Source: Paludibacter sp. (GTDB lineage Bacteria; Bacteroidota; Bacteroidia; Bacteroidales; Paludibacteraceae). From it: 64,000 nt of DNA. The position numbers were made by a program, and so were the translations under genes. Positions 1 to 64,000 of this stretch are shown here, piece after piece. The first letter of the stretch is position 1; every line of letters starts with the position of its first letter. The stretch is taken from the NCBI GenBank assembly GCA_031292575.1, contig JARLGX010000005.1, positions 1 through 64,000 on the forward strand, given 5' to 3'. The notes beneath the pieces are model-generated. The model searched no databases. It had not been told where the DNA came from and saw nothing but the letters and a program-made list of their open reading frames with translations.

Positions 1-35
1 TTTAATGATATTCTTTTCTTAGAATCACTCTTGAG

Positions 36-49
36 CCCCCATTTGGGGG
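36..49. repeat. G/C-rich hairpin in intergenic DNA at window start
   Basis: CCCCC, an ATTT loop and GGGGG form a short hairpin, followed by a second G-run (TTTGGGGGTT). It resembles the C-run/G-run element also present around 52824-52927. Bases 1-216 contain no convincing gene. The hairpin could be the terminator of a gene lying to the left of the window. Confidence 0.5.
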
Positions 50-170
50 TTTGGGGGTTATAACAGAAAAAATTTCAGAAAAAAAAACGTCTACTATCTT
101 GGAATTCGAAATTATAAGGATTGTAACTTATATAATGACTAATAGACAAAAAATTTTCTAACAAACAACT

Positions 171-195
171 TTTCCAAAGTTTCAAACTTTGGAAA
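171..195. repeat. 25-bp near-perfect palindrome before prfB
   Basis: TTTCCAAAGTTT (171-182) and AAACTTTGGAAA (184-195) are exact inverted copies around a single C. It sits 21 bases before the prfB start codon, so it could be an operator, a hairpin in the leader, or part of an intergenic repeat family. No T-run follows it, so a terminator is less likely. Confidence 0.6.
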
Positions 196-216
196 TTAAT
201 AACTAAATAAAAAAAT

Positions 217-1324
217 ATGATAACAATAGACCAACTGAAAGATGTGTTGGAGCGCGAGTCAGCGTTGAGGAGGTATCTTTGACGTCGATACAAAATTAAT
301 CCAAATAGAAGAAGAAGAATTGCGCACGCAGGTTCCCGATTTCTGGAACGATGCTAAAGCTGCCGAAGCCCAAATGCGCAAAGTGAAAGAGTTGAAAAAC
401 TGGGTAGTTGGTTATAACGGAGTGAAATCAGCCGTTGATGAATTGCAATTAACCTACGATTTTTACCGCGAAGAGGTTACTACCGAAGAAGAAGTAGACG
501 AAGCATATCGACTCGCTTTGGAACTGGTGGAAAACCTCGAAATGAAAAATATGCTTTCGCACGAGGAAGATAAACTGGGAGCAGTAATCAAAATTGTAGG
601 CGGAGCCGGAGGAACCGAAGCACAGGATTGGGCATCGATGCTTTTCCGTATGTACCAACGATGGTGCGAAAGGCAAAACTACAAATGCGAAATCACCAAC
701 CTGCAGGACGGCGACGAAGCCGGCATCAAAACCGTGACTATGCAAATTGAAGGTGAAATGGCGTATGGTTACCTGAAAAGTGAAAACGGTGTTCATCGGC
801 TTGTGCGGGTATCGCCTTTCAATGCTCAGGGCAAACGAATGACTTCTTTTTGCTCGGTTTATGTTGTCCCGTTGGTAGATGACACCATCGAGATTGAAGT
901 CAATCCGGGTATGCTTACATGGGATACTTTCCGATCGTCGGGAGCCGGTGGACAAAACGTAAACAAGGTGGAAACCGGTGTTCGATTGCATTATAAATTT
1001 CTGAATCCGGTTACTAACCTGCAAGACGAAATAGTGATTGAAAATACCGAGAGCCGCTCGCAATTCGGGAATAAGGACAATGCAATCCGATTGCTGAAAT
1101 CGCAACTGTACGAACTGGAACTCGAAAAACGCCGGGCTGCATCAGCAGTGGTTGAAGCAGGCAAGAAAAAAATTGAGTGGGGTTCACAAATTCGCAGCTA
1201 CGTGTTCGACGACCGCCGTGTGAAAGATCACCGCACCAATTACCAGACTTCGAACGTGGGAGCTGTAATGGATGGCGACATCGATGCATTTATTAAAGCA
1301 TATTTGATGGAATTTCCGGATTAA
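217..1324 (+). CDS. prfB: Peptide chain release factor 2, with programmed +1 frameshift
   Basis: RF2 releases the finished peptide from the ribosome at UGA and UAA codons. The gene starts at ATG 217 and runs in frame to an in-frame TGA at 280-282. The slip site CTTTGAC (277-283) is preceded by the Shine-Dalgarno-like AGGAGG (268-273). Skipping T280 joins this short frame to the long one, giving 368 residues, the normal RF2 length. The joined protein continues through the peptidyl-hydrolysis GGQ motif (SGAGGQNVNK) and ends at TAA 1322-1324. This is the classic autoregulation: when RF2 is scarce, ribosomes pause at UGA and shift. Annotating the gene from 320 would lose the N-terminus. Confidence 0.97.
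268..283 (+). promoter_or_regulatory. RF2 programmed frameshift signal
   Basis: AGGAGG (268-273), three spacer bases and CTTTGAC (277-283) form the recoding element. The stop codon in the zero frame is TGA 280-282, and the frame resumed after slippage begins with GAC at 281. Shine-Dalgarno spacing matches the known RF2 arrangement. Confidence 0.95.
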
Positions 1325-1328
1325 TATT

Positions 1329-1463
1329 CAATGTCGTTTAGTTAAGGATTTAGATTGAATTCAATCTTTGTGAAACTTAGTGTTTTTGTGACTTAGTGGC
1401 TATTATTTTCTTGCCACAAAGACTCTAAGTTTCAAAAAGTAATACACTAACTAAACGACATTG
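1329..1463. repeat. MITE-like inverted-repeat element
   Basis: CAATGTCGTTTAGTTA (1329-1344) is exactly repeated in inverted orientation at 1448-1463. The interior is itself partly self-complementary (TTGTGAAACTTAG near 1367 against CTAAGTTTCAAAAA near 1425). The 135-bp unit has no coding capacity and begins four bases after the prfB stop codon. It looks like a small non-autonomous element or a long RNA hairpin. Confidence 0.6.
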
Positions 1464-1502
1464 GATTAAAATTGTCTTTATATTTTCAATATAAATGACT
1501 TG

Positions 1503-1548
1503 AAATAGCGTATTTCTCCCGAACGTTGAAGGATGAAATACGCTATTT
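1503..1548. terminator. Hairpin with 14-bp perfect stem
   Basis: AAATAGCGTATTTC (1503-1516) pairs with GAAATACGCTATTT (1535-1548) across an 18-base loop, followed by TTC. It lies between prfB and the 1589 gene. It is probably a terminator for the prfB transcript, although the T-run is short. Confidence 0.5.
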
Positions 1549-1588
1549 TTCAATTTTCTCCGTTTATCTTGTTTGTAATTAAAAAACT

Positions 1589-2695
1589 ATGAAACAATTC
1601 GTTCTAAGCATCATTATTCTGTTTAACATCGGCAATGCCTGTGCAACCGATTTCGACAAGATTGATAAGCAGTCCGAATCTGTTCCGGCAAATTTGAAAA
1701 CTGCAACTGAAATAGCTCACTATCTGACCAGAAATCTGAGTAATCCTACCGACAAAACCCGCGCAATTTTCTACTGGATTACTCAAAATATCAAGTACGA
1801 TGTAGCAGGGATGAACTCGTATAAAACCTATTCGAACACACAGGAATTAGTAGATGAAGTTTTAAAGAAAAGGAAGGGAGTCTGTTCAAACTACTCTGCT
1901 TTATTTCAGGCTCTTTGTCAATCCATAGGAATTCAATCGTATATAATTGATGGGTATATCAGGCTAAATGGCAAATTAATGCTGGAAGGTCATTCGTGGA
2001 ATGCAGTGTATATTGCCAATCATTTCTATGATATCGATGTTACCTGGTCATCAGGATTTGTGTCAGGAAATAAATTTAAACAGCAATTCTCAGACAAATA
2101 CTTTATGGTGCAACCGTCTGAATTTATCAAAACTCACATGCCAACCGATCCAATCTGGCAATTTTCTACCAATCCAATTACGTTTAAAGATTTTGATACG
2201 AATAATTTCCAGAAATTAAATTACACTTCAAATTTTAATTTTGTTGATTCAATACGCTCAATTTCAACTTTAACCACTCAGGAAAATTTAAGCCGCAAAA
2301 AACTTAGAGTTATTCATTTGGGAATTACAAATTCTTTTATAAAAGAAGAACTCATAAACCTAACAAATGAAATTGAAGATGAAGAGCTGTTGGCAGTAAC
2401 AAAAAAATTCAATCATGGAGTTGAAATCTATAACAATTCAATATTGATTTATAATAAGTATGTCTTGAACAGGGAAAAAGACAATACTATATCTTCAACA
2501 AATATTGAAAAAAACCTGAATTTACTGACATCTTCAAGAAGTCAATTAGATATGTCCCTCAATATTTTGAATGAAATAAAAACAAGAAATCGAAAATTAT
2601 ACGCCAAAATTACAACCTTAAAAAATCAGATAAATCGGGAGCATAATATTATTGATAACGAAATATCTACAATGAGAAAATCACTCAATAACTGA
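1589..2695 (+). CDS. Secreted transglutaminase-like (papain-fold) protein
   Basis: The 368-aa protein starts with a signal peptide of about 19 residues (MKQFVLSIIILFNIGNACA). A transglutaminase-core domain follows, with the expected triad in order: Cys99 in KGVCSNYS, His135 in GHSWNAV and an Asp near residue 150 in YDIDVTW. The nearest known group is the bacterial CYK3/TgpA-like transglutaminase fold, which includes peptidases and amidases. The last 170 residues are polar and helix-rich, probably coiled coil, with no family I recognise. It probably acts in the periplasm or at the cell surface. The substrate is unknown. The gene appears to be monocistronic. Confidence 0.8.
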   Translation: MKQFVLSIIILFNIGNACATDFDKIDKQSESVPANLKTATEIAHYLTRNLSNPTDKTRAIFYWITQNIKYDVAGMNSYKTYSNTQELVDEVLKKRKGVCSNYSALFQALCQSIGIQSYIIDGYIRLNGKLMLEGHSWNAVYIANHFYDIDVTWSSGFVSGNKFKQQFSDKYFMVQPSEFIKTHMPTDPIWQFSTNPITFKDFDTNNFQKLNYTSNFNFVDSIRSISTLTTQENLSRKKLRVIHLGITNSFIKEELINLTNEIEDEELLAVTKKFNHGVEIYNNSILIYNKYVLNREKDNTISSTNIEKNLNLLTSSRSQLDMSLNILNEIKTRNRKLYAKITTLKNQINREHNIIDNEISTMRKSLNN

Positions 2696-2795
2696 ATAAA
2701 ACCCATATTTTAATGCTGTGACTTTTATTTATAAACAAAGTTGATATTTAAGCGTTAAATGTTTAAGTTTGCAGAAATACTTGCTATAATTTGTG

Positions 2796-3323
2796 ATGGA
2801 AATTATTCGAACATCCAATGCCGTTTATAAAAATCAGATAGTTGCTTTGTATATCGAGGCATTTTCAACCGGATTATCACAACAATATGTTAATCCGATT
2901 GAATTAGAAACGTATATAGCAAGTATTCTTGAGAATGGTTATGCTTTACTTGCTCTTGAAAACGGCCAGGTGATTGGAGCACTTTTGTGCTGCCCTTTCG
3001 AATTCGATAAACTCATTCCGGCAGAAATAAATCAGAACTTTTCAATTGAAAAATGCGTTTACGTGGCAGAAATGATGGTTTCCGGGAACAATCGCGAACA
3101 AGGTATTGGCAAAAAATTAATGCATGAATTTTTTGAAACGGTTGATAAATCAATCTACTCTGATTCATTTATCCGTGTTTGGGATGAAAATATTCCCGCG
3201 CTGAATTTATACATCAAAGTGGGATTTACACCTATTGCTACCATTCAACAAACAAAAGTAAAAAAAAACGGAAAGGAAACTTTCAGTATGCAGAAAATAT
3301 ATTTACATAAAAGACTGATTTAA
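2796..3323 (+). CDS. GNAT-family N-acetyltransferase
   Basis: The 175-aa protein has the GNAT layout: a central strand containing ENGQVIGALLC, then CVYVAEMMV and the acetyl-CoA pyrophosphate-binding turn NNREQGIGKKLM (R/Q-x-x-G-x-G/A type). The final part, NIPALNLYIKVGFTPI, is the usual GNAT C-terminal strand. The acceptor substrate is unknown. The frame could also begin with GTG at 2793; ATG 2796 is preferred. It ends three bases before ovoA and must share its transcript, so a role linked to ovothiol or thiol metabolism is possible but inferred only from position. Confidence 0.8.
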   Translation: MEIIRTSNAVYKNQIVALYIEAFSTGLSQQYVNPIELETYIASILENGYALLALENGQVIGALLCCPFEFDKLIPAEINQNFSIEKCVYVAEMMVSGNNREQGIGKKLMHEFFETVDKSIYSDSFIRVWDENIPALNLYIKVGFTPIATIQQTKVKKNGKETFSMQKIYLHKRLI

Positions 3324-3326
3324 ATC

Positions 3327-5441
3327 ATGCAGAAACTAGTAAGCAAAGCCATTAATTTACAAACAGGAAATCCGGAAGAAAAAAGGAAAGAAATTTTAGA
3401 TTATTTCAATAAAACTTGGTCAATTGACGAGAAACTCTACACACAATTGAAATCCGATGATGTTTTTTACCATCGTGGCGATTCGTTACGTCATGTTTTA
3501 CTTTTTTACCTGGGTCATACGGCTGCATTTTTTATCAATAAATTAATGCTTGCAAAGGTTATCGATAAGCGTGTAAATTCTGAATTTGAATCAATCTTTG
3601 CCATTGGTGTAGACGAAATGAGCTGGGACGATTTGAACGAAAAACATTATAACTGGCCCACCGTTTCGGCAGTTCGTGAATACCGCAATAAAGCAAAAGA
3701 GGTAATTACCACTGTGATTTTAGAAACTCCTCTTCATGTGCCATTAAAGTGGGACGATCCATTCTGGATTATCATAATGGGCATTGAACATGAACGTATT
3801 CACCTCGAAACTTCATCGGTATTAATTCGTCAATTACCCTTAGATGAAGTTATCCCTGATTTGTTTGGCAAAATATGTACCGATCGTGGCAATGCGCCTA
3901 CTAATGAATTTCTAACGGTTTCCGGTGCCGAAATTAAGTTAGGGAAACCAATCAATCACCCACTTTATGGCTGGGATAATGAGTACGGACATTACACCGA
4001 AAAAGTAGCGGATTTTAAAACATCTAAGTTTTTAATTTCAAATGGAGAATTTTTGAATTTTGTGAACCATAATGGTTACCTGACACAGTCCTATTGGACA
4101 GAAGAAGGTTGGAACTGGCGTAATTTCAAACAAGCCGAAATGCCGCTTTTCTGGAGAAAAAATGGAGAAAATTTCAAATTACGATTAGTTGACCAAGAAA
4201 TTCCAATGCCCTGGAATTGGCCTGTAGAAGTAAATTATTTGGAAGCAAAAGCTTATTGCAATTGGAAAACAGATCGTGAAGGCAAGACATTTCGCTTGCC
4301 AACCGAAGCTGAATGGTACAGGCTAGTTGAGCTTTGTAATATCCCTAATGAATTGGAGTGGCAAACAGCTCCCGGCAATATTAATCTGGAACATTTTGCC
4401 TCGCCTTGTCCGGTAGATAAATTTCAAAATGGCGATTTCTATGACGTGATTGGAAATGTGTGGCAATGGACTGAAACGCCTATTACAGGTTATGCGGGCT
4501 TTAAAGTGCACCCATTATACGACGATTTTTCAACGCCGACTTTTGATGGCAAACATAATTTAATCAAAGGCGGTTCGTGGATATCTACCGGAAACGAAGC
4601 AACTCATCACGCCCGCTATGCTTTTCGTCGGCATTTTTATCAACATGCCGGATTCCGCATTGTTGAATCGGAAACACCACTTCTAATTCATAACGACGAG
4701 TATGAAATGGATACGGAAGTGGCTGTTTCGTGCGAAGCAAATTGGGGTGACGGGTTTACTTCAGACGAAAATTTCTCAAAAAAAATGGCAGAATTTATTC
4801 TTGAAAAAGCAAACAATCTGTCGATTAAAAACGTGTTGGATCTAAATGCCGATACCGGTCGCTTAGCTTTTGAGCTAGCACCTCATTTTGAAAAAATTAC
4901 GGCACTCGATTTTTCGGCTCGGTTTATACGAATGCCTATACAGCTTCAGGAAAAAGGGTTTATCCGTTATATTGCAAAAGATGAAGGAGAATTGGTTCAT
5001 TATCGCGAAGTGGTTTTGTCGGACTTCGGACTTGGCGAAAACAAAGAAAATATTTTGTTTATGCAAGATAATGCCAATAATCTGAAATCGATTTACTCGG
5101 GTTACGATTTGATTATCGCCCCCAACTTATTGGAAGAATTGACTTGTCCATTTTTATTTTTAGAACAAATTCACGAACGATTGAATGACAATGGCTTGCT
5201 GATTATTGCTTCTACCTATGAATGGGAATTAAACAACGTAGAACGAAAACATTGGATTGGAGGTTTCAAACAAGATGGCGAACCGCTAACATCATTTGAA
5301 GGAATGCTAAACATACTTTCAGAACATTTCACATTGGCGGAAACTCCAATTAATTTAACTTCAGTTTTTTATAAATCATCCAGAATCAGCGAACAACACA
5401 GATCAGAAGTAACAGTTTGGAGAAAGAAGCAATTTAAATAA
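3327..5441 (+). CDS. ovoA: 5-histidylcysteine sulfoxide synthase / mercaptohistidine methyltransferase (ovothiol synthesis)
   Basis: OvoA uses iron and O2 to join cysteine to histidine, giving a sulfoxide. Its C-terminal domain later N-methylates mercaptohistidine to give ovothiol. The 704-aa length and domain order match the family. A DinB-like iron-binding domain comes first, with EHERIHLETSS (HxxxHxE) near residue 155. A formylglycine-generating-enzyme-like sulfoxide synthase domain follows (FRLPTEAEW; GNVWQWTETP; FRRHFYQHAGFR). A SAM methyltransferase domain starts near residue 500 (VLDLNADTGRLAFELA, DFSARFI). The last two blocks are typical of OvoA and distinguish it from plain EgtB. It forms an operon with the GNAT gene upstream. 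Confidence 0.93.
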   Translation: MQKLVSKAINLQTGNPEEKRKEILDYFNKTWSIDEKLYTQLKSDDVFYHRGDSLRHVLLFYLGHTAAFFINKLMLAKVIDKRVNSEFESIFAIGVDEMSWDDLNEKHYNWPTVSAVREYRNKAKEVITTVILETPLHVPLKWDDPFWIIIMGIEHERIHLETSSVLIRQLPLDEVIPDLFGKICTDRGNAPTNEFLTVSGAEIKLGKPINHPLYGWDNEYGHYTEKVADFKTSKFLISNGEFLNFVNHNGYLTQSYWTEEGWNWRNFKQAEMPLFWRKNGENFKLRLVDQEIPMPWNWPVEVNYLEAKAYCNWKTDREGKTFRLPTEAEWYRLVELCNIPNELEWQTAPGNINLEHFASPCPVDKFQNGDFYDVIGNVWQWTETPITGYAGFKVHPLYDDFSTPTFDGKHNLIKGGSWISTGNEATHHARYAFRRHFYQHAGFRIVESETPLLIHNDEYEMDTEVAVSCEANWGDGFTSDENFSKKMAEFILEKANNLSIKNVLDLNADTGRLAFELAPHFEKITALDFSARFIRMPIQLQEKGFIRYIAKDEGELVHYREVVLSDFGLGENKENILFMQDNANNLKSIYSGYDLIIAPNLLEELTCPFLFLEQIHERLNDNGLLIIASTYEWELNNVERKHWIGGFKQDGEPLTSFEGMLNILSEHFTLAETPINLTSVFYKSSRISEQHRSEVTVWRKKQFK

Positions 5442-5489
5442 AATACTGCCTTCAGAATTTTATCTGACAATTTTTTGAAAATTAATTTC

Positions 5490-5497
5490 TACTTTTG
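5490..5497 (+). promoter_or_regulatory. -7 box for rpiB
   Basis: TACTTTTG matches the Bacteroidota -7 consensus TAnnTTTG exactly. It lies 26 bases before ATG 5523, inside the longer reading frame that opens at 5475. That rules out the upstream ATG as the start. Confidence 0.7.
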
Positions 5498-5522
5498 CAC
5501 AACAAAAAAAACACACACAATT

Positions 5523-5972
5523 ATGAACCCGTACAAGAATCTTCGAATTGCAATCTGTAATGACCATGCAGGTTTCGAACTGAAAAACAAAGTTGTGGAA
5601 TATATTCAAGGCGAAGGAGTAAAAAAATTAAAAGATTTTGGTGCATTTTCGTCTGAAAGTAGTGACTATCCTGATTATGCACACCCAATGGCTTTGGCAA
5701 TTGAAAATAACGAATTTGATTTTGGAATTTCAATATGCGGAAGTGGCAATGGTATAAGCATGACTTTGAACAAGCACAAAGGCATTCGTGCTGCACTTTG
5801 CTGGAGACCTGAAATTGCAGCATTAGCCCGCCGTCATAACGATGCAAATGTGATTTCACTCCCTGCACGTTTTATAACAGAAGCCGAAGCTCTTGACCTG
5901 ATTGAGACATTCTTTATGTCAGATTTTGAAGGTGGAAGACATCAACGACGAATCGACAAAATACCTTGTTAA
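5523..5972 (+). CDS. rpiB: Ribose-5-phosphate isomerase B (RpiB/LacAB family)
   Basis: RpiB interconverts ribose 5-phosphate and ribulose 5-phosphate in the non-oxidative pentose phosphate pathway. The 149-aa product has the N-terminal substrate-binding strand (NDHAGFELK), the catalytic-Cys loop ICGSGNGISM and the HNDANVISLPARF segment typical of the family. The start at 5523 is chosen because the -7 box lies upstream of it and because homologues begin close to this point. A hairpin terminator follows. Confidence 0.92.
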   Translation: MNPYKNLRIAICNDHAGFELKNKVVEYIQGEGVKKLKDFGAFSSESSDYPDYAHPMALAIENNEFDFGISICGSGNGISMTLNKHKGIRAALCWRPEIAALARRHNDANVISLPARFITEAEALDLIETFFMSDFEGGRHQRRIDKIPC

Positions 5973-5985
5973 GTATATTCAATTT

Positions 5986-6021
5986 AAATTTTCCCAAAGG
6001 CTGAAACTTTTGGGAAAATTT
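5986..6021 (+). terminator. Rho-independent terminator after rpiB
   Basis: AAATTTTCCCAAA (5986-5998) and TTTGGGAAAATTT (6009-6021) form a perfect 13-bp stem with a 10-base loop and a following TTT. It lies between rpiB and thiL. It shares a CCCAAA core with the palindromes at 171-195 and 46480-46513. Confidence 0.7.
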
Positions 6022-6035
6022 TTAATAACCCAATC

Positions 6036-7061
6036 ATGCAACGAACAGAAATATCGAAATACGGCGAATTCGGACTAATTAAACATTTAACCGAAAAGTT
6101 TCAAATTGTAAACCCTTCAACGCTGAAAGGGGTGGGCGATGATGCTGCCGTACTGAACTACGAGAATAAAAAAGTGCTTGTAACTACCGATTTGTTGCTC
6201 GAAGGCATTCACTTTGATTTGGTATATGTTCCACTTATGCATTTGGGTTACAAAGCTGCCGTGGTAAACTTTTCGGATATATACGCCATGAACGGCACAC
6301 CAAAACAAATGACTATTTCGATTGGCGTTTCAAAACGCTTCTCGGTCGAAGATCTGGAACAATTATATGCCGGAATAGAACTTGCATGCAAAAAATACGG
6401 AGTAGATTTGATTGGCGGCGATACTTCTGCCTCACTTACGGGTTTGATCATTAGCATAACCTGCATTGGCGAAGGCGAAGAAGGAAAAATTGTTTACCGC
6501 AATGGAGCAAAATCTACCGACCTGATTTGCGTTACGGGCGATTTGGGTTCAGCTTATATGGGCTTACAACTACTTGAGCGCGAAAAGGTGGTCTTTGCAG
6601 CAAACAATGAAGCTCAACCCGATTTTGAAGAGAGAGATTATATCCTGCAACGTCAGTTGAAACCCGAAGCACGTAAAGATATTGTGGAACTGCTCCGTGC
6701 AAAAGAAATTGTGCCAACAGCTATGATGGATATTTCGGATGGTCTTTCGTCAGAATTAATGCACATCTGCTCACAAAGCAATGTGGGATGCAGAGTTTAT
6801 GAAGATAAAATTCCGATTAATTACCAGGCGGTAGTTATGGCCGAAGAGTTGAACATGAGTATAGTTACAGCTGCTCTAAATGGAGGCGAAGATTATGAAT
6901 TGCTTTTCACTGTGGCACTCGAAGATTACGATAAAATTGTAACGTTAGAAGGCATTGCTATTGTTGGACACATGACTAAACCTGAACTTGGCTTGCAATT
7001 GGTTGGACGCGAAGGTGAAGAAATAGAACTGCGGGCACAAGGGTGGAACTCACTAAGCTAA
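6036..7061 (+). CDS. thiL: Thiamine-monophosphate kinase
   Basis: ThiL phosphorylates thiamine monophosphate with ATP to give the cofactor thiamine diphosphate. The 341-aa protein carries the AIR-synthase-like N-terminal domain with GVGDDAAVL near residue 32, VTTDLLLEGIHFD near 50, and NFSDIYAMNG near 78. These are the Mg-ATP and substrate loops of the family. The C-terminal domain has MDISDGLSSEL near residue 230 and GGEDYELLFTV. Length is normal. It appears monocistronic and is convergent with the antiporter gene that follows. No TPP riboswitch was recognised upstream. Confidence 0.94.
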   Translation: MQRTEISKYGEFGLIKHLTEKFQIVNPSTLKGVGDDAAVLNYENKKVLVTTDLLLEGIHFDLVYVPLMHLGYKAAVVNFSDIYAMNGTPKQMTISIGVSKRFSVEDLEQLYAGIELACKKYGVDLIGGDTSASLTGLIISITCIGEGEEGKIVYRNGAKSTDLICVTGDLGSAYMGLQLLEREKVVFAANNEAQPDFEERDYILQRQLKPEARKDIVELLRAKEIVPTAMMDISDGLSSELMHICSQSNVGCRVYEDKIPINYQAVVMAEELNMSIVTAALNGGEDYELLFTVALEDYDKIVTLEGIAIVGHMTKPELGLQLVGREGEEIELRAQGWNSLS

Positions 7062-7129
7062 TTGTTCATCATCAATTGTCTATTGTCAATTCCACTTATC
7101 TACATGCATATTATCAGCCGTTGGTTTTT

Positions 7130-9496
7130 CTACAAATCCTCACCGACACTATCTATTGGTGAGTTTGAAACAATTTTATTTCGTGCTCCGGTATGAAACC
7201 TGCTTACCATTTTATTAATAATAAGAGTGGAAGGTATATATTTCATCTCTTTCTTATCTACAGTGCAAACGGTATTCCATGTCTGATAACTTATCAGCAT
7301 AAAACTATGTTTTGTAAGGATTGTTGAATTCAAGCGGGTAAGTTTTGTTACCTTCACTTCATTCGGGAATTGTTGACGTAACTCATAAATTCCATCTCGA
7401 ATTATATCACTAGTCGAAGTCAATTTATTAATGTCCATAATACTGATTGAAACCTCGCTATTATTTCTTAAAAGCCTACGTGCATAACGCAGCAAAAACA
7501 CATCAGACTCGCTGTGTAGTAAAACCAATACAGTAGAAATACCTGTAAACTTCCTGTTTACAAAAACTCCCACACTACAATTACTGTTTTCAATAAAATA
7601 GCGGGTTTTATCTTTTATCAGCGTTCCGGGATAGAAAAAGGTTTGTTGCTTGGATATATTATTGATAATATTGTTCAGCCATTTTATATTTTGAAACAAC
7701 CGGCTTTCTTTAATAAAAGGAATACCAGATAATGATAAACCGGCACCTACTAATAGAAAATCGAAATTATTTTGATTTGTAGATTTTACAATTCCTGATT
7801 CAATATTGTCGGTCACTTTATATTCCGTTTCAATGGGAATATTTAATATTTTAGCTTCATCTTTTATTCCTTTGAAACTTCCTTCCGAAAACTGTTCTCC
7901 ATAGATTGGATTGGTATCTGTTCCGGGAGTAATATGCAAAACACTTACAGCCAGAGAGTTTTTTGTTCCATCCAACACCGTTTTGGCTACATTTAGCAAT
8001 GCTTTTCCATTTTCAGGATTACCCATTGCAATTAAAGTTTTGAAAATACCTTGCGTTTGTTGTATAATATATTCTTTTTCAATATCCTTTTCAGGGAAAA
8101 GATGGTTTATAAGCGATAAAGCCGGCGTAGTCATAAAAGTGGTTACTAATGCCATAATTACCAACATTACGAAGATAGACGGAGGTAAAATCCCCATTTC
8201 GTAACCAATATTCAGCACGATAAGCTCCATTAAACCACGTGTGTTCATTAGTACTCCAATCGAAAGACTATCTTTCCAGTTTTCGCCTAAAATTCGAGCC
8301 GTAAAAGCACCTCCGGCAAACTTTCCGGTTATGGCTACTAAAACAAATACGCCACAAATCATCCACAGATAAGGCGTGTTCAGCAATCCTATTTCAGTAC
8401 GCAAACCGGTAAATACAAAAAAAAGTGGTAGTAGTAAAGTAACAGATACATCTTCAATTTTTTCAATAACTAATCGACGAAAATTGTGAAGTGGGGGCAT
8501 TACTACACCAGCCAGAAATGCTCCAAAAAGAGCATGTATACCAATAACCTGAGTCAGCCACGATGAAGCGATTAGTATTAACAACAAAAAAGCAACAATA
8601 CTCTTATTCAAAACTTCGCTGTTACTATAAATTTCGCCGACACGTTTTAAAAAAGGACGAACCAACAACAGCATTACAAATACATAAAGTACTGAGAAAC
8701 CAATTGTATATAAAGAACTTAGAAAACTTCCTGTTTTAGCTATAGCAATTACAGCTGCTAAAATACACCAGGCTGTCACGTCATTAATAGCTGCTGTGGC
8801 AATAGAAACAGTTCCAAGTTGAGTCTTGGTCAAGCCTTTTTCTTGCACAATGCGAGCCAAAACTGGGAATGCAGTGATGCTCATAGATATACCAATAAAC
8901 AAAGCAAAAGGCAAAAAAGTGGTTTGAGCAGTAGCAAACTCTTGAAAAACATAAAATGCCAATAACATACCGAAAAAATATGGGATAGCAATACTGGCAT
9001 GACTAATCACGTAAATCTTACCCATTTTCTCTTTCAACTCTCCCATATTGAGTTCCATCCCAATGGTAAACATGAATAAAATAAGTCCTATCTGGCTCAA
9101 AATATACAGGTTCCCCAGCGATTTAGTCGCAAATAAAAAGTGAAAAGCTTCTGGGTAAAAATAGCCCAACAGTGAAGGACCCAACACAATACCAGCTAAA
9201 ATTTCGCCAATAACGGTCGGCTGTCCAATTTTAGCAAATAAATAACCAAAAATACGTGAAACTATAAGAATGGAAATGATTTGAAGTAGAAGCATGGAAG
9301 CGGGTTCCACCAAGTTATGCAGAATAGACGTTTTAAACATATCAAGTCCACTTACATTTGTAGTAACTACTGTGTGTTTGATTGCATTTAAACCGTCTAA
9401 AGCCTCACCTTTCTTAAAAAGCACATACGAAAAAATGCCGAATAAAATCAGCATTAATGCATACAGAAGCCAGGTTTTGAGATGCGAGTTCTTCAT
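7130..9496 (-). CDS. CPA2-type cation/proton antiporter with C-terminal cytosolic domain
   Basis: The 788-aa protein has an N-terminal transmembrane helix, then a Na+/H+-exchanger domain of about 12 helices (roughly residues 55-450) with family-like stretches such as [20 protein letters not shown] and [11 protein letters not shown]. The remaining 330 residues are soluble and resemble two universal-stress-like nucleotide-binding halves. It probably exchanges Na+ or K+ for protons across the inner membrane; the ion cannot be read from sequence. A perfect -7 box on the minus strand (9533-9526, TATCTTTG) lies 30 bases before the start codon. Confidence 0.85.
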
Positions 9497-9525
9497 GAAG
9501 TTCAGTTAAACGTCAATTCTTTGCA

Positions 9526-9533
9526 CAAAGATA
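9526..9533 (-). promoter_or_regulatory. -7 box for the antiporter gene
   Basis: On the minus strand this reads TATCTTTG, an exact TAnnTTTG match, 30 bases before the start codon at 9496. Confidence 0.6.
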
Positions 9534-9691
9534 GTTATTTTATCAATTTAATATAACCTGTTTTTAGGTTTAATTTTATCTATTTCGTTATTTACACTTT
9601 TTTGCATATATGCGTTTTATTGATTTACTTTGCACTGCTATTTCTTTTTATACAAACTGAAACTAGCAGAGTTTCTATACTTAATAAAATT

Positions 9692-10663
9692 ATGAACATC
9701 GGTATAAGTTTTTGGATTGGTTTTTTTGTATTTGTACTTCTTATGTTATCACTCGACTTGTTTGTTTTTCACAAGAAAAACACCGTGGTTAAAGTAAAAG
9801 AAGCACTTTTGTGGAGTTTGTTTTGGATTGGGCTTGCCGTTGCTTTTAATATCGGTGTTCTTTTTGTAGTTGGCAAAGTTAAAGCACTTGAATTCTTAAC
9901 CGGTTATCTTATTGAAGAATCACTGAGTGTAGATAATTTGTTTGTATTTATTCTTATTTTCGGGTTTTTCAAAATTGATCCGAAATACCAACACAAAGTG
10001 CTTTTCTGGGGAATTATAGGTGCCATTATTATGCGGGCAGTCTTTATTTTTGCAGGCGTGGCAATCATTCAACGATTCAACTGGGTAATGTATATTTTTG
10101 GTACATTTTTGGTTTATACCGGCATTAAAATGTTATTTGAAAAAGAAGACGAAGAATACAATCCCAATAATAATTTCTTTATCCGTGGATTTAAAAAAGT
10201 CTTTCCGGTTACTGACGACATGTCTAAACCACACTTTTTTGTCAGAACAAACAAAATACTCTACGCTACTCCCTTTTTTATAACATTGCTTGTAATTGAA
10301 GCTTCCGATTTGATTTTTGCTGTGGATTCCATTCCGGCAGTACTATCGGTTTCCAAAGATCCTTTTATCGTTTACACTTCCAATATCTTTGCCATACTTG
10401 GCTTACGCTCACTGTATTTTGCACTGAACGGAATCATGTCATATTTTCATTTCCTGAAATATGCTCTTTCGGGAATTTTGTCGTTTATAGGCGTGAAAAT
10501 GTGCATAAATGAGCTTGCTTCGGAACTGGGGTACAACTTTCACATTTCCAACCTTGTTTCATTGGCAGTAATCGTCAGTTTGCTTACAATCTCCATCTTA
10601 TTATCAATTGCTGTGAAGAAAAGAGACGAGCAAAAACTCCGAATTCATAAGAATAATCAATGA
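9692..10663 (+). CDS. TerC-family integral membrane protein
   Basis: The 323-aa protein has about nine hydrophobic segments and typical TerC/Alx features: DLFVFHKK near the start, LIEESLSVDNLFVFILIF and VIEASDLIFAVDSIPAVLS, with the conserved Asp/Glu pairs inside the membrane. Members are linked to manganese export and metal or tellurite stress. The in-frame ATG at 9602 is rejected as start because it adds 30 residues upstream of the family's normal beginning MNIGISFWIG. A near -7 sequence (TTACTTTG, 9624-9631) also lies between the two. Confidence 0.85.
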   Translation: MNIGISFWIGFFVFVLLMLSLDLFVFHKKNTVVKVKEALLWSLFWIGLAVAFNIGVLFVVGKVKALEFLTGYLIEESLSVDNLFVFILIFGFFKIDPKYQHKVLFWGIIGAIIMRAVFIFAGVAIIQRFNWVMYIFGTFLVYTGIKMLFEKEDEEYNPNNNFFIRGFKKVFPVTDDMSKPHFFVRTNKILYATPFFITLLVIEASDLIFAVDSIPAVLSVSKDPFIVYTSNIFAILGLRSLYFALNGIMSYFHFLKYALSGILSFIGVKMCINELASELGYNFHISNLVSLAVIVSLLTISILLSIAVKKRDEQKLRIHKNNQ

Positions 10664-11260
10664 AACGCTTTATCCATCGTTCTTTATTAAACTTTCAGTT
10701 GGGACATTGACTTTCTTGTCCGTAGTATTCTATAGTTTGTTTGCGTTCAAACTACAAATCCAATAACTCTTTCAAACGACGATAAAGTTATCTTTTGGCA
10801 CTCTGTCTGACAATTGAAAGTTCAGAAAAAGTTTTTCTTGATAGTTCTTTTTGCCTTGCATAATTCTTTGTATTTGCTTCAAGAGTAGCAAATTATATCA
10901 AAATAAACAAGTATATTTGCAACTTATTTTAGTTGTGCAACAGCCATATCTTCGCTTGGTCGCGGTTACAAGCAAGGCTTTGCTTTGCATACTGAAATAT
11001 ACTATGAAAAGCGGAGCTTTTCTTTTAGCTTCGACTACGGTAGAGCCATTCGCCGAACATCGGGAATTGGAGGCTTTATACTCTACGGCGAAAAGAGACT
11101 TTTTAATCCTACCTTTTGTATTCTTAGCATTTGTAATACGTTTTGTGAAATGTCTTATTGAACATAGCTTGTGAATGTTCGTTCTAATATTCATACTCAA
11201 TTTTCAACGGATCTCGTTGATGCGGTTTTATAAACGGGGTCAATAAACATAAATAAACCA
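10664..11260. other. 597-bp stretch without a supported gene
   Basis: There is no convincing reading frame. It contains imperfect inverted repeats (AACTTTCA near 10690 against TGAAAGTT near 10815), an exact -7-like box TATATTTG at 10912-10919 with no gene directly behind it, and the dispersed repeat at 10954-11040. The rest, up to the arr remnant, shows no recognisable function. Confidence 0.6.
10954..11040 (+). repeat. Dispersed structured repeat, copy 1
   Basis: About 87 bp that recur in inverted orientation at 34579-34666 with only a handful of differences. It contains small hairpins: AAGCAAGGCTTTGCTT near 10970 and GAAAAGCGGAGCTTTTC near 11005. It has no coding sense. Both copies lie in accessory, gene-poor DNA. 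Confidence 0.75.
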
Positions 11261-11688
11261 ATGGACAAATTAATAGATACCTCAAGCAACATAAGTTCTG
11301 AGACGTTTTATCATGGCACGAAGTCCAACCTTAAATCAGGAGACTTGATTAAACCAGGCTTTAATTCAAATTACGGTCAAAGAAAAAAGGCGAAGTATAT
11401 TTATCTAACCGCCACCCTGGATGCTGCTATTTGGGGTGCTGAACTTGCCTTAGGCGATGGGGTTGGTAGAATTACATAATAGAGCCGACCGGACCTTTTG
11501 AAGATGATCCTAATCTGACCGACAAGAAATTTCCCGGAAATCCTACAAAGTCCTATCGTTCTCTGCATCCGCTTCGGGTTGTTGGCGAGGTAACAGATTG
11601 GCAGGGACACTCACCCGAACAACTCAAAATGATGAAGGATAACGTTGAGCGTGCTAAGCAACTTGGTATCGAGGCAATAGAGGACTGA
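11261..11688 (+). pseudogene. arr: NAD+-rifampin ADP-ribosyltransferase, frameshifted
   Basis: Arr inactivates rifampin by ADP-ribosylating it. Translation from ATG 11261 gives ETFYHGTKSNLKSGDLI and TATLDAAIWGAELALGDG, both strongly Arr-like, then stops at 11477 after GRIT. In the +2 frame the protein continues at once with IEPTGPFEDDPNLTDKKFPG and later SYRSLHPLRVVGEVTDW, ending IEAIED and TGA 11686-11688. One missing base (a T near 11473, restoring GRIYIIEPTGP) explains everything. The rest of the gene is undamaged, so the mutation is recent or is a sequencing error. Full length would be about 142 aa, normal for Arr. Confidence 0.9.
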
Positions 11689-11861
11689 GTAAAAATGAGA
11701 AAAACAATTTCACACTTCAAAATAACTAAAGCAACGAATCCTAAACGCACGCTCTTGTTTTGTAAACTGTGCCAAAACAAACAAAATGAAAGGAAATACT
11801 TGCTGCCACGAGTATGTTACCCATGTTATGACAGAAGCGTCAATATACTGATTTTTATAAA

Positions 11862-11898
11862 ACGAGTGAAACAAAATATCACGTTTTGTTTCACTCGT
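11862..11898 (-). terminator. Terminator of the ThuA-like gene
   Basis: ACGAGTGAAACAAAA (11862-11876) and TTTTGTTTCACTCGT (11884-11898) form a perfect 15-bp stem with a 7-base loop. Read on the minus strand it is followed by TTTTATAAAAAT. It lies just beyond the minus-strand gene ending at 11916. Confidence 0.75.
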
Positions 11899-11915
11899 AC
11901 ATATATTTATATGAA

Positions 11916-12683
11916 TTATTTGTCTTCCCCTGCTGCCCAAAGCACTGCACCAATCAGGTGCTTTCTGAACATATCGTTATCGTACAGTTCAGGCGTGTGA
12001 CCTAATGCTGTTTGAAAACTTCTTCCGAGTCCAATTTTTTGACACCAAACTAAAGGATGATCGCCCATGACAATATTGACGTTTTTGAACCAGATATTTT
12101 CATCGATATTATATGATTTTTCATCAATGGAAACTAATATATTTAAATTGCTATTCTTACGTGGGTTTCTGTCAAAGCTATAGAATTCATCCTTCCATAC
12201 CAAGGTGTCGGTACCAAAACATTGCGTAGCAAGATGGTTTTTATTTTCAATAATTAGCTTTCCGGTGTGTACAGGAGGATGCCCAAGAAAATGAGCCCCA
12301 ACCAGTTTTTCGTACCAGGGCCATTTGTATTCTGTATCAGTTGCGGTATGTACACCAACAAATCCCCCGCCACCTTCAATATACTTTTGAAACGCAAGTT
12401 TCAGTTCATCACTCAGTAAATTGTTTCCCGTAGTAAGCAGAAAAACCACCACGTTATACTTGCTCAATTCCTTGCCTGTAAACAAAGTTGAATCTTCTGT
12501 AAAAGTGATTTGCCAGTTATGATCGTGTCCGATTTCATAAAATGCCTTGATTGCATTAGGTTTTGATGCATGGTAAAACCCGACGGTTTTTGTAAAAACC
12601 AGTACTTTCAATTCGGGAGTTGCAGCTGTTGCCAGAACGAGTCCGCAAAAGATAGAAATAATAATCATTATACTCTTTTTCAT
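11916..12683 (-). CDS. Secreted ThuA-domain protein
   Basis: The 255-aa protein has a signal peptide (MKKSIMIIISIFCGLVLATAA) and a ThuA-like class-I-glutamine-amidotransferase fold: LKVLVFTKTVGFYHAS at the start, VVFLLTTGNNLL, and GGGGFVGVHTATDTEY in the middle. HPLVWCQKIGLGRSF, TALGHTPELY and the final GAVLWAAG match the family end. ThuA-like proteins are associated with sugar metabolism and extracellular carbohydrate loci, but the reaction is uncertain. ATG 12683 is chosen over the in-frame ATG 12824 because it begins the signal peptide. Confidence 0.85.
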   Translation of the reverse strand: MKKSIMIIISIFCGLVLATAATPELKVLVFTKTVGFYHASKPNAIKAFYEIGHDHNWQITFTEDSTLFTGKELSKYNVVVFLLTTGNNLLSDELKLAFQKYIEGGGGFVGVHTATDTEYKWPWYEKLVGAHFLGHPPVHTGKLIIENKNHLATQCFGTDTLVWKDEFYSFDRNPRKNSNLNILVSIDEKSYNIDENIWFKNVNIVMGDHPLVWCQKIGLGRSFQTALGHTPELYDNDMFRKHLIGAVLWAAGEDK

Positions 12684-12875
12684 ACGCAGATTAATGTGTG
12701 GTGAACTTATTTGATTAAAAAAAAATCTTGGAATGACTTTAAAATATATTCTGACCGGAGAAATTCCTTGCGCTTCGTGGCAAAAGACATGTTTTCCCAG
12801 ATTGTAATAATTCAGCTTCAACAATTCAAATAAACCCTCAAAGTTAAAGAATTATTTCAAATTTCAAAACAAAAA

Positions 12876-12908
12876 AAGGGAAACAAAACATCACGCTTTG
12901 TTCCCCTT
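12876..12908 (-). terminator. Terminator of sppA
   Basis: AAGGGAAACAAA (12876-12887) pairs with TTTGTTCCCCTT (12897-12908) with one mismatch. On the minus strand it is followed by a run of T. Loop and stem resemble the terminator at 11862-11898 (AAACAAAA, then ATCACG, then TTTGTT). Confidence 0.7.
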
Positions 12909-12941
12909 GTCATACTATAATAAAAAACGCAAAGAATTATT

Positions 12942-14705
12942 TTATTGAATTGTTATGTCGTACGACATACGTGCCTGAATTCCATTCATTTTCTCCAGGT
13001 TTCTAATCTGTTTTAAAGTATTATATTGTTCTCCAAGTTGAGCTTTCATAAAGCGGGTTTCAACATCTTTGCTGAAATTCTTCATAAACTTGGTAGTAAA
13101 ATCTTCTTTTTCAGGATATTCTTTAATGTTATATGCTTTCAGTTTGGCTTTGTCAACCGCCAGTTTGATGGCGTCGTTCAGTCCGCCTATTTTATCTACA
13201 AGTCCAATTTTAATGGCATCTTCGCCTGTCCATACACGACCCTCGGCAATGGCTTTTATTTGTTCAACAGTCATTTTACGCCCGTCGGCACAGCGTTTTA
13301 CAAACAGTTCATATCCACGGTTCACGTAATTTTGCATCAAATCGCGTTCTTCGGGCGTAAACGGACGATTTACCGAAATTGCATCACTCATTTTATTTGT
13401 TTTTACTCCATCATAGGTTATTCCAAGTTTCTCGTTCAGACCTTTAATGTTTGGAATAACTCCGAAAATACCTATTGAACCGGTAATGGTATTGGGCTGA
13501 GCCACCACTTTATCGGCTACACATGAAATATAATAACCCCCTGACGCAGCATAATCGCCCATGGAAACAATCAACGGTTTTTTTGCTTTAAGCATTGCCA
13601 AAGCATGCCATATTTGCTCCGATGCATAGGCACTTCCACCCGGTGAACTGACCCTGAAGACTACGGCTTTTACGGCAGAGTCTTTTGCCACATCGTTAAT
13701 GGTCTTTACCATATCCTTAGCTACAATTCCATCGCCATCAGTATCGGTTATTTCGCCAACAGCATAAATCACTGCCACTTTATTCTTTTCAAACTTTTCG
13801 GTATCAGGCACTTTAGTCATGGCCGAATGTTTTACAAAAACTAATTTGTCATCCTTCTTTAAATCTTTGGCACATTTTCGAATCACACTGTCAACCTGAT
13901 CCACATAGACCAACGAATCTACCAATCCATATTGTTTTGATTTTTCGGTAGGTTGAAACATCATCATTTCATCAGCATAGCTATTTAATTTTTCGACCGA
14001 TACTTTACGCGAAACAGAAACATCTTTCAAAAGCGTGTTCCAGATGGAATTCAAAAAAACGTTTACCTGCAGCCTGTTTGCATCACTCATTTTGGTCATG
14101 AAAAGTGGCTCTACCGCCGACTTAAACGTACCAACTTTCACTATCTGCATTTCTATTCCCAATTTGTCCAAGGTATTTTTCAGAAACATGGTTTGAGCCG
14201 AAAGCCCTTTAAAATCGAGCATTCCCTGAGGATTAATTAAAATTTTATCTGCAACAGATACTAGATAATACATTCGTTGTGAATAATTATCGGCATAGGC
14301 AACCACAAACTTGCCCGACTTTTTGAAATCAATCAATGCATTCCTTATTTCTTTTATCGAAGCAATTCCTCCCACAAGTGAACCTCCCTTGAGGTAAATA
14401 CCTACAATGTTATCATCATTTTTGGCTTTTTCTATATTTGCCAATACATCATCTAAACCGATAGAATTTTCATCCGCCTTACCAAAAAACTTTCCAAAAG
14501 CACCTGAAAATGGATCATCTTCCGATCGGTCAACCAAGGTGCCTTCTAACGTCAACTCATAGACGGAATTAGGTTTCAAAACGGTAGTACTATCACTGGA
14601 ACTGGCTACAGCTCCTATTATTCCAAAGAAAATCAGCAAGCCCAATAGCGTTGTAATAATAACTCCCACGATTGTGGCGAGTGTGAATTTTAGAAATTGT
14701 TTCAT
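12942..14705 (-). CDS. sppA: Signal peptide peptidase SppA, 67-kDa type
   Basis: SppA is a membrane-anchored serine protease that degrades cleaved signal peptides on the outer face of the inner membrane. The 587-aa length and two tandem S49 domains match the long form. There is one N-terminal transmembrane helix (ATIVGVIITTLLGLLIFFGI). The first domain holds the Lys region (SVADKILINPQGMLDFKG). The second holds the nucleophile-Ser region (FRVSSPGGSAYASEQIW) and AASGGYYISCVADK. The start at 14705 is preferred over 14753 because it begins just before the anchor. Confidence 0.92.
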   Translation of the reverse strand: MKQFLKFTLATIVGVIITTLLGLLIFFGIIGAVASSSDSTTVLKPNSVYELTLEGTLVDRSEDDPFSGAFGKFFGKADENSIGLDDVLANIEKAKNDDNIVGIYLKGGSLVGGIASIKEIRNALIDFKKSGKFVVAYADNYSQRMYYLVSVADKILINPQGMLDFKGLSAQTMFLKNTLDKLGIEMQIVKVGTFKSAVEPLFMTKMSDANRLQVNVFLNSIWNTLLKDVSVSRKVSVEKLNSYADEMMMFQPTEKSKQYGLVDSLVYVDQVDSVIRKCAKDLKKDDKLVFVKHSAMTKVPDTEKFEKNKVAVIYAVGEITDTDGDGIVAKDMVKTINDVAKDSAVKAVVFRVSSPGGSAYASEQIWHALAMLKAKKPLIVSMGDYAASGGYYISCVADKVVAQPNTITGSIGIFGVIPNIKGLNEKLGITYDGVKTNKMSDAISVNRPFTPEERDLMQNYVNRGYELFVKRCADGRKMTVEQIKAIAEGRVWTGEDAIKIGLVDKIGGLNDAIKLAVDKAKLKAYNIKEYPEKEDFTTKFMKNFSKDVETRFMKAQLGEQYNTLKQIRNLEKMNGIQARMSYDITIQ

Positions 14706-14870
14706 AAAAAATGGATTGATTGTTACAAATAAATTTTTTAAAATATTATACAAAGAAAAACAATTTTATTTGTGTTACAAAACTTATTTATTAATACTCG
14801 ATAAATTATTAAGTTATTTAGTTGTCTTTCACGTTCTGAAAATAAAACCTCAATAACAAGGGTAATTAAA

Positions 14871-14898
14871 TAAGGGAAACAGAATTCTGTTTCCCTTA
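14871..14898 (-). terminator. Perfect 28-bp palindrome, terminator of hsp20
   Basis: TAAGGGAAACAGAA (14871-14884) is followed directly by its exact inverse (14885-14898). It lies 24 bases after the end of the minus-strand hsp20 gene. On that strand it is followed by ATTTAATT, so termination is plausible. Confidence 0.6.
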
Positions 14899-14921
14899 TA
14901 ACTGAATTGAAATAGAAATGT

Positions 14922-15359
14922 TTAATTAATTTCAATCATCCTCGAAGGCCTTGGTTTCGATTCTTCCTTTTTAGGGATGCTAATACGCAAAATTCCATTA
15001 TCGTAAGTAGCTTCAATTTTCTCACCATCGGCAGTGTGTGGCAAGGTGAAAGTTCTGCTAAACGATTGATAACTAAATTCCCGCTTAGTAAATTGTTCGC
15101 CTTCTTTGGTCTCATTTTCTACTTTCTTTTCCGAAGAAATGGTCAGTAAATCGTGATTTAATTCCAATTTGAAATCGCTTTTATCAAAGCCCGGTGCAGC
15201 AACTTCTACTTTAAATTCATCAGTATTTTCTTTGATATTTACCGATGGTAAAGTAGTATTGGTAAGTGAAAAATTGCGGTTTGACCAATCGAACATATCG
15301 CCTTCAAAAAGACGGTCAAACACTGAAGGCAGTTGATTTGAAAATCTTACGAGTGACAT
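14922..15359 (-). CDS. Small heat-shock protein (Hsp20/alpha-crystallin family)
   Basis: This ATP-independent chaperone holds unfolding proteins. The 145-aa product has a short variable N-terminus (LPSVFDRLFEGDMFDW), then the alpha-crystallin domain: VNIKENTDEFKVEVAAPGFD, LLTISSEK, REFSYQSFSRTFTLP and the conserved ATYDNGILRISIPK. The last residues, RMIEIN, hold a C-terminal IEI-type motif that docks in oligomers. On the minus strand GGAGGAAAC lies directly upstream of the ATG at 15359 and could serve as a ribosome binding site, unusually strong for this genome. Confidence 0.93.
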   Translation of the reverse strand: MSLVRFSNQLPSVFDRLFEGDMFDWSNRNFSLTNTTLPSVNIKENTDEFKVEVAAPGFDKSDFKLELNHDLLTISSEKKVENETKEGEQFTKREFSYQSFSRTFTLPHTADGEKIEATYDNGILRISIPKKEESKPRPSRMIEIN

Positions 15360-15716
15360 AATTTGTTTCCTCCATTTTTAAAGTTAATAATAAGTTTTTT
15401 TGTTGTTGAATAATTATTTTCAAAGAGAATGCCAACCTGTTTTACGAGACAATATGTCATTAAACAACAATGCTTTAAGGTCGAAATGACAGTTCCTGAA
15501 AAGATGTTTTTGAAGGTTTTAAATTTCTTTTTTTGAAAAGTTCTAATTTTCAGATTTATGACAAAATCAAGCTCTTCAGATATAGGATTAAAGAACTGAA
15601 AATCTGTCATGTATTTATTGTAGTTAGTAAAAAAACAGACACTAAAAGTAAAGGATAAAAAAAAATTACTACATTTGCCAAGTTAAATTCATAATGGTCA
15701 ATCAAAAAAAGTTGAA
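15360..15716. other. 357-bp intergenic stretch between hsp20 and the M6 protease gene
   Basis: Divergent promoter region. It holds an exact -7 box TACATTTG (15670-15677) for the rightward gene and a weak inverted repeat of TTTTCAG (near 15550) and CTGAAAA (near 15597). A minus-strand frame of 87 codons overlaps the hsp20 start and looks non-coding. Confidence 0.5.
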
Positions 15717-18005
15717 ATGATTAAAAGAATACTATTACTTGTACTTTGTGCCTTTTTTTATCAAATCATTTTTATTCCTGTTTTTGCCGTTAAAGCTTAT
15801 CCTTATCCGTTTAAGGTTTCTCAGCCTGATGGAACTAAATTAACTATACGTTTAAAGGGCGACGAGTTTCATCATTATAAAACGACTGAAGATGGATATT
15901 TGCTGAAAACTAACTCCAAAGGTTATTTGACTTATGCAACCATGAATTCGCTGGGTGAAGTAGTTGAAAGCAAGTATATTGCCAAAGATGTTATAAATCG
16001 GTCGAGCAGTGAGAGACTATTTCTGAAAACAGTAGATACCTCAGCTGCAATTCAAAAGCTCCAAAGTGCTCCTGTAAAGAGTGGTCTTATGAAAGGCGGT
16101 CTTATGAAAAGTAAGTCAACAAGCACTTCCAGCAACTTGCAACGTGCTTATCCTCTGATTGGGGCTCCAAAGTCACTGGTCATATTAGTTAATTTTGCCG
16201 ATACTACTTTTGTAACTGCCTCGCCAGATTCGGCTTTCACTCATTTGCTGAATAAACAAGGCTATAGCGATAATGGCGGAACAGGTTCGGCTCGCGATTA
16301 TTTTGTAGCTAATTCTTATGATAAGTTTTCACCTGAATTTGATGTGGTTGGTCCCTATACTTTGCCGCGCCCAATGACTTATTACGGTGGAAATGATTCC
16401 TATGGGAATGATCTCAATCCCGTTCAAATGGTAGTAGATGCTTGTAACCTTGCTTCAAGTGCAGGCGTTGATTTTTCTCAATACGATACTGACAAAAATG
16501 GTGTTATAGATAATGTATTTATCTGTTATGCCGGTCATAATGAAGCCGAAGGAGGCCCTGCAAATTCAGTCTGGCCTCATAGTTGGGAGGTCACTCAAGG
16601 CTCTAATTATTCAGGACCAGTAGATTCAATAACTTTTAACGGAGAGCTTTTAAGCCACTATGCTTGTACCTCAGAACTTAAAGGAGCAGCTGGGTCAAAC
16701 ATGTGTGGTATAGGTACTTTTTGCCATGAATTTGGGCATGTACTTGGACTTCCCGATTATTACGATACTTCAGGAGCACAACCTCACACGTTGGATTCCT
16801 GGAGTATAATGGATCTTGGCAATTATTCCAATGAAGGTCGTACACCTCCACTTTATTCCGCTTGGGACAGGTTTTTTCTTGGTTGGCTTGCTCCCCAGCA
16901 AGAGAGTAGTCCGGCAAACTTGACTTTATTACCTGTATTTCAGGGGAATTCTCAACCCTTAAATACAAACGATCAAGCTTTTTTATTTTCGGCTACTACT
17001 CATAATTTAAATGGAGCAAGCCCCAGTCCGACTGAGTTTTTTATGACTGAATACCGGAAACAGACTGGTTGGGATACATATCTTCCTGCCGAAGGTATGT
17101 GCATCTGGCATATTGATTATGATCAATCAGCTTGGAATAATGATACTCCAAATAATTATGCCGGACCTTCCCAGACTGCCGCCAGCCATATGCGGGTGTA
17201 TTTACAACCATTGAGTGGGTCAACAACCACACCCGGAACGGCTTTTACAACAGGTTCTTTCGTTCCGACAGCCTGGACAGGAACTGACATTAACAGGGCA
17301 ATAGTAAATATAACTAAAACAAGTGATAATATAACTTTTAGTTTGATGCCGCCAAAAATTTCCATTACAGGTGGCTTTTCAGGGTTTTCTACAGCATTGG
17401 GAACTCCTACTGTTTCTCAAAATTTGATTATTCTAGCAGCAAACCTGCTTAATAATTTAAATATTTCATTTCAAAACAGCTTAAATTTTGAAATGAAACT
17501 TTCCTCTGATAAAATATGGAGTAAAAGTTTAAGTTTAACACCTGCATCAGGGAGTGTAAATGACACCCTGCAAGTTAGATATAACCCAACTGCAACTGGA
17601 ACGCAAACAGATCAATTGAGCATTCAAAGCACGGGTTTAACCGCTTCCAATTTCAATTTAAATGGAAGCTGCACTATCGGGCCTAATTCGCCGGTAATTA
17701 CTATTGGAGAGATATTCAGTGAAATTAATTTTTATCCAACGTTGCTGAATAATCAAAATGTAAAAACAATCAACTTCAAATCTTTAGATGCTACAAAAGA
17801 TTTTAATTTGGTAGTTACCGGGCAAGATGCAAGTATGTTCACCGTTTCAGTAAGTGCTATTGCCAAAAATATTGCAAACGGTGGCACTAATATAAATATA
17901 ACTTATACACCAACTGCTATCGGCAGTCACACAGCTGCACTTACTATTTCGGGTGGAGGACTTAAGCAGGACAACGTAGTTACGCTTACCGGAACAGGTT
18001 TTTAA
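15717..18005 (+). CDS. Secreted M6-family metalloprotease
   Basis: The 762-aa protein starts with a signal peptide (LLLVLCAFFYQIIFIPVFA) and a propeptide containing GDEFHHYKTTEDGY. The M6 (immune-inhibitor-A-like) catalytic domain spans roughly residues 150-530. The zinc motif HEFGHVLGLPD starts at residue 337, and SWSIMDLGNY supplies the Met-turn. Two immunoglobulin-like modules follow (about 545-650 and 665-762), each ending in a G-S-C or GTGF turn, like choice-of-anchor D/ASH domains. No T9SS tail or membrane anchor is visible. It is expected to be exported and to degrade proteins outside the cell. Confidence 0.9.
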   Translation: MIKRILLLVLCAFFYQIIFIPVFAVKAYPYPFKVSQPDGTKLTIRLKGDEFHHYKTTEDGYLLKTNSKGYLTYATMNSLGEVVESKYIAKDVINRSSSERLFLKTVDTSAAIQKLQSAPVKSGLMKGGLMKSKSTSTSSNLQRAYPLIGAPKSLVILVNFADTTFVTASPDSAFTHLLNKQGYSDNGGTGSARDYFVANSYDKFSPEFDVVGPYTLPRPMTYYGGNDSYGNDLNPVQMVVDACNLASSAGVDFSQYDTDKNGVIDNVFICYAGHNEAEGGPANSVWPHSWEVTQGSNYSGPVDSITFNGELLSHYACTSELKGAAGSNMCGIGTFCHEFGHVLGLPDYYDTSGAQPHTLDSWSIMDLGNYSNEGRTPPLYSAWDRFFLGWLAPQQESSPANLTLLPVFQGNSQPLNTNDQAFLFSATTHNLNGASPSPTEFFMTEYRKQTGWDTYLPAEGMCIWHIDYDQSAWNNDTPNNYAGPSQTAASHMRVYLQPLSGSTTTPGTAFTTGSFVPTAWTGTDINRAIVNITKTSDNITFSLMPPKISITGGFSGFSTALGTPTVSQNLIILAANLLNNLNISFQNSLNFEMKLSSDKIWSKSLSLTPASGSVNDTLQVRYNPTATGTQTDQLSIQSTGLTASNFNLNGSCTIGPNSPVITIGEIFSEINFYPTLLNNQNVKTINFKSLDATKDFNLVVTGQDASMFTVSVSAIAKNIANGGTNINITYTPTAIGSHTAALTISGGGLKQDNVVTLTGTGF

Positions 18006-18051
18006 GTGCGAAATTGAATGTCAGTTGTTTAGACTATTTTTATGCAAAAGT

Positions 18052-20109
18052 TTACTTCACTTCTACACCATTTGTAACGGTTGCTTTTGGTTGTATCAGC
18101 ACCAGTTTCCCATCAGCATCTTCTGCTGAAAGAATCATTCCTTCGCTCATTATGCCTCGAAGTTTACGTGGTTCGAAATTGGCAATAAAGCAAACCTGAG
18201 TGCCTATCAATTCTTCTGGATTTGGATAATGCTGTGCAATGCCCGAAAGAATCGTGCGTTCCTCTAAGCCATCGGCAATGCGAAATTGCAATAATTTATC
18301 GGCTTTAGGAACCTTTTGGCAATCAAGCACCGTTCCGACCCGAATATCCAATTTCATGAAATCATCGAACGATACATTTTCTTTTACCGGAACAGCCTTG
18401 TACGTCGCAACTTCATTGGCTTTCTTCGTGTCAAGCAGTTTCTGAATTTGGGCTTCCATGGCTTCATCTTCAATCTTTTCGAACAGAAGCTCTGGTGTTC
18501 CGAGTTGAGAGCCTGTTGTTAATAAATCAATTTTACCTAAATCTTCCCAATTGAAAGATTTTAAGTTCAACATAGTACGAAGTTTTTCGGACGTAAATGG
18601 CAGGAATGGTTCGAAAGCAATAGCCAGATTAGCAGCTATCTGCAAGCTTAAATGCATGATAGTTGCCACACGATTCATATCTGTTTTAGCAACTTTCCAT
18701 GGTTCGGTATCTGCTAAATACTTATTACCTATACGAGCCAACATCATCGCTTCTTTTTGAGCATCGCGGAAACGGAAATTGTTAAGTAACTTTTCTACAT
18801 TGGTCTTTACATTTACAAATTCTTCGAGTGTTTGCTTGTCGTAGTCAGTTAATTCGCCCAAAGCCGGAACTTTGCCATCGTAGTATTTCTGAGTCAAGAC
18901 CAAGGCACGATTAATAAAATTACCGAAAATGGCAACCAGTTCATTATTATTACGAGCCTGAAAGTCCTTCCATGTGAAATCATTATCTTTTGTTTCAGGG
19001 GCATTTGCAGTCAAAACATAACGTAATACATCTTGTTTTCCAGGGAAATCAACCAAATATTCGTGTAGCCACACCGCCCAATTGCGTGAAGTAGAAATTT
19101 TATTGCCTTCGAGATTCAGAAATTCGTTGGCAGGAACGTTATCCGGTAAAATATACGAACCTTCAGCTTTCAATATAGCTGGGAACACGATGCAATGGAA
19201 CACGATATTGTCTTTTCCAATAAAATGAATCAAACGAGTATCTTCGTCCTTCCACCATTTTTCCCATTTTCCGTATTTTTCAGGTTGATTGTCGCACAAT
19301 TCTTTGGTGTTAGAAATATAACCAATCGGCGCATCGAACCATACGTAAAGTACCTTTCCTTCAGCACCTGAAACAGGCACAGGAATTCCCCAGTCCAAAT
19401 CGCGACTTACGGCACGCGGTTGCAAGCCCATATCGAGCCAGCTTTTGCACTGTCCATACACGTTTGGCTTCCATTCTTTGTGATCTTCTAAAATCCATTT
19501 ACGTAACCATGCTTCGTGTTGATCAAGAGGAAGATACCAGTGTTTTGTTTCGCGCATTACCGGAACATTACCGCTGATAGCCGATTTCGGATTGATAAGA
19601 TCTGTTGGGCTTAATGAAGTCCCGCATGATTCGCATTGATCGCCATAAGCATTTTCATTTCCACAGTGCGGACATTTACCTGTAATATATCGGTCAGCAA
19701 GAAATTGTTGAGCGGCTTCGTCGTAATATTGTTCGTTGGTTTTTTCAATAAAACCACCTTTGCTTTCTATTGTTTTAAAAATATCGGAAGCAAGTTCACG
19801 GTGGGTTTTGGAAGTGGTACGTGAGTAAATATCGAAGGTAATACCAAATTCTTCGAACGATTTTTTGATAATACCATGATAACGATCCACAATATCCTGT
19901 GGCGTAACTCCTTCTTTTTTAGCTTTAATGGTAATAGGTACCCCGTGTTCGTCGGAACCGCCGATAAAGAGCGCTTCCTCACCTTTAAGTCGCAGGTAGC
20001 GTACATAAATATCTGCCGGAATATAAACTCCTGCTAAGTGACCAATATGTACAGGACCATTGGCATAAGGCAAAGCCGAGGTAACGGTGGTACGTTTAAA
20101 TTGCTTCAT
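18052..20109 (-). CDS. metG: Methionyl-tRNA synthetase
   Basis: MetG charges tRNA-Met. The 685-aa protein has the HIGH motif in [12 protein letters not shown] (residues 14-25). A zinc knuckle follows with two CxxC pairs (CPHC and CESC, near residues 145-161). NKISTSRN replaces KMSKS, a known variant in this phylum. The C-terminal 110 residues ([20 protein letters not shown] and onwards) are the Trbp111-like tRNA-binding domain that forms the dimer. An exact -7 box on the minus strand (20149-20142, TATCTTTG) lies 33 bases upstream. The gene is divergent from the 20204 gene. Confidence 0.96.
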
Positions 20110-20141
20110 ATCTTGTGATTGATGATTTCTTTTTGGGAGTG

Positions 20142-20180
20142 CAAAGATACGGACAAATAATTAAATTTTGAGTATATTTG
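20142..20180. promoter_or_regulatory. Divergent -7 boxes for metG and the 182-aa gene
   Basis: CAAAGATA at 20142-20149 is the minus-strand -7 box TATCTTTG for metG. TATATTTG at 20173-20180 is the plus-strand -7 box for the gene starting at 20204. The second box lies inside the longer frame opening at 20168, so it excludes that upstream start. Confidence 0.65.
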
Positions 20181-20203
20181 TCAACCAAAAATTAGAATGC
20201 ACT

Positions 20204-20752
20204 ATGGTCCGAAACAAAATTCTATTAAAAGAGCAAGTGAACGAACTTTCCAAAAATGAGTTGGTGGATATTGTGCTGAAACTTGCTGCAAAAAGATATA
20301 ATTACGAATTTATGTTAGTGAATTTCCTCGATAAGGAGGGTGGTGAACATACTTTGTTTGAACAAGCGAAAGAAGATATTGATATGCTTTGGAAGAAAGA
20401 TTTCAAAGGAAGTACCGAACTGAAAAAACTTGTAAAGAAGCTAAATGCTTGTACAAAACGCATTGCTGAATTTACAATTGAAGCAAAAAATAAAAAATTG
20501 GAAGCTGATTTAGTTCTTTATTTGCTGGAATTACAATTCTCCAATCCTTTAAAAATGTTTGGAGCTCACGTTTCGGGTTACGATTACAAAGTTGGGTTGT
20601 TGGTGAAACGACTTATTGCGCTTGTTACTAAAAAACTTCATCCCGATTATTTTGTGGATTATCAGGACAAAATCAATGAATTTCTTAAACGATTACATCA
20701 TTCTTCGAACCGAATCAATACAATTAAAGAGTTGCCTGTGTTTTTAGAATAG
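20204..20752 (+). CDS. Conserved-looking protein of unknown function, helical, 182 aa
   Basis: I do not recognise the family. The protein is almost wholly alpha-helical by composition, charged (many Lys and Glu) and without signal peptide or membrane segment, so it is probably cytosolic. Features include LSKNELVDIVLKLAAKRYNY near the start, a Lys-rich middle (KKLVKKLNACTKRIAEF) and HVSGYDYKVGLLVKRLIAL. The start at 20204 is fixed by the -7 box at 20173-20180. It is transcribed away from metG and stands alone. Confidence 0.7.
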   Translation: MVRNKILLKEQVNELSKNELVDIVLKLAAKRYNYEFMLVNFLDKEGGEHTLFEQAKEDIDMLWKKDFKGSTELKKLVKKLNACTKRIAEFTIEAKNKKLEADLVLYLLELQFSNPLKMFGAHVSGYDYKVGLLVKRLIALVTKKLHPDYFVDYQDKINEFLKRLHHSSNRINTIKELPVFLE

Positions 20753-20816
20753 TTTGATATGTTTTAGCCTCTACTGTCAATTTTATAACTAGTAATTTTC
20801 AATACTATCCAATTGA

Positions 20817-21461
20817 TTACTTAATATCAGAGGCACTTAAAAGTACTTGTGAATCTTTATTAGACGTAATTTTGCAAATAATATTGAAATCTATATCAAT
20901 CCATTCATTAACCCGTATTAACCCTAACATCTCTGTGGGGGGGTCAAGGCCAAAATCGCGGATATTTATTTTTTCATTTCCGTTTAAAACATAGAAGTCA
21001 CCTTCACGATTAGATTTTACAGCAATATTATACTTCTTAGTCTTACCTGTTATGGTGAAATCTACCGAAACATTTGCTTTTGATAAATCAGAAGTGTTAG
21101 ACTTTGGGTCGATTTCAAAGTAATTTAATTTAACATGGATGTCTGGATAAATATCAGCTTTTACAAGTTTTTTAAAATCACGCAAAGCCATTTTGTTGTT
21201 TGAGTCAAAATTTTTAACCAAAATGGTTTGCTCATTTTTACTTAAAACTATTTTGTTCTGATTTTGTATGGCAGAAATAACAAAATCACGTTTAGCAAGT
21301 TTATCTCCATATTGATAAAGTTTGAAAGAGACTAAGTTTGTAGTTCCATTAATTGTAATTGAACTGTTTTTTTGAAGATATACAGAATAAAAACTTTGTG
21401 CACATAATATTGAATTAAATGCAAAAAATAGAAATTGCAGTATGAATAATCTTCTTTTCAT
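20817..21461 (-). CDS. YceI-like lipocalin-fold periplasmic protein
   Basis: The 214-aa protein has a signal peptide (FLFFAFNSILCAQS) and the YceI strand pattern: SSITINGTTNLVSFKL, ANVSVDFTITGKTKKYNIAV and the family end IRDFGLDPPTEMLGLIRV. YceI-like proteins form a beta-barrel that binds long hydrophobic (isoprenoid) molecules. A terminator-like hairpin separates it from the porin gene upstream on the same strand, so it is partly uncoupled from that operon. It is a divergent paralogue of the protein at 22982-23578. Confidence 0.8.
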   Translation of the reverse strand: MKRRLFILQFLFFAFNSILCAQSFYSVYLQKNSSITINGTTNLVSFKLYQYGDKLAKRDFVISAIQNQNKIVLSKNEQTILVKNFDSNNKMALRDFKKLVKADIYPDIHVKLNYFEIDPKSNTSDLSKANVSVDFTITGKTKKYNIAVKSNREGDFYVLNGNEKINIRDFGLDPPTEMLGLIRVNEWIDIDFNIICKITSNKDSQVLLSASDIK

Positions 21462-21490
21462 AAATGGCTAAGTAATTCTTTTAATTGATA

Positions 21491-21521
21491 TAAACCGGTA
21501 AGAACTTGTCTTACCGGTTTA
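21491..21521 (-). terminator. Terminator between porin and downstream YceI gene
   Basis: TAAACCGGTAAGA (21491-21503) and TCTTACCGGTTTA (21509-21521) form a perfect 13-bp stem with a 5-base loop. It lies just after the minus-strand porin gene. A weak T-rich sequence follows. Confidence 0.7.
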
Positions 21522-21547
21522 TTATATTTCAGAAAAAATGTTTATAA

Positions 21548-22918
21548 TTAAAATGCAATAACAGCTTCTGCACTTAATCCATGAAACTGAGCACCATTTA
21601 AAATGTAGTTTACGTTTGGAACACCAGTATACCTTTGGTCAACATATTCCACTTTAGCCAAAAGGTTTTTTGTAACGTACCAACCACCACTAATTGCCAA
21701 ACGGCTTATTCCCAGTTTATAAGCAGGCACACTAACCAATGCAGTAGTTGAGGTAGAAGGAGCACTTGTTGGAGCAGCAGCCACATCAGCCGATACTGTA
21801 TTATAACGTGCACCTAAGAAGAAATTTTCTGTATTTCCAAAACGGAAAATAAGGTCAGATGCAAATTGATTTGCATTTCTATCTTTTGCTTCAGCTCCAC
21901 TACCACCGTGTGCTGCTTCTAAAGTTGAAAAAGATTCAACAGCCAGTCCATCAGTTAATTTGTATTTCAAAAATAAGTTACCCATAAAAGTCGTTACCCT
22001 ATCTGACAAACCCGGATTGTAACGACCGTTGAAAGCTGTAGTTGTACCAGGAGCGGCATTGTACATGACGGCTGAATAATTTGAACCTGTACGATCGCCT
22101 CCAAACAATGTATTAGAACCTGAACCAGCAGTAGTATAAACCGAGCCGGTTAAACGTGCACGGAATTTATCTGTAATTTGTTTGTCGAAACCCAATTTTG
22201 CAATAAAAGATGGATTGCGAATACCATTAGAGTATTTACTTGAAGCTTGAGTTGTATCAACTGCAGCAAGATTCGGATTTAATTCACCGTCGGTTACTGC
22301 CACAGTTCCAAGAATTCCGTTGTAATTTACGTCAGCTTCTGCACCAATTTCCGTGGCAAATTCATCCATAATGTAGTTATCCATAAATGCGTTGTAAATA
22401 CCATTACCACCATCCGAACGGCGGAAGTGCGCATCACCATAGTTAACATCCATTTGTCCAACTTTAATAGTGGTATATTTCATTATATCATCAAGCAAGT
22501 CCATCTTAATAAATGGAATCTTATCAAACTGAACATAACCACCTTTAACCCAAGTTTCGTTATGGTGTTTTGAGGCAAGATAAAGAGTTACATTAAGTGT
22601 TATTCCATCAGCCAGATAACTGTTAATGTATAAATTGGCCATTGACAAACCAAAGTTTGGAGTATTTTTGAATAAAGCTTGTGTGTTAAGCGCCGGATTA
22701 GTATTTACAACATTATTACTTTGAGTTAATGCTATATAAGGCATTGAAATAGCACCACCAAACTCAACTTTCGGGCCGTTAAACTGAATATCAGTTTTCG
22801 GAGTTTCAAATACGTTAATACCTGTTTGGTCAGTAGGACGTAATTGAGCAAATGCCATGCTGCTTAAAAAAAGTGCAGCAACTACTATAAAAATAGATTT
22901 CTTCATTTTTGTTTTCAT
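21548..22918 (-). CDS. Outer-membrane beta-barrel protein (porin-like)
   Basis: The 456-aa protein has a signal peptide (KKSIFIVVAALFLSSMAFAQ) and alternating hydrophobic/polar strands ending in an aromatic C-terminus (LSAEAVIAF), typical of an outer-membrane barrel. Blocks such as GVTLYL-like strands, TTIKVGQMDVNYGDAHFRR and NFFLGARYNTVSAD resemble Bacteroidota porins of the phosphate-selective O/P or short DUF types. The substrate is unknown. ATG 22918 is used; ATG 22936 or 22906 are also possible. It lies 63 bases after a YceI gene on the same strand and probably shares its transcript. Confidence 0.75.
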   Translation of the reverse strand: MKTKMKKSIFIVVAALFLSSMAFAQLRPTDQTGINVFETPKTDIQFNGPKVEFGGAISMPYIALTQSNNVVNTNPALNTQALFKNTPNFGLSMANLYINSYLADGITLNVTLYLASKHHNETWVKGGYVQFDKIPFIKMDLLDDIMKYTTIKVGQMDVNYGDAHFRRSDGGNGIYNAFMDNYIMDEFATEIGAEADVNYNGILGTVAVTDGELNPNLAAVDTTQASSKYSNGIRNPSFIAKLGFDKQITDKFRARLTGSVYTTAGSGSNTLFGGDRTGSNYSAVMYNAAPGTTTAFNGRYNPGLSDRVTTFMGNLFLKYKLTDGLAVESFSTLEAAHGGSGAEAKDRNANQFASDLIFRFGNTENFFLGARYNTVSADVAAAPTSAPSTSTTALVSVPAYKLGISRLAISGGWYVTKNLLAKVEYVDQRYTGVPNVNYILNGAQFHGLSAEAVIAF

Positions 22919-22981
22919 TTTTAATTTGTTATTCAAACTATTTAATTTTTACTGTATAAAAAATTTTGTTTCGATATAAAT

Positions 22982-23578
22982 TTAATTAATTGCTGCTCCT
23001 TCAAGGTATATGTCATATTTCAATGTTATTGCATCGCCAACTTTCATCATTCCTAACATTGCAGTTGGTGGTTTCATCTTGAAGTCAGACATTTTAAGAG
23101 CAATACTTCCTTTAAAGTCGTAGACGCCCGGTTTCAGGTTTTTACCCGTAGTTTTGAAGCTGATCTTTTTTGTAACGCCTGCCATGGTCAAATTTCCATT
23201 TACTGTTACATTTACCTCATCTCCAGCAACTTGCAGAGATTCTGCATCAGTGAGCTGAAACGAAATTTTTGGGTTTTTAGGCTCATTAAAAGCTTCGTAA
23301 GTCTTGGTGTTCATTAGACTTTCGTTGCTTTTTAAGCCGCGAACAGGGATTTCCACACTCAAAGATTGAACTTTCTTAGAGCTAATAGCCAATTCACCAT
23401 TAATTTGCCCAACTTTGATTGTAAAATTGTGCACATTGGTTGTCCCGTAAATTGTCATTGTCGAAGTCTTTGGATTAATCTTTAGACTTTGTGCAGACAA
23501 AACATTGATAGAAAGCAACATGAAGCTTATAAAAAGCAACATGAAAGTTTTTGAAAATTGTCTTTTAATCATAATCAT
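22982..23578 (-). CDS. YceI-family periplasmic protein
   Basis: The 198-aa protein has a signal peptide (FMLLFISFMLLSINVLSAQS) and the full YceI pattern: STMTIYGTTNVHNFTIKVG, SLSVEIPVRGLKS, ISFQLTDAESL, NGNLTMAGVTKKISF and FKMKPPTAMLGMMKVGD. The family binds hydrophobic ligands in a lipocalin-like barrel. It is first in a minus-strand operon with the porin. Two operator-like palindromes (23626-23646, 23703-23723) and a near -7 box (23698-23691) lie upstream, so control by the adjacent Rrf2 regulator is likely. Confidence 0.85.
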   Translation of the reverse strand: MIMIKRQFSKTFMLLFISFMLLSINVLSAQSLKINPKTSTMTIYGTTNVHNFTIKVGQINGELAISSKKVQSLSVEIPVRGLKSNESLMNTKTYEAFNEPKNPKISFQLTDAESLQVAGDEVNVTVNGNLTMAGVTKKISFKTTGKNLKPGVYDFKGSIALKMSDFKMKPPTAMLGMMKVGDAITLKYDIYLEGAAIN

Positions 23579-23625
23579 TTGTATTATTTTGGAAAGTGAA
23601 CGTGTTTATTTTAAATTATATATAT

Positions 23626-23646
23626 ATGCTATAACATTAGTAGTAT
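23626..23646. promoter_or_regulatory. Rrf2-type operator-like palindrome, site 1
   Basis: ATGCTAT, seven bases, GTAGTAT. It has the same geometry as sites 2 and 3 (ATGCTAT-N7-RTAGYAT). It lies downstream of the probable transcription start of the yceI-porin operon, within the leader. Confidence 0.6.
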
Positions 23647-23702
23647 AATTCAAGAAAAAAAATGGAAAATTTTTGTAAACTAATATCTTGCAAATATTAC
23701 TA

Positions 23703-23723
23703 ATGCTATAATAATAGTAGTAT
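23703..23723. promoter_or_regulatory. Rrf2-type operator-like palindrome, site 2
   Basis: ATGCTAT, seven bases, GTAGTAT. It ends five bases from the near -7 box (23698-23691, AATATTTG on the minus strand), so a bound protein would cover the -33 region of the yceI promoter. Confidence 0.65.
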
Positions 23724-23776
23724 TTGTATTCAAAAAAATATTTGATTAGTAAATAACAAATATGGCAAGTACTTGT

Positions 23777-24214
23777 TTATTGCTGCACAATCAAATCTTT
23801 ACATTCGTAATAGGTATCTTGAATAATTTGTTCAAGATTTTTTTTTAGCATTAAATTTGTGATTTCGTTTCGAAACTCATTCCAGTAACTTCTTCCTTTG
23901 CAATTATGTGAAGCTCTATCGCAATAACCAAGGTTGTTAATACATTCAATTATAACAATTGGTTCAAAAGCTGTATAAATATCATACATATTTATGTCTT
24001 TAGCTTCGCGGGTTAATTTATAACCACTCCCTCTCCCTCTTGAGTTAGTAATTAAGCCTTTTAATTTCAATGACGAAATAATTGGATCTAAATATTTCAA
24101 TGAGATATGCTGACTTTTAGCAATCTCTTTTTGCAAAACACCATCTGGATCTGTTGAAATAGCAATTTCAATAATTGTTCTTAATCCGTATCGTATTTTT
24201 GAGTTAACTCTCAT
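23777..24214 (-). CDS. Rrf2-family transcriptional regulator, probable Fe-S sensor
   Basis: The 145-aa protein has the Rrf2 winged helix: KIRYGLRTIIEIAI, KEIAKSQHISLKYLDPIISSL and LITNSRGRGSGYKL. Three cysteines follow (ECINNLGYCDRASHNCKG; C-x6-C-x6-C), the usual place for a 2Fe-2S or 4Fe-4S cluster in IscR/NsrR relatives. It probably senses redox, NO or iron state. ATG 24214 is chosen because an exact -7 box (24240-24233, TATATTTG) lies between it and the in-frame ATG 24280. A perfect operator-like palindrome overlaps the -33 region, suggesting autoregulation. Confidence 0.9.
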   Translation of the reverse strand: MRVNSKIRYGLRTIIEIAISTDPDGVLQKEIAKSQHISLKYLDPIISSLKLKGLITNSRGRGSGYKLTREAKDINMYDIYTAFEPIVIIECINNLGYCDRASHNCKGRSYWNEFRNEITNLMLKKNLEQIIQDTYYECKDLIVQQ

Positions 24215-24232
24215 ATTAAAGAAATATTTCTG

Positions 24233-24240
24233 CAAATATA
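24233..24240 (-). promoter_or_regulatory. -7 box of the rrf2 gene
   Basis: On the minus strand it reads TATATTTG, an exact TAnnTTTG match, 19 bases before ATG 24214. The operator-like palindrome at 24255-24277 lies just upstream. Confidence 0.65.
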
Positions 24241-24254
24241 TGGTAAATAATTTG

Positions 24255-24277
24255 AATGCTATAAAATTGATAGCATT
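24255..24277. promoter_or_regulatory. Rrf2-type operator-like palindrome, site 3 (perfect)
   Basis: AATGCTAT, seven bases, ATAGCATT: perfect 8-bp arms. It overlaps the expected -33 region of the rrf2 promoter. Same arm and spacer geometry as sites 1 and 2. Confidence 0.7.
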
Positions 24278-24452
24278 CATTGCGATAATTTATATTAATT
24301 CTAAATAAATAATATATTGTTATTGTTCAATGCAATTCCTATAATGCTGTAATTATGAATATTGCATTTGATATCAATAGTTTATTAAAAGATATTAATT
24401 CACAACCGAATACTCAAGTGTTTGATTTATAGTGGAATTTGATGTGCATAAA

Positions 24453-27299
24453 TTAATGGGCTTCCAACCAATTTTCGCCGATACCACAATCGGCAATAAG
24501 TGGAACTCGGAGTTTAATTGCCTGCTCCATTTCATTTGTCACTAATTTTCGCACTATTTCCATTTCATTTTTAGGAACAGTAAAGTTTAACTCATCGTGC
24601 ACTTGCATAGTCATTTTGGTTTGAAGATTCTCTTGTTCCAAGCGGTTTTGAATGTGCACCATGGCAATCTTAATTATATCTGCCGCTGACCCCTGAATAG
24701 GAGCATTGATTGCATTTCTTTCTGCATATCCACGTACAAGGCTATTTTGTGAATTTATATCAGGTAAAAAACGCTTGCGTCCAAGCAAGGTTTCTACGTA
24801 GCCCATTTCTTTGGCTCGTTGAATACTGGCATCCATATATTTTTTTACTTCTGGGTAGGTGATAAAATATCCATCGATTAATTCTTTAGCTTCGGCTCGG
24901 GGAATACCTAACCTGTCGGACAATCCAAAGACAGAAATGCCATAAATAATTCCAAAATTGGCTGTTTTTGCTTTGCGGCGCATATCGGAAGTTACTTCTT
25001 CGATCGGAATTTTGTAAATTTTGGCAGCTGTAGCCGAGTGAATATCAAGCCCGCTGTTGAAAGCTTCGAGCATGTTGACATCGCCACTCAAATGCGCCAT
25101 AATACGGAGCTCAATTTGAGAATAATCTGCACTGAGAAATAAGCAGTTATCGTCAGGAATAAATGCTTTGCGGATTTCTTTACCTTGCGCATCACGAATT
25201 GGAATGTTTTGAAGATTTGGATTGGTTGAACTTAGTCGGCCGGTTGCTGCTACTGTTTGATTGTACGATGTATGAACTTTCCCAGTTACAGGACTAATTA
25301 ATTGTGGGAGAGCATCAATATAGGTGCTTAAAAGTTTTTTCAACCCCCGATAATCCAAAATTTTGCCAATTATTGGATGTTTAGATTGGATTTTTTCCAG
25401 AATATCTTCCGAAGTTGAGTATTGCCCTGTTTTTGTTTTCTTGGCTTTATCGTCTAATTTTAGACGGTCGAAAAGTACTTCGCCCACTTGCATTGGTGAA
25501 CTGACGTTGAATTCAAATCCGGCAATCTTGTGAATCTCTTTTTCAAGTTTAAGCATTTCTTCAGTCAAAATCTCGGAACTTTGGCTTAATGCTTCGCTGT
25601 CAATGCGAACTCCGGTATGCTCCATAGTTGCCAAAACTTGCATGAGTGGCATTTCTATTTCATAAAATAATTTTTCCAATCCGTTGGACTTAATTTCTTT
25701 TTCCAAAATTTGTTTTAATCTGAAAGTTATGTCGGCATCCTCGGCTGCATAGTCGCAAAGTTTCAGAATGTCAACTGTGCGAATATCTGCCTGATTTTTC
25801 CCTTTGGCTCCAACTATATCTTCGAAATGGATAGTCCGGTAATTTAGATAAATCTCAGCCAGGTAATCCATTCCATGCCTTAGTTCGGGTTGTACCAAAT
25901 AATGTGCTATCATGGTGTCGAAAAGTTTTCCTTTTAGCTCAATTCCGTATTGCAGCAACATGAGCAAGTCGAATTTTATATTCTGACCAATTTTTTCTAT
26001 CAGATCGTTTTCAAAAAAGGCTTTGAACTCATGCAAAACTTCTTTCGCTTCGGTTTTATTTTCGGGCAACGAAACATAATAAGCTTCACTTTCAACAAAG
26101 CTGAATGAAAGTCCTACCAAGTCTGACATAAACATGTCTAAACCGGTGGTTTCGGTATCAAAACAAACAGATTTTTGAATGAAAAGTCGCGAGATTAAAT
26201 CTGAACGTTTAATTTTAGTGTCGATTAAAACATACTTATGCGGAATGTTTGCCAATGTTTTCATTCCTGAATTTGACTCAATAATTGGGTTTTCTACAGA
26301 TGCGATTGTTTGCAATTGAACCGTCTTTTGTTCCTCCTTTTCAGGTTCATCAAATAGTGACATTTGACCGGTTTGTTTTTTTTGTTTTGCAAAAGTAATT
26401 GTTTGCAAAGGTTGGTCGGGTGGAAGTGATGTGAAAGGATTATTCATTTTTGCTGACATTGTGCGAAATTCCAGTTCGTCGAACAACGCTCTTAGTTCAG
26501 GTTCATTTCTTGGTTCTATTTCCAGGCTTTTCTCGTCGAAATCAACGGGAACATTTGTTTCGATAGTTGCCAAAAAGCGAGAGAAAATAATTTGCTCTTT
26601 GTTTTCTTCAATCTTTGTTTTTAAAGCACCTTTCAGCTCATCAGTACGGCTGAGTAATGAGTCGATGCTCCCAAATTCTTTGAGTAGTTTCACAGCTGTT
26701 TTTTCGCCAACACCGGGGCAGCCAGGTATATTGTCAGCAGCATCACCCATTAAGCCAAGTAAATCAATGACTTGCTCGTGGCTATCTAATTCGTATTTTG
26801 CCTTTACTTCATCGGGGCCCATAATTTCAAATCCACCCGTGTGTTTAGGCCGGTACATAAAAATATGACCTGAAACTAATTGTCCATAATCTTTATCGGG
26901 GGTAAGCATAAACACCTCGAAACCTGCCTGTTCGGCTTTTTTTGCCATAGTTCCGATAACATCGTCGGCTTCGAATCCAGGGACTTCGAGTGAGGGAATA
27001 TTGTAGGCTTTAATTAAATCCTTAATAATTGGCACTGCCAGTCGAATGTCTTCAGGCGTTGCTTCGCGTTGTGCTTTGTATTTTTCATAGGCTTCGTGCC
27101 TGAATGTTTTGCCTTTAGGGTCGAATGCAACTGCAATATGTGTAGGTTTTTCACGTTTTAATATGTCTTCGAGCGTATTCACAAATCCAAAAATGGCTGA
27201 TGTATTTAGTCCCTTGGAATTAAACCGGGGATTGCGGATAAAAGCGTAATAGGCTCGATAAATAATGGCGTAAGCGTCAATTAAGAATAGTTTTTTCAT
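24453..27299 (-). CDS. polA: DNA polymerase I
   Basis: PolA fills repair and Okazaki gaps and removes RNA primers. The 948-aa protein has all three domains. The 5'-3' exonuclease (residues 1 to about 290) includes FEADDVIGTMAKKA and DAADNIPGCPGVG. The 3'-5' exonuclease starts near residue 365 and keeps the metal-binding DTE in CFDTETTGLDMF, so proofreading appears intact. The polymerase domain has DYSQIELRIMAHLSGD, KTANFGIIYGI and VHDELNF. It is divergent from the polyprenyl synthase gene, with a 180-bp shared upstream region. Confidence 0.97.
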   Translation of the reverse strand: MKKLFLIDAYAIIYRAYYAFIRNPRFNSKGLNTSAIFGFVNTLEDILKREKPTHIAVAFDPKGKTFRHEAYEKYKAQREATPEDIRLAVPIIKDLIKAYNIPSLEVPGFEADDVIGTMAKKAEQAGFEVFMLTPDKDYGQLVSGHIFMYRPKHTGGFEIMGPDEVKAKYELDSHEQVIDLLGLMGDAADNIPGCPGVGEKTAVKLLKEFGSIDSLLSRTDELKGALKTKIEENKEQIIFSRFLATIETNVPVDFDEKSLEIEPRNEPELRALFDELEFRTMSAKMNNPFTSLPPDQPLQTITFAKQKKQTGQMSLFDEPEKEEQKTVQLQTIASVENPIIESNSGMKTLANIPHKYVLIDTKIKRSDLISRLFIQKSVCFDTETTGLDMFMSDLVGLSFSFVESEAYYVSLPENKTEAKEVLHEFKAFFENDLIEKIGQNIKFDLLMLLQYGIELKGKLFDTMIAHYLVQPELRHGMDYLAEIYLNYRTIHFEDIVGAKGKNQADIRTVDILKLCDYAAEDADITFRLKQILEKEIKSNGLEKLFYEIEMPLMQVLATMEHTGVRIDSEALSQSSEILTEEMLKLEKEIHKIAGFEFNVSSPMQVGEVLFDRLKLDDKAKKTKTGQYSTSEDILEKIQSKHPIIGKILDYRGLKKLLSTYIDALPQLISPVTGKVHTSYNQTVAATGRLSSTNPNLQNIPIRDAQGKEIRKAFIPDDNCLFLSADYSQIELRIMAHLSGDVNMLEAFNSGLDIHSATAAKIYKIPIEEVTSDMRRKAKTANFGIIYGISVFGLSDRLGIPRAEAKELIDGYFITYPEVKKYMDASIQRAKEMGYVETLLGRKRFLPDINSQNSLVRGYAERNAINAPIQGSAADIIKIAMVHIQNRLEQENLQTKMTMQVHDELNFTVPKNEMEIVRKLVTNEMEQAIKLRVPLIADCGIGENWLEAH

Positions 27300-27446
27300 G
27301 AAATCAATAATTTACAAAACAATGTAAGTGTATGAAAAACAAATACTATAGAAAAAGTGTTTGCTAACAAATTCGTTTTGACTGTAAAAGTAATTAAAAA
27401 TTACAGAGAAATAAACTGAGACAGTTAAACAAACGGCAAAAATGTT

Positions 27447-27454
27447 TACTTTTG
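27447..27454 (+). promoter_or_regulatory. -7 box of the polyprenyl synthase gene
   Basis: TACTTTTG, an exact match. It lies inside the longer frame opening at ATG 27442, so translation must begin at 27469 or 27481. Confidence 0.65.
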
Positions 27455-27468
27455 CAACGCACACCAAT

Positions 27469-28455
27469 ATGAGCATTCAAATGAATATTATAGAAACTAT
27501 AAAACAACCGATTATTCAGGAAATGCAATTGTTTAAAAAAACATTTGCAGAAGCACTCAAAACGGACAATCCCATGCTTGAAACCGTTCATGAGTATGTG
27601 CTTCAAAAAAGCGGAAAACAATTACGCCCCATGTTGGTATTATTATCTGCCAAGTTGTGTGGTGAAGTAAACCAGACCACAATTGATGGAGCACTTTCGC
27701 TGGAATTGCTCCATACAGCCAGTTTAATTCACGATGATGTTGTTGATGATACCCTGGAACGACGCGGAAAACCATCGATAAATGCTCGCTGGACAAATAA
27801 AATAGCAATACTTTCAGGCGATTATATCTTATCAAAAGCATTAGTTTGTGCTACAAAAACCGATAACTTGTCTATACTAAAATCGATTGCCAATATTGGG
27901 ATGCAACTTTCTGATGGTGAATTATTGCAATTAGTCAATGTTCATCTTTCTGCGGTGTCAGAAGAAAATTATTTTACGATTATACGAAAAAAAACAGCAT
28001 TATTATTTTCAACATGCTCCGAAGTTGGCGGACTATCTGTAAATGCCGCTGAAAAATCATTAACTCATTTGCGCAATTTTGGGGAATATCTGGGTATTTG
28101 TTTTCAAATAAAAGATGATATTTTCGATTATACTGAAAATATATCTATCGGAAAACCTACTGCCAATGATGTGAGGGATGGGAAAGTAACTTTACCACTT
28201 ATTTTTGCGCTTCAAAATTCTTCCGTTGAAAGCAGAAATAAAGTTATTGATATAATTGACAGAAAGGATTTCAGCTCCGAAAACATTCAATCTATTACCC
28301 GATTTACACACGAAAATGGTGGAGTAGATTATGCTACTAAACAAATGTTGGCATTCAAAAACAAAGCCATCGAAGAACTCAATGGCTTTGCTGATAGCGA
28401 TGTGAGGAAGTCGCTTATTTTGTGTGCGGAATACGCGGCATCGCGAGAAAATTAA
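27469..28455 (+). CDS. Polyprenyl diphosphate synthase (trans-isoprenyl)
   Basis: It adds isopentenyl diphosphate units to an allylic primer to make the chain used for menaquinone or undecaprenyl-type carriers; product length cannot be read. The 328-aa protein has the first Asp-rich motif DDVVDD in LIHDDVVDDTLERRGKPS. The second is KDDIFDY in CFQIKDDIFDYTENISIGKP. GKQLRPMLVLLSA lies near the start. The upstream ATG at 27442 is excluded by the -7 box. ATG 27481 (MNIIETIKQPI) matches homologue starts equally well. Confidence 0.92.
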   Translation: MSIQMNIIETIKQPIIQEMQLFKKTFAEALKTDNPMLETVHEYVLQKSGKQLRPMLVLLSAKLCGEVNQTTIDGALSLELLHTASLIHDDVVDDTLERRGKPSINARWTNKIAILSGDYILSKALVCATKTDNLSILKSIANIGMQLSDGELLQLVNVHLSAVSEENYFTIIRKKTALLFSTCSEVGGLSVNAAEKSLTHLRNFGEYLGICFQIKDDIFDYTENISIGKPTANDVRDGKVTLPLIFALQNSSVESRNKVIDIIDRKDFSSENIQSITRFTHENGGVDYATKQMLAFKNKAIEELNGFADSDVRKSLILCAEYAASREN

Positions 28456-28465
28456 ATCTGATGAA

Positions 28466-29344
28466 TTAGAAGTATTTCACTTCTTTTCCCTCGATGGAGC
28501 TTAGTAAATTATTAGCCAACCTGCTTGCCCCAAAGCGGAACATGGTATTATTCAACCATTCGTTTCCCAAAACGGTTTTTACAATTGTGTAATGTTTCAC
28601 TGCATCTTCGGTGGTAACGATTCCACCGGCAGGTTTGTAACTTATTTTCAGATTGTTTTTTTCATTCCATGCCTTTATAGCCTGACACATCACGTAAGTA
28701 GCTTCGAGTGTAGCTGCTACCGGAATTTTACCTGTTGATGTTTTAATAAAGTTGGCTCCTGCAGCCATTGCTAAAATAGAAGCTTTCATAATGTTTGAGG
28801 CTGATTTCAAGGCACCTGTTTCCAGAATTACTTTCAAATGTGCAGCCCTGCATGATGCTTTAATTTCAGAGAGTTCTTCAAAAACTTCTTCATAATTTTC
28901 TTCAAGAAATTTGCCGATTGAAATAACAACATCAATTTCAGTTGCACCTTCCATTACACACATAGCTGTTTCGGCAACTTTTACTTCGATAAAAGTTTGT
29001 GAAGCGGGGAACCCTGCCGATACAGCTGCTATTTCGATCTTCTCAGTTAAATGTTCTTTGACTACAGGAACTAAAGCCGGATAAACGCAGATAGCTGCCA
29101 CATTAGATAAATGTGGAAATGCTGCTTTGAATCCATTAACTTTCTCTACCATTGAAATAATTTCGGCATGCGTATCGGATCCGTTCAACGAAGTTAAATC
29201 TATCTGATTCAGACATTGTTTGTAGACTTCTTTATTGTCATTTTCGGCATAATGTGCTGACAGTATTTTATCTACGTCTTGTTTTACTTCTTCGTCGTTC
29301 AAGTTGCAATTATATTGCTTAAAAAGATCATCAAATTTGCTCAT
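28466..29344 (-). CDS. deoC: Deoxyribose-phosphate aldolase
   Basis: DeoC cleaves 2-deoxyribose 5-phosphate to glyceraldehyde 3-phosphate and acetaldehyde in deoxynucleoside breakdown. The 292-aa protein is a TIM barrel with VAAICVYPALVP, ATEIDVVISIGKF, LKVILETGAL, the Schiff-base Lys in ANFIKTSTGK and YKPAGGI. It is longer than E. coli DeoC because of an N-terminal extension of about 50 residues. It lies 96 bases after the MazG-like gene on the same strand and may share a transcript with it. Confidence 0.94.
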   Translation of the reverse strand: MSKFDDLFKQYNCNLNDEEVKQDVDKILSAHYAENDNKEVYKQCLNQIDLTSLNGSDTHAEIISMVEKVNGFKAAFPHLSNVAAICVYPALVPVVKEHLTEKIEIAAVSAGFPASQTFIEVKVAETAMCVMEGATEIDVVISIGKFLEENYEEVFEELSEIKASCRAAHLKVILETGALKSASNIMKASILAMAAGANFIKTSTGKIPVAATLEATYVMCQAIKAWNEKNNLKISYKPAGGIVTTEDAVKHYTIVKTVLGNEWLNNTMFRFGASRLANNLLSSIEGKEVKYF

Positions 29345-29440
29345 GTTTTTTTGAGTTAATTGGTTGAAAATGTTGAATAGTTGATTGGTTGGAAAATGGG
29401 AAAATCAGATGTAGAAATATAAACTACCAGCAATGTACCA

Positions 29441-29767
29441 TTAGCTAAGTTTCTCATTATCCAAATGCCGCGTTTTGTCCCGTTCTGTTTTCTTTTGAAT
29501 GTTTTTTTCGAATGCTTCGGTGAGGTTTACTCCTGTTTGATTGGCCATGCAAATCAAAACCCAAAGTACGTCGGCCATTTCATCTGCCAGGTTTGATTCT
29601 AAGTCTGATTTTTTGAAAGATTGATCGCCATAAGTTCGTGAAATGATTCGTGCCAACTCACCAACTTCTTCTGTAAGAATAGCCATGTTGGTCAATTCGC
29701 CAAAGTACCGCACTCCGTAGGTTTTAATCCATTGGTCGACTTGTTTCTGAGCCTCTTCAAGTGTCAT
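29441..29767 (-). CDS. MazG-like nucleotide pyrophosphohydrolase
   Basis: The 108-aa single-domain protein has the MazG/all-alpha NTP-pyrophosphatase pattern with metal-binding acidic residues: MAILTEEVGELARIISR (ExxE) and ESNLADEMADVLWVLICMAN (ExxD). It probably hydrolyses non-canonical or deoxy-NTPs to the monophosphate. Its start codon directly abuts the psd stop codon, so the two are translationally linked. Confidence 0.88.
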   Translation of the reverse strand: MTLEEAQKQVDQWIKTYGVRYFGELTNMAILTEEVGELARIISRTYGDQSFKKSDLESNLADEMADVLWVLICMANQTGVNLTEAFEKNIQKKTERDKTRHLDNEKLS

Positions 29768-30442
29768 TTAATCTTCGTTTAAACGGGCAATTATAGTTTC
29801 GTTTCCGGTGGTGGAATCACCTACTTTTACAAAAATTTCAGTGTCAAGCGGAAAGTAAATATCAACCCGCGAACCAAATTTGATAAAACCGATGTGTTCG
29901 TTTAAATGACACTTTTTCCCCGGATGTGCATAAGTTACAATACGTCTGGCTAATGCACCTGCAATTTGACGTACCAAAATTTGAGTTTTTCCTTCCGATT
30001 CAATAACCACAGTTGAACGTTCGTTTTCATGACTTGATTTTGGTAAAAATGCCGCCATGTGCCGTCCGCTGTGATGAACCGATTTAATGATTGTTCCTTT
30101 TACAGGATACCAATTGGCATGTACATTGAAAACCGACATAAAAATAGAAACCTGAATGCGCTTGTCGCCAAAATACTCCAATTCATCAGTTGGCTCAACC
30201 ACCACGATGGTTCCGTCAGCCGGTGCCACAATCAAACTTGGGTCATCAATGTAAACTTTCCGGGGTGGATTGCGAAAGAAATAGGCAAAGAAGAACAAAA
30301 GTAAAGCCGAAATAACAATGTTTATAATGGGTAAAACTCCGAAAGTAAAATGAGTGTAAATATAAAGGTTCATGAACAATAATATTAAAACAAGGGTGCC
30401 CAATATTAATCTTCCTTCTTTATGAATTCTTACGTATCTCAT
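29768..30442 (-). CDS. psd: Phosphatidylserine decarboxylase family protein
   Basis: Psd converts phosphatidylserine to phosphatidylethanolamine. The 224-aa protein belongs to the short type, with two N-terminal membrane segments (ILGTLVLILLFMNLYIY and INIVISALLLFFFAYFF). The core contains PADGTIVVVEP, FMSVFNVHANWYP, AHPGKKCHLNEHIGFIKFG and the self-cleavage Gly-Ser in KFGSRVDIYFPL, whose Ser becomes the pyruvoyl group. An exact -7 box on the minus strand (30530-30523, TACTTTTG) lies upstream. It heads a psd-mazG-deoC gene row. Confidence 0.92.
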   Translation of the reverse strand: MRYVRIHKEGRLILGTLVLILLFMNLYIYTHFTFGVLPIINIVISALLLFFFAYFFRNPPRKVYIDDPSLIVAPADGTIVVVEPTDELEYFGDKRIQVSIFMSVFNVHANWYPVKGTIIKSVHHSGRHMAAFLPKSSHENERSTVVIESEGKTQILVRQIAGALARRIVTYAHPGKKCHLNEHIGFIKFGSRVDIYFPLDTEIFVKVGDSTTGNETIIARLNED

Positions 30443-30522
30443 CTGTTTTATTGTTTTTTTTGGGTATTGCTTATCAAATAAATTTAAAATATCCCACGAC
30501 AGGTTTTAGTTTAAATCAGAAA

Positions 30523-30530
30523 CAAAAGTA
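30523..30530 (-). promoter_or_regulatory. -7 box of the psd gene row
   Basis: On the minus strand it reads TACTTTTG, an exact TAnnTTTG match, 81 bases before the psd start codon. Confidence 0.55.
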
Positions 30531-30591
30531 TAGAAAAAGAATCAGTGATGCAAGGGAGTGAAACAAACTTTTCTAATCCGGCAGAATTGAT

Positions 30592-30599
30592 TAACTTTG
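30592..30599 (+). promoter_or_regulatory. -7 box of purB
   Basis: TAACTTTG, an exact match, 61 bases before ATG 30660. It overlaps the first codon of the longer frame at 30597, which is therefore not the start. Confidence 0.6.
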
Positions 30600-30659
30600 C
30601 ACCTCAAATTAAAGTCAATGCCGGTTCTGAAAATTCCGGAAACCACAAAAACATTTTGT

Positions 30660-32003
30660 ATGAATTTATCCTTACTTACAGCTATTTCGCCGGTTGATGG
30701 CCGCTATCGTTCCAAAACTGAAAAGTATGCTGCTTATTTCTCGGAATATGCCCTGATGCGCTATCGTGTGTTGGTGGAAGTTGAGTATTTTATTGCCTTG
30801 TGCGAAATTCCACTGAAACAACTGGAGCAGGTACAGGTTTCTATATTTCCAAAACTAAGAGCATTGTACAATGAATTCTCTGAAGCTGATGCTTTGAAAA
30901 TTAAAGAAATAGAAGCGATTACAAACCATGATGTAAAAGCAATAGAGTATTTTATCAAAGAAAAATTTGATTCACTTGGTTTGCAAGCTTTCAAAGAATT
31001 TATTCATTTTGGATTAACCTCACAAGATATTAACAATACCGCTGTTCCGCTTTCGATAAAAGACGCTTTGAAGGATGTATATTTCCCCGAAATTGAAACC
31101 CTTTTGCAGGAGTTAAATCATAGGGTTGACGAATGGCGTGATGTTTCCATGTTAGCCAAAACACATGGGCAACCTGCCTCACCAACCCGATTGGGAAAAG
31201 AAATAATGGTTTTTGTGAATCGCTTAAACCAGCAAATATCAGTTTTAAAACAAACACCTAATTCAGCAAAATTTGGTGGAGCTACAGGCAATTATAATGC
31301 TCATGCAGTGGCCTATCCATCTATCGACTGGAAAAATTTCGGAAATCAGTTCGTGAGCAATAAACTTGGTTTGGATCGCGAACAATGGACAACCCAAATT
31401 TCCAATTACGACAATCTTGCCGCCCAATTTGATGCGATGAAACGTGTTAATACTGTTTTAATCGATTTTTGCCGTGATATTTGGACTTATGTTTCGATGG
31501 AGTATTTCAAACAACGGATTAAAGCGGGCGAAGTTGGTTCGTCGGCCATGCCGCACAAAGTCAATCCGATTGATTTTGAAAATGCTGAAGGAAATCTGGC
31601 TATTGCCAACGCTTCATTTGAATTTTTAGCAGGGAAATTGCCCGTTTCACGTTTGCAGCGCGATTTAACCGACAGTACAGTACTTCGAAACGTGGGCGTA
31701 CCATTTGCCCACACCATGATTGCCACACAAAGTATTCTGAAAGGAATAAGCAAATTGCTTTTGAACGAAACAGCCATTTACCGCGATTTGGATAATACCT
31801 GGGCGGTGGTTGCCGAAGGAATTCAAACAATACTTCGTCGCGAATCTTATCCGGCACCTTATGAAGCTTTGAAGGCCCTAACCCGTACAAACGAAGGAAT
31901 TACAGAAAAATCAATACGCGATTTTATTGAGACATTAAATGTAAGCCAATCAATTAAAGAAGAGCTAAAACGAATTACTCCAAGGAATTATACTGGAGTT
32001 TAA
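30660..32003 (+). CDS. purB: Adenylosuccinate lyase
   Basis: PurB removes fumarate from SAICAR and from adenylosuccinate in purine synthesis. The 447-aa protein has the lyase-1 core with HFGLTSQDINNTA, LAKTHGQPASPTRLGKE and the signature SSAMPHKVNPIDFENAEGN. Normal homologues begin MNLSLLTAISPVDGRY, which fits ATG 30660. The in-frame ATG 30597 lies on the promoter and is rejected. Length is typical of the family's longer (E. coli) type. Confidence 0.96.
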   Translation: MNLSLLTAISPVDGRYRSKTEKYAAYFSEYALMRYRVLVEVEYFIALCEIPLKQLEQVQVSIFPKLRALYNEFSEADALKIKEIEAITNHDVKAIEYFIKEKFDSLGLQAFKEFIHFGLTSQDINNTAVPLSIKDALKDVYFPEIETLLQELNHRVDEWRDVSMLAKTHGQPASPTRLGKEIMVFVNRLNQQISVLKQTPNSAKFGGATGNYNAHAVAYPSIDWKNFGNQFVSNKLGLDREQWTTQISNYDNLAAQFDAMKRVNTVLIDFCRDIWTYVSMEYFKQRIKAGEVGSSAMPHKVNPIDFENAEGNLAIANASFEFLAGKLPVSRLQRDLTDSTVLRNVGVPFAHTMIATQSILKGISKLLLNETAIYRDLDNTWAVVAEGIQTILRRESYPAPYEALKALTRTNEGITEKSIRDFIETLNVSQSIKEELKRITPRNYTGV

Positions 32004-32040
32004 TAAAAGTGTATGGTGTAAAATAGAACAAACCCCATTA

Positions 32041-32100
32041 CGCTTTACACCTTACACTTTACACTTTCACCTTTACACTTTCACCTTTACACTTAATAAA
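32041..32100 (+). repeat. 14-bp tandem repeat before the ABC exporter gene
   Basis: CACTTTCACCTTTA occurs at 32062-32075 and 32076-32089 and starts again at 32090. Degenerate TTTACAC/CTTACAC copies lie before it from 32042. It ends just before ATG 32103, so it forms the leader of that gene. Confidence 0.7.
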
Positions 32101-32102
32101 GA

Positions 32103-33941
32103 ATGTTCAAATTTATAGATCTTTTAAAGCGGTTTATCCCGCCATATAAAAAATACGTTTTCTTAAGTTTGCTGTTTAATCTGACATCTACGGTTTTCAG
32201 TTTATTCTCATTTGCAGCCATTATTCCTGTTTTACAAATCTTATTTGGTTTGCAAAAAGTAGATAAGGTCTACCTTGCCTGGTCGTGGAGCGATGGGTAT
32301 AAAGAAATTATCATCGCGCTGAAAAATAATCTTTTCTACTTGGTTGAGCAAACCATCCAATCCATTGGCCCGAGTGCAGCACTTTTATATTTAGGGCTGT
32401 TTTTGGTTATAATGACAGCGTTAAAAGTAGGTACATCGTACATGGGTTCTTATTTCATGATTCCAATCAGAACAGGAGTTTTGCGTGATTTAAGACGTGA
32501 TTTATATAAAAAGATTATCAGTTTACCGATAGGTTTTTTTACCGACGAGCGTAAAGGTGATATCATGTCGCGCATGACGGGTGACGTAACAGAGGTTGAA
32601 GCTTCCATTATGAGTTCGTTGGATTTGGTATTCAAAAATCCGATTATGATTCTCATTTATTTGGGAGTAATGTTCAGCATGAGTTGGCAATTGACCATTT
32701 TTGTACTAATACTTTTGCCTGTGAGTGGATGGTTTATCGGGAGAATAGGGAAATCATTGAAACGGCGTTCTACCATGGGGCAGGAACAAACAGGCGAACT
32801 TCTTTCGCAAATTGAAGAAACGCTGGGAGGGCTGCGGGTGGTAAAGGCTTTCAATGCTGAACATAAACTGGAAGCCCGTTTCGCCATTTTGAATGAGAAA
32901 CTGCGTAAAACATTTAATCGTTTGGATCGCCGATATAATTTGGCTCATCCGGTAAGCGAATTGCTTGGTACGGTTGTCATTGCCATTTTGCTCTGGTTTG
33001 GTGGAGTGCTTATTTTAGGGAATAAAAGTAGTATCGGTGCTGCCGAGTTTATATATTATATTGTTATTTTTTATAGCATTATTGCTCCGGCAAAAGACTT
33101 GTCGAGGGCTACATACAGCATTCAAAAAGGAATGGCTTCGCTCGAACGTGTTGATAAAATCCTGCAAAGCGAAAATACGTTGGTCGACCCCGAAAATCCA
33201 AAAAAAATACAGCCGTTTTCGGATAAAATTGAGTTCCGTAATTTAAGCTTCAAGTACCAAACCGATTGGGTGTTGAAAGACATTAACCTGGTGGTTCCGA
33301 AAGGGAAAACAGTGGCATTGGTCGGTCAATCAGGTTCCGGAAAATCTACGTTGGTAGATTTACTCCCTCGTTATTACGATCCGGTGAAAGGTGAAATTTT
33401 GATGGACGGAGTGAATATAAAAGACTTTAGAACACGCGATATCCGCTCCCAAATGGGGAATGTGAATCAGGAGGCTATTCTGTTTAACGATACTTTTTTC
33501 AATAATATCTCTTTTGGTGTGGAGAATGCCACGTTGGAACAAGTGATTGAAGCTGCAAAAATAGCCAATGCCCACGATTTTATTTCGGCTACTGAAAACG
33601 GTTACGAATCGACCATTGGCGACCGTGGCAGCAAACTTTCGGGCGGGCAACGGCAGCGTGTAAGCATTGCCCGTGCTATTCTGAAAAACCCGCCAATACT
33701 TATTCTCGACGAAGCTACTTCGGCACTCGATACCGAATCGGAAAAAATGGTGCAGGAAGCACTCGAAAAATTGATGCTTAACCGCACTACGCTGGTGGTG
33801 GCTCATCGCCTGTCAACCATAAAACGAGCCGATGAAATCTGTGTGATGAACGAAGGCAAAATTGTGGAACGTGGCAAGCACGATGAACTTATTGCACTCG
33901 ATGGCTATTATAAACGCTTGTGCGATATGCAGTCGTTTTAA
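32103..33941 (+). CDS. ABC exporter, MsbA-like (fused membrane and ATPase domains)
   Basis: The 612-aa half-transporter has six membrane helices in the first 340 residues and an ATPase domain after that. Walker A GQSGSGKST is at 408-416, the signature LSGGQRQRVSIARA starts at 512, and Walker B with D-loop reads ILILDEATSALDTES. The H-loop is VVAHRLS. It works as a homodimer in the inner membrane. MsbA relatives flip lipid A or other lipids, but a drug or lipid exporter cannot be told apart here. A strong terminator follows at 34046. Confidence 0.92.
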   Translation: MFKFIDLLKRFIPPYKKYVFLSLLFNLTSTVFSLFSFAAIIPVLQILFGLQKVDKVYLAWSWSDGYKEIIIALKNNLFYLVEQTIQSIGPSAALLYLGLFLVIMTALKVGTSYMGSYFMIPIRTGVLRDLRRDLYKKIISLPIGFFTDERKGDIMSRMTGDVTEVEASIMSSLDLVFKNPIMILIYLGVMFSMSWQLTIFVLILLPVSGWFIGRIGKSLKRRSTMGQEQTGELLSQIEETLGGLRVVKAFNAEHKLEARFAILNEKLRKTFNRLDRRYNLAHPVSELLGTVVIAILLWFGGVLILGNKSSIGAAEFIYYIVIFYSIIAPAKDLSRATYSIQKGMASLERVDKILQSENTLVDPENPKKIQPFSDKIEFRNLSFKYQTDWVLKDINLVVPKGKTVALVGQSGSGKSTLVDLLPRYYDPVKGEILMDGVNIKDFRTRDIRSQMGNVNQEAILFNDTFFNNISFGVENATLEQVIEAAKIANAHDFISATENGYESTIGDRGSKLSGGQRQRVSIARAILKNPPILILDEATSALDTESEKMVQEALEKLMLNRTTLVVAHRLSTIKRADEICVMNEGKIVERGKHDELIALDGYYKRLCDMQSF

Positions 33942-33964
33942 CCTGAGGTTAGAAGAACCGAAAA

Positions 33965-33983
33965 TAACGTAAGCTCGATATAA
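33965..33983 (+). repeat. 19-bp direct repeat, copy 1
   Basis: TAACGTAAGCTCGATATAA. A second copy with two changes lies at 34366-34384 in the same orientation, 401 bases away. The copies could be ends or flanks of a lost small mobile element. Confidence 0.55.
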
Positions 33984-34045
33984 AAACAAAGGGAAGTTGT
34001 TTACATTTCCTTGTCTTGAACTTATGCTAAATAATTATTATTAGC

Positions 34046-34075
34046 AGGCTCCACGATTTCAATATCGTGGAGCCT
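34046..34075 (+). terminator. Rho-independent terminator after the ABC exporter gene
   Basis: AGGCTCCACGAT (34046-34057) and ATCGTGGAGCCT (34064-34075) form a perfect 12-bp stem with a 6-base loop. TTTTACCTTT follows immediately. Confidence 0.9.
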
Positions 34076-34365
34076 TTTTACCTTTACATGTTGACAATTC
34101 AAAGTTTCTAACTTGCATAATCTCTATTTTTCTAAAAAACTATCGAAATTCGCATTGACTTATACTTTTCAATTTTACACTAATTCTTTATACCCTCCTG
34201 CTCAGAAAATGCCCTTTTTGGGGTGTCCAATGACGTCCAAAAATGGGATGTCCAAAAATAATCGATTCCGGTTTTTTAATTTACTAATTATTAGTATATT
34301 AAAAATTCACGCGTTCTAATTTATTTTGGCTTGTTTTCTGGTTCTTTAAACTATCATTCTTAATT

Positions 34366-34384
34366 TAACGTGAGTTCGATATAA
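34366..34384 (+). repeat. 19-bp direct repeat, copy 2
   Basis: TAACGTGAGTTCGATATAA; 17 of 19 bases match the copy at 33965-33983. Confidence 0.55.
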
Positions 34385-34578
34385 GCAAGCTCCTATGAAT
34401 CAACTGAATTTCATTTTAAAATCCTGAAAGGTGGGATGTCAAAAATCTGATTTAAACAAATAGTTTTTCCCTTGCTCCTTTTTGTTCGGTGCTACGCACC
34501 TTATAATTATCATTTTTTTTATAATTCTACCAATGGTTCGCAACAACGTTGCTATTAGGTGCATAGCACCATACTATT

Positions 34579-34666
34579 CCGTAGTTGAAGCTAAAAGAAA
34601 AGTTCCTGCTTTTCATAGTATATTTCAGTATGCAAAGCAAAGCCTTGCTTCTAACCGAAACCAAGC
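34579..34666 (-). repeat. Dispersed structured repeat, copy 2
   Basis: About 88 bp that match 10954-11040 in inverted orientation. The two GGTGC-N3-GCACC hairpins lie directly to its left. No coding sense. Confidence 0.75.
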
Positions 34667-34704
34667 CAGACCGCCGAACTTATAACCACAATCTATGCTC
34701 AACC

Positions 34705-35001
34705 GGGGAATACAGTTCAACCCACGCTTCGCTCAGATTTGAACTAGCCAATGACTACAAACTTGGACGAAGTAGGGTCAACACCCTTAATGAATTCTAC
34801 AATTTTCTTTGAGTCCAAGAATTCTTGATACCCTAAAATCTTTTTAAATTTCCACGGCATAATTTTAAATGTTTTTTTATTCTTGTTGATACTGATTTTC
34901 TAGTTTTACTGTCTCCTCTTCCTCCTCCAAGTCTATTCAATGCACCAATGGGCTTAGTTCAAGTCTGAGCGAAGCGGGGAATACGGTTCAACCCACGCTT
35001 C
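34705..35001. repeat. Pair of 26-bp repeats with inverted flanks
   Basis: Bases 34705-34730 and 34976-35001 agree at 25 of 26 positions (GGGGAATAC, then R, then GTTCAACCCACGCTTC). The 20 bases to the right of the first copy's core (34726-34745) are the inverse of the 20 bases to the left of the second (34956-34975), with one mismatch. The second copy can therefore fold on itself (GAAGCG against CGCTTC). Confidence 0.65.
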
Positions 35002-35053
35002 CTTGCTGGGTCGTTCCGACCACAGGAAGCATAAGTATTAGCGGCTGGGTTTT

Positions 35054-36538
35054 TCATTTAAATTTTTTCATGAAATCATCAATTTCTTTCTTTCGTTGGT
35101 CGCCCCAAAGTTTTATAGAATTGTTGAAATTATCAATGTTTTTAGTTAAGTCGTGAACAACTTCTTCATCGTTATTTTGGTTAAGTAGATAGGGATTGAT
35201 TTGTAGATTAATATATTTTAAATCTGTTTCGTTAACTCCTGTCCAGTCATAGTGGTATTGGATAGTGCAAATAGCAAAACCATATTTAGCTTGAAAAAAT
35301 AAAGCGAAAATTCCACCAGTCACTTGATATACATTTTTAGCCTTTACTGATAATCCAACAGTAAATATTTGATCGGAATAAATATTGATTTTATAGTCGT
35401 GGTCTGGTTTGGCTTGCTCATAAAGGTCGTCAATAATGGAAGATAGACCACCCCAAAATTTTGGATTTCTTTTTTGTCTTTGCTCTACTTCAAATAGACC
35501 ATTTACAGCATCTATGCCTTTTTCCTTTGATTTTTCTATTATTTTTTTGAATACTTTTTGTTGGTCAGAATAATCCATTTCGTTTAGAGGATTAGACTTA
35601 ATAACGTCTAAATCAATTGCTATTAGTTTCTCATTCAATGCATCAAAAGAATTTTTAATTATGATAGAATATTTCTCTTGAACTTTTTCCCTGTGGCTAG
35701 GAAGAAGACTTTCTTCAAAAGAAATTGTGCCAATTATGTCAATTTCTTTCTCGATTTCTTTTGTTGAGGATTTATCCATATTAGGTAACAATTGAGGTTT
35801 AGCTTTTTGCTGAATTACCGTTTCATCGAAAGAAAATACTTTGTAACCGGAGCTCCTGATTTCGCTTACTGGGATTTGTAGAAACTCGCTTTTCTCAATA
35901 ACTTTCTTTTTTATATAGTTATCAATTGCAAGAATTGTCAAAAAGCCATCTTCATCATAAAGTGTCAGTTTCTTTATTGCCTCAATTAGATAGAACGTAA
36001 AGTAACTATTCTTAATGTCATCACTTTGAATAGCTTTCTTTTTGCTTTCAGTTGCAAACATTAGGCAAAATTCAGTTGAGTTGTAATTTAGTCGTCTAAT
36101 TTCCTTTTCAGGATTATTAGATCCTTTAAAAAAAACATTCGACCCAGAATGACAAGCATCAATTAAAAGATATTGATTCTTGGGAGTTAATTTTAAAAAA
36201 TATCGGATAAGTATATCCTCTATGGTTAATTCAGTGTCATCTTCAAATAGAATCTTGGATTTCTGTTCATCATTATCATATTCTCCGTGTCCAGAAAAAT
36301 AGAAAAATAATAAATCTTGTTTAGGTCTGAATGATTTTTCTATTGCTGAGTATGCATTATCAATCTGTTGCTTGACAGGCATCTTACTATCTGTTACTTT
36401 GAAGATATTGTCTTTAATAAACCTACATTTAGTAATAAGTGTTTCCTCAAGGTCAACGACATCTTTCACACAATATGGTAATTCATTCCCATTGTAGTTG
36501 TCCATGCCAATTAATATCGCGAATCTAGTTTCGTTCAT
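35054..36538 (-). CDS. Caspase-like (peptidase C14) protein with unassigned C-terminal half
   Basis: The 494-aa protein begins with a caspase fold: FAILIGMDNY, the catalytic His84 in FYFSGHGEYD and Cys129 in LLIDACHSGSNVFF, both in the usual spacing. The caspase domain ends near residue 240. The remaining 250 residues have a Lys/Glu-rich helical segment followed by a domain (KINIYSDQIFTVGLSVKAKN and onwards) that I cannot assign. There is no signal peptide or membrane helix, so it is probably cytosolic. Bacterial caspases often serve in defence or programmed cell death, but no sensor or partner gene is adjacent. ATG 36538 is chosen as start. A -7 box (36708-36701) lies upstream. Confidence 0.85.
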   Translation of the reverse strand: MNETRFAILIGMDNYNGNELPYCVKDVVDLEETLITKCRFIKDNIFKVTDSKMPVKQQIDNAYSAIEKSFRPKQDLLFFYFSGHGEYDNDEQKSKILFEDDTELTIEDILIRYFLKLTPKNQYLLIDACHSGSNVFFKGSNNPEKEIRRLNYNSTEFCLMFATESKKKAIQSDDIKNSYFTFYLIEAIKKLTLYDEDGFLTILAIDNYIKKKVIEKSEFLQIPVSEIRSSGYKVFSFDETVIQQKAKPQLLPNMDKSSTKEIEKEIDIIGTISFEESLLPSHREKVQEKYSIIIKNSFDALNEKLIAIDLDVIKSNPLNEMDYSDQQKVFKKIIEKSKEKGIDAVNGLFEVEQRQKRNPKFWGGLSSIIDDLYEQAKPDHDYKINIYSDQIFTVGLSVKAKNVYQVTGGIFALFFQAKYGFAICTIQYHYDWTGVNETDLKYINLQINPYLLNQNNDEEVVHDLTKNIDNFNNSIKLWGDQRKKEIDDFMKKFK

Positions 36539-36636
36539 ATTTTTCTCAATTTTACATTTCACTTTCTTTCATTTCTAAACTTGCCCATAACACCCATATA
36601 TACCCTGTTTACTATTTTTATTCCTTTTTTTAGCTG

Positions 36637-36681
36637 GATATACCCAGTTAACTGGATATATATCGCATTTATGGGTATATC
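36637..36681. promoter_or_regulatory. Inverted repeat in the caspase gene leader
   Basis: GATATACCCA (36637-36646) and TGGGTATATC (36672-36681) are exact inverted copies. CTGGATATA occurs twice here as well (36635 and 36652). The repeats lie between the -7 box TAAGTTTG (minus strand, 36708-36701) and the start codon, so they could be an operator or an RNA hairpin. Confidence 0.55.
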
Positions 36682-36700
36682 ATTTATTTTTTTAACCCCA

Positions 36701-36708
36701 CAAACTTA
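36701..36708 (-). promoter_or_regulatory. -7 box of the caspase-like gene
   Basis: On the minus strand it reads TAAGTTTG, an exact TAnnTTTG match, about 160 bases before ATG 36538. Confidence 0.5.
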
Positions 36709-36767
36709 CAAAAAAGAATGAACCTAAAGATAAATTAGCTAAATTATTTTATATGAAGCAAAAAAAA

Positions 36768-36795
36768 GTAGAGGCATACTCACGTACACCTCTAC
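36768..36795 (-). terminator. Rho-independent terminator of the 221-aa gene
   Basis: GTAGAGG (36768-36774) and CCTCTAC (36789-36795) pair. Read on the minus strand the stem is followed by a run of eight T residues. It lies 13 bases beyond the end of the gene at 36808. Confidence 0.85.
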
Positions 36796-36807
36796 CGCAT
36801 AAGGCAT

Positions 36808-37473
36808 TTAGCCCACAATGATAGAGCTCACTGTGTTGCTCCACGGACCATGTTCGCCACGGGTATTTACCCAGCGCAGCCAGTAGTAAGCCATGGTGTT
36901 AGCCTGCTTACCTTCGTAACTGGTGGTAAACGAGCTGGTCGTGGACACGCCCAGATAGCTCAATTCAGAGGCATCTTTAGGAGCATCGCCGCCAAGCTTT
37001 GCCCACACTTCGCAGCCATGCACACCGGCGGGCTTTGCCTTGCTTTGGGGCGTGGCTTGGTCGCTCAGGCGAAGGATGTGCTGCAACCGTACCGAGAAAT
37101 CTACCATTCCCAATGGGCTGGTAGTTGGCACAGGTGAAGCCGTACGTGTTCCCGACTTCACGGTGAGACCCATAAGGGTCCGGTCGCTGTCGCTCACAAG
37201 ACTGTTGTAGGTCAAAAACTCCGACGTGAAGCTCCGAATCTCTTTTTCCAAGTCGTAGCGTGCATCGTTTTTAGCCTGTACATCAGCCGATGTACGGTTT
37301 TGTTTATTACTCGCCTTTGAGAACGCCGTGTTCCAAATGCTTTGTTTTGATTCCAGTGCAGTTTGTCTTTCAGCACTGATAACCCATATGACCTGGTTCG
37401 CTTTTGTTGTTTTTACAAAAGTGTCCTGCCACAAATCAAATTCGGGGTCGCTAGAAGGAAGGTAGTCTGCCAT
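36808..37473 (-). CDS. Unknown protein with helical N-terminus and fibronectin-III-like C-terminus, 221 aa
   Basis: I do not recognise a named family. The first 110 residues (DPEFDLWQDTFVKTTKANQV, then Lys/Gln/Ala-rich stretches) look helical. The last 85 residues read like one fibronectin-III domain, with CEVWAKLGG, SFTTSYEG, AYYWLRWVNTRGEHGPWSN and SSIIVG at the end. There is no signal peptide or membrane segment. The gene is clearly richer in G and C (about half) than its AT-rich surroundings, suggesting transfer or unusual selection. It has its own terminator. Upstream lie a terminator-like hairpin (37525-37556) and then the 21-bp repeat array, so its expression may depend on read-through. 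Confidence 0.75.
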   Translation of the reverse strand: MADYLPSSDPEFDLWQDTFVKTTKANQVIWVISAERQTALESKQSIWNTAFSKASNKQNRTSADVQAKNDARYDLEKEIRSFTSEFLTYNSLVSDSDRTLMGLTVKSGTRTASPVPTTSPLGMVDFSVRLQHILRLSDQATPQSKAKPAGVHGCEVWAKLGGDAPKDASELSYLGVSTTSSFTTSYEGKQANTMAYYWLRWVNTRGEHGPWSNTVSSIIVG

Positions 37474-37524
37474 AACTTTCTAGTTTTTTTTGATAAAACA
37501 TTTTTTTAATTAACTCTGAGAAAA

Positions 37525-37556
37525 ACAGGGCGAATAGCGGGCTATTCCCTCCCTGT
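37525..37556 (-). terminator. Terminator-like hairpin between repeat array and 221-aa gene
   Basis: ACAGGG (525-530) pairs with CCCTGT (551-556) and GAATAGC (532-538) with GCTATTC (541-547), with a small bulge between. On the minus strand the stem is followed by TTTTTCTC. It sits between the array and the start codon at 37473, as an attenuator or as the 3' end of an array RNA. Confidence 0.65.
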
Positions 37557-38142
37557 AGTGGGTAAATATTTAAGCGGAGTGAAAGAATATTTCTCAATCG
37601 GGAATCTTTTTCTCCTAATCTAAAATGTTTGCCGCTTAAGCAAGAATCTTTTTCTCCTTCTGGCAAATGCTTGCCAGTTGTTCTGAAATGAATCTTGCTT
37701 TGTAGAAATGCATTTTTGCTTAAGCGGAAATGTTTTTCTCTTTGGCAAGAATGTTTTTCTCTTTGGCAAGAATCAATACTTACGGGACGGGTACAGCGAC
37801 GCTTTGGAGATATTGGTTTTCGCCAAAGCGTGGAACTTTTCTTCGAAAGCAAAAAACATTTCCGCCAAAGCAAAATTGGTTTTTTAGTAAGCAAAATTGG
37901 TTGTGGATAAAGCGGGAAACGTTTTCTACAAAGCGATGAAGTTTTTCCACAAAGCGAAATATATTTCCGCTTTAGCGAAATTGCTTTTTTATGAAGCAAT
38001 GTTCTCTTTTTATTCGGAGAGGATGCATCGCCACATGGAGTAAAACAATATTTATTGGGAATGAATGCTTTGCTCCTTGAAGCGAAAGTCTCACACCAAA
38101 ACGTGAATAAACCTTTATTGCAGAATAAAGGTTTTTCCGGTT
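37556..38142 (-). repeat. Array of about 28 degenerate 21-bp units
   Basis: Units follow one another with a 21-bp step from about 37556 to 38142. The only break seen is one 20-bp step (37787 to 37807). Clear unit starts are 37724, 37745, 37828, 37849, 37870, 37891, 37912, 37933, 37954, 37975 and 37996. On the plus strand a unit starts GC, has an A-run at about 4-7, a T-run at about 10-15 and ends CTTTG or NAAA. Units differ at many positions, but 37724 and 37745 are almost the same. All six frames stay largely open because 21 is divisible by three, but the resulting peptides look non-coding. Confidence 0.85.
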
Positions 38143-38353
38143 TCAGAAAAAAATAAGAGAGTGGGTATAGTGAGAGTGAAATGCCTGAAAAATAGAACGA
38201 AAGCGTGGTAGACGATAAACCAATAAAGCCACATAAAGCTTTAACTATAACGCATGTATGTACAAATGTGCTGGTAACAGGGCAGCAGGCAAAGGTTAAG
38301 TCCATTGGAGAATCAATACAGTAAAAACAAACCAAACAGATAGTTAATCGGGG

Positions 38354-38381
38354 CAAATTTAATAAAATTATTTTGGTCAAA
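38354..38381 (-). promoter_or_regulatory. Predicted promoter reading into the 21-bp repeat array
   Basis: On the minus strand TAAATTTG (38361-38354) matches the -7 consensus exactly, and TTTG (38381-38378) lies 16 bases upstream as a -33 element. Transcription would run through the array towards the 221-aa gene. The large frame opening at 38380 would start within this promoter. Confidence 0.55.
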
Positions 38382-38577
38382 ACAAAAACTAAACTAAATA
38401 TTTATTATGTTATATAACACATAATTTTACTTTGTTATTTTACAACTGCCGTTAATAAAGGGATAGCGTGTGGTTAATATTTAAAAACGATATTGGATTT
38501 TCAAAAAATAATCGCAGCTATCCCCGATAAGATTTTTTTAAGGAACATGCAGGACAATTGGGTTCAAAACCCTTGAA

Positions 38578-38652
38578 TTGTATCAAAATTACACGATGAT
38601 GCAACAAATTTGACAGTTATTGGTGTTTATTGACTCTATTTTTGCATCGTGA
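38578..38652 (+). promoter_or_regulatory. PUL promoter, copy 1 (bipartite, regulator-controlled)
   Basis: Bases 38578-38616 are identical to 49600-49638. After a 20-base non-conserved spacer, 38637-38652 are identical to 49659-49674. The second block holds the exact -7 box TATTTTTG (38637-38644). The first contains CACGATGATGCA, whose partial inverse TGCATCGTG lies in the second block. ATG 38691 follows 38 bases later. It is the likely binding site of the PUL's hybrid regulator. Confidence 0.85.
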
Positions 38653-38690
38653 TACTATAATTGAAAACAACCTATTAAATTTTATTCTAC

Positions 38691-39953
38691 ATGAGAAAGT
38701 CTTACATTCTTTTAGCAGGCGCATTACTTTGCGCGTTAGTTGCAAATTCGCAATCAATAACTCTTTACGATGGAGAGAGCATTAATCCTAGTTTCTTTTC
38801 CATTGGTGGGAATCCTCCTAATGGAGCTTCTTGTCCAGCAAATGCAGGATGGACATTAAATGTAACAGGTAAAATGGATATCCTTACAGAAGGCCTTCCA
38901 AACCCATTCCCAACAGGATTAAATACAACTGAAAAAGTAGTTCGCGATGTTCGCGCCAAAGATGGTGCTGGTTGGGCAGGTGCTGCGCTGGATATTACAT
39001 CTTTAGCAATAAATCTTAATCAAATCAACAAGTTTAGCGTATTAGTTTATAAGGAAGTTGCAGGAAATGTAACTATGAAAATTCAAGGAGGAATCGGCAG
39101 TCAGCAAGAAACTGCATATTATGATACTCCGGGCCAATGGAAAAGAATGGATTTTACTTTTGATCCAACCCAATCAAGCTCACCTACTCAATTACTTGTA
39201 ATGCCACACGATCAAACCGATTTGACAGAAACCATAGTCACCTATTGGGATGAAGTAACTATGTACGATGCTTCAGGTAATCCAACCGTTATTTATAATG
39301 GTAATGATCCTGTTTCCGGATTCTTTTTAGATGGCTATCCGGGTCCCAACGGTTCTTTGAACAATTTAGAAACTGATATTTTTCCAAATCTCAACAAAAC
39401 AGGTATCAATACTTCAAATCATGTATTACGTTTTTTGCGTGCTAAAGATGGACAAAGTGAATGTGGTTTTGGGCTCGGTGGATTGGATGTCAATGTTTCA
39501 ACATCATCGATATTTACTGCCATGATTTATAAAACTGTAGCAGGAAAAGTGGGAATGAAACTTGATGGTGCAGGTTCTCAAGAGGTATACGCCGACTATT
39601 CTACACCTGGAGAATGGGCTAAACTTACTTTCATCTTTGATCCCAACCAATTTACCGGGAATCCGACAACCTTATTAATTTACCCACATTTTGAAGCCAC
39701 TGATTTAGTAAATTTGCCGGATAATTTAGCAATGTATATTGATAACATTACTATGGAAGATACTCCTACATCAGTATCAAATACAGAACAGAATTCCGCA
39801 CCAGTATCATACAAAATATACAGTATTTCGGGAGATTATATAAGCAATAATGTTAGTTTATTGAAAAATGGTATCTATGTAAAGAAAAGCTTGTTAGAAA
39901 ATGGTAAAACTGTAAACAGCAAATTAATAATAACAAATAAATCTTTAAGTTAA
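38691..39953 (+). CDS. Secreted protein with two carbohydrate-binding-like modules and T9SS-like tail
   Basis: The 420-aa protein has a signal peptide (SYILLAGALLCALVANSQS) and two related beta-sandwich modules of about 165 residues each. Shared features are GxNTTEKVVRDVRAKDGAGW against GINTSNHVLRFLRAKDGQ, and YYDTPGQWKRMDFTFDPTQ against YSTPGEWAKLTFIFDPNQ. The C-terminus (SYKIYSISGDYISNN through to VNSKLIITN) resembles a type A T9SS sorting domain. As first gene of the fructan PUL it is probably a cell-surface glycan-binding protein. No glycosidase residues are visible. Confidence 0.75.
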   Translation: MRKSYILLAGALLCALVANSQSITLYDGESINPSFFSIGGNPPNGASCPANAGWTLNVTGKMDILTEGLPNPFPTGLNTTEKVVRDVRAKDGAGWAGAALDITSLAINLNQINKFSVLVYKEVAGNVTMKIQGGIGSQQETAYYDTPGQWKRMDFTFDPTQSSSPTQLLVMPHDQTDLTETIVTYWDEVTMYDASGNPTVIYNGNDPVSGFFLDGYPGPNGSLNNLETDIFPNLNKTGINTSNHVLRFLRAKDGQSECGFGLGGLDVNVSTSSIFTAMIYKTVAGKVGMKLDGAGSQEVYADYSTPGEWAKLTFIFDPNQFTGNPTTLLIYPHFEATDLVNLPDNLAMYIDNITMEDTPTSVSNTEQNSAPVSYKIYSISGDYISNNVSLLKNGIYVKKSLLENGKTVNSKLIITNKSLS

Positions 39954-40059
39954 ATCAACAATAAAAAAAATGGATTAAATCGAATGATCGGATAACAGAA
40001 TATCAAAAAAATCTGTAACGTTAATAGAAAAAGTAGAAATTATTAAATCTAAAAAAATC

Positions 40060-43000
40060 ATGAATGTGAAAAACAAATTTCAAAGCAACATTTTGAGAAG
40101 ATTGAAACTGTTGGCCCTTTTTTGCAGCTTTAGTTTTGCATTAATGGCTCAGTCAAAAACAATTTCCGGAGTTGTGAGCTCTTCGGACAGTAAAGAAGGG
40201 TTAATTGGCGTGACTGTAATGGTCAAAGGAACCTCCAGCGGTACTGTTACAGATATCGATGGTAAATATTCTATCACAGTACCCGACAAAGATGCCATAC
40301 TTGTATTTACAATGGTCGGCATGAAAAAAGAAGAAGTTATTGTCGGAAAGAACTCTGTTCTTAATGTGAAATTATCTAATGAGAATCAGGCAATTGATGA
40401 AATTGTAGTAACAGGATATTCTTCCCAGAAAAAAGCTGATTTGACAGGTGCAGTTTCGGTTGTCAATGTTGGACCTTTGGCTGAAGCCAGTGCTTCAAAT
40501 CCAATGCAGGATTTGCAGGGCAAAATTGCCGGGGTCGATATTATGGGTGATGGCTCTCCAAGCGGAGGTACATGGATTCGAATCAGAGGTATAGGCACTT
40601 TGAACGTCAATGATCCTTTGTATGTAATAGACGGTGTTCCTACTATGAATGGATATCAGGTTCTCAATCCAAACGATATTGAATCCATCCAGGTATTAAA
40701 GGATGCTGCTTCGGCTTCTATTTACGGATCAAGGGCTGCTAATGGGGTTATTATTGTTACCACAAAAAAAGCAAAGGAAGGTCAATTGAATATTACTGCC
40801 AATGTCAAAACAACTTATTCCTGGTACGGTTCTATTGAACCTGTTCTTAATACTCAACAATATGGACAAGCAATGTTTACTGCAGATGTTAATGGTGGCA
40901 TTGATCCAAACACTAATTCAGTTTCATATAAATTCAACTGGAATGGGAATTATGCAAACCCGGTTCTTACGAGTCAATCAATTGTTGGCAATCCTACAAA
41001 TATAGTCCCTGCTAATACCAATTGGTTTAAAGCTATCTCCAGACTTGCTCAAAACACTGATTATAATGTAAGTGTTACAAATGGTTCAGACAAAGGTCAT
41101 TCATCATTATTCTTCGATTATTTAGATAATAATGGAATTATCATGACAACCTATCTTAAAAGGATTAACGGAAGCATGAATTCGGATTACAACTTAATTA
41201 AAAATAAATTGGTTGTAGGAGAAAACTTTTCAATAATATCATCAAAAGAAGTAGACGATCAGGGTTCTGAAAATATGGCATTGCAAGCCTTGCCTGTTGT
41301 ACCGGTACATACTACCGATGGTGGTTGGGGTGGTCCCTGGGGTGGAATGAATGATCGTCAAAATCCGGTTAGGATTATGACCGATAATCAACAAAATACA
41401 CCTCAGAATCTCTATCTCTTTGGAAATGTATATGCCGACCTTCAGGTTGTAAAAAATCTTCATATTAAATCTTCATTTGGGTTGGATTATAGTTCATACG
41501 ATTTTCGAAATATGCAACTAGCATACGTTTCAGGATTTTTAAACAACCCTATTAACAGCGTACAAAACAACCATTCTACATCAAGTAAGTGGACATGGAG
41601 TAACACCCTAAGCTACAAAATCAAACAAGGCAAACATAATTTTGATGTGTTGGCCGGTATGGAGGCTTTCAAAGAAGCCGACCAATTCTTTTGGGCAAAT
41701 GCACAAGGTTTCTCCTCTACCGATCCCAACTATATGTATCTTGATGCCGCAACAGGTATAAAAAATGTTGGGGGTGGTGCAGGTGGAAACAGTTTGTTAT
41801 CCTATTTCGGAAAAGCGAACTATGTGTATGATGATAAATATCTTGCATCAGCCACTATCCGTTATGATGGCTCATCTCGGTTTGGACAAAATAATCAGTT
41901 TGGTACTTTCCCATCATTTTCTGCCGGTTGGAGAATAAACAGAGAGAATTTCTTGAAAGACTTAAATCAACTTTCTGACCTTAAATTAAGAGTCAGTTGG
42001 GGTGAAACAGGAAATCAGCAAATTGCAAACTATGGAACTCAAACCATGTACACTACCAGTTATACAGGGGGAGATCCAACCTGGAATATTCCCAATGGAA
42101 CGGCTTATGCTATTGACGGATCCAAATCTGGAACACTTCCTTCCGGTTATGTAAAAACTCAAACAGGAAACCCTAACCTAAAATGGGAAACTACAACTCA
42201 AACGAATTTTGGCTTAGACTTTGGTTTCTTTAACCAAGCCCTGAGCGGATCATTTGATTATTATATTAAACAAACAAAAGACATCTTAGTTGAACCTCCT
42301 TATATAGCTGCTCTTGGAGAAGGTGGTTATGAATGGATGAACGGTGCCAGCATGGAAAACAGAGGAATGGAATTCTCACTGGATTATAAAGGTAAAACAG
42401 GCGCATTAAGCTATGAAGTAAGTGGAAATATAAGTGGATATAGGAATAAAATAACGTCCTTACCTGAATCAGTCGTAAATAACTACGGTGGTAATGGTAC
42501 AACAGATAATATTTTAGGTCACGCATTCGGGTCATCTTATGGTTATGTTGCTGAAGGATTATTCACATCGGTTAGCCAATGGGCAAATTCTCCAACTCAG
42601 CAGGGCTTAACTGCCGCAAATTGTTTAGGTCGTATCAAATATGCCGATATCAATGGCGATGGAAAGATTGATACAAAAGACCAAACATGGATTTTGAATC
42701 CAACTCCTTCATTCAGCTATGGCTTTAATGTCAAGTTAGGCTATAAAGATTTCGACATGACTTTATCATTCCAGGGTCTTGGTAAAACTCAAATCGTTAA
42801 CAACGAAAAGTATGCAACTGATTTCTGGTCAGTACAGGAAACCGGTTCGAATAAAGGAACTCGCCTTTTAAGTGCCTGGACTCCTACTAATACCGGTTCT
42901 TCAATTCCTGCATTAGCCGCAACTGATTATAATAATGAATTGAGATTCTCCACTTATTATATTGAAAATGGAGCCTATTTAAAATTGCGTAACATTGAGT

Positions 43001-43185
43001 TAGGTTATAACCTTCCAAAAGCATTTGCAAAAAATTTGCTGCTTAGTAATTTACGTGTATATGTTGCAGGTCAAAACCTTTTACACCTTTACGCTAAAAG
43101 CTTTACAGGTCAGGATCCTGAAGATGCAAATTATGGATATCCGATCCCATCACAGGTTACTGGAGGTATAAGCGTAACATTCTAG
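40060..43185 (+). CDS. susC: SusC-type TonB-dependent outer-membrane transporter
   Basis: It imports oligosaccharides across the outer membrane as the barrel under the SusD lid. The 1041-aa protein has a signal peptide ending at FALMAQS and a carboxypeptidase-D-like regulatory domain (GVVSSSDSKEGLIGVTVMVK). The TonB box region is NQAIDEIVVTGYSSQKK, and the plug contains DPLYVIDGVPTMNGYQVLN and GSRAANGVIIVTTKKA. The beta-barrel ends in GGISVTF. Its place between a surface protein and susD, with GH32 enzymes downstream, makes fructo-oligosaccharide or levan the likely cargo. Confidence 0.96.
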   Translation: MNVKNKFQSNILRRLKLLALFCSFSFALMAQSKTISGVVSSSDSKEGLIGVTVMVKGTSSGTVTDIDGKYSITVPDKDAILVFTMVGMKKEEVIVGKNSVLNVKLSNENQAIDEIVVTGYSSQKKADLTGAVSVVNVGPLAEASASNPMQDLQGKIAGVDIMGDGSPSGGTWIRIRGIGTLNVNDPLYVIDGVPTMNGYQVLNPNDIESIQVLKDAASASIYGSRAANGVIIVTTKKAKEGQLNITANVKTTYSWYGSIEPVLNTQQYGQAMFTADVNGGIDPNTNSVSYKFNWNGNYANPVLTSQSIVGNPTNIVPANTNWFKAISRLAQNTDYNVSVTNGSDKGHSSLFFDYLDNNGIIMTTYLKRINGSMNSDYNLIKNKLVVGENFSIISSKEVDDQGSENMALQALPVVPVHTTDGGWGGPWGGMNDRQNPVRIMTDNQQNTPQNLYLFGNVYADLQVVKNLHIKSSFGLDYSSYDFRNMQLAYVSGFLNNPINSVQNNHSTSSKWTWSNTLSYKIKQGKHNFDVLAGMEAFKEADQFFWANAQGFSSTDPNYMYLDAATGIKNVGGGAGGNSLLSYFGKANYVYDDKYLASATIRYDGSSRFGQNNQFGTFPSFSAGWRINRENFLKDLNQLSDLKLRVSWGETGNQQIANYGTQTMYTTSYTGGDPTWNIPNGTAYAIDGSKSGTLPSGYVKTQTGNPNLKWETTTQTNFGLDFGFFNQALSGSFDYYIKQTKDILVEPPYIAALGEGGYEWMNGASMENRGMEFSLDYKGKTGALSYEVSGNISGYRNKITSLPESVVNNYGGNGTTDNILGHAFGSSYGYVAEGLFTSVSQWANSPTQQGLTAANCLGRIKYADINGDGKIDTKDQTWILNPTPSFSYGFNVKLGYKDFDMTLSFQGLGKTQIVNNEKYATDFWSVQETGSNKGTRLLSAWTPTNTGSSIPALAATDYNNELRFSTYYIENGAYLKLRNIELGYNLPKAFAKNLLLSNLRVYVAGQNLLHLYAKSFTGQDPEDANYGYPIPSQVTGGISVTF

Positions 43186-43215
43186 TAAATTTTTAAATAT
43201 ATAAAATACAATACA

Positions 43216-45018
43216 ATGAAAAAGATATTATTAATAATTGCAACATCAGTGTCGCTACTCTCATGCAGCGATTTCTTAACTCAAGAGCCCACTGCTGTTC
43301 TTAATACTTCGGAAGTATCAACATCCTCAAGTGTTGAAGGGGCTGTAATTGCTGCTTATGCAAGTTTGGGTAATGACCATTACGATACTCCTTTTAGTTT
43401 ATGGCCTTATGGTAATGTTAGATCAGGCGATGCCTACAAAGGTGGCAGGGACCCTAATGATATTAATGATTTTGGCTTTATGGAAATTTGCCAGTCGAGA
43501 TCAGATATGGGAGAATTTAACAACATGTGGTTCGCTTTATATAGTGGAATTGCCCGTGCTAATTCAGCTTTAAAGTTATTGAATAGTATGACCGATGCAC
43601 AATATGCAGCGTCTGGATCAAATGCTACAAGAACAAATCGAATTGCAGAATGTAGATTTATACGTGGGCACTATTATTTTCAATTAAAAATCTTATTCAA
43701 TCGTATCCCTTATTTTGATGAAACAGTCCCTGCTGAGAAATACGCCTCTACATCAAACACAGCTTTATCAAGTGAACAGATATGGAATAATATTGCAGCA
43801 GATTTTGAATTTGCTTTCAACAATCTTCCGGCAACACAAACTCAGGTAGGACGTGCAACTAAGTATGCGGCTGAAGCATATCTTGCCAAAACAAAATTGT
43901 ATCAGGCATATGGAATGGGTGATTCTGATGGTAGCCATTATAAAATTACTACTCCCGGTCAATTGCCAACTGCAAGAAAATCAGCTTTAGATAGTGTGAT
44001 TACCTATTGTAATGATGTAATAGCAAATGGTGGTTATAAACTTGCCTCGGATTTTGCGAATAATTTTTTGCCTAATAATTTCCCGGGGGGTCCTTATGAA
44101 AATGGATCGGAATCAATTTTCTCAATCCAGTATTCTGAAAATGATGGAACTATGTTTGGTCGTTTGGACTTTGGAGATGTTTTGGCAACACCAATGGGTG
44201 TAGGATGTTGTGACTTTCACAAACCCAGTGTGAATCTCTTTACAGCTTTCAGAACTAATTCAAATGGTTTGCCAATTGCTTCAAATGGTTTCTTTAGTTG
44301 GCCGATTAACGGAAGTGCAAGCTTTAGTACGGATACAGTACCTGACTTGACAGTAAACACGGTGGATCCGCGTATCGATCACACCATCGCAATTCCAGGA
44401 CACATGTTCAAGTATGATCAAACTACAATATATCAACAGAGTTGGAATCGTACACCATCTATTTATGGATTCTTTGCTTCGTTGAAAGAAAATGTAACTG
44501 CCGGTGCTAATAATTTTGATTATATTCATGTTGGTCCATTTTATGGAAATGATAAAGATCGTATTGTCCTTCGCTATGCTGATTTATTGCTTTGGCTGGC
44601 CGAAGCTGAAATACAATCAGGCGATAACGGTGGCGTATCAGCAGGTATGGCACTTATCAATAAGATTAGAGAAAGAGCCGCAAATAGTACAGGTCTTTTG
44701 AAACTTGCCAACGGGCAATATGAATCGAAGTATAAGGTTGGTGATTATCCAACAAACGTCACTCAAGGATATGCATTTTCAGCTCTTCAATGGGAAAGAC
44801 GTCTTGAGATGGCCATGGAAGGATGTCGTTTCTTCGACTTAGTGAGATGGGGAATTGTAGGTAATTATATGAACTCATATTATACCACCGAATCTAAAGG
44901 TATTCCAGCCTATCTTGCAGGAGGTAAATTTGTACAAGGGCGTGATGAATTCCTTCCAATTCCTCTCCCTCAAATGGAATTTAGCCATGGAGCTTATACT
45001 CAAAATCCCGGATATTAA
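43216..45018 (+). CDS. susD: SusD-family outer-membrane lipoprotein
   Basis: The SusD partner closes over SusC and binds the incoming glycan. The 600-aa protein has a lipoprotein signal (LLSCSD, Cys17) and the helical SusD fold: AECRFIRGHYYFQLKILFNRIPYF in the TPR part (quoted in two blocks by position, residues about 145-170), LRYADLLLWLAEAE, and the closing GRDEFLPIPLPQMEF. It starts 30 bases after the susC stop codon, as expected for the pair. Confidence 0.95.
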   Translation: MKKILLIIATSVSLLSCSDFLTQEPTAVLNTSEVSTSSSVEGAVIAAYASLGNDHYDTPFSLWPYGNVRSGDAYKGGRDPNDINDFGFMEICQSRSDMGEFNNMWFALYSGIARANSALKLLNSMTDAQYAASGSNATRTNRIAECRFIRGHYYFQLKILFNRIPYFDETVPAEKYASTSNTALSSEQIWNNIAADFEFAFNNLPATQTQVGRATKYAAEAYLAKTKLYQAYGMGDSDGSHYKITTPGQLPTARKSALDSVITYCNDVIANGGYKLASDFANNFLPNNFPGGPYENGSESIFSIQYSENDGTMFGRLDFGDVLATPMGVGCCDFHKPSVNLFTAFRTNSNGLPIASNGFFSWPINGSASFSTDTVPDLTVNTVDPRIDHTIAIPGHMFKYDQTTIYQQSWNRTPSIYGFFASLKENVTAGANNFDYIHVGPFYGNDKDRIVLRYADLLLWLAEAEIQSGDNGGVSAGMALINKIRERAANSTGLLKLANGQYESKYKVGDYPTNVTQGYAFSALQWERRLEMAMEGCRFFDLVRWGIVGNYMNSYYTTESKGIPAYLAGGKFVQGRDEFLPIPLPQMEFSHGAYTQNPGY

Positions 45019-45047
45019 TGATCTAAAATATAAAAAATAAAGAATCT

Positions 45048-46418
45048 ATGAAACTACATATTTTTAAATATATTTGTCTCTCTGTTATTTTATTAACGGC
45101 GGCAAGTTGTATAAACCCCGAATATGACATAAAGGCACCGATTGTAAGTCCCGTAAGTAATTTACAATATACGCTTAACGGAGACAGCGTAAAACTTACA
45201 TGGACGTTACCTAAAGGAAGTGATAGCTTGTCAGTAGCAATCCAATACAATGGAGGAACAATTTTAGTCAAAGGAAACCCAAGCTCATATACATTTGGAG
45301 TGGTACAAACCAATCTAGCTTATATGTTTACAGTAAAGGCTCAGGATAACAACGGGAACTTATCTCCGGGGCAAACGGTTAAGTTCACTCGTGATGGAGC
45401 AAAACCTGTTACAAATTTTCAGGGTACTCTAAACAGTAAAGGTATATTACTTACATGGAAATTACCTGCAGGAGAAACCTTGACTGGAATCAAATTAACT
45501 ACAGGTACTCAAACGATTAACCTTGCTCCAACTGACTCTATGTATCAAACTGATATCGTAGCCGAAGGCTTGTATACATTTGGACTAGTAACGACGAACA
45601 ATGCAAGTCTTGTTTCAAACACAGTTTATCTTAATTATAAAATAGTTAATAAGGTTGTTGCATTTATTGGTGTAGCTCCCGATTCACTTTCCATTACGAA
45701 TCCGGATGAAAAAGCGGCAGCAGAATGGTTATTCCAAACTGTTCCTACTGCACAGTATATATCATTTAACGATGTGGCAAACGGGAGTGTCGATTTGAGA
45801 GATTTTTCTGTAATCTGGTGGCATTTTGATTCATCTCAAAGTATACCGGATGCAGCTACTAGCTCTGCCTGTGTTAATGCTTTGAAGACTTATTATGCCA
45901 ATGGTGGTAACTTCCTGTTTACAACATATGCTTGTTCATATATACAAAATCTTGGAATACCTGATGATGGCAAAGCACCTAATAATATCTTCGGAGATAC
46001 AACTCCGTGGGTCGACCCTGCTTATCCTTGGGGTATTTCCTTTGAAGGACATGAAAGTCATCCATTATTTGCAGGATTGCAGCTTACCAATGATAAACCA
46101 TATGCAACTGCATACCTGTTGGATAGAGGCTGCTATCGATTGAATCATGCATGTATATGGAATTTCAGCTATGGAGATTACATGGGATTAGCAAAATGGC
46201 AAAGTCTAACTGGTGGTATTGATCTGGCTAGTACAGAATGGGATGAAACTCATTCGAGTGTAGTAACAATTGCAGAATTTCCATCAAAAGCAAATTCGGG
46301 TAAAACAATTTGCATTGGAGCCGGTGCTTATGACTGGTTTAGTGAAAATGGCGTAGCAAACAAATATATTACCAACACTGAGAAACTAACGCTTAATGGT
46401 TTAAATTATCTGAAATAA
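45048..46418 (+). CDS. Surface glycan-binding lipoprotein, DUF4960 type
   Basis: The 456-aa lipoprotein (lipobox TAASC, Cys21) starts with two fibronectin-like modules (SNLQYTLNGDSVKLTWTLP and TNFQGTLNSKGILLTWKLP). A C-terminal domain from about residue 200 follows (VAFIGVAPDSLSITNPDEKA, then SVIWWHFDSSQSIPD). The last part resembles DUF4960 of the levan-binding surface protein in the Bacteroides thetaiotaomicron fructan locus. It sits in the position of the third Sus gene. A binding, not catalytic, role is expected. Confidence 0.82.
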   Translation: MKLHIFKYICLSVILLTAASCINPEYDIKAPIVSPVSNLQYTLNGDSVKLTWTLPKGSDSLSVAIQYNGGTILVKGNPSSYTFGVVQTNLAYMFTVKAQDNNGNLSPGQTVKFTRDGAKPVTNFQGTLNSKGILLTWKLPAGETLTGIKLTTGTQTINLAPTDSMYQTDIVAEGLYTFGLVTTNNASLVSNTVYLNYKIVNKVVAFIGVAPDSLSITNPDEKAAAEWLFQTVPTAQYISFNDVANGSVDLRDFSVIWWHFDSSQSIPDAATSSACVNALKTYYANGGNFLFTTYACSYIQNLGIPDDGKAPNNIFGDTTPWVDPAYPWGISFEGHESHPLFAGLQLTNDKPYATAYLLDRGCYRLNHACIWNFSYGDYMGLAKWQSLTGGIDLASTEWDETHSSVVTIAEFPSKANSGKTICIGAGAYDWFSENGVANKYITNTEKLTLNGLNYLK

Positions 46419-46427
46419 GAAGTATAT

Positions 46428-46464
46428 TTTACTGCTATCGGGATAAAAACCGATAGCAGTAAAA
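46428..46464 (+). terminator. Perfect 15-bp hairpin after the DUF4960 gene
   Basis: TTTTACTGCTATCGG (46428-46442) and CCGATAGCAGTAAAA (46450-46464) pair exactly around a 7-base loop. No T-run follows, so it may be a processing or stability hairpin inside the PUL transcript, or a partial terminator. Confidence 0.6.
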
Positions 46465-46479
46465 CAACCGATATTATCT

Positions 46480-46513
46480 AAAATTCTTTTGGGAAAATTC
46501 CCAAAAGAATTTT
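46480..46513. repeat. Palindrome with 16-bp perfect arms, next to a -7 box
   Basis: AAAATTCTTTTGGGAA (46480-46495), AA, then the exact inverse (46498-46513). The -7-like TAGCTTTG (46515-46522) follows directly, and another, TAATTTTG, lies at 46572-46579. It may mark an internal promoter for the GH32 gene starting at 46713. Confidence 0.6.
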
Positions 46514-46712
46514 GTAGCTTTGTGAAATTCCTTTGAAACAAACGAATACAGTAATATGTTTGCATTCTATTTAATTTTGCTTTCTGATTATCCCTAACAG
46601 TTAAGTCTCTACTAAAATTGAAAGAATGTGTGGGAATTGCATAGAAACTATGCTTCAATTTTTAATTCTAATTCTTACTATTTAAAATTTAATCGTTATA
46701 AAACAAATTCTT

Positions 46713-48989
46713 ATGAAAACAGAACAAAACAAATTTAACGGTTTGAACAAGCTGTGGATATTTATGGTTTTGATAAGCTTGAATTTGACCTCTGTATTCT
46801 CTCAATATAAAGAAGAATATCGACCTCAATTTCACTTTTCTCCTAAAAGTGGTTGGATTGGTGATCCTGATGGATTAGTCCGCTATAACAACACCTATCA
46901 TCTTTTCTGGTGGGGACATGCAGAATCAAATGATTTAGTCTATTGGCAAGAAATGCCATATCCTATGACAGGAGATAATGGCTCTTTTGGATATTATTCA
47001 GGAAGTGCTGTAGTCGACGCAAAAAATACCGCCGGTTTTAAGACCGGAACAAATGCACCCATGGTTGCCATTTATACGATGAACAACAATACAACCGGTT
47101 ATCAAACCCAGGGACTTTCTGTAAGCAATGATTACACATACTTCAATTATTATAATGGAAATCCTGTTTTAGATATCGGAAGTAAAGCATTCAGAGATCC
47201 GAGTGTATTTTGGGATGCAACTACAAATCAATGGATAATGGCTGTTTCCGAAGCAGATATTAAAAGAATTGATTTCTATTCGTCCACCAATCTAAAAACA
47301 TGGGGGTTTGTAAATATCTTTGGACCTGTTGGTGCAAAAGAGAGTGCTTGGGAATGTCCGGATTTAATACAACTTCCCATCGATGGAAATTCTAGCAATA
47401 TGAAATGGGTACTTTTCTGTAGTAAAGGACCAAATAAAGTTCAATACTTTTTAGGTAATTTTGATGGAACAAATGGATTTACCATCGACCCTGCGTGTAA
47501 CTCTTATTTGAGACAAGGAGTTGGAATACCTGGAACTGTCTTTGCTGATTTTGAACAAACTTCTTTCTCTGGCTGGACTGTTGAAGGTACAGCTTTTGGA
47601 TCAGGACCAGCAAACGGAACACTTTCAGGTCAGCAATCTGTAATTGGATATCTTGGGAATAAACTGGCTAACTCATTTAATGGTGGTGATGCTTCGTTAG
47701 GTAAACTTACTTCTTCAACTTTTACAATCACTAAAAATTGTATTAACTTTCTAATCGGTGGAGGTAACAACCCTGGTTCAACCTGTATAAACCTTGTTGT
47801 AAATGGGAATATTGTACAATCAACAACTGGAAGTAATGATGAAACACTTAAATGGAGCGGCTGGAATGTCGCCCAATGGAAAGGAAGTCAGGCACAAATA
47901 CAAATTGTTGATAATTCAACGGGATCGTGGGGGCATATAAATATTGACCACATTATCTTCTCTGATGATTTGTGGAATTACAATGAAGAACACGCTTTAT
48001 TTGCAGACTATGGAAGTGATTTTTATTCAGCCCGAGCATACCGTGATTACGACAATGTGGAAAACAGAACCGTATGGATGGGCTGGATGAGCAACTGGAA
48101 TTATGCAAACTCAACTCCCACAATTTGGGGAAGAGGAAATGAATCAATACCCCGACAACTTTCTCTTAAAACCTTTTCTGATGGGATTCGTCTGGTTCAA
48201 ACCCCAATCCCTGAATTAAGAAAATTGCGAAATGACAGTGTAATTGTTAGCAATAAAATTATACAGAATGTGCAAAATCTTACAGAATTTGTTCCTACTC
48301 TTAATTGTTATGAAATTGAAGCCATTTTTAACGTCACAACAGGTGCAAATTTTGGATTAAATCTTTGTGTAAACGGTAGTAATAAAGTTGTTTTAGGCTA
48401 TGATGCTACAACTTCCAATCTTTATCTCGACAGGAGGAATTCAGGATATGTAGCTTTCAGCAGCAGTTTCCCAAATATTGTTTCCGCTCCTTTGGATACA
48501 ATTAACGGTCAAATAAAATTACATATTTATATTGATCAATCAACTATTGAAGTTTTTGCAAACGATGGTGCCAAAGTACTCAGTTCGTTAATTTTCCCTG
48601 ATCCCACCAGCACAGGAATTCAACTTTTTTCCACCAATGGGCAAACGACTGTTCAAAGCCTGAAAGCTTATAATCTTAAATCAATTTGGTCTACCTCACC
48701 TTCTGCCTTACCTGAAGTTCAGGATTTAGGTAAAAAAGAAACTGAGTTATATCCGAATCCATTAACAAATGGACAAGAATTGATTATAAATACTAGCAAA
48801 CAAAATTTAGAAAACGACAATCTAAAAGTTAGTATTTTTACAATGCTTGGAAAATTAGTATCAGAAAGAATCTTTAGCTCTTCCGAAGGACCAGTTTATC
48901 ATTTCCCAAATCAATTAAATACTGGAATGTACATTGTAAATGTTGAATCCTCAGGATTCACAAATACAACGAAGCTCATTGTTCAATAA
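46713..48989 (+). CDS. GH32 fructan hydrolase with an inserted module and T9SS sorting tail
   Basis: The 758-aa enzyme has a signal peptide (WIFMVLISLNLTSVFSQ) and the GH32 five-blade propeller. The nucleophile Asp51 sits in WIGDPDG (usual: WMNDPNG). The RDP motif (Arg161-Pro163) and the acid/base Glu214 in WECPD are present. Within the catalytic domain, residues about 268-425 form an extra module (DFEQTSFSGWTVEGTAFGSG and onwards) that looks like a carbohydrate-binding beta-sandwich. The C-terminal GH32 beta-sandwich follows. The last 80 residues (ELYPNPLTNGQELIINT, LNTGMYIVNVES) are a type A T9SS signal, so it is exported to the cell surface or medium. Confidence 0.9.
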   Translation: MKTEQNKFNGLNKLWIFMVLISLNLTSVFSQYKEEYRPQFHFSPKSGWIGDPDGLVRYNNTYHLFWWGHAESNDLVYWQEMPYPMTGDNGSFGYYSGSAVVDAKNTAGFKTGTNAPMVAIYTMNNNTTGYQTQGLSVSNDYTYFNYYNGNPVLDIGSKAFRDPSVFWDATTNQWIMAVSEADIKRIDFYSSTNLKTWGFVNIFGPVGAKESAWECPDLIQLPIDGNSSNMKWVLFCSKGPNKVQYFLGNFDGTNGFTIDPACNSYLRQGVGIPGTVFADFEQTSFSGWTVEGTAFGSGPANGTLSGQQSVIGYLGNKLANSFNGGDASLGKLTSSTFTITKNCINFLIGGGNNPGSTCINLVVNGNIVQSTTGSNDETLKWSGWNVAQWKGSQAQIQIVDNSTGSWGHINIDHIIFSDDLWNYNEEHALFADYGSDFYSARAYRDYDNVENRTVWMGWMSNWNYANSTPTIWGRGNESIPRQLSLKTFSDGIRLVQTPIPELRKLRNDSVIVSNKIIQNVQNLTEFVPTLNCYEIEAIFNVTTGANFGLNLCVNGSNKVVLGYDATTSNLYLDRRNSGYVAFSSSFPNIVSAPLDTINGQIKLHIYIDQSTIEVFANDGAKVLSSLIFPDPTSTGIQLFSTNGQTTVQSLKAYNLKSIWSTSPSALPEVQDLGKKETELYPNPLTNGQELIINTSKQNLENDNLKVSIFTMLGKLVSERIFSSSEGPVYHFPNQLNTGMYIVNVESSGFTNTTKLIVQ

Positions 48990-49039
48990 TATGTAAAAAT
49001 ACAAATTCAATTTTCTTTTAAACTCAAAAACGTTTTATT

Positions 49040-49534
49040 ATGTCTAATAGATTCTGGTTTTTCATTTTAATTCCTTTGAGCCTGTTATTCTTATCAAATA
49101 CAGAAATTAAAGCACAGTCAGGAAAACTTCCTCCTTTCAGTATTTTACAACCTAATGGTAAGAATTTCAGGGCTCAAAATCTTCCTTTTGAAAAACCTAT
49201 TATAGTTATTTATTTTTCGCCTGATTGCGAAGATTGTCTGGCATTTATGGATAAGTTCTTTAAAAGAGCAAACGATTTTAGCAAAGCATCCATCGTTATG
49301 ATTAGCTATTTTCCAATCAAAGATGTAAAGAAATTTGCTATGAAATATAAAATAGCTAACTATAAAAACATTACTGTTGGAACTGAAGGCACGTCCTTTT
49401 TTATCAAAGATTATTACAAAATAATGGAGCTTCCTTTTTTAGCTTTATACGATAAAGATGGGAATATCCAAATCTCTTATCAAAGAAATATACCTTTAAA
49501 CGAATTGTCAAACAAGCTGATGAAGCTTAGATGA
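49040..49534 (+). CDS. Secreted thioredoxin-like (TlpA/redoxin) protein
   Basis: The 164-aa protein has a signal peptide (FFILIPLSLLFLSNTEIKAQ) and a thioredoxin fold with the redox pair CEDC in YFSPDCEDCLAFMDK, then the cis-Pro region MELPFLALYDKDGNI. It acts in the periplasm. It stands between the two GH32 genes and 50 bases behind the first, so it is probably co-transcribed. A disulfide-handling role for PUL proteins is possible but not shown. Confidence 0.78.
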   Translation: MSNRFWFFILIPLSLLFLSNTEIKAQSGKLPPFSILQPNGKNFRAQNLPFEKPIIVIYFSPDCEDCLAFMDKFFKRANDFSKASIVMISYFPIKDVKKFAMKYKIANYKNITVGTEGTSFFIKDYYKIMELPFLALYDKDGNIQISYQRNIPLNELSNKLMKLR

Positions 49535-49599
49535 TTTATTCTAAATTTAAAAATCAAGAATCCATTAATGTAGCAAAAACTGAATAACCTTAAGTAAAG

Positions 49600-49674
49600 T
49601 TGTATCAAAATTACACGATGATGCAACAAATTTGACAGCAAATTGAAATCTTAGAAACTATTTTTGCATCGTGA
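49600..49674 (+). promoter_or_regulatory. PUL promoter, copy 2 (bipartite, regulator-controlled)
   Basis: Same architecture as 38578-38652: a 39-base block, a 20-base unconserved spacer and a 16-base block with -7 box TATTTTTG (49659-49666), both blocks identical to copy 1. It drives the GH32-MFS-fructokinase unit. ATG 49701 is 27 bases downstream. Confidence 0.85.
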
Positions 49675-49700
49675 ATAGTTAACCAATTACATCAAAATAT

Positions 49701-51467
49701 ATGAAAAAAACAATTCTTTCAATGCTAATTGCACTTTTCCTTATCAGTATAAGTTGCATTTCTCAAAAAAAATCTACCGGAGAAAATATTAAGGTAGATT
49801 ATCAGATCCAATCAAGCTACCTGCTGTTGCCAATAGAAGAAAGTGCACCGGAAGTTAAGCTACAGGTTTCTTCACCCGAATCGAAAGATCAACCTACTTA
49901 CGATGTTCATCTGTCTAAAAATCATGTCGACTATTGGGTACCGTTGGATGTAAAGAAATGGATAGGTAAAAAAATCACCCTTTCATTTTTAAATACGACT
50001 GATAAAATATCCGGCATTGACAACATCAAACAATCCGATAAATTTAATTTCAACTTTAACGAGACTTATCGCGCTCAATTTCATTTCACGCCCGAACATG
50101 GCTGGACCAACGACCCGAACGGGATGGTATATCTCGACGGCGAGTATCATCTGTTTTTTCAATACAATCCTTATGGCTCCATGTGGGGAAACATGTCGTG
50201 GGGACATGCTGTAAGTACCGATATGATTTCGTGGACTTATCTTCCAACGGCTCTTACACCCGATAGTTTGGGTGCCATTTTCTCGGGCAGTGCCGTAGTG
50301 GATGTAAACAACACCGCCGGATTTGGCAAAAATGCCCTGATTGCCATTTACACCGCCAACGGTAAAACCCAGCAGGAATGCATTGCCTATAGTACCGACA
50401 AAGGACGTACTTTCACCAAATACACACGGAATCCGGTGTTGCCAAATCCGGGAATTACCGATTTTCGCGATCCAAAAGTTTCGTGGAACGAAGCATCCAA
50501 CCAATGGGTTATGGCGCTGGCCACCAAACAAACGGTAACTTTCTATGGCTCTCCGAATTTAAAAGACTGGACAAAACTGAGCGAATTTGGCGACGGAATA
50601 GGCTCCCACGCAGGAGTTTGGGAATGTCCCGATTTGTTTCCACTGTCTTATCAGGGAAAAACTAAATGGGTGTTGACTGTAAGCATCAATCCCGGCGGAC
50701 CTAACGGTGGCTCTGCTACGCAATATTTTATTGGCAATTTCGATGGAAAAACATTCAAGGCTGATGCACTCCCCTACCCGCTCTGGATTGACTACGGACG
50801 CGACAATTATGCCGGAGTTACCTGGGGAAATGTTCCCAAACAGGATGGCCGACGTTTATTTTTAGGCTGGATGAGCAACTGGGATTATGCCAATCAGGTT
50901 CCGACAGTAAATTTCCGAAGTGCAATGACTACACCGCGCGAACTAACGTTGGTGAATAATGGTGAACATTTGGTTCTGAATAGTTTCCCTGTTGCCGAAA
51001 TGAATACACTAAAAACAAATATCTCGGATAAACCGGATATGGAGATAAATAAGCAAGCATTGATATCTCCATTACTAAAAACAAATAATGGTTGCTACGA
51101 AATAGAAATGACCATCAAACCACAGCTCGCTAACGTGTTTGGGTTCGAACTTCAAAACGCAAAAGGAGAATTGCTTAAATTTAATTTCGACCTTGGTAAA
51201 AAACTCTTCAGTATCGACCGGAGTAAAAGCGGTCGTATCGGTTTTAGCAACAGCTTTAAATTCGGAATGAATGCTCCGCTTGTAAAAAAAGACACATACC
51301 GGATTCGATTATTGGTTGACAAAGCCTCGGCAGAGATTTTCATCAACAAGGGTGAAATAGCCATGACTACCTTGTTTTTCCCTACTGAAGTAATGAATCA
51401 ACTGAAATTTTACGGCGAAGATGCAGCATGGAAAGTTGAAAATATCAAAGTTAACAACATAAAATAA
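49701..51467 (+). CDS. GH32 exo-acting fructosidase, lipoprotein
   Basis: The 588-aa enzyme has a lipoprotein signal (LFLISISC, Cys about 19), an N-terminal beta-rich domain (residues about 30-115) and a canonical GH32 domain. Nucleophile Asp138 is in WTNDPNGMV, FRDPKVSW follows and the acid/base Glu308 is in WECPDLF. The C-terminal sandwich ends with ASAEIFINKGEIAMTTLFFP. It probably releases fructose in the periplasm or at the surface from levan or inulin oligosaccharides. It heads the second PUL transcript and is directly followed by the sugar porter. Confidence 0.94.
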   Translation: MKKTILSMLIALFLISISCISQKKSTGENIKVDYQIQSSYLLLPIEESAPEVKLQVSSPESKDQPTYDVHLSKNHVDYWVPLDVKKWIGKKITLSFLNTTDKISGIDNIKQSDKFNFNFNETYRAQFHFTPEHGWTNDPNGMVYLDGEYHLFFQYNPYGSMWGNMSWGHAVSTDMISWTYLPTALTPDSLGAIFSGSAVVDVNNTAGFGKNALIAIYTANGKTQQECIAYSTDKGRTFTKYTRNPVLPNPGITDFRDPKVSWNEASNQWVMALATKQTVTFYGSPNLKDWTKLSEFGDGIGSHAGVWECPDLFPLSYQGKTKWVLTVSINPGGPNGGSATQYFIGNFDGKTFKADALPYPLWIDYGRDNYAGVTWGNVPKQDGRRLFLGWMSNWDYANQVPTVNFRSAMTTPRELTLVNNGEHLVLNSFPVAEMNTLKTNISDKPDMEINKQALISPLLKTNNGCYEIEMTIKPQLANVFGFELQNAKGELLKFNFDLGKKLFSIDRSKSGRIGFSNSFKFGMNAPLVKKDTYRIRLLVDKASAEIFINKGEIAMTTLFFPTEVMNQLKFYGEDAAWKVENIKVNNIK

Positions 51468-51476
51468 ATCAATACA

Positions 51477-52817
51477 ATGACGAATAACAAGTATTTATAT
51501 TGGACTACCTTCGTTGCCATCAACGGCGGATTACTTTTCGGGCTAAACATGGCAGGCATTTCAGGCGCCGTGGATGGGATAAAAGGACAGTTTTCATTAA
51601 CCGACAGCGGATTAGGCACAGTCGCGGCTTTACTCACCATCGGATGCTTAGTAGGAGCCTTATTTACGGGTAATTTTACCGAAAAGTTTGGTCGGAAAAA
51701 AGTAATGATTACCACAGCTGTGCTTTACATAATTTCAGCGTTGGGATGCGCCGTGGCCGAATCGGCATCCATTCTAATTATCTTCAGGATTTTATCTGGT
51801 CTTGCAGTTGGCGCTACTTCGGTTGTTGCACCCATGTATATTTCCGAAATTTCGCCGGCTAAAAGCCGTGGACGGTTGGTCTCATTCAATCAGTTCGCCA
51901 TCACCATTGGTATTGTGTTGGCGTATATTTTCAATTATTTATTAATAGGTTTTGGCGACAATGCCTGGCGCTATATGCTTGCAATTCCGGGTATATTCGG
52001 AGTTTTGTATTTGATATTCCTTATTACAAAATTCCCCGAAAGTCCACGTTGGCTGTTGGCTCACGGGCAAAAAGATGAAGCAATCAACGTGTTGAACAGA
52101 ACCGGAGGGAAAAAGCTGGTTGACAAAGAACTTCCCGAAATGGAAAAGACGCTTTTAGCCGATAAAAGCAAAGATAAGATGAAGTTCGGTGAACTATTTA
52201 AAGGGAAAACCGGAAAAATTGTGCTTATTGGAACATTGATTGCAGCCTTACAGCAAATAACAGGTATAAATGCCGTAATTATGTTTTCACCCGAAATTTT
52301 CCATGCTGCCGGTTCGGCTAAAGGCGATTCGATGATGCAAGCTATGATAGTGGGACTGGTAAACTTTCTGATGACCATCGTGGCTTTGTGGCTGGTGGAT
52401 AAAAAAGGCAGAAAAACTTTATTACTTTGGGGAGCCGTGGGTATGATTGCCTCGTTGGCTTATCTCACCTGGGAATTCGCCAAGCCGGTTCAAAACGGAG
52501 TCGGTGTGTTGATTGCCTTGTTGGTTTATATTTCTTTCTTTGCTGCTTCATTTGCACCGGTAATGTGGGTTATTATTTCCGAAATCTATCCTAACCGGAT
52601 TAAAGGTTTGGCCATGTCGTTTTCAACTGCTGTCAGTTGGCTTTGCACATTTCTAACTGTTTACTTTGCACCGGTAATTCAAGGATCGTTGGGCTTGGCT
52701 TATTTATTCGGCATCTTTGGAATTTTTAGTATTATTGCATTCGTTTTTGTAAAAATATGGATTCCCGAAACCAAAGGAAAATCATTGGAACAAATTGAAA
52801 AAGAATTGGGGTTATGA
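51477..52817 (+). CDS. MFS sugar porter (probable fructose importer)
   Basis: The 446-aa protein has 12 membrane helices and sugar-porter signatures: FTEKFGRKKVM (D/E-R-x-G-R-R/K type), ISPAKSRGRLVSFNQ, FPESPRWLLAHG and the closing PETKGKSLEQIEKEL. It moves a monosaccharide across the inner membrane, and its neighbours (GH32 and fructokinase) point to fructose. It starts nine bases after the GH32 stop codon. Confidence 0.92.
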   Translation: MTNNKYLYWTTFVAINGGLLFGLNMAGISGAVDGIKGQFSLTDSGLGTVAALLTIGCLVGALFTGNFTEKFGRKKVMITTAVLYIISALGCAVAESASILIIFRILSGLAVGATSVVAPMYISEISPAKSRGRLVSFNQFAITIGIVLAYIFNYLLIGFGDNAWRYMLAIPGIFGVLYLIFLITKFPESPRWLLAHGQKDEAINVLNRTGGKKLVDKELPEMEKTLLADKSKDKMKFGELFKGKTGKIVLIGTLIAALQQITGINAVIMFSPEIFHAAGSAKGDSMMQAMIVGLVNFLMTIVALWLVDKKGRKTLLLWGAVGMIASLAYLTWEFAKPVQNGVGVLIALLVYISFFAASFAPVMWVIISEIYPNRIKGLAMSFSTAVSWLCTFLTVYFAPVIQGSLGLAYLFGIFGIFSIIAFVFVKIWIPETKGKSLEQIEKELGL

Positions 52818-52823
52818 CCCAAA

Positions 52824-52927
52824 CCCCTAAAGGAAAATTAAACTACTACAGATTAACAATACAATTGATATGAAAAATACGCAAGAAAAAACACAAAACC
52901 ACAGTCTTACAAACTCCCCTTTAGGGG
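52824..52927 (+). repeat. Inverted C-run/G-run pair around the fructokinase start
   Basis: CCCCTAAAGG (52824-52833) lies in the gap after the MFS gene, and its exact inverse CCTTTAGGGG (52918-52927) lies inside the fructokinase coding sequence. The 84 bases between hold the start codon (52870). The second copy is part of a longer G/C-rich element (52914-52935) of the type also seen at 36-60. Confidence 0.6.
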
Positions 52928-53823
52928 CCGGGGGTCAAAACGTCATTGTAGGAATTGGAGAAATATTGTGGGATGTATTTCCCAAAGGAAAAGTGCTTGG
53001 TGGTGCACCGGCAAATTTTGCTTATCACGTATCGCAATTCGGATTTGAAGGATACGCTGTCAGTGCAATAGGGAATGATGATTTAGGGCATGAGATTATT
53101 GAAAATCTGAGCAAGAAAGATTTAAAATATCAAATTGAAACTACTCCCTTTGAAACAGGAACCGTACAGGTAACGTTGGATGAAAAAGGAATTCCGCAAT
53201 ATGAAATTTGTGAGAACGTAGCCTGGGATAACATTCCTTTTACTCCCGAGATGGAAGCTCTGGCCCGAAAAACACAAACAGTGTGTTTTGGCTCACTGGC
53301 TCAACGCAGCAGCGTTTCTCGTAGTGCCATCAATCGTTTCTTGGATTGTGTACCTGAAACTGCGCTAAAGATATTTGATATAAATTTACGCCAGCATTTT
53401 TACACGTTGGAACTGATAGAACATGCGCTTGACCGTTGTAATATTCTGAAAATAAATGATGACGAAATTCTGATTGTAGGTAAACTGTTTGGCTGGGAAT
53501 CAAAAAGTGAATTAGAAATCTGCAATCAGTTACTTCATAACTGTGATTTGGAAATCGTTGTACTTACAAAAGGAACTCAGGGAAGTTATGTTGTTACACG
53601 GAATGAAACTTCATTTAAACCTACGCCACTGGTAGAAGTTGCCGATACGGTTGGTGCAGGCGATTCATTTACAGCCGCGTTTGTTTCAGCATTACTGCGA
53701 AGTCAAGGTATCGGCGATGCCCATCAGTTGGCTGTTGATGTTTCGGCATTCGTATGCACGCAACATGGAGCAATGCCTTTACTTCCCGAAAAACTATTGT
53801 CGAGAGTAAAAAAACTCGTTTAA
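52870..53823 (+). CDS. PfkB-family fructokinase
   Basis: It phosphorylates fructose with ATP. The 317-aa protein has the ribokinase fold: IVGIGEILWDVFPKG, GGAPANFAYHVSQFG (PfkB signature 1) and VEVADTVGAGDSFTAAFV with catalytic Asp in GAGDS (signature 2). The core starts only near residue 25. Residues 15-23 (NSPLGAGGQ) are encoded by an intergenic repeat element, so the N-terminus is an added, probably unstructured tail. No later ATG could serve as start. It is last in the second PUL transcript. Confidence 0.92.
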   Translation: MKNTQEKTQNHSLTNSPLGAGGQNVIVGIGEILWDVFPKGKVLGGAPANFAYHVSQFGFEGYAVSAIGNDDLGHEIIENLSKKDLKYQIETTPFETGTVQVTLDEKGIPQYEICENVAWDNIPFTPEMEALARKTQTVCFGSLAQRSSVSRSAINRFLDCVPETALKIFDINLRQHFYTLELIEHALDRCNILKINDDEILIVGKLFGWESKSELEICNQLLHNCDLEIVVLTKGTQGSYVVTRNETSFKPTPLVEVADTVGAGDSFTAAFVSALLRSQGIGDAHQLAVDVSAFVCTQHGAMPLLPEKLLSRVKKLV

Positions 53824-53843
53824 TTAAAAGATATCTCTCAAAG

Positions 53844-53871
53844 ACCGGTCGGATTTACGAATTCGATCGGT
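53844..53871 (+). terminator. Hairpin after the fructokinase gene
   Basis: ACCGGTCGGATT (53844-53855) and AATTCGATCGGT (53860-53871) form a 12-bp stem with two G-T pairs and the loop TACG. A short T-rich tail follows. It probably ends the PUL's second transcript. Confidence 0.6.
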
Positions 53872-53893
53872 TTGCTGTTCAATAAAATTACAC

Positions 53894-53901
53894 TACTTTT
53901 G
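53894..53901 (+). promoter_or_regulatory. -7 box of the hybrid regulator gene
   Basis: TACTTTTG, an exact match, 44 bases before ATG 53946. It lacks the bipartite PUL motif, so the regulator is expressed separately. Confidence 0.6.
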
Positions 53902-53945
53902 AATGAGAATTAAGTGTCGACCTTTCGCTTAGATTCACTAATCCC

Positions 53946-56708
53946 ATGTATAAAATTAATTTTATAGGCATATTTTTCCTGGTTATTCTTTTTAATTCAT
54001 GTTCGAAAGAAAAATCCAATCAAATAAAAGTAATTGGAGTTTCGCAATGCAGTGACGATGCATGGCGACGGACAATGAACGACGAAATTCTCCGTGAAGC
54101 TTCTTTTTACCACGGTGTAGAAGTTAGTATAAAAACCGCCCACGACAGCAATCAACAACAAATTCGCGATATAGAAAGCTTTATTGCCGACAAAGTTGAC
54201 TTAATTATCGTTTCACCCAATGAGGCCATTCCGCTTACTCCGGTAATTGAAAAAGCTATGCAGGAAGGTATTCCGGTAATTTTAGTTGATCGGAAAATAA
54301 GCTCCGGAAAATATACTGCATTTGTTGGAGCCGATAATTACCAGATTGGGAAGGAAGTGGGTGTTTATACGGCCAATTTGCTTAATGGCAAAGGGAATAT
54401 TGCCGAAATACGTGGTTTAAAGGGTTCTACTCCCGATTCTGAAAGAAATAGGGGATTTATGAGTGTGATTGAAAAATACAGGAACATTCATATAGTTTAT
54501 CAAGATTATGGCGATTGGCTTCGCTCGCATGCCAAGGATAAAATGACTCAGGCATTGCAAAAAAACATTCCAATTGATTTGGTTTTTGCTTTCAATGATG
54601 AAATGGCAACCGGGGCTTATGAAGCAATTACGCTTAAAAGCGGTATTAAAAAACCCCTGATTTTAGGAATTGACGCACTTCCGGGAACTGAGGGTGGTAT
54701 TCAGAAAGTAATCAGTGGAATACTTGATGCAACTTTTATTTATCCAACCGGTGGAGAAAAAGCTATTCAAACAGCCATTCATATACTCAATAATGAACCC
54801 TATGAGCGGGACAACGCGTTGTACACGGCCGTAGTAGATAAAACCAACGCCCGCGTACTGAAACTTCAGACCGACCAGATTATTCAACATCAAAACAGAA
54901 TCAATCAGTTAAACACTGTTTTAAATCAAAACTTAGCAAAATACAGTACCCAACGCATCATGTTGGTTAGTTCATTGCTGGTATTGTTCTTAATTCTGAT
55001 TTTATTGATTTTACTTATCAGAGCCTATAGTAGCAAAAACAAATCAAACAAAATACTTGAATCGCAAAATATTGCCATCAACAAACAAAAAGAAGAGCTT
55101 TCGCAACAGCGCGACCAATTAATCGTTCTTTCTAAAAACTTAGAAGAAGCTACCCAGGCAAAGTTGGTTTTCTTCACCAACATTTCGCACGAGTTCCGTA
55201 CACCTCTTACCCTTATATTAGGTCCGTTAGATAGCTTGATGGATAAAGAAAACCTGACTAATGAAGGTAAGAAGCTTGTACAACTTATGCGTAAAAACGT
55301 TCACATTCTACTGAAATTAATTGACCAGATTATTGATTTCAGAAAATATGAAAACGGAAAAATGCAGATGGAATTTACCATGACAGATTTGAAAACATTC
55401 ATACAGGATATTACTGATTCGTTTCTGGAATTTGGGAAGAAAAAGCAAATTCATTTTTCATTCAAAGCTTCCGACGAAGATTTCACCTTATGGTTTGACT
55501 CGGATAAAATGGAAAAAATCTGTTACAACTTACTTTCAAATGCATTTAAATTTACCGGCGAAAACGGTAAAATAGATGTGCAATTATCTAAAATTGACCT
55601 TAATGGCGAGCCTTACGCCCAATTAACTGTATCCGATAATGGTACAGGAATTTCCGATCATCATATTCATAGCATTTTTGAGCGTTTTTACAAAATTGAT
55701 AGTAGAGCAGCCGGATCAGGAATAGGATTACACCTCACCAAAGTACTTGTAGAAATGCACAATGGAATTATTTCTATAAAAAGTGAAGAAGGAAAAGGCA
55801 GTACATTCACCGTTCAGATTCCATTTAAACAGAAAGAAATAGCGCTGGTAGAGCAATATCCATTGCTTAAAACTCCATCGGATAGAGAGGAAGATTTGAT
55901 GATACTTGAATCTGAAGAAGAAACAGAAGAAACAGTAAACCTTCAAACAGACAAACCACTGATTCTGATTGTTGAAGACAACAATGACGTCAGAAAATAT
56001 ATAAAAAGCCTGCTCACCGAAAGTTTCGAAACAATCGAAGCTTCAAACGGACAAATCGGACTTTTTAAAGCCATGAAATTCGTTCCCGAACTTATAATCA
56101 GCGATGTATCGATGGATACAATGGATGGCTTCGAACTTTGCAAACAAATAAAAGAAAACATTTCCACAAGCCACATTCCGGTAATATTGTTAACGGCTTA
56201 TGCGCTTGACGAACAACGTGCAATTGGTTTTGAAAGTGGTGCAGATGCTTACATTCCTAAACCTTTCAACGAAAGTTTATTGAAAATCCGTGTTCGTAAA
56301 CTGATTGAAAACCGTGAAAAGATTAAAGCGTATTTTCAAAAAAACCTGACTTTTGGCGAACGGAAAGAAAATGTACCCGAAATGGATAAATCTTTCATCA
56401 ATAAATTCAGGAAACTAATAGAAGATAGATTGATAGACAGCGATTTGAATGTAGATGAAATTGGCAAAAGCCTTGGGTTATCGCGCGTTCAGCTCTATCG
56501 GAAAATTAAATCGCTGACAAACTATGCTCCAAACGAACTGGTCAGGATAATCCGGTTAAAAGCCTCTGAACAATTATTGCTTAATTCAGAAAAAACGATT
56601 TCGGAAATAGCCTATGATACCGGATTTTCATCACCGTCTTACTTCGCCAAATGCTTTAAAGAATACTTTAACGAAAGCCCTACTGACTATGTAAAGCGTA
56701 TTAAATAG
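53946..56708 (+). CDS. Hybrid two-component regulator (HTCS) with LacI-type periplasmic sensor
   Basis: The 920-aa protein joins a full phosphorelay in one chain. An N-terminal signal/anchor (IGIFFLVILFNSC) is followed by a periplasmic sugar-binding domain of LacI/RbsB type (residues about 25-320, GVSQCSDDAWRR, FVGADNYQIG). Next come a membrane helix (LVSSLLVLFLILILLILLI), the histidine kinase with His415 in SHEFRTPLT and the ATPase boxes NLLSNAFKFTG, DNGTGI and GSGIGLH. The receiver has Asp720 in ISDVSMDTMDG. The AraC-type helix-turn-helix ends at 920. This architecture matches the fructose-sensing regulator of the B. thetaiotaomicron fructan locus, so the ligand is probably fructose. Confidence 0.95.
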   Translation: MYKINFIGIFFLVILFNSCSKEKSNQIKVIGVSQCSDDAWRRTMNDEILREASFYHGVEVSIKTAHDSNQQQIRDIESFIADKVDLIIVSPNEAIPLTPVIEKAMQEGIPVILVDRKISSGKYTAFVGADNYQIGKEVGVYTANLLNGKGNIAEIRGLKGSTPDSERNRGFMSVIEKYRNIHIVYQDYGDWLRSHAKDKMTQALQKNIPIDLVFAFNDEMATGAYEAITLKSGIKKPLILGIDALPGTEGGIQKVISGILDATFIYPTGGEKAIQTAIHILNNEPYERDNALYTAVVDKTNARVLKLQTDQIIQHQNRINQLNTVLNQNLAKYSTQRIMLVSSLLVLFLILILLILLIRAYSSKNKSNKILESQNIAINKQKEELSQQRDQLIVLSKNLEEATQAKLVFFTNISHEFRTPLTLILGPLDSLMDKENLTNEGKKLVQLMRKNVHILLKLIDQIIDFRKYENGKMQMEFTMTDLKTFIQDITDSFLEFGKKKQIHFSFKASDEDFTLWFDSDKMEKICYNLLSNAFKFTGENGKIDVQLSKIDLNGEPYAQLTVSDNGTGISDHHIHSIFERFYKIDSRAAGSGIGLHLTKVLVEMHNGIISIKSEEGKGSTFTVQIPFKQKEIALVEQYPLLKTPSDREEDLMILESEEETEETVNLQTDKPLILIVEDNNDVRKYIKSLLTESFETIEASNGQIGLFKAMKFVPELIISDVSMDTMDGFELCKQIKENISTSHIPVILLTAYALDEQRAIGFESGADAYIPKPFNESLLKIRVRKLIENREKIKAYFQKNLTFGERKENVPEMDKSFINKFRKLIEDRLIDSDLNVDEIGKSLGLSRVQLYRKIKSLTNYAPNELVRIIRLKASEQLLLNSEKTISEIAYDTGFSSPSYFAKCFKEYFNESPTDYVKRIK

Positions 56709-56718
56709 ACACAGCTAA

Positions 56719-57645
56719 TCACATTGTACTTCGGAGTGTTTTCTCAGCATCAAGTTGCGCCTTCGATTTACTTTGTGTAACAATATACACCCCTGCAAAA
56801 ACCAAAACACCTGAAAGAACTTTTTCATATCCAAAAGAGTCAATGCCAATTGCAACTGCAAGCAATGACGCAACAACCGGTTGTACATAATTGTACATGC
56901 TCAATGTAGTTGGACGAAGTACTTTCTGACCAATTGGAATAAGCATGTAGCTTAAAAAAGTGGCCAAAATTACCATATATCCTATTCTCCAATAAATTCC
57001 GGCATTCAACAATGCGAAATTTGTTTTTGCCAATGGTTCGTAGCAGAAAGGAAAGCAAACTATGGTTCCAAACAAAAACATCCATTTCATAACAGTAATT
57101 GGCGAGTAGCGCATTATCACATTTTTAAAAACTGTCAGGTAAATTGCAAACGAAATTGTACCGGATAGAACAATTACATCTCCCCAAAAATTACCTTTCC
57201 CAACATGTGGAGTCTGACTACTGAGAACTAACAACAAAGCACCTGAAGCTCCAACAATAACACCTATTGCTTTCATTAATGTAATAGGCTCTTTAATTAT
57301 GATCGCAGCAAATATCATAGTAAGAATCGGCAACATGGTAACCACGATAGAAGCATTGATGGGTGAAGTCATAGAAAGCCCAATAAAATAAGGCAATTGA
57401 TTGAATGACAAAGAAAAGAATGAAGCTAAAAACAACAATAAAATGTCTTTTGCAGGTACGTGTTCACTCTTAATAAAAAATGAAGTTATCCAAAATAATA
57501 ACATTCCACCAGATAAGCGAAAAAACGTAAGTGTAAATGGACTAAGAATTTCAGGCATCAATGTTCTGGAGATAGGTGTATTCATTCCAAAAATTAAGTT
57601 TGCCAAAAAAAGTGCAATATGACCCGTTAGTTTTTTATTTTCCAT
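56719..57645 (-). CDS. EamA/DMT-family transporter
   Basis: The 308-aa protein has ten membrane helices in two EamA repeats (HIALFLANLIFGMNTPISR at the start, GDVIVLSGTISFAIYLTVF in the second half). The substrate is unknown; relatives export amino acids or metabolites. ATG 57645 is used. ATG 57654 is also possible, because the minus-strand -7 box TACCTTTG (57670-57663) lies just upstream. It converges on the regulator gene and does not belong to the PUL. Confidence 0.85.
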   Translation of the reverse strand: MENKKLTGHIALFLANLIFGMNTPISRTLMPEILSPFTLTFFRLSGGMLLFWITSFFIKSEHVPAKDILLLFLASFFSLSFNQLPYFIGLSMTSPINASIVVTMLPILTMIFAAIIIKEPITLMKAIGVIVGASGALLLVLSSQTPHVGKGNFWGDVIVLSGTISFAIYLTVFKNVIMRYSPITVMKWMFLFGTIVCFPFCYEPLAKTNFALLNAGIYWRIGYMVILATFLSYMLIPIGQKVLRPTTLSMYNYVQPVVASLLAVAIGIDSFGYEKVLSGVLVFAGVYIVTQSKSKAQLDAEKTLRSTM

Positions 57646-57829
57646 ATTCAACATTTAGACTACAAAGGTAGTTATATAGTTATAAGCCACAATAAATAAG
57701 TTGAAACAAAGACTGGCATTACTCAACCCAAGATTATAGTTAAACTCAAACAATTATTCTCCTCAAATTAATCTTTACAAACTTTTTAAACTTTCATGGT
57801 TGTAATTTGCTAATTTCGAGAATAGTGTT

Positions 57830-57837
57830 TAGTTTTG
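57830..57837 (+). promoter_or_regulatory. -7 box of the alanine dehydrogenase gene
   Basis: TAGTTTTG, an exact match, 26 bases before ATG 57864. Confidence 0.55.
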
Positions 57838-57863
57838 TACTCTAACAAAAAAAGTTTAAAGAC

Positions 57864-59066
57864 ATGAAACGAGACCCGAAAGAACAACGTTCACTTTTCC
57901 CCGAAGAGTGTTTGTTGCGCGAAATTGCCCGTCAACCACGCCTGTCAATTGGAATTCCCAAAGAAAATGCCAACGCCGAAACACGGCTGGCACTCACCCC
58001 CGAAGGAGTTTCAATAGTCACCGAAGAAGGACACAGTGTTTATGTACAGCGCGGCGCAGGCGAGCCCATGTCTTATTCCGATTTACAATACAGCGAAGCT
58101 GGCGCTTACATGGGGGATGATGCTTCGGAAGTGTTTGGAGCGGATATCGTATTTAAAATTGCTCCTCCAACTATTGAAGAGCTTAATTTAATGCACAATC
58201 GTTCTACTATTCTTTCCATGTTGCAATTATCTAATCTATCTGCAGATTGTATAAAACTGATGATGAGTAAAAAAATGAATGCATTTGCATACGAATTGAT
58301 TAGAGATGAACAAAAAATGTTTCCTGTGGTAAGTTCAATTTCTGAAATAGAAGGGAATACCGCAATTGCTGTAGCAGCCGAGTTGATGAGTAATGAACGT
58401 GGTGGAAAAGGCTTGTTGCTGGGCGGAGTTGCCGGAATTTCACCTCCCGAAGTATTGATTTTGGGGGCAGGAATTGCAGGTTCAGTTGCAGCCCGTACTG
58501 CATTGGCTTTAGGTACTTTGGTCAAAGTTTTTGATCACGATATTAATAAGTTGCGCAAAATTCAGCATTATCTCGGACAAAAGGTCTTTACTTCGGTCAT
58601 TCATCCATCAGTGCTTTTCAAAGCTTTAGCTTCCGCGGATGCAGTCATTGGCAACCTTCGATACATTAATGGTTCTGAACGCTTTATGGTCTCAGAGGAA
58701 TTAGTTAAGACTATGAAACCGGGTGCTATCATTATTGATATGAGTGTAGATCAGGGTGGCTGTTTTGAGACATCAGAATGTCGTACACTACAAAATCCGG
58801 TTTACGAGAAACATGGGATTATTCATTATTGCGTTCCAAACATTTCAGCCCGCGTGGCACGTACTTCTTCTATGGCATTGAGCAATATCTTTGCACCTAT
58901 AATATTAAAAATAGGTCATTCAGGCAGCATTAATTCTGCCATTGCAGAGAGTTCCGGTTTTCGTCATGGCGCTTATATTTATGGTGGCGTATTAGTAAAT
59001 CTATTAATTGGAAATTATTACGATATTGCATCCAATGATATTAGTTTGCTACTTGCAGGTTACTAA
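57864..59066 (+). CDS. ald: Alanine dehydrogenase (AlaDH/PNT family)
   Basis: It interconverts L-alanine and pyruvate with NAD+ and ammonia. The 400-aa protein has the family start SIGIPKENANAETRLALTPEGV, the substrate segment and the Rossmann motif VLILGAGIAGSVAARTALALG near residue 196. The metal/NAD stretch MSVDQGGCFETSE follows, then HYCVPNISARVARTSS. The first 30 residues are an extension over classic Ald. A transhydrogenase alpha subunit is the other family member, but no beta subunit gene lies beside it. Confidence 0.88.
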   Translation: MKRDPKEQRSLFPEECLLREIARQPRLSIGIPKENANAETRLALTPEGVSIVTEEGHSVYVQRGAGEPMSYSDLQYSEAGAYMGDDASEVFGADIVFKIAPPTIEELNLMHNRSTILSMLQLSNLSADCIKLMMSKKMNAFAYELIRDEQKMFPVVSSISEIEGNTAIAVAAELMSNERGGKGLLLGGVAGISPPEVLILGAGIAGSVAARTALALGTLVKVFDHDINKLRKIQHYLGQKVFTSVIHPSVLFKALASADAVIGNLRYINGSERFMVSEELVKTMKPGAIIIDMSVDQGGCFETSECRTLQNPVYEKHGIIHYCVPNISARVARTSSMALSNIFAPIILKIGHSGSINSAIAESSGFRHGAYIYGGVLVNLLIGNYYDIASNDISLLLAGY

Positions 59067-59194
59067 TCAAAAAGGAATAAACGGTTACTAAGACCAAATA
59101 GAATTTGTAAAATAATCGGGAAATAATAATACAAATCTGCTCGTTATTAAATGCGTTTCTAATAGGCTCACTGCTTACAAATCTGTTTTTTTTA

Positions 59195-59202
59195 TATCTT
59201 TG
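59195..59202 (+). promoter_or_regulatory. -7 box of the Rel/SpoT gene
   Basis: TATCTTTG, an exact match, 88 bases before ATG 59290. Confidence 0.5.
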
Positions 59203-59289
59203 CAATCCAAATCAATACCTGACTTTGATTAATTATTAGTTGAATTTTTCACTGTTAACTAAGTATTATTAACAGATAATTGAAATCCT

Positions 59290-61527
59290 ATGATGCCTAC
59301 TCTAATTGAAACATTAACCGAAGATGATCTGATTCAGCAGGAATTTGAGGCATTACTCGATGATTACAGCAAAACCAGTCATCGTCAAAAAATTGAGATA
59401 ATAACAAAAGCATTCAATTTTGCGAAAGCAGCCCACAAAGGAATTAAACGGCGTTCCGGCGAACCATACATCATGCATCCGTTGGCAGTGGCACGAATTG
59501 TGGTACGTGAAATCGGACTCGGGTCTACGTCTATTTGTTCAGCCTTGCTACACGACGTGGTTGAAGATACGGATTATACCGTGGAAGATATAGATAATCT
59601 TTTTGGACCTAAAATTGCTCAGATTGTGGACGGGCTTACAAAAATTTCCGGTGGAGTTTTTGCTGAAAAAGCGTCGCAACAAGCAGAAAATTTTAGAAAA
59701 TTACTGATAACGATGTCGGATGACATTCGCGTAATTCTAATAAAAATTGCCGACCGGCTACACAATATGCGAACCTTAGGTTCGATGCCATTGGCAAAAC
59801 AATACAAAATTGCCGGCGAAACCCAATATATTTATGCCCCTCTTGCCCACAGATTGGGACTTTTCCGCATAAAAACTGAGCTTGAAAATCTAAGCTTTAA
59901 GTTTGAACATCCCGATACATACAGAGAAATTGAAGACAAATTAGCAGGCGATGAAGATGCACGAAACCAATTTTATAAAGAGTTTTCAGCTCCAATCGAC
60001 AAAAAACTGACGGCCTTAGGTTATCAATTCTCACTCCGCGAACGTATCAAATCAGTTTATTCTATTTGGAATAAAATGTCCACACGCAATATTCCTTTCG
60101 AGGAAGTATATGATATTTTGGCCGAACGCATCGTTTTTAAACCGCGCGAAGGGATGAATGAAAAAGAACAATGTTGGATGCTTTACTCGGCCATTACTGC
60201 AATTTATAAACCACACCCCGAAAGGATTCGCGACTGGGTAAGCACACCTAAAGCAAATGGCTATGAAGCATTGCACGTAACGGTTATGGGGCCGGGCGGC
60301 CGATGGGTTGAAGTACAAATAAGAAGCGAAAGAATGAATGACATTGCCGAGAAAGGACTTGCGGCACACTGGAAATACAAATCAGGCATAGCGGATGAAT
60401 CAGAACTGGATAAATGGCTCAAAACCATAAAAGAATTGTTGGAACATCCGGAACCAAATGCCATTGATTTCATGGATACTTTCAAACTAAATCTTTTTGC
60501 CTCTGAAATTTTTGTATTTACGCCAAAAGGTGAAATAAAAACTATTGCCCAGGGTGCTACAGCACTGGATTTTGCATATTCTGTTCACTCCGATTTGGGG
60601 AACCATTGTATCGGTGCAAAAGTAAATCATAAATTGGTACCACTAAGTTATAAACTTAATAGTGGTGACCAAATTGAAATTCTGACATCAAAAAAACAAG
60701 CACCGCAACCTGAATGGTTGGAATATGTAACAACCGCCAAAGCCAAAACAAAACTCAAAGCTTTATTTAAGAAAGAAGAAAAAGGTTTTATTTTCGAAGG
60801 TCAAAAGCTAATTGAAGCAGCATTATTTGCAATTGGTCTAAAACTCGATAATGAAAATATCGTCCGTATTCTTAATTATTACAGTATCACCCAACGCAAT
60901 GAACTGTATTTGCAGGCTGGTAAGAATTTATTAAATTTGGATGATATCGGCAAAGTTATTTTTAAAACAAAAGCCCAAAATGTTTTTGTAAAATATCTTA
61001 AAATGCCTTTTGGAGGTTCTTCCGATGGGAGTAAACAAGCTGCAACAGTATCGATTGACAGTAAGGTAGATCGAAAAAAATCGATAAAACTTACTGAAGA
61101 GAATGCAGGTAAAACTTATATATTGGCCGAATGTTGCCATCCTATTCCCGGCGACGATGTGTTGGGATATGTGGATGATTCTGAGAAAATAATTGTCCAT
61201 AAACGCCAGTGCCCGGTAGCCGCTAAATTGAAAAGCAGTTATGGCGAACGAATTGTTTCGGTCGATTGGGCAACTCACAAAGTTCTCTCATTTATCGAAG
61301 TGCTTGAAATTAAAGGAATTGATAAAAAAGGTGTTCTAATTCAGATACTAAAAGTTATTTCAGAAGGCTATGGAGTGAATATCAACAAAATGAATATCGA
61401 AACTAATGCCGGAATCTTTGTCGGAAGATTTTACATTTATGTTCACGACACCGAAGATATTAACAATCTCTGCAAAAACATCAATAAAATAAAAGAAATT
61501 AATTCGGTGCAACGCATACAGGAATAA
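59290..61527 (+). CDS. Bifunctional (p)ppGpp synthetase/hydrolase, Rel/SpoT type
   Basis: It makes and degrades the stringent-response alarmone. The 745-aa protein has an HD hydrolase domain (YIMHPLAVARIV, ALLHDVVEDTDYT, HNMRTLGSMP). The synthetase domain has DILAERIVFKPRE, RDWVSTPKANGYEALHVTV and VEVQIRSERMNDIAEKGLAAHWKYK. TGS (EIFVFTPKGEIKTIAQGATA), a Zn/helical region (AECCHPIPGDDVLG) and a C-terminal ACT domain (from about residue 670) follow. The HD residues are kept, so hydrolase function is expected. Start could also be ATG 59293. Confidence 0.94.
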   Translation: MMPTLIETLTEDDLIQQEFEALLDDYSKTSHRQKIEIITKAFNFAKAAHKGIKRRSGEPYIMHPLAVARIVVREIGLGSTSICSALLHDVVEDTDYTVEDIDNLFGPKIAQIVDGLTKISGGVFAEKASQQAENFRKLLITMSDDIRVILIKIADRLHNMRTLGSMPLAKQYKIAGETQYIYAPLAHRLGLFRIKTELENLSFKFEHPDTYREIEDKLAGDEDARNQFYKEFSAPIDKKLTALGYQFSLRERIKSVYSIWNKMSTRNIPFEEVYDILAERIVFKPREGMNEKEQCWMLYSAITAIYKPHPERIRDWVSTPKANGYEALHVTVMGPGGRWVEVQIRSERMNDIAEKGLAAHWKYKSGIADESELDKWLKTIKELLEHPEPNAIDFMDTFKLNLFASEIFVFTPKGEIKTIAQGATALDFAYSVHSDLGNHCIGAKVNHKLVPLSYKLNSGDQIEILTSKKQAPQPEWLEYVTTAKAKTKLKALFKKEEKGFIFEGQKLIEAALFAIGLKLDNENIVRILNYYSITQRNELYLQAGKNLLNLDDIGKVIFKTKAQNVFVKYLKMPFGGSSDGSKQAATVSIDSKVDRKKSIKLTEENAGKTYILAECCHPIPGDDVLGYVDDSEKIIVHKRQCPVAAKLKSSYGERIVSVDWATHKVLSFIEVLEIKGIDKKGVLIQILKVISEGYGVNINKMNIETNAGIFVGRFYIYVHDTEDINNLCKNINKIKEINSVQRIQE

Positions 61528-61558
61528 AAAAATGGTGAGATACACCCACCATTTTTTT
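61526..61558. terminator. Rho-independent terminator after the Rel/SpoT gene
   Basis: A7TGGTG (61526-61537) pairs with CACCAT7 (61547-61558) around a 9-base loop, with a T-run on both strands. It lies between two convergent genes and can serve both. Confidence 0.85.
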
Positions 61559-61628
61559 ATTCAGCTTCTTATATTTCGATTTACTTCGCGGCTATTTGTT
61601 TAAATCGTTTTTCTCGCCACAATTAATC

Positions 61629-62714
61629 CTAAGCCATTTTATAAATCAAAGCATTAATATTCATGCCAGCACCAACAGAGGCAAATATCACGATGTCACC
61701 GCTGTTAATTTTGTGTTCTTCAATTTTATCTTTTAAAATCAAATCGAACAAAGTGGGCAAAGTAGCAACCGAAGTGTTTCCCAAATGATGAATAGTCATC
61801 GGCATTACGTTTTCAGGTGCTTCCTCAATGTTATAAAGGGTGTAGAGTCTTTTTAAAATGGCATCGTCCATTTTTCCATTTGCCTGATGAATAAGCACTT
61901 TTTTAATTTCGGTAATAGGTATATGCGTTTTGTCAAGACAAGCTTTTATGGCATTAGGAACAGTTTCGAGCGCATATTGGTAAAGTCTTCGTCCATTCAT
62001 TTTTAAAAATAAATCATCCTTCTTTTCAAAATCAGGATTATACGATTTTCCCATGTGCAATAACCCTGCATGAGAAAATGTATCCGATCTTGTTTTATGA
62101 GCCAATATTCCAACCGGTGTTTCACTAACCTTAGCCTCAAGGACTACTGCTCCGGCACCATCGGCATATAACATGCAGTCTCTGTCATGAGGATCGCTAA
62201 TGCGCGACAGAACCTCGGCACCAATAACCAAAATCTTTTTAGCATCACCTGATTTAATAAAATAATCTGCCTGAATAACTCCTTGTAACCAACCGGGGCA
62301 GCCAAAAGTCAAATCGTAAGCAATGGTTTCGGGGTTTTTAATTCCGAGCTTTTGCTTTACTTTCGAGGCCATTGCAGGTACATGATCAGAAGCACGATTA
62401 TCGAATTGAGTATCGCCAAAATTATTTGCAACAATAATGTAGTCTAGCTCTTCCTTATCAATATTTGCTGATAGAATTGCATTTTCAGCTGCAAAAAAAG
62501 CCATATCTGATGTAGTTAAATCATCAGTAATATAACGTCTTTCGGCAATAGTTGTAATTTCCAGAAATTTATCCGTGATTTCCTTATTGGATTTTGTTAT
62601 CTTTTCTCCGTTCGATTCAAAAAATTCATTTTTGTGAAAATCTTCGTTCTTAATTTGTTTTGAGGGAATGTAATTCCCTGTTCCAGTTATTACACTATAA
62701 GTACTTGTATTCAT
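61629..62714 (-). CDS. 3-oxoacyl-ACP synthase III (FabH)-like protein
   Basis: The 361-aa thiolase-fold protein has the Cys-His-Asn triad: Cys in FGCPGWLQGV, His in VLIHQANGKMDD and Asn in HHLGNTSVATLP. It condenses an acyl-CoA or acyl-thioester with malonyl-ACP in fatty-acid or lipid synthesis. It stands alone, so a housekeeping starter role or a specialised acyl product are both possible. A minus-strand -7 box (62789-62782, TAACTTTG) lies upstream. An insertion of about 30 residues near the N-terminus distinguishes it from the E. coli enzyme. Confidence 0.85.
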   Translation of the reverse strand: MNTSTYSVITGTGNYIPSKQIKNEDFHKNEFFESNGEKITKSNKEITDKFLEITTIAERRYITDDLTTSDMAFFAAENAILSANIDKEELDYIIVANNFGDTQFDNRASDHVPAMASKVKQKLGIKNPETIAYDLTFGCPGWLQGVIQADYFIKSGDAKKILVIGAEVLSRISDPHDRDCMLYADGAGAVVLEAKVSETPVGILAHKTRSDTFSHAGLLHMGKSYNPDFEKKDDLFLKMNGRRLYQYALETVPNAIKACLDKTHIPITEIKKVLIHQANGKMDDAILKRLYTLYNIEEAPENVMPMTIHHLGNTSVATLPTLFDLILKDKIEEHKINSGDIVIFASVGAGMNINALIYKMA

Positions 62715-62781
62715 GTTTTAATTTAAATGTTCTGGTAAATATATAATCTGTTTTTTTGGTAATTTAATTCTATTTTGGGGA

Positions 62782-62789
62782 CAAAGTTA
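62782..62789 (-). promoter_or_regulatory. -7 box of the FabH-like gene
   Basis: On the minus strand it reads TAACTTTG, an exact TAnnTTTG match, 68 bases before the start codon. Confidence 0.55.
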
Positions 62790-62913
62790 AAAATAATTTT
62801 GAGATATTTGAGTATGAAATACTTTTATGTGACATAAAGAACTTAATGTCTATTATCAAAAACACTGTAAATAGCACTAAAATAAACCGATAAGAATTAT
62901 AAAATCAGAAAAA

Positions 62914-63432
62914 TTAATTTTCTCTTTTACGCACTAATTCACTAATTTCCATAACCACATCTTCAATTTCACCTGAAATAGAATATTCGGCTTGTGCGTA
63001 AAAAGGTTCTCGTTTGTCCAATCCTTCAGCTATAAATCTATTCAGTTCTTCCCCTTTTCGATCAGCAAGCAGAGGTCGCTTATTAGCATGTGAGGCTTCA
63101 AGACGTTCGCACAGGTCAGCAGCTGAGTGTTTGAGGTAAACGGTTAGACCATGAGTCTTCATATATTCCATGTTGTCGAAGAAGCATGGAGCACCACCAC
63201 CGGTAGAAATTATTACGTTTTCAAATTCGGCAACTTCGTGTAGGCATTGTTGTTCAAGTATTCTGAATTCGGATTCTCCAATTTCCGAGAATATCTGAGA
63301 AACAGTTTTAAAATGCTTCTCTTCTATATGCGTATCCATATCCACAAAATTGTAACCAAGTTCCTTAGCCAATAATTTACCAATCGTAGTTTTGCCGGAT
63401 CCCATGTATCCTATCAAGAAAACTCTTTTCAT
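62914..63432 (-). CDS. aroK: Shikimate kinase
   Basis: It phosphorylates shikimate in the aromatic amino acid pathway. The 172-aa protein has Walker A GYMGSGKTTIG at residues 8-18, the shikimate-binding DMDTHIEEK, STGGGAPCF and the lid KRPLLADRKGEEL. Length is normal. A minus-strand -7 box TATTTTTG (63496-63489) lies 57 bases before the start codon. It is transcribed away from the asparaginase gene. Confidence 0.95.
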   Translation of the reverse strand: MKRVFLIGYMGSGKTTIGKLLAKELGYNFVDMDTHIEEKHFKTVSQIFSEIGESEFRILEQQCLHEVAEFENVIISTGGGAPCFFDNMEYMKTHGLTVYLKHSAADLCERLEASHANKRPLLADRKGEELNRFIAEGLDKREPFYAQAEYSISGEIEDVVMEISELVRKREN

Positions 63433-63488
63433 TATAATAATCTATAAGTATTTAAATCAATTACTTATGTTTTGAATTTAAAGTTAGC

Positions 63489-63496
63489 AAAAATAG
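63489..63496 (-). promoter_or_regulatory. -7 box of aroK
   Basis: On the minus strand it reads TATTTTTG, an exact TAnnTTTG match, 57 bases before the aroK start codon at 63432. Confidence 0.55.
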
Positions 63497-63591
63497 TAAT
63501 AAATTATCAAGGGGAGGTTTATTTGCGAATAAAAAACTCAAAATCGGATTCAAAATGTGACTTTAGTACCGTAATGGTTGATTTTTTACGC

Positions 63592-63599
63592 TATCTTTG
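63592..63599 (+). promoter_or_regulatory. -7 box of the asparaginase gene
   Basis: TATCTTTG, an exact match, 25 bases before the GTG start at 63624. Confidence 0.6.
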
Positions 63600-63623
63600 C
63601 AAGAAATTTTTTACATAATTGTT

Positions 63624-64000
63624 GTGGATAAAGAAAGTGCTGTATTATTGATTTTTACGGGTGGAACCATCAGTATGTCAGAAGACCCGGCAACTGGAGC
63701 ATTACGCCCCATCGATTTTGACCGACTTCAAGAATATTTGCCTGAACTTAAGCAAACCGGCATTCGTGTAAAGAGTATTCCCTTTTTGCCGCTTATCGAC
63801 TCGTCGGACGTTCATCCACCGGTATGGGAGCGAATGGCACAGATCATTCAGGAAAATTATGATGATTTTGACGGATTTGTAGTGCTTCATGGCACTGATA
63901 CTATGGCTTATTCTGCATCAGCGATGAGTTTTATGCTTGAAAATTTATCTAAGCCCGTAATATTTACCGGAGCTCAGTTACCCATTGGTATGATGCGTTC
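63624..64000 (+). CDS. L-asparaginase, type I-like, 3' end outside the window
   Basis: It hydrolyses asparagine to aspartate and ammonia. The frame starts with GTG 63624 (VDKESAVLLIFTGGTISMSE) and stays open to the end of the window, 125 codons. The first catalytic motif TGGTIS and the second, VVLHGTDTMAYSASAM, are both present with the nucleophilic Thr residues. PVIFTGAQLPIGMMRS continues the family pattern. No ATG precedes the TGGTIS block, so a GTG start is needed. The -7 box at 63592 agrees. No signal peptide, so it is the cytosolic type. Confidence 0.9.
   Translation, partial: MDKESAVLLIFTGGTISMSEDPATGALRPIDFDRLQEYLPELKQTGIRVKSIPFLPLIDSSDVHPPVWERMAQIIQENYDDFDGFVVLHGTDTMAYSASAMSFMLENLSKPVIFTGAQLPIGMMR

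What the first reader, a model, noticed from the sequence alone, without database searches (positions are those of the whole stretch)
37556..38142. Array of about 28 degenerate 21-bp units, flanked by promoter-like and terminator-like sequences
Seen: units keep a 21-bp step for nearly 600 bp (one 20-bp step), with conserved positions (GC start, A-run, central T-run, CTTTG or NAAA end) but different sequence at other positions. On the minus strand an exact -7 box with a -33 TTTG (38381-38354) lies before it, and a hairpin with five T residues (37556-37525) lies after it. This fits a discrete RNA of about 830 bases or a leader of the 221-aa gene. Inference: the unit may fold as serial mini-hairpins (GCGAAATATATTTCCGC at 37954) or carry many short guide- or decoy-like segments. 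I know of no described system with this layout.
Basis: partly seen in the sequence, partly recalled or inferred. Interest (0 to 1): 0.8.

Follow-up and report, generated by a model that had tools for sequence, protein, structure and literature searches.

The report
Spacing-locked repeat array before orphan gene
A stretch of DNA repeats with a strict 21-base step, whose letters differ from place to place, sits in front of a little-known bacterial gene again and again across several phyla, and no system that I know of explains the pairing.

Summary
The array is real: lag-21 identity 0.49 against a mean of 0.27 over lags 1-69. It belongs to the 221-aa gene downstream. Of 102 distinct full-length relatives with enough upstream DNA, 83 have a tandem array in the 700 bp before them: period 21 or 42 in 80, 20 or 41 in 3; other genes of the same loci: 37 of 756. 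Relatives lie in Bacteroidota, Planctomycetota, Acidobacteriota, Armatimonadota, Verrucomicrobiota and five viral contigs, with up to 28 matches per genome.

Unit letters are mostly private to a locus; the step is kept. 30 of 62 arrays show dyad symmetry. Arrays are not generally coding, show no RNA-strand preference and little covariation. I favour a DNA element phased at two helical turns (inferred). The guide/decoy-RNA idea and the promoter and terminator claims are not supported.

The protein is a helical part plus a fibronectin-III domain, without a Pfam family. In planctomycetes and viral contigs, array plus gene head cassette-like rows in which 3'-end copies of the gene recur; cargo before a second paralogue is mostly defence-like (12 of 14 loci tested).

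The parts
37535..38012 (-). clear part of the 21-bp-step array (about 23 units), upstream of the 221-aa gene
38013..38142 (-). degenerate outer units; homology to the second array copy of the genome reaches 38083
37474..37534 (-). gap between array and start codon
36808..37473 (-). gene of the 221-aa protein (helices 9-100, fibronectin-III domain about 113-221), partner of the array
35054..36562 (-). caspase-domain gene directly downstream; membership of the unit not shown

Best explanation
The array is the cis-acting upstream half of a mobile gene unit: a tandem array with a fixed step of two DNA helical turns (21 bp; 20-20.5 bp in three copies of one genome) placed directly before a gene for a small helical + fibronectin-III protein. 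What is kept is spacing, often with dyad symmetry, and not sequence. Most likely it works as double-stranded DNA: a helically phased scaffold on which a sequence-tolerant, probably dimeric protein lines up on one face of the helix and sets expression (or mobility) of the gene. Shown by computation: the array, its pairing with the gene in five phyla, locus-specific units, the fixed step, few phase shifts, no general coding. Inferred: the DNA level, the bound protein, the regulatory role, mobility.
For: Pairing: 83 of 102 relatives against 37 of 756 control genes. Within 1.2 kb of a family match 81 of 90 arrays (period 15-30, score >=25) have period 21 and 3 have 20; farther away 7 of 15 have period 21, of which 4 are orphan-array rows (two in L006, one each in L089 and L103) and 3 are coding or heptamer repeats. 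Locus-specific units: seven copies in one genome show no common unit by eye; 17 array-bearing copies in G464. Step under constraint: 5 phase shifts against 2,892 substitution-equivalents in 62 arrays. Period 20 in L228 and L229 and 41 in L227 fits two helical turns, not codons. Dyad symmetry beyond phase-permuted controls in 30 of 62 arrays at p<=0.05. No RNA strand preference, no G-T excess, stops in every sense frame in 29 of 62 arrays.
Against: No binding protein is identified. Dyads are not universal; the window's own array misses p<=0.05 (0.115). The window array does have a stop-free sense frame (0 stops against 4.7 in column-permuted controls) inside a 309-aa open frame, and 33 of 62 arrays have some stop-free sense frame. 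Predicted curvature is no higher than for phase-permuted units (mean percentile 0.55). Phase-shift counting used arrays delimited by lag-21 matching, which may under-count indels. In 11 of 37 Bacteroidota loci a good promoter lies upstream of the array, so it is probably transcribed and RNA-level action is not excluded. A few arrays covary clearly by themselves (L042 z 3.9). 16 of 102 relatives have no array and 3 more a weak one.
Confidence: 0.42

Rival explanations
1. RNA leader: the array is transcribed as a chain of mini-hairpins in the 5' untranslated region and controls the gene's mRNA.
For: Dyads in 30 of 62 arrays; promoter matches upstream of the array in 11 of 37 Bacteroidota loci; folding below shuffles, z under -2 in 40 of 62; single arrays with covariation (L042, L099).
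Against: No sense-strand preference, no G-T excess and weak pooled covariation; a fixed 20-21 step is not needed for hairpins; no Rfam match.
Confidence: 0.2
2. By-product: the step is set by the way units are copied (slippage, unequal exchange or an enzyme with a 21-bp ruler at insertion) and the array has little function now.
For: New copies carry unrelated arrays while genes are 86-94% identical in DNA; homogeneous inner and decayed outer units in L121 and L127; orphan arrays exist.
Against: Old, diverged arrays (about 50% between neighbouring units) keep phase; pairing with the gene in five phyla.
Confidence: 0.2
3. Iteron- or centromere-like: the 221-aa protein reads its own array sequence and autoregulates.
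For: Array directly upstream of the gene, dyads, units unlike those of other copies in one genome.
Against: Proteins 97% (L066/L116), 92% (L223/L224) and 87% (L202/L205) identical have arrays no more alike than the null's 95th percentile.
Confidence: 0.1
4. The array encodes a 7-residue-repeat peptide.
For: 21 is divisible by 3; the window's sense frame is open over the array.
Against: Stops in all sense frames in 29 of 62 arrays; step 20 in L228 and L229.
Confidence: 0.03

Closest known systems
Iteron arrays of plasmid origins (recalled; one search is a search listing only)
   Same: tandem repeats about two helical turns apart directly upstream of a gene, units differing between replicons
   Different: no replication protein recognised, chromosomal and high copy, unit sequence can be uncoupled from protein sequence
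Integron cassette arrays (recalled; listings)
   Same: in planctomycetes, cargo is followed by copies of one site (here the 3' end of gene A) that mostly end at the same point
   Different: the site is the 3' end of a protein gene; no integrase tied to it; the 21-bp array is not itself a cassette site
TAACTGA heptamer direct repeats of Beggiatoaceae, Cyanobacteria and some Bacteroidetes (PMC4679880: abstract and passages seen)
   Same: intergenic direct repeats upstream of start codons, patchy across phyla
   Different: one fixed 7-mer before many unrelated genes; here free sequence, fixed 21-bp step, one gene family
REP/RAYT palindromic repeats (PMC3733652: start of abstract in a listing)
   Same: short palindromic repeats, many per genome
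   Different: RAYT is a transposase (recalled); here tandem arrays and no transposase-like protein

Membership tests
Integron | integron integrase next to the attachment site | tested here: inconclusive
   PF00589 search of 8 planctomycete genomes finds 4-15 matches each; only a 44-position fragment (G454:C174:1082-1216) lies right beside a 3' remnant (857-958, of the B type); IntI itself was not tested
Integron | cassettes separated by copies of one site with a common end | tested here: met
   28 of 35 fragments that start beyond residue 100 end at residue 226-227 of 227 (hand count from the table; at least 3 of the 28 are halves of a gene split by the search). Planctomycete genomes only; no such remnant for the window gene
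Integron | all cassette sites in one orientation | tested here: inconclusive
   four in a row on one strand in G454:C184, three in G455:C47, but G456:C3 has one the other way round and L066 has two distant fragments on the opposite strand
Integron | attC hairpin with GTT core | not tested
   most remnants end in GACGGTGGCGGCG or similar plus a stop, seen by eye only
Iteron replicon | replication initiator protein | tested here: inconclusive
   no Rep match in Pfam, NCBIfam or PHROGs; the structure list is filled by fibronectin-III
Iteron replicon | repeats read by the cognate protein | not testable with these tools
   97% identical proteins carry unrelated arrays, which argues against it
Described RNA family (Rfam 15) | match at gathering score | tested here: not met
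   0 matches in the window and in 10 planctomycete or viral loci
Heptapeptide coding repeat | a sense frame free of stops in all loci | tested here: not met
   29 of 62 arrays have stops in every sense frame; the window array has one open frame

The most novel reading that the evidence does not exclude
A new class of mobile genetic unit: a gene with a geometry-read (two-turn-phased, sequence-free) upstream array, and a 3' end that in planctomycetes and their phages serves as an integron-like attachment site collecting cargo, much of it anti-phage defence, with the recombinase supplied in trans.
Probability: 0.28. Interest if true: 0.93.

Novelty: categorically new. Interest (0 to 1): 0.8.

Why it matters
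A cis-element that keeps its step but not its letters, across phyla, is a kind of signal that sequence searches do not see; if it works, bacteria use spacing-only elements. I found no description of the family in the open-licence library. It reaches 28 matches in one 2.2-Mb genome, and in planctomycetes it marks places where defence-like genes accumulate, so it may be a handle for finding new defence cargo.

Full report
Observation. In 37556-38142 the lag-21 identity is 0.488, with peaks also at 42 and 63, against a mean of 0.269 (sd 0.060) over lags 1-69; the array holds the highest 300-bp lag-21 value of the window, 0.557. Tandem Repeats Finder sees only three short parts of it. The promoter and terminator claims are not better than chance.

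Pairing. Relatives come from 60 kin genomes, the own one included (14 of 60 have a match), 395 genomes of the phylum (5 of 395), the genome-contig scan (80 loci kept of 86: Bacteroidota, Planctomycetota, Acidobacteriota, Armatimonadota, Verrucomicrobiota, and one contig labelled Klebsiella that I take for a binning error) and viral contigs (5 loci). For distinct full-length relatives with at least 350 bp upstream I asked which period from 10 to 60 scores best in the 700 bp before the gene. 83 of 102 score >=20: period 21 in 50, 42 in 30, 20 in 2, 41 in 1. Of 756 other genes in the same loci 37 do, 22 of them with 21 or 42. Sixteen relatives score under 15: nine are the planctomycete B type, two are distant (L025, L034), five others (L058, L059, L085, L222, L233); three score 15-20. 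The loci were fetched through the gene, so this tests the pairing, not how common arrays are genome-wide. Among 13 loci of the phylum search that hold the array-type family, 13 have period 21 or 42 as best; the distant kin L003, L004, L025, L034, L128 and L130 have none. In 1.2 Mb (86 loci) 71 of 99 arrays have period 21 or 42.

Locus-specific units, fixed step. Unit consensus differs from locus to locus, by eye also among seven copies in one genome. In G464 17 of 20 scored family ORFs have an array; the three without are a cluster in L220, one of them only 125 aa; two further copies had too little upstream DNA. Within G464 most units look unrelated, but L207 and L208 are kin (0.61). In G471 9 of 10 copies have an array, three of them with step 20 or 20.5 (in L224 a period-33 repeat scores higher still); in G466 4 of 6. 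Unit similarity falls close to the null (mean 0.27) once protein identity drops below 50%. Genes 97% (L066/L116), 92% (L223/L224) and 87% (L202/L205) identical in protein have arrays with similarity 0.29, 0.40 and 0.41, under the null's 95th percentile of 0.43, and in these pairs the shared DNA starts 13-54 bp before the ATG. Orthologous loci keep their arrays, e.g. L019/L020, where homology runs through it. So gene and array can be separated, and unit letters are largely free.

What kind of signal. Dyad symmetry exceeds phase-permuted controls in 30 of 62 arrays (p<=0.05); the window's own array does not reach it (p=0.115). Within-unit covariation is weak and there is no G-T excess. Arrays fold better than shuffles (z under -2 in 40 of 62), but without strand preference. 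29 of 62 arrays have stops in every sense frame, while the window array has an open one. Five phase shifts stand against 2,892 substitution-equivalents. Among best periods upstream of family genes (score >=15) 20, 21, 40, 41 and 42 occur, never a codon-preserving 18 or 24, which points to two helical turns. Purine/pyrimidine pattern is kept between units better than strong/weak pattern (correlation 0.56 against 0.39 at lag 21); I have no explanation. A phased DNA element is my best reading; transcription through it is likely in some loci.

Planctomycetes and viral contigs. There the order is array, paralogue A, cargo, paralogue B. A has the array; B has none and instead a conserved leader of roughly 150 bp (14 B genes aligned). 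Eleven loci hold both A and B, B being incomplete in L070, L080 and L116. Between them, or beyond A, lie 3'-end fragments of A: in eight genomes 28 of 35 fragments that start beyond residue 100 end at residue 226-227 (hand count; at least three are halves of a gene split by the search). Of 29 distinct fragments reaching the end in the loci, 27 are followed by a stop codon (not L075:2808 and L098:266). Conservation after A ends at its stop (by eye). Most fragments point the same way as A, with exceptions in G456:C3 and L066. This looks like repeated integration at the 3' end of A. Of 14 loci whose cargo I tested (L119 shows no B on its piece), 12 have a PADLOC match at 1e-5 or better: candidate system PDC-M38 (L064, L069), type IIG restriction (L072, L115), methyltransferases (L066, L116), restriction enzyme (L078), Vsr (L119), PD-T7-4 (L071), Fic (L080), AAA ATPase (L067) and a weak viperin-type match (L118); L070 and L117 have none. 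Of 10 control genes 1 matches, a helicase in L064. Many of these PADLOC families are candidates or generic, and the genes were chosen by eye. Smaller cassettes carry varied single genes, by eye. Two viral contigs have phage structural genes beside the array (capsid in L115, terminase in L117). L115/L119 share array and A at 84% and L116/L118 share 1.57 kb ending with A at 85%, yet their cargo differs. No such remnant was found for the window gene in its own genome; the next gene downstream has a caspase domain with a PADLOC caspase match, which may be coincidence.

Spread. A tree of 106 family proteins is mostly clustered by phylum (14 changes for 7 groups against a shuffled mean of 35.7), with a Bacteroidota subgroup (G314) and the viral rows on the planctomycete side. 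Thus mostly old spread plus some lateral transfer.

Verdict. The array is half of a widespread two-part unit that I found nowhere described. The pairing and the spacing lock are well supported; the mechanism is inferred; the cassette behaviour is read from anatomy in planctomycetes and viral contigs only.

Noticed in passing
L006:1501-2040 (G000:C20:139976-140515): Second copy of the window array (82% identical) in the same genome, with no 221-aa gene beside it: an orphan array.
   Followed up: partly
L228 (G471:C374), roughly 180-340 bp upstream of the gene: A 20-bp-step array in which part of the units is inverted, making one large palindrome; the near-copy L229 has them in one orientation.
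   Followed up: no
14 planctomycete or viral B genes, e.g. L115:4853-5003: Strongly conserved leader of roughly 150 bp directly before gene B; no Rfam match in the 10 loci searched, no covariation.
   Followed up: partly
L103:16704-17345: A coding gene with heptad repeats gives a 21-bp DNA period by protein constraint; a caution for genome-wide scans.
   Followed up: no
L038:1059-1170: TAACTGA heptamer direct repeats in a Bacteroidales contig, like those of PMC4679880.
   Followed up: no
L089:2359-2538 and L103:17855-18301 (both from the MAG reached as G464): Two more 21-bp arrays without a family match within 7 kb.
   Followed up: partly
L202 and L211, 38-65 bp after the family gene: Leucine-rich-repeat-like (BspA-type, by eye) proteins directly downstream of two copies in G464.
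   Followed up: no
window 32038-32095: Short 14-bp tandem repeat (TTACAC type), score 76, just before the 612-aa ABC-transporter-like gene.
   Followed up: no
all 62 arrays: Purine/pyrimidine pattern is kept between units better than strong/weak pattern; unexplained.
   Followed up: no
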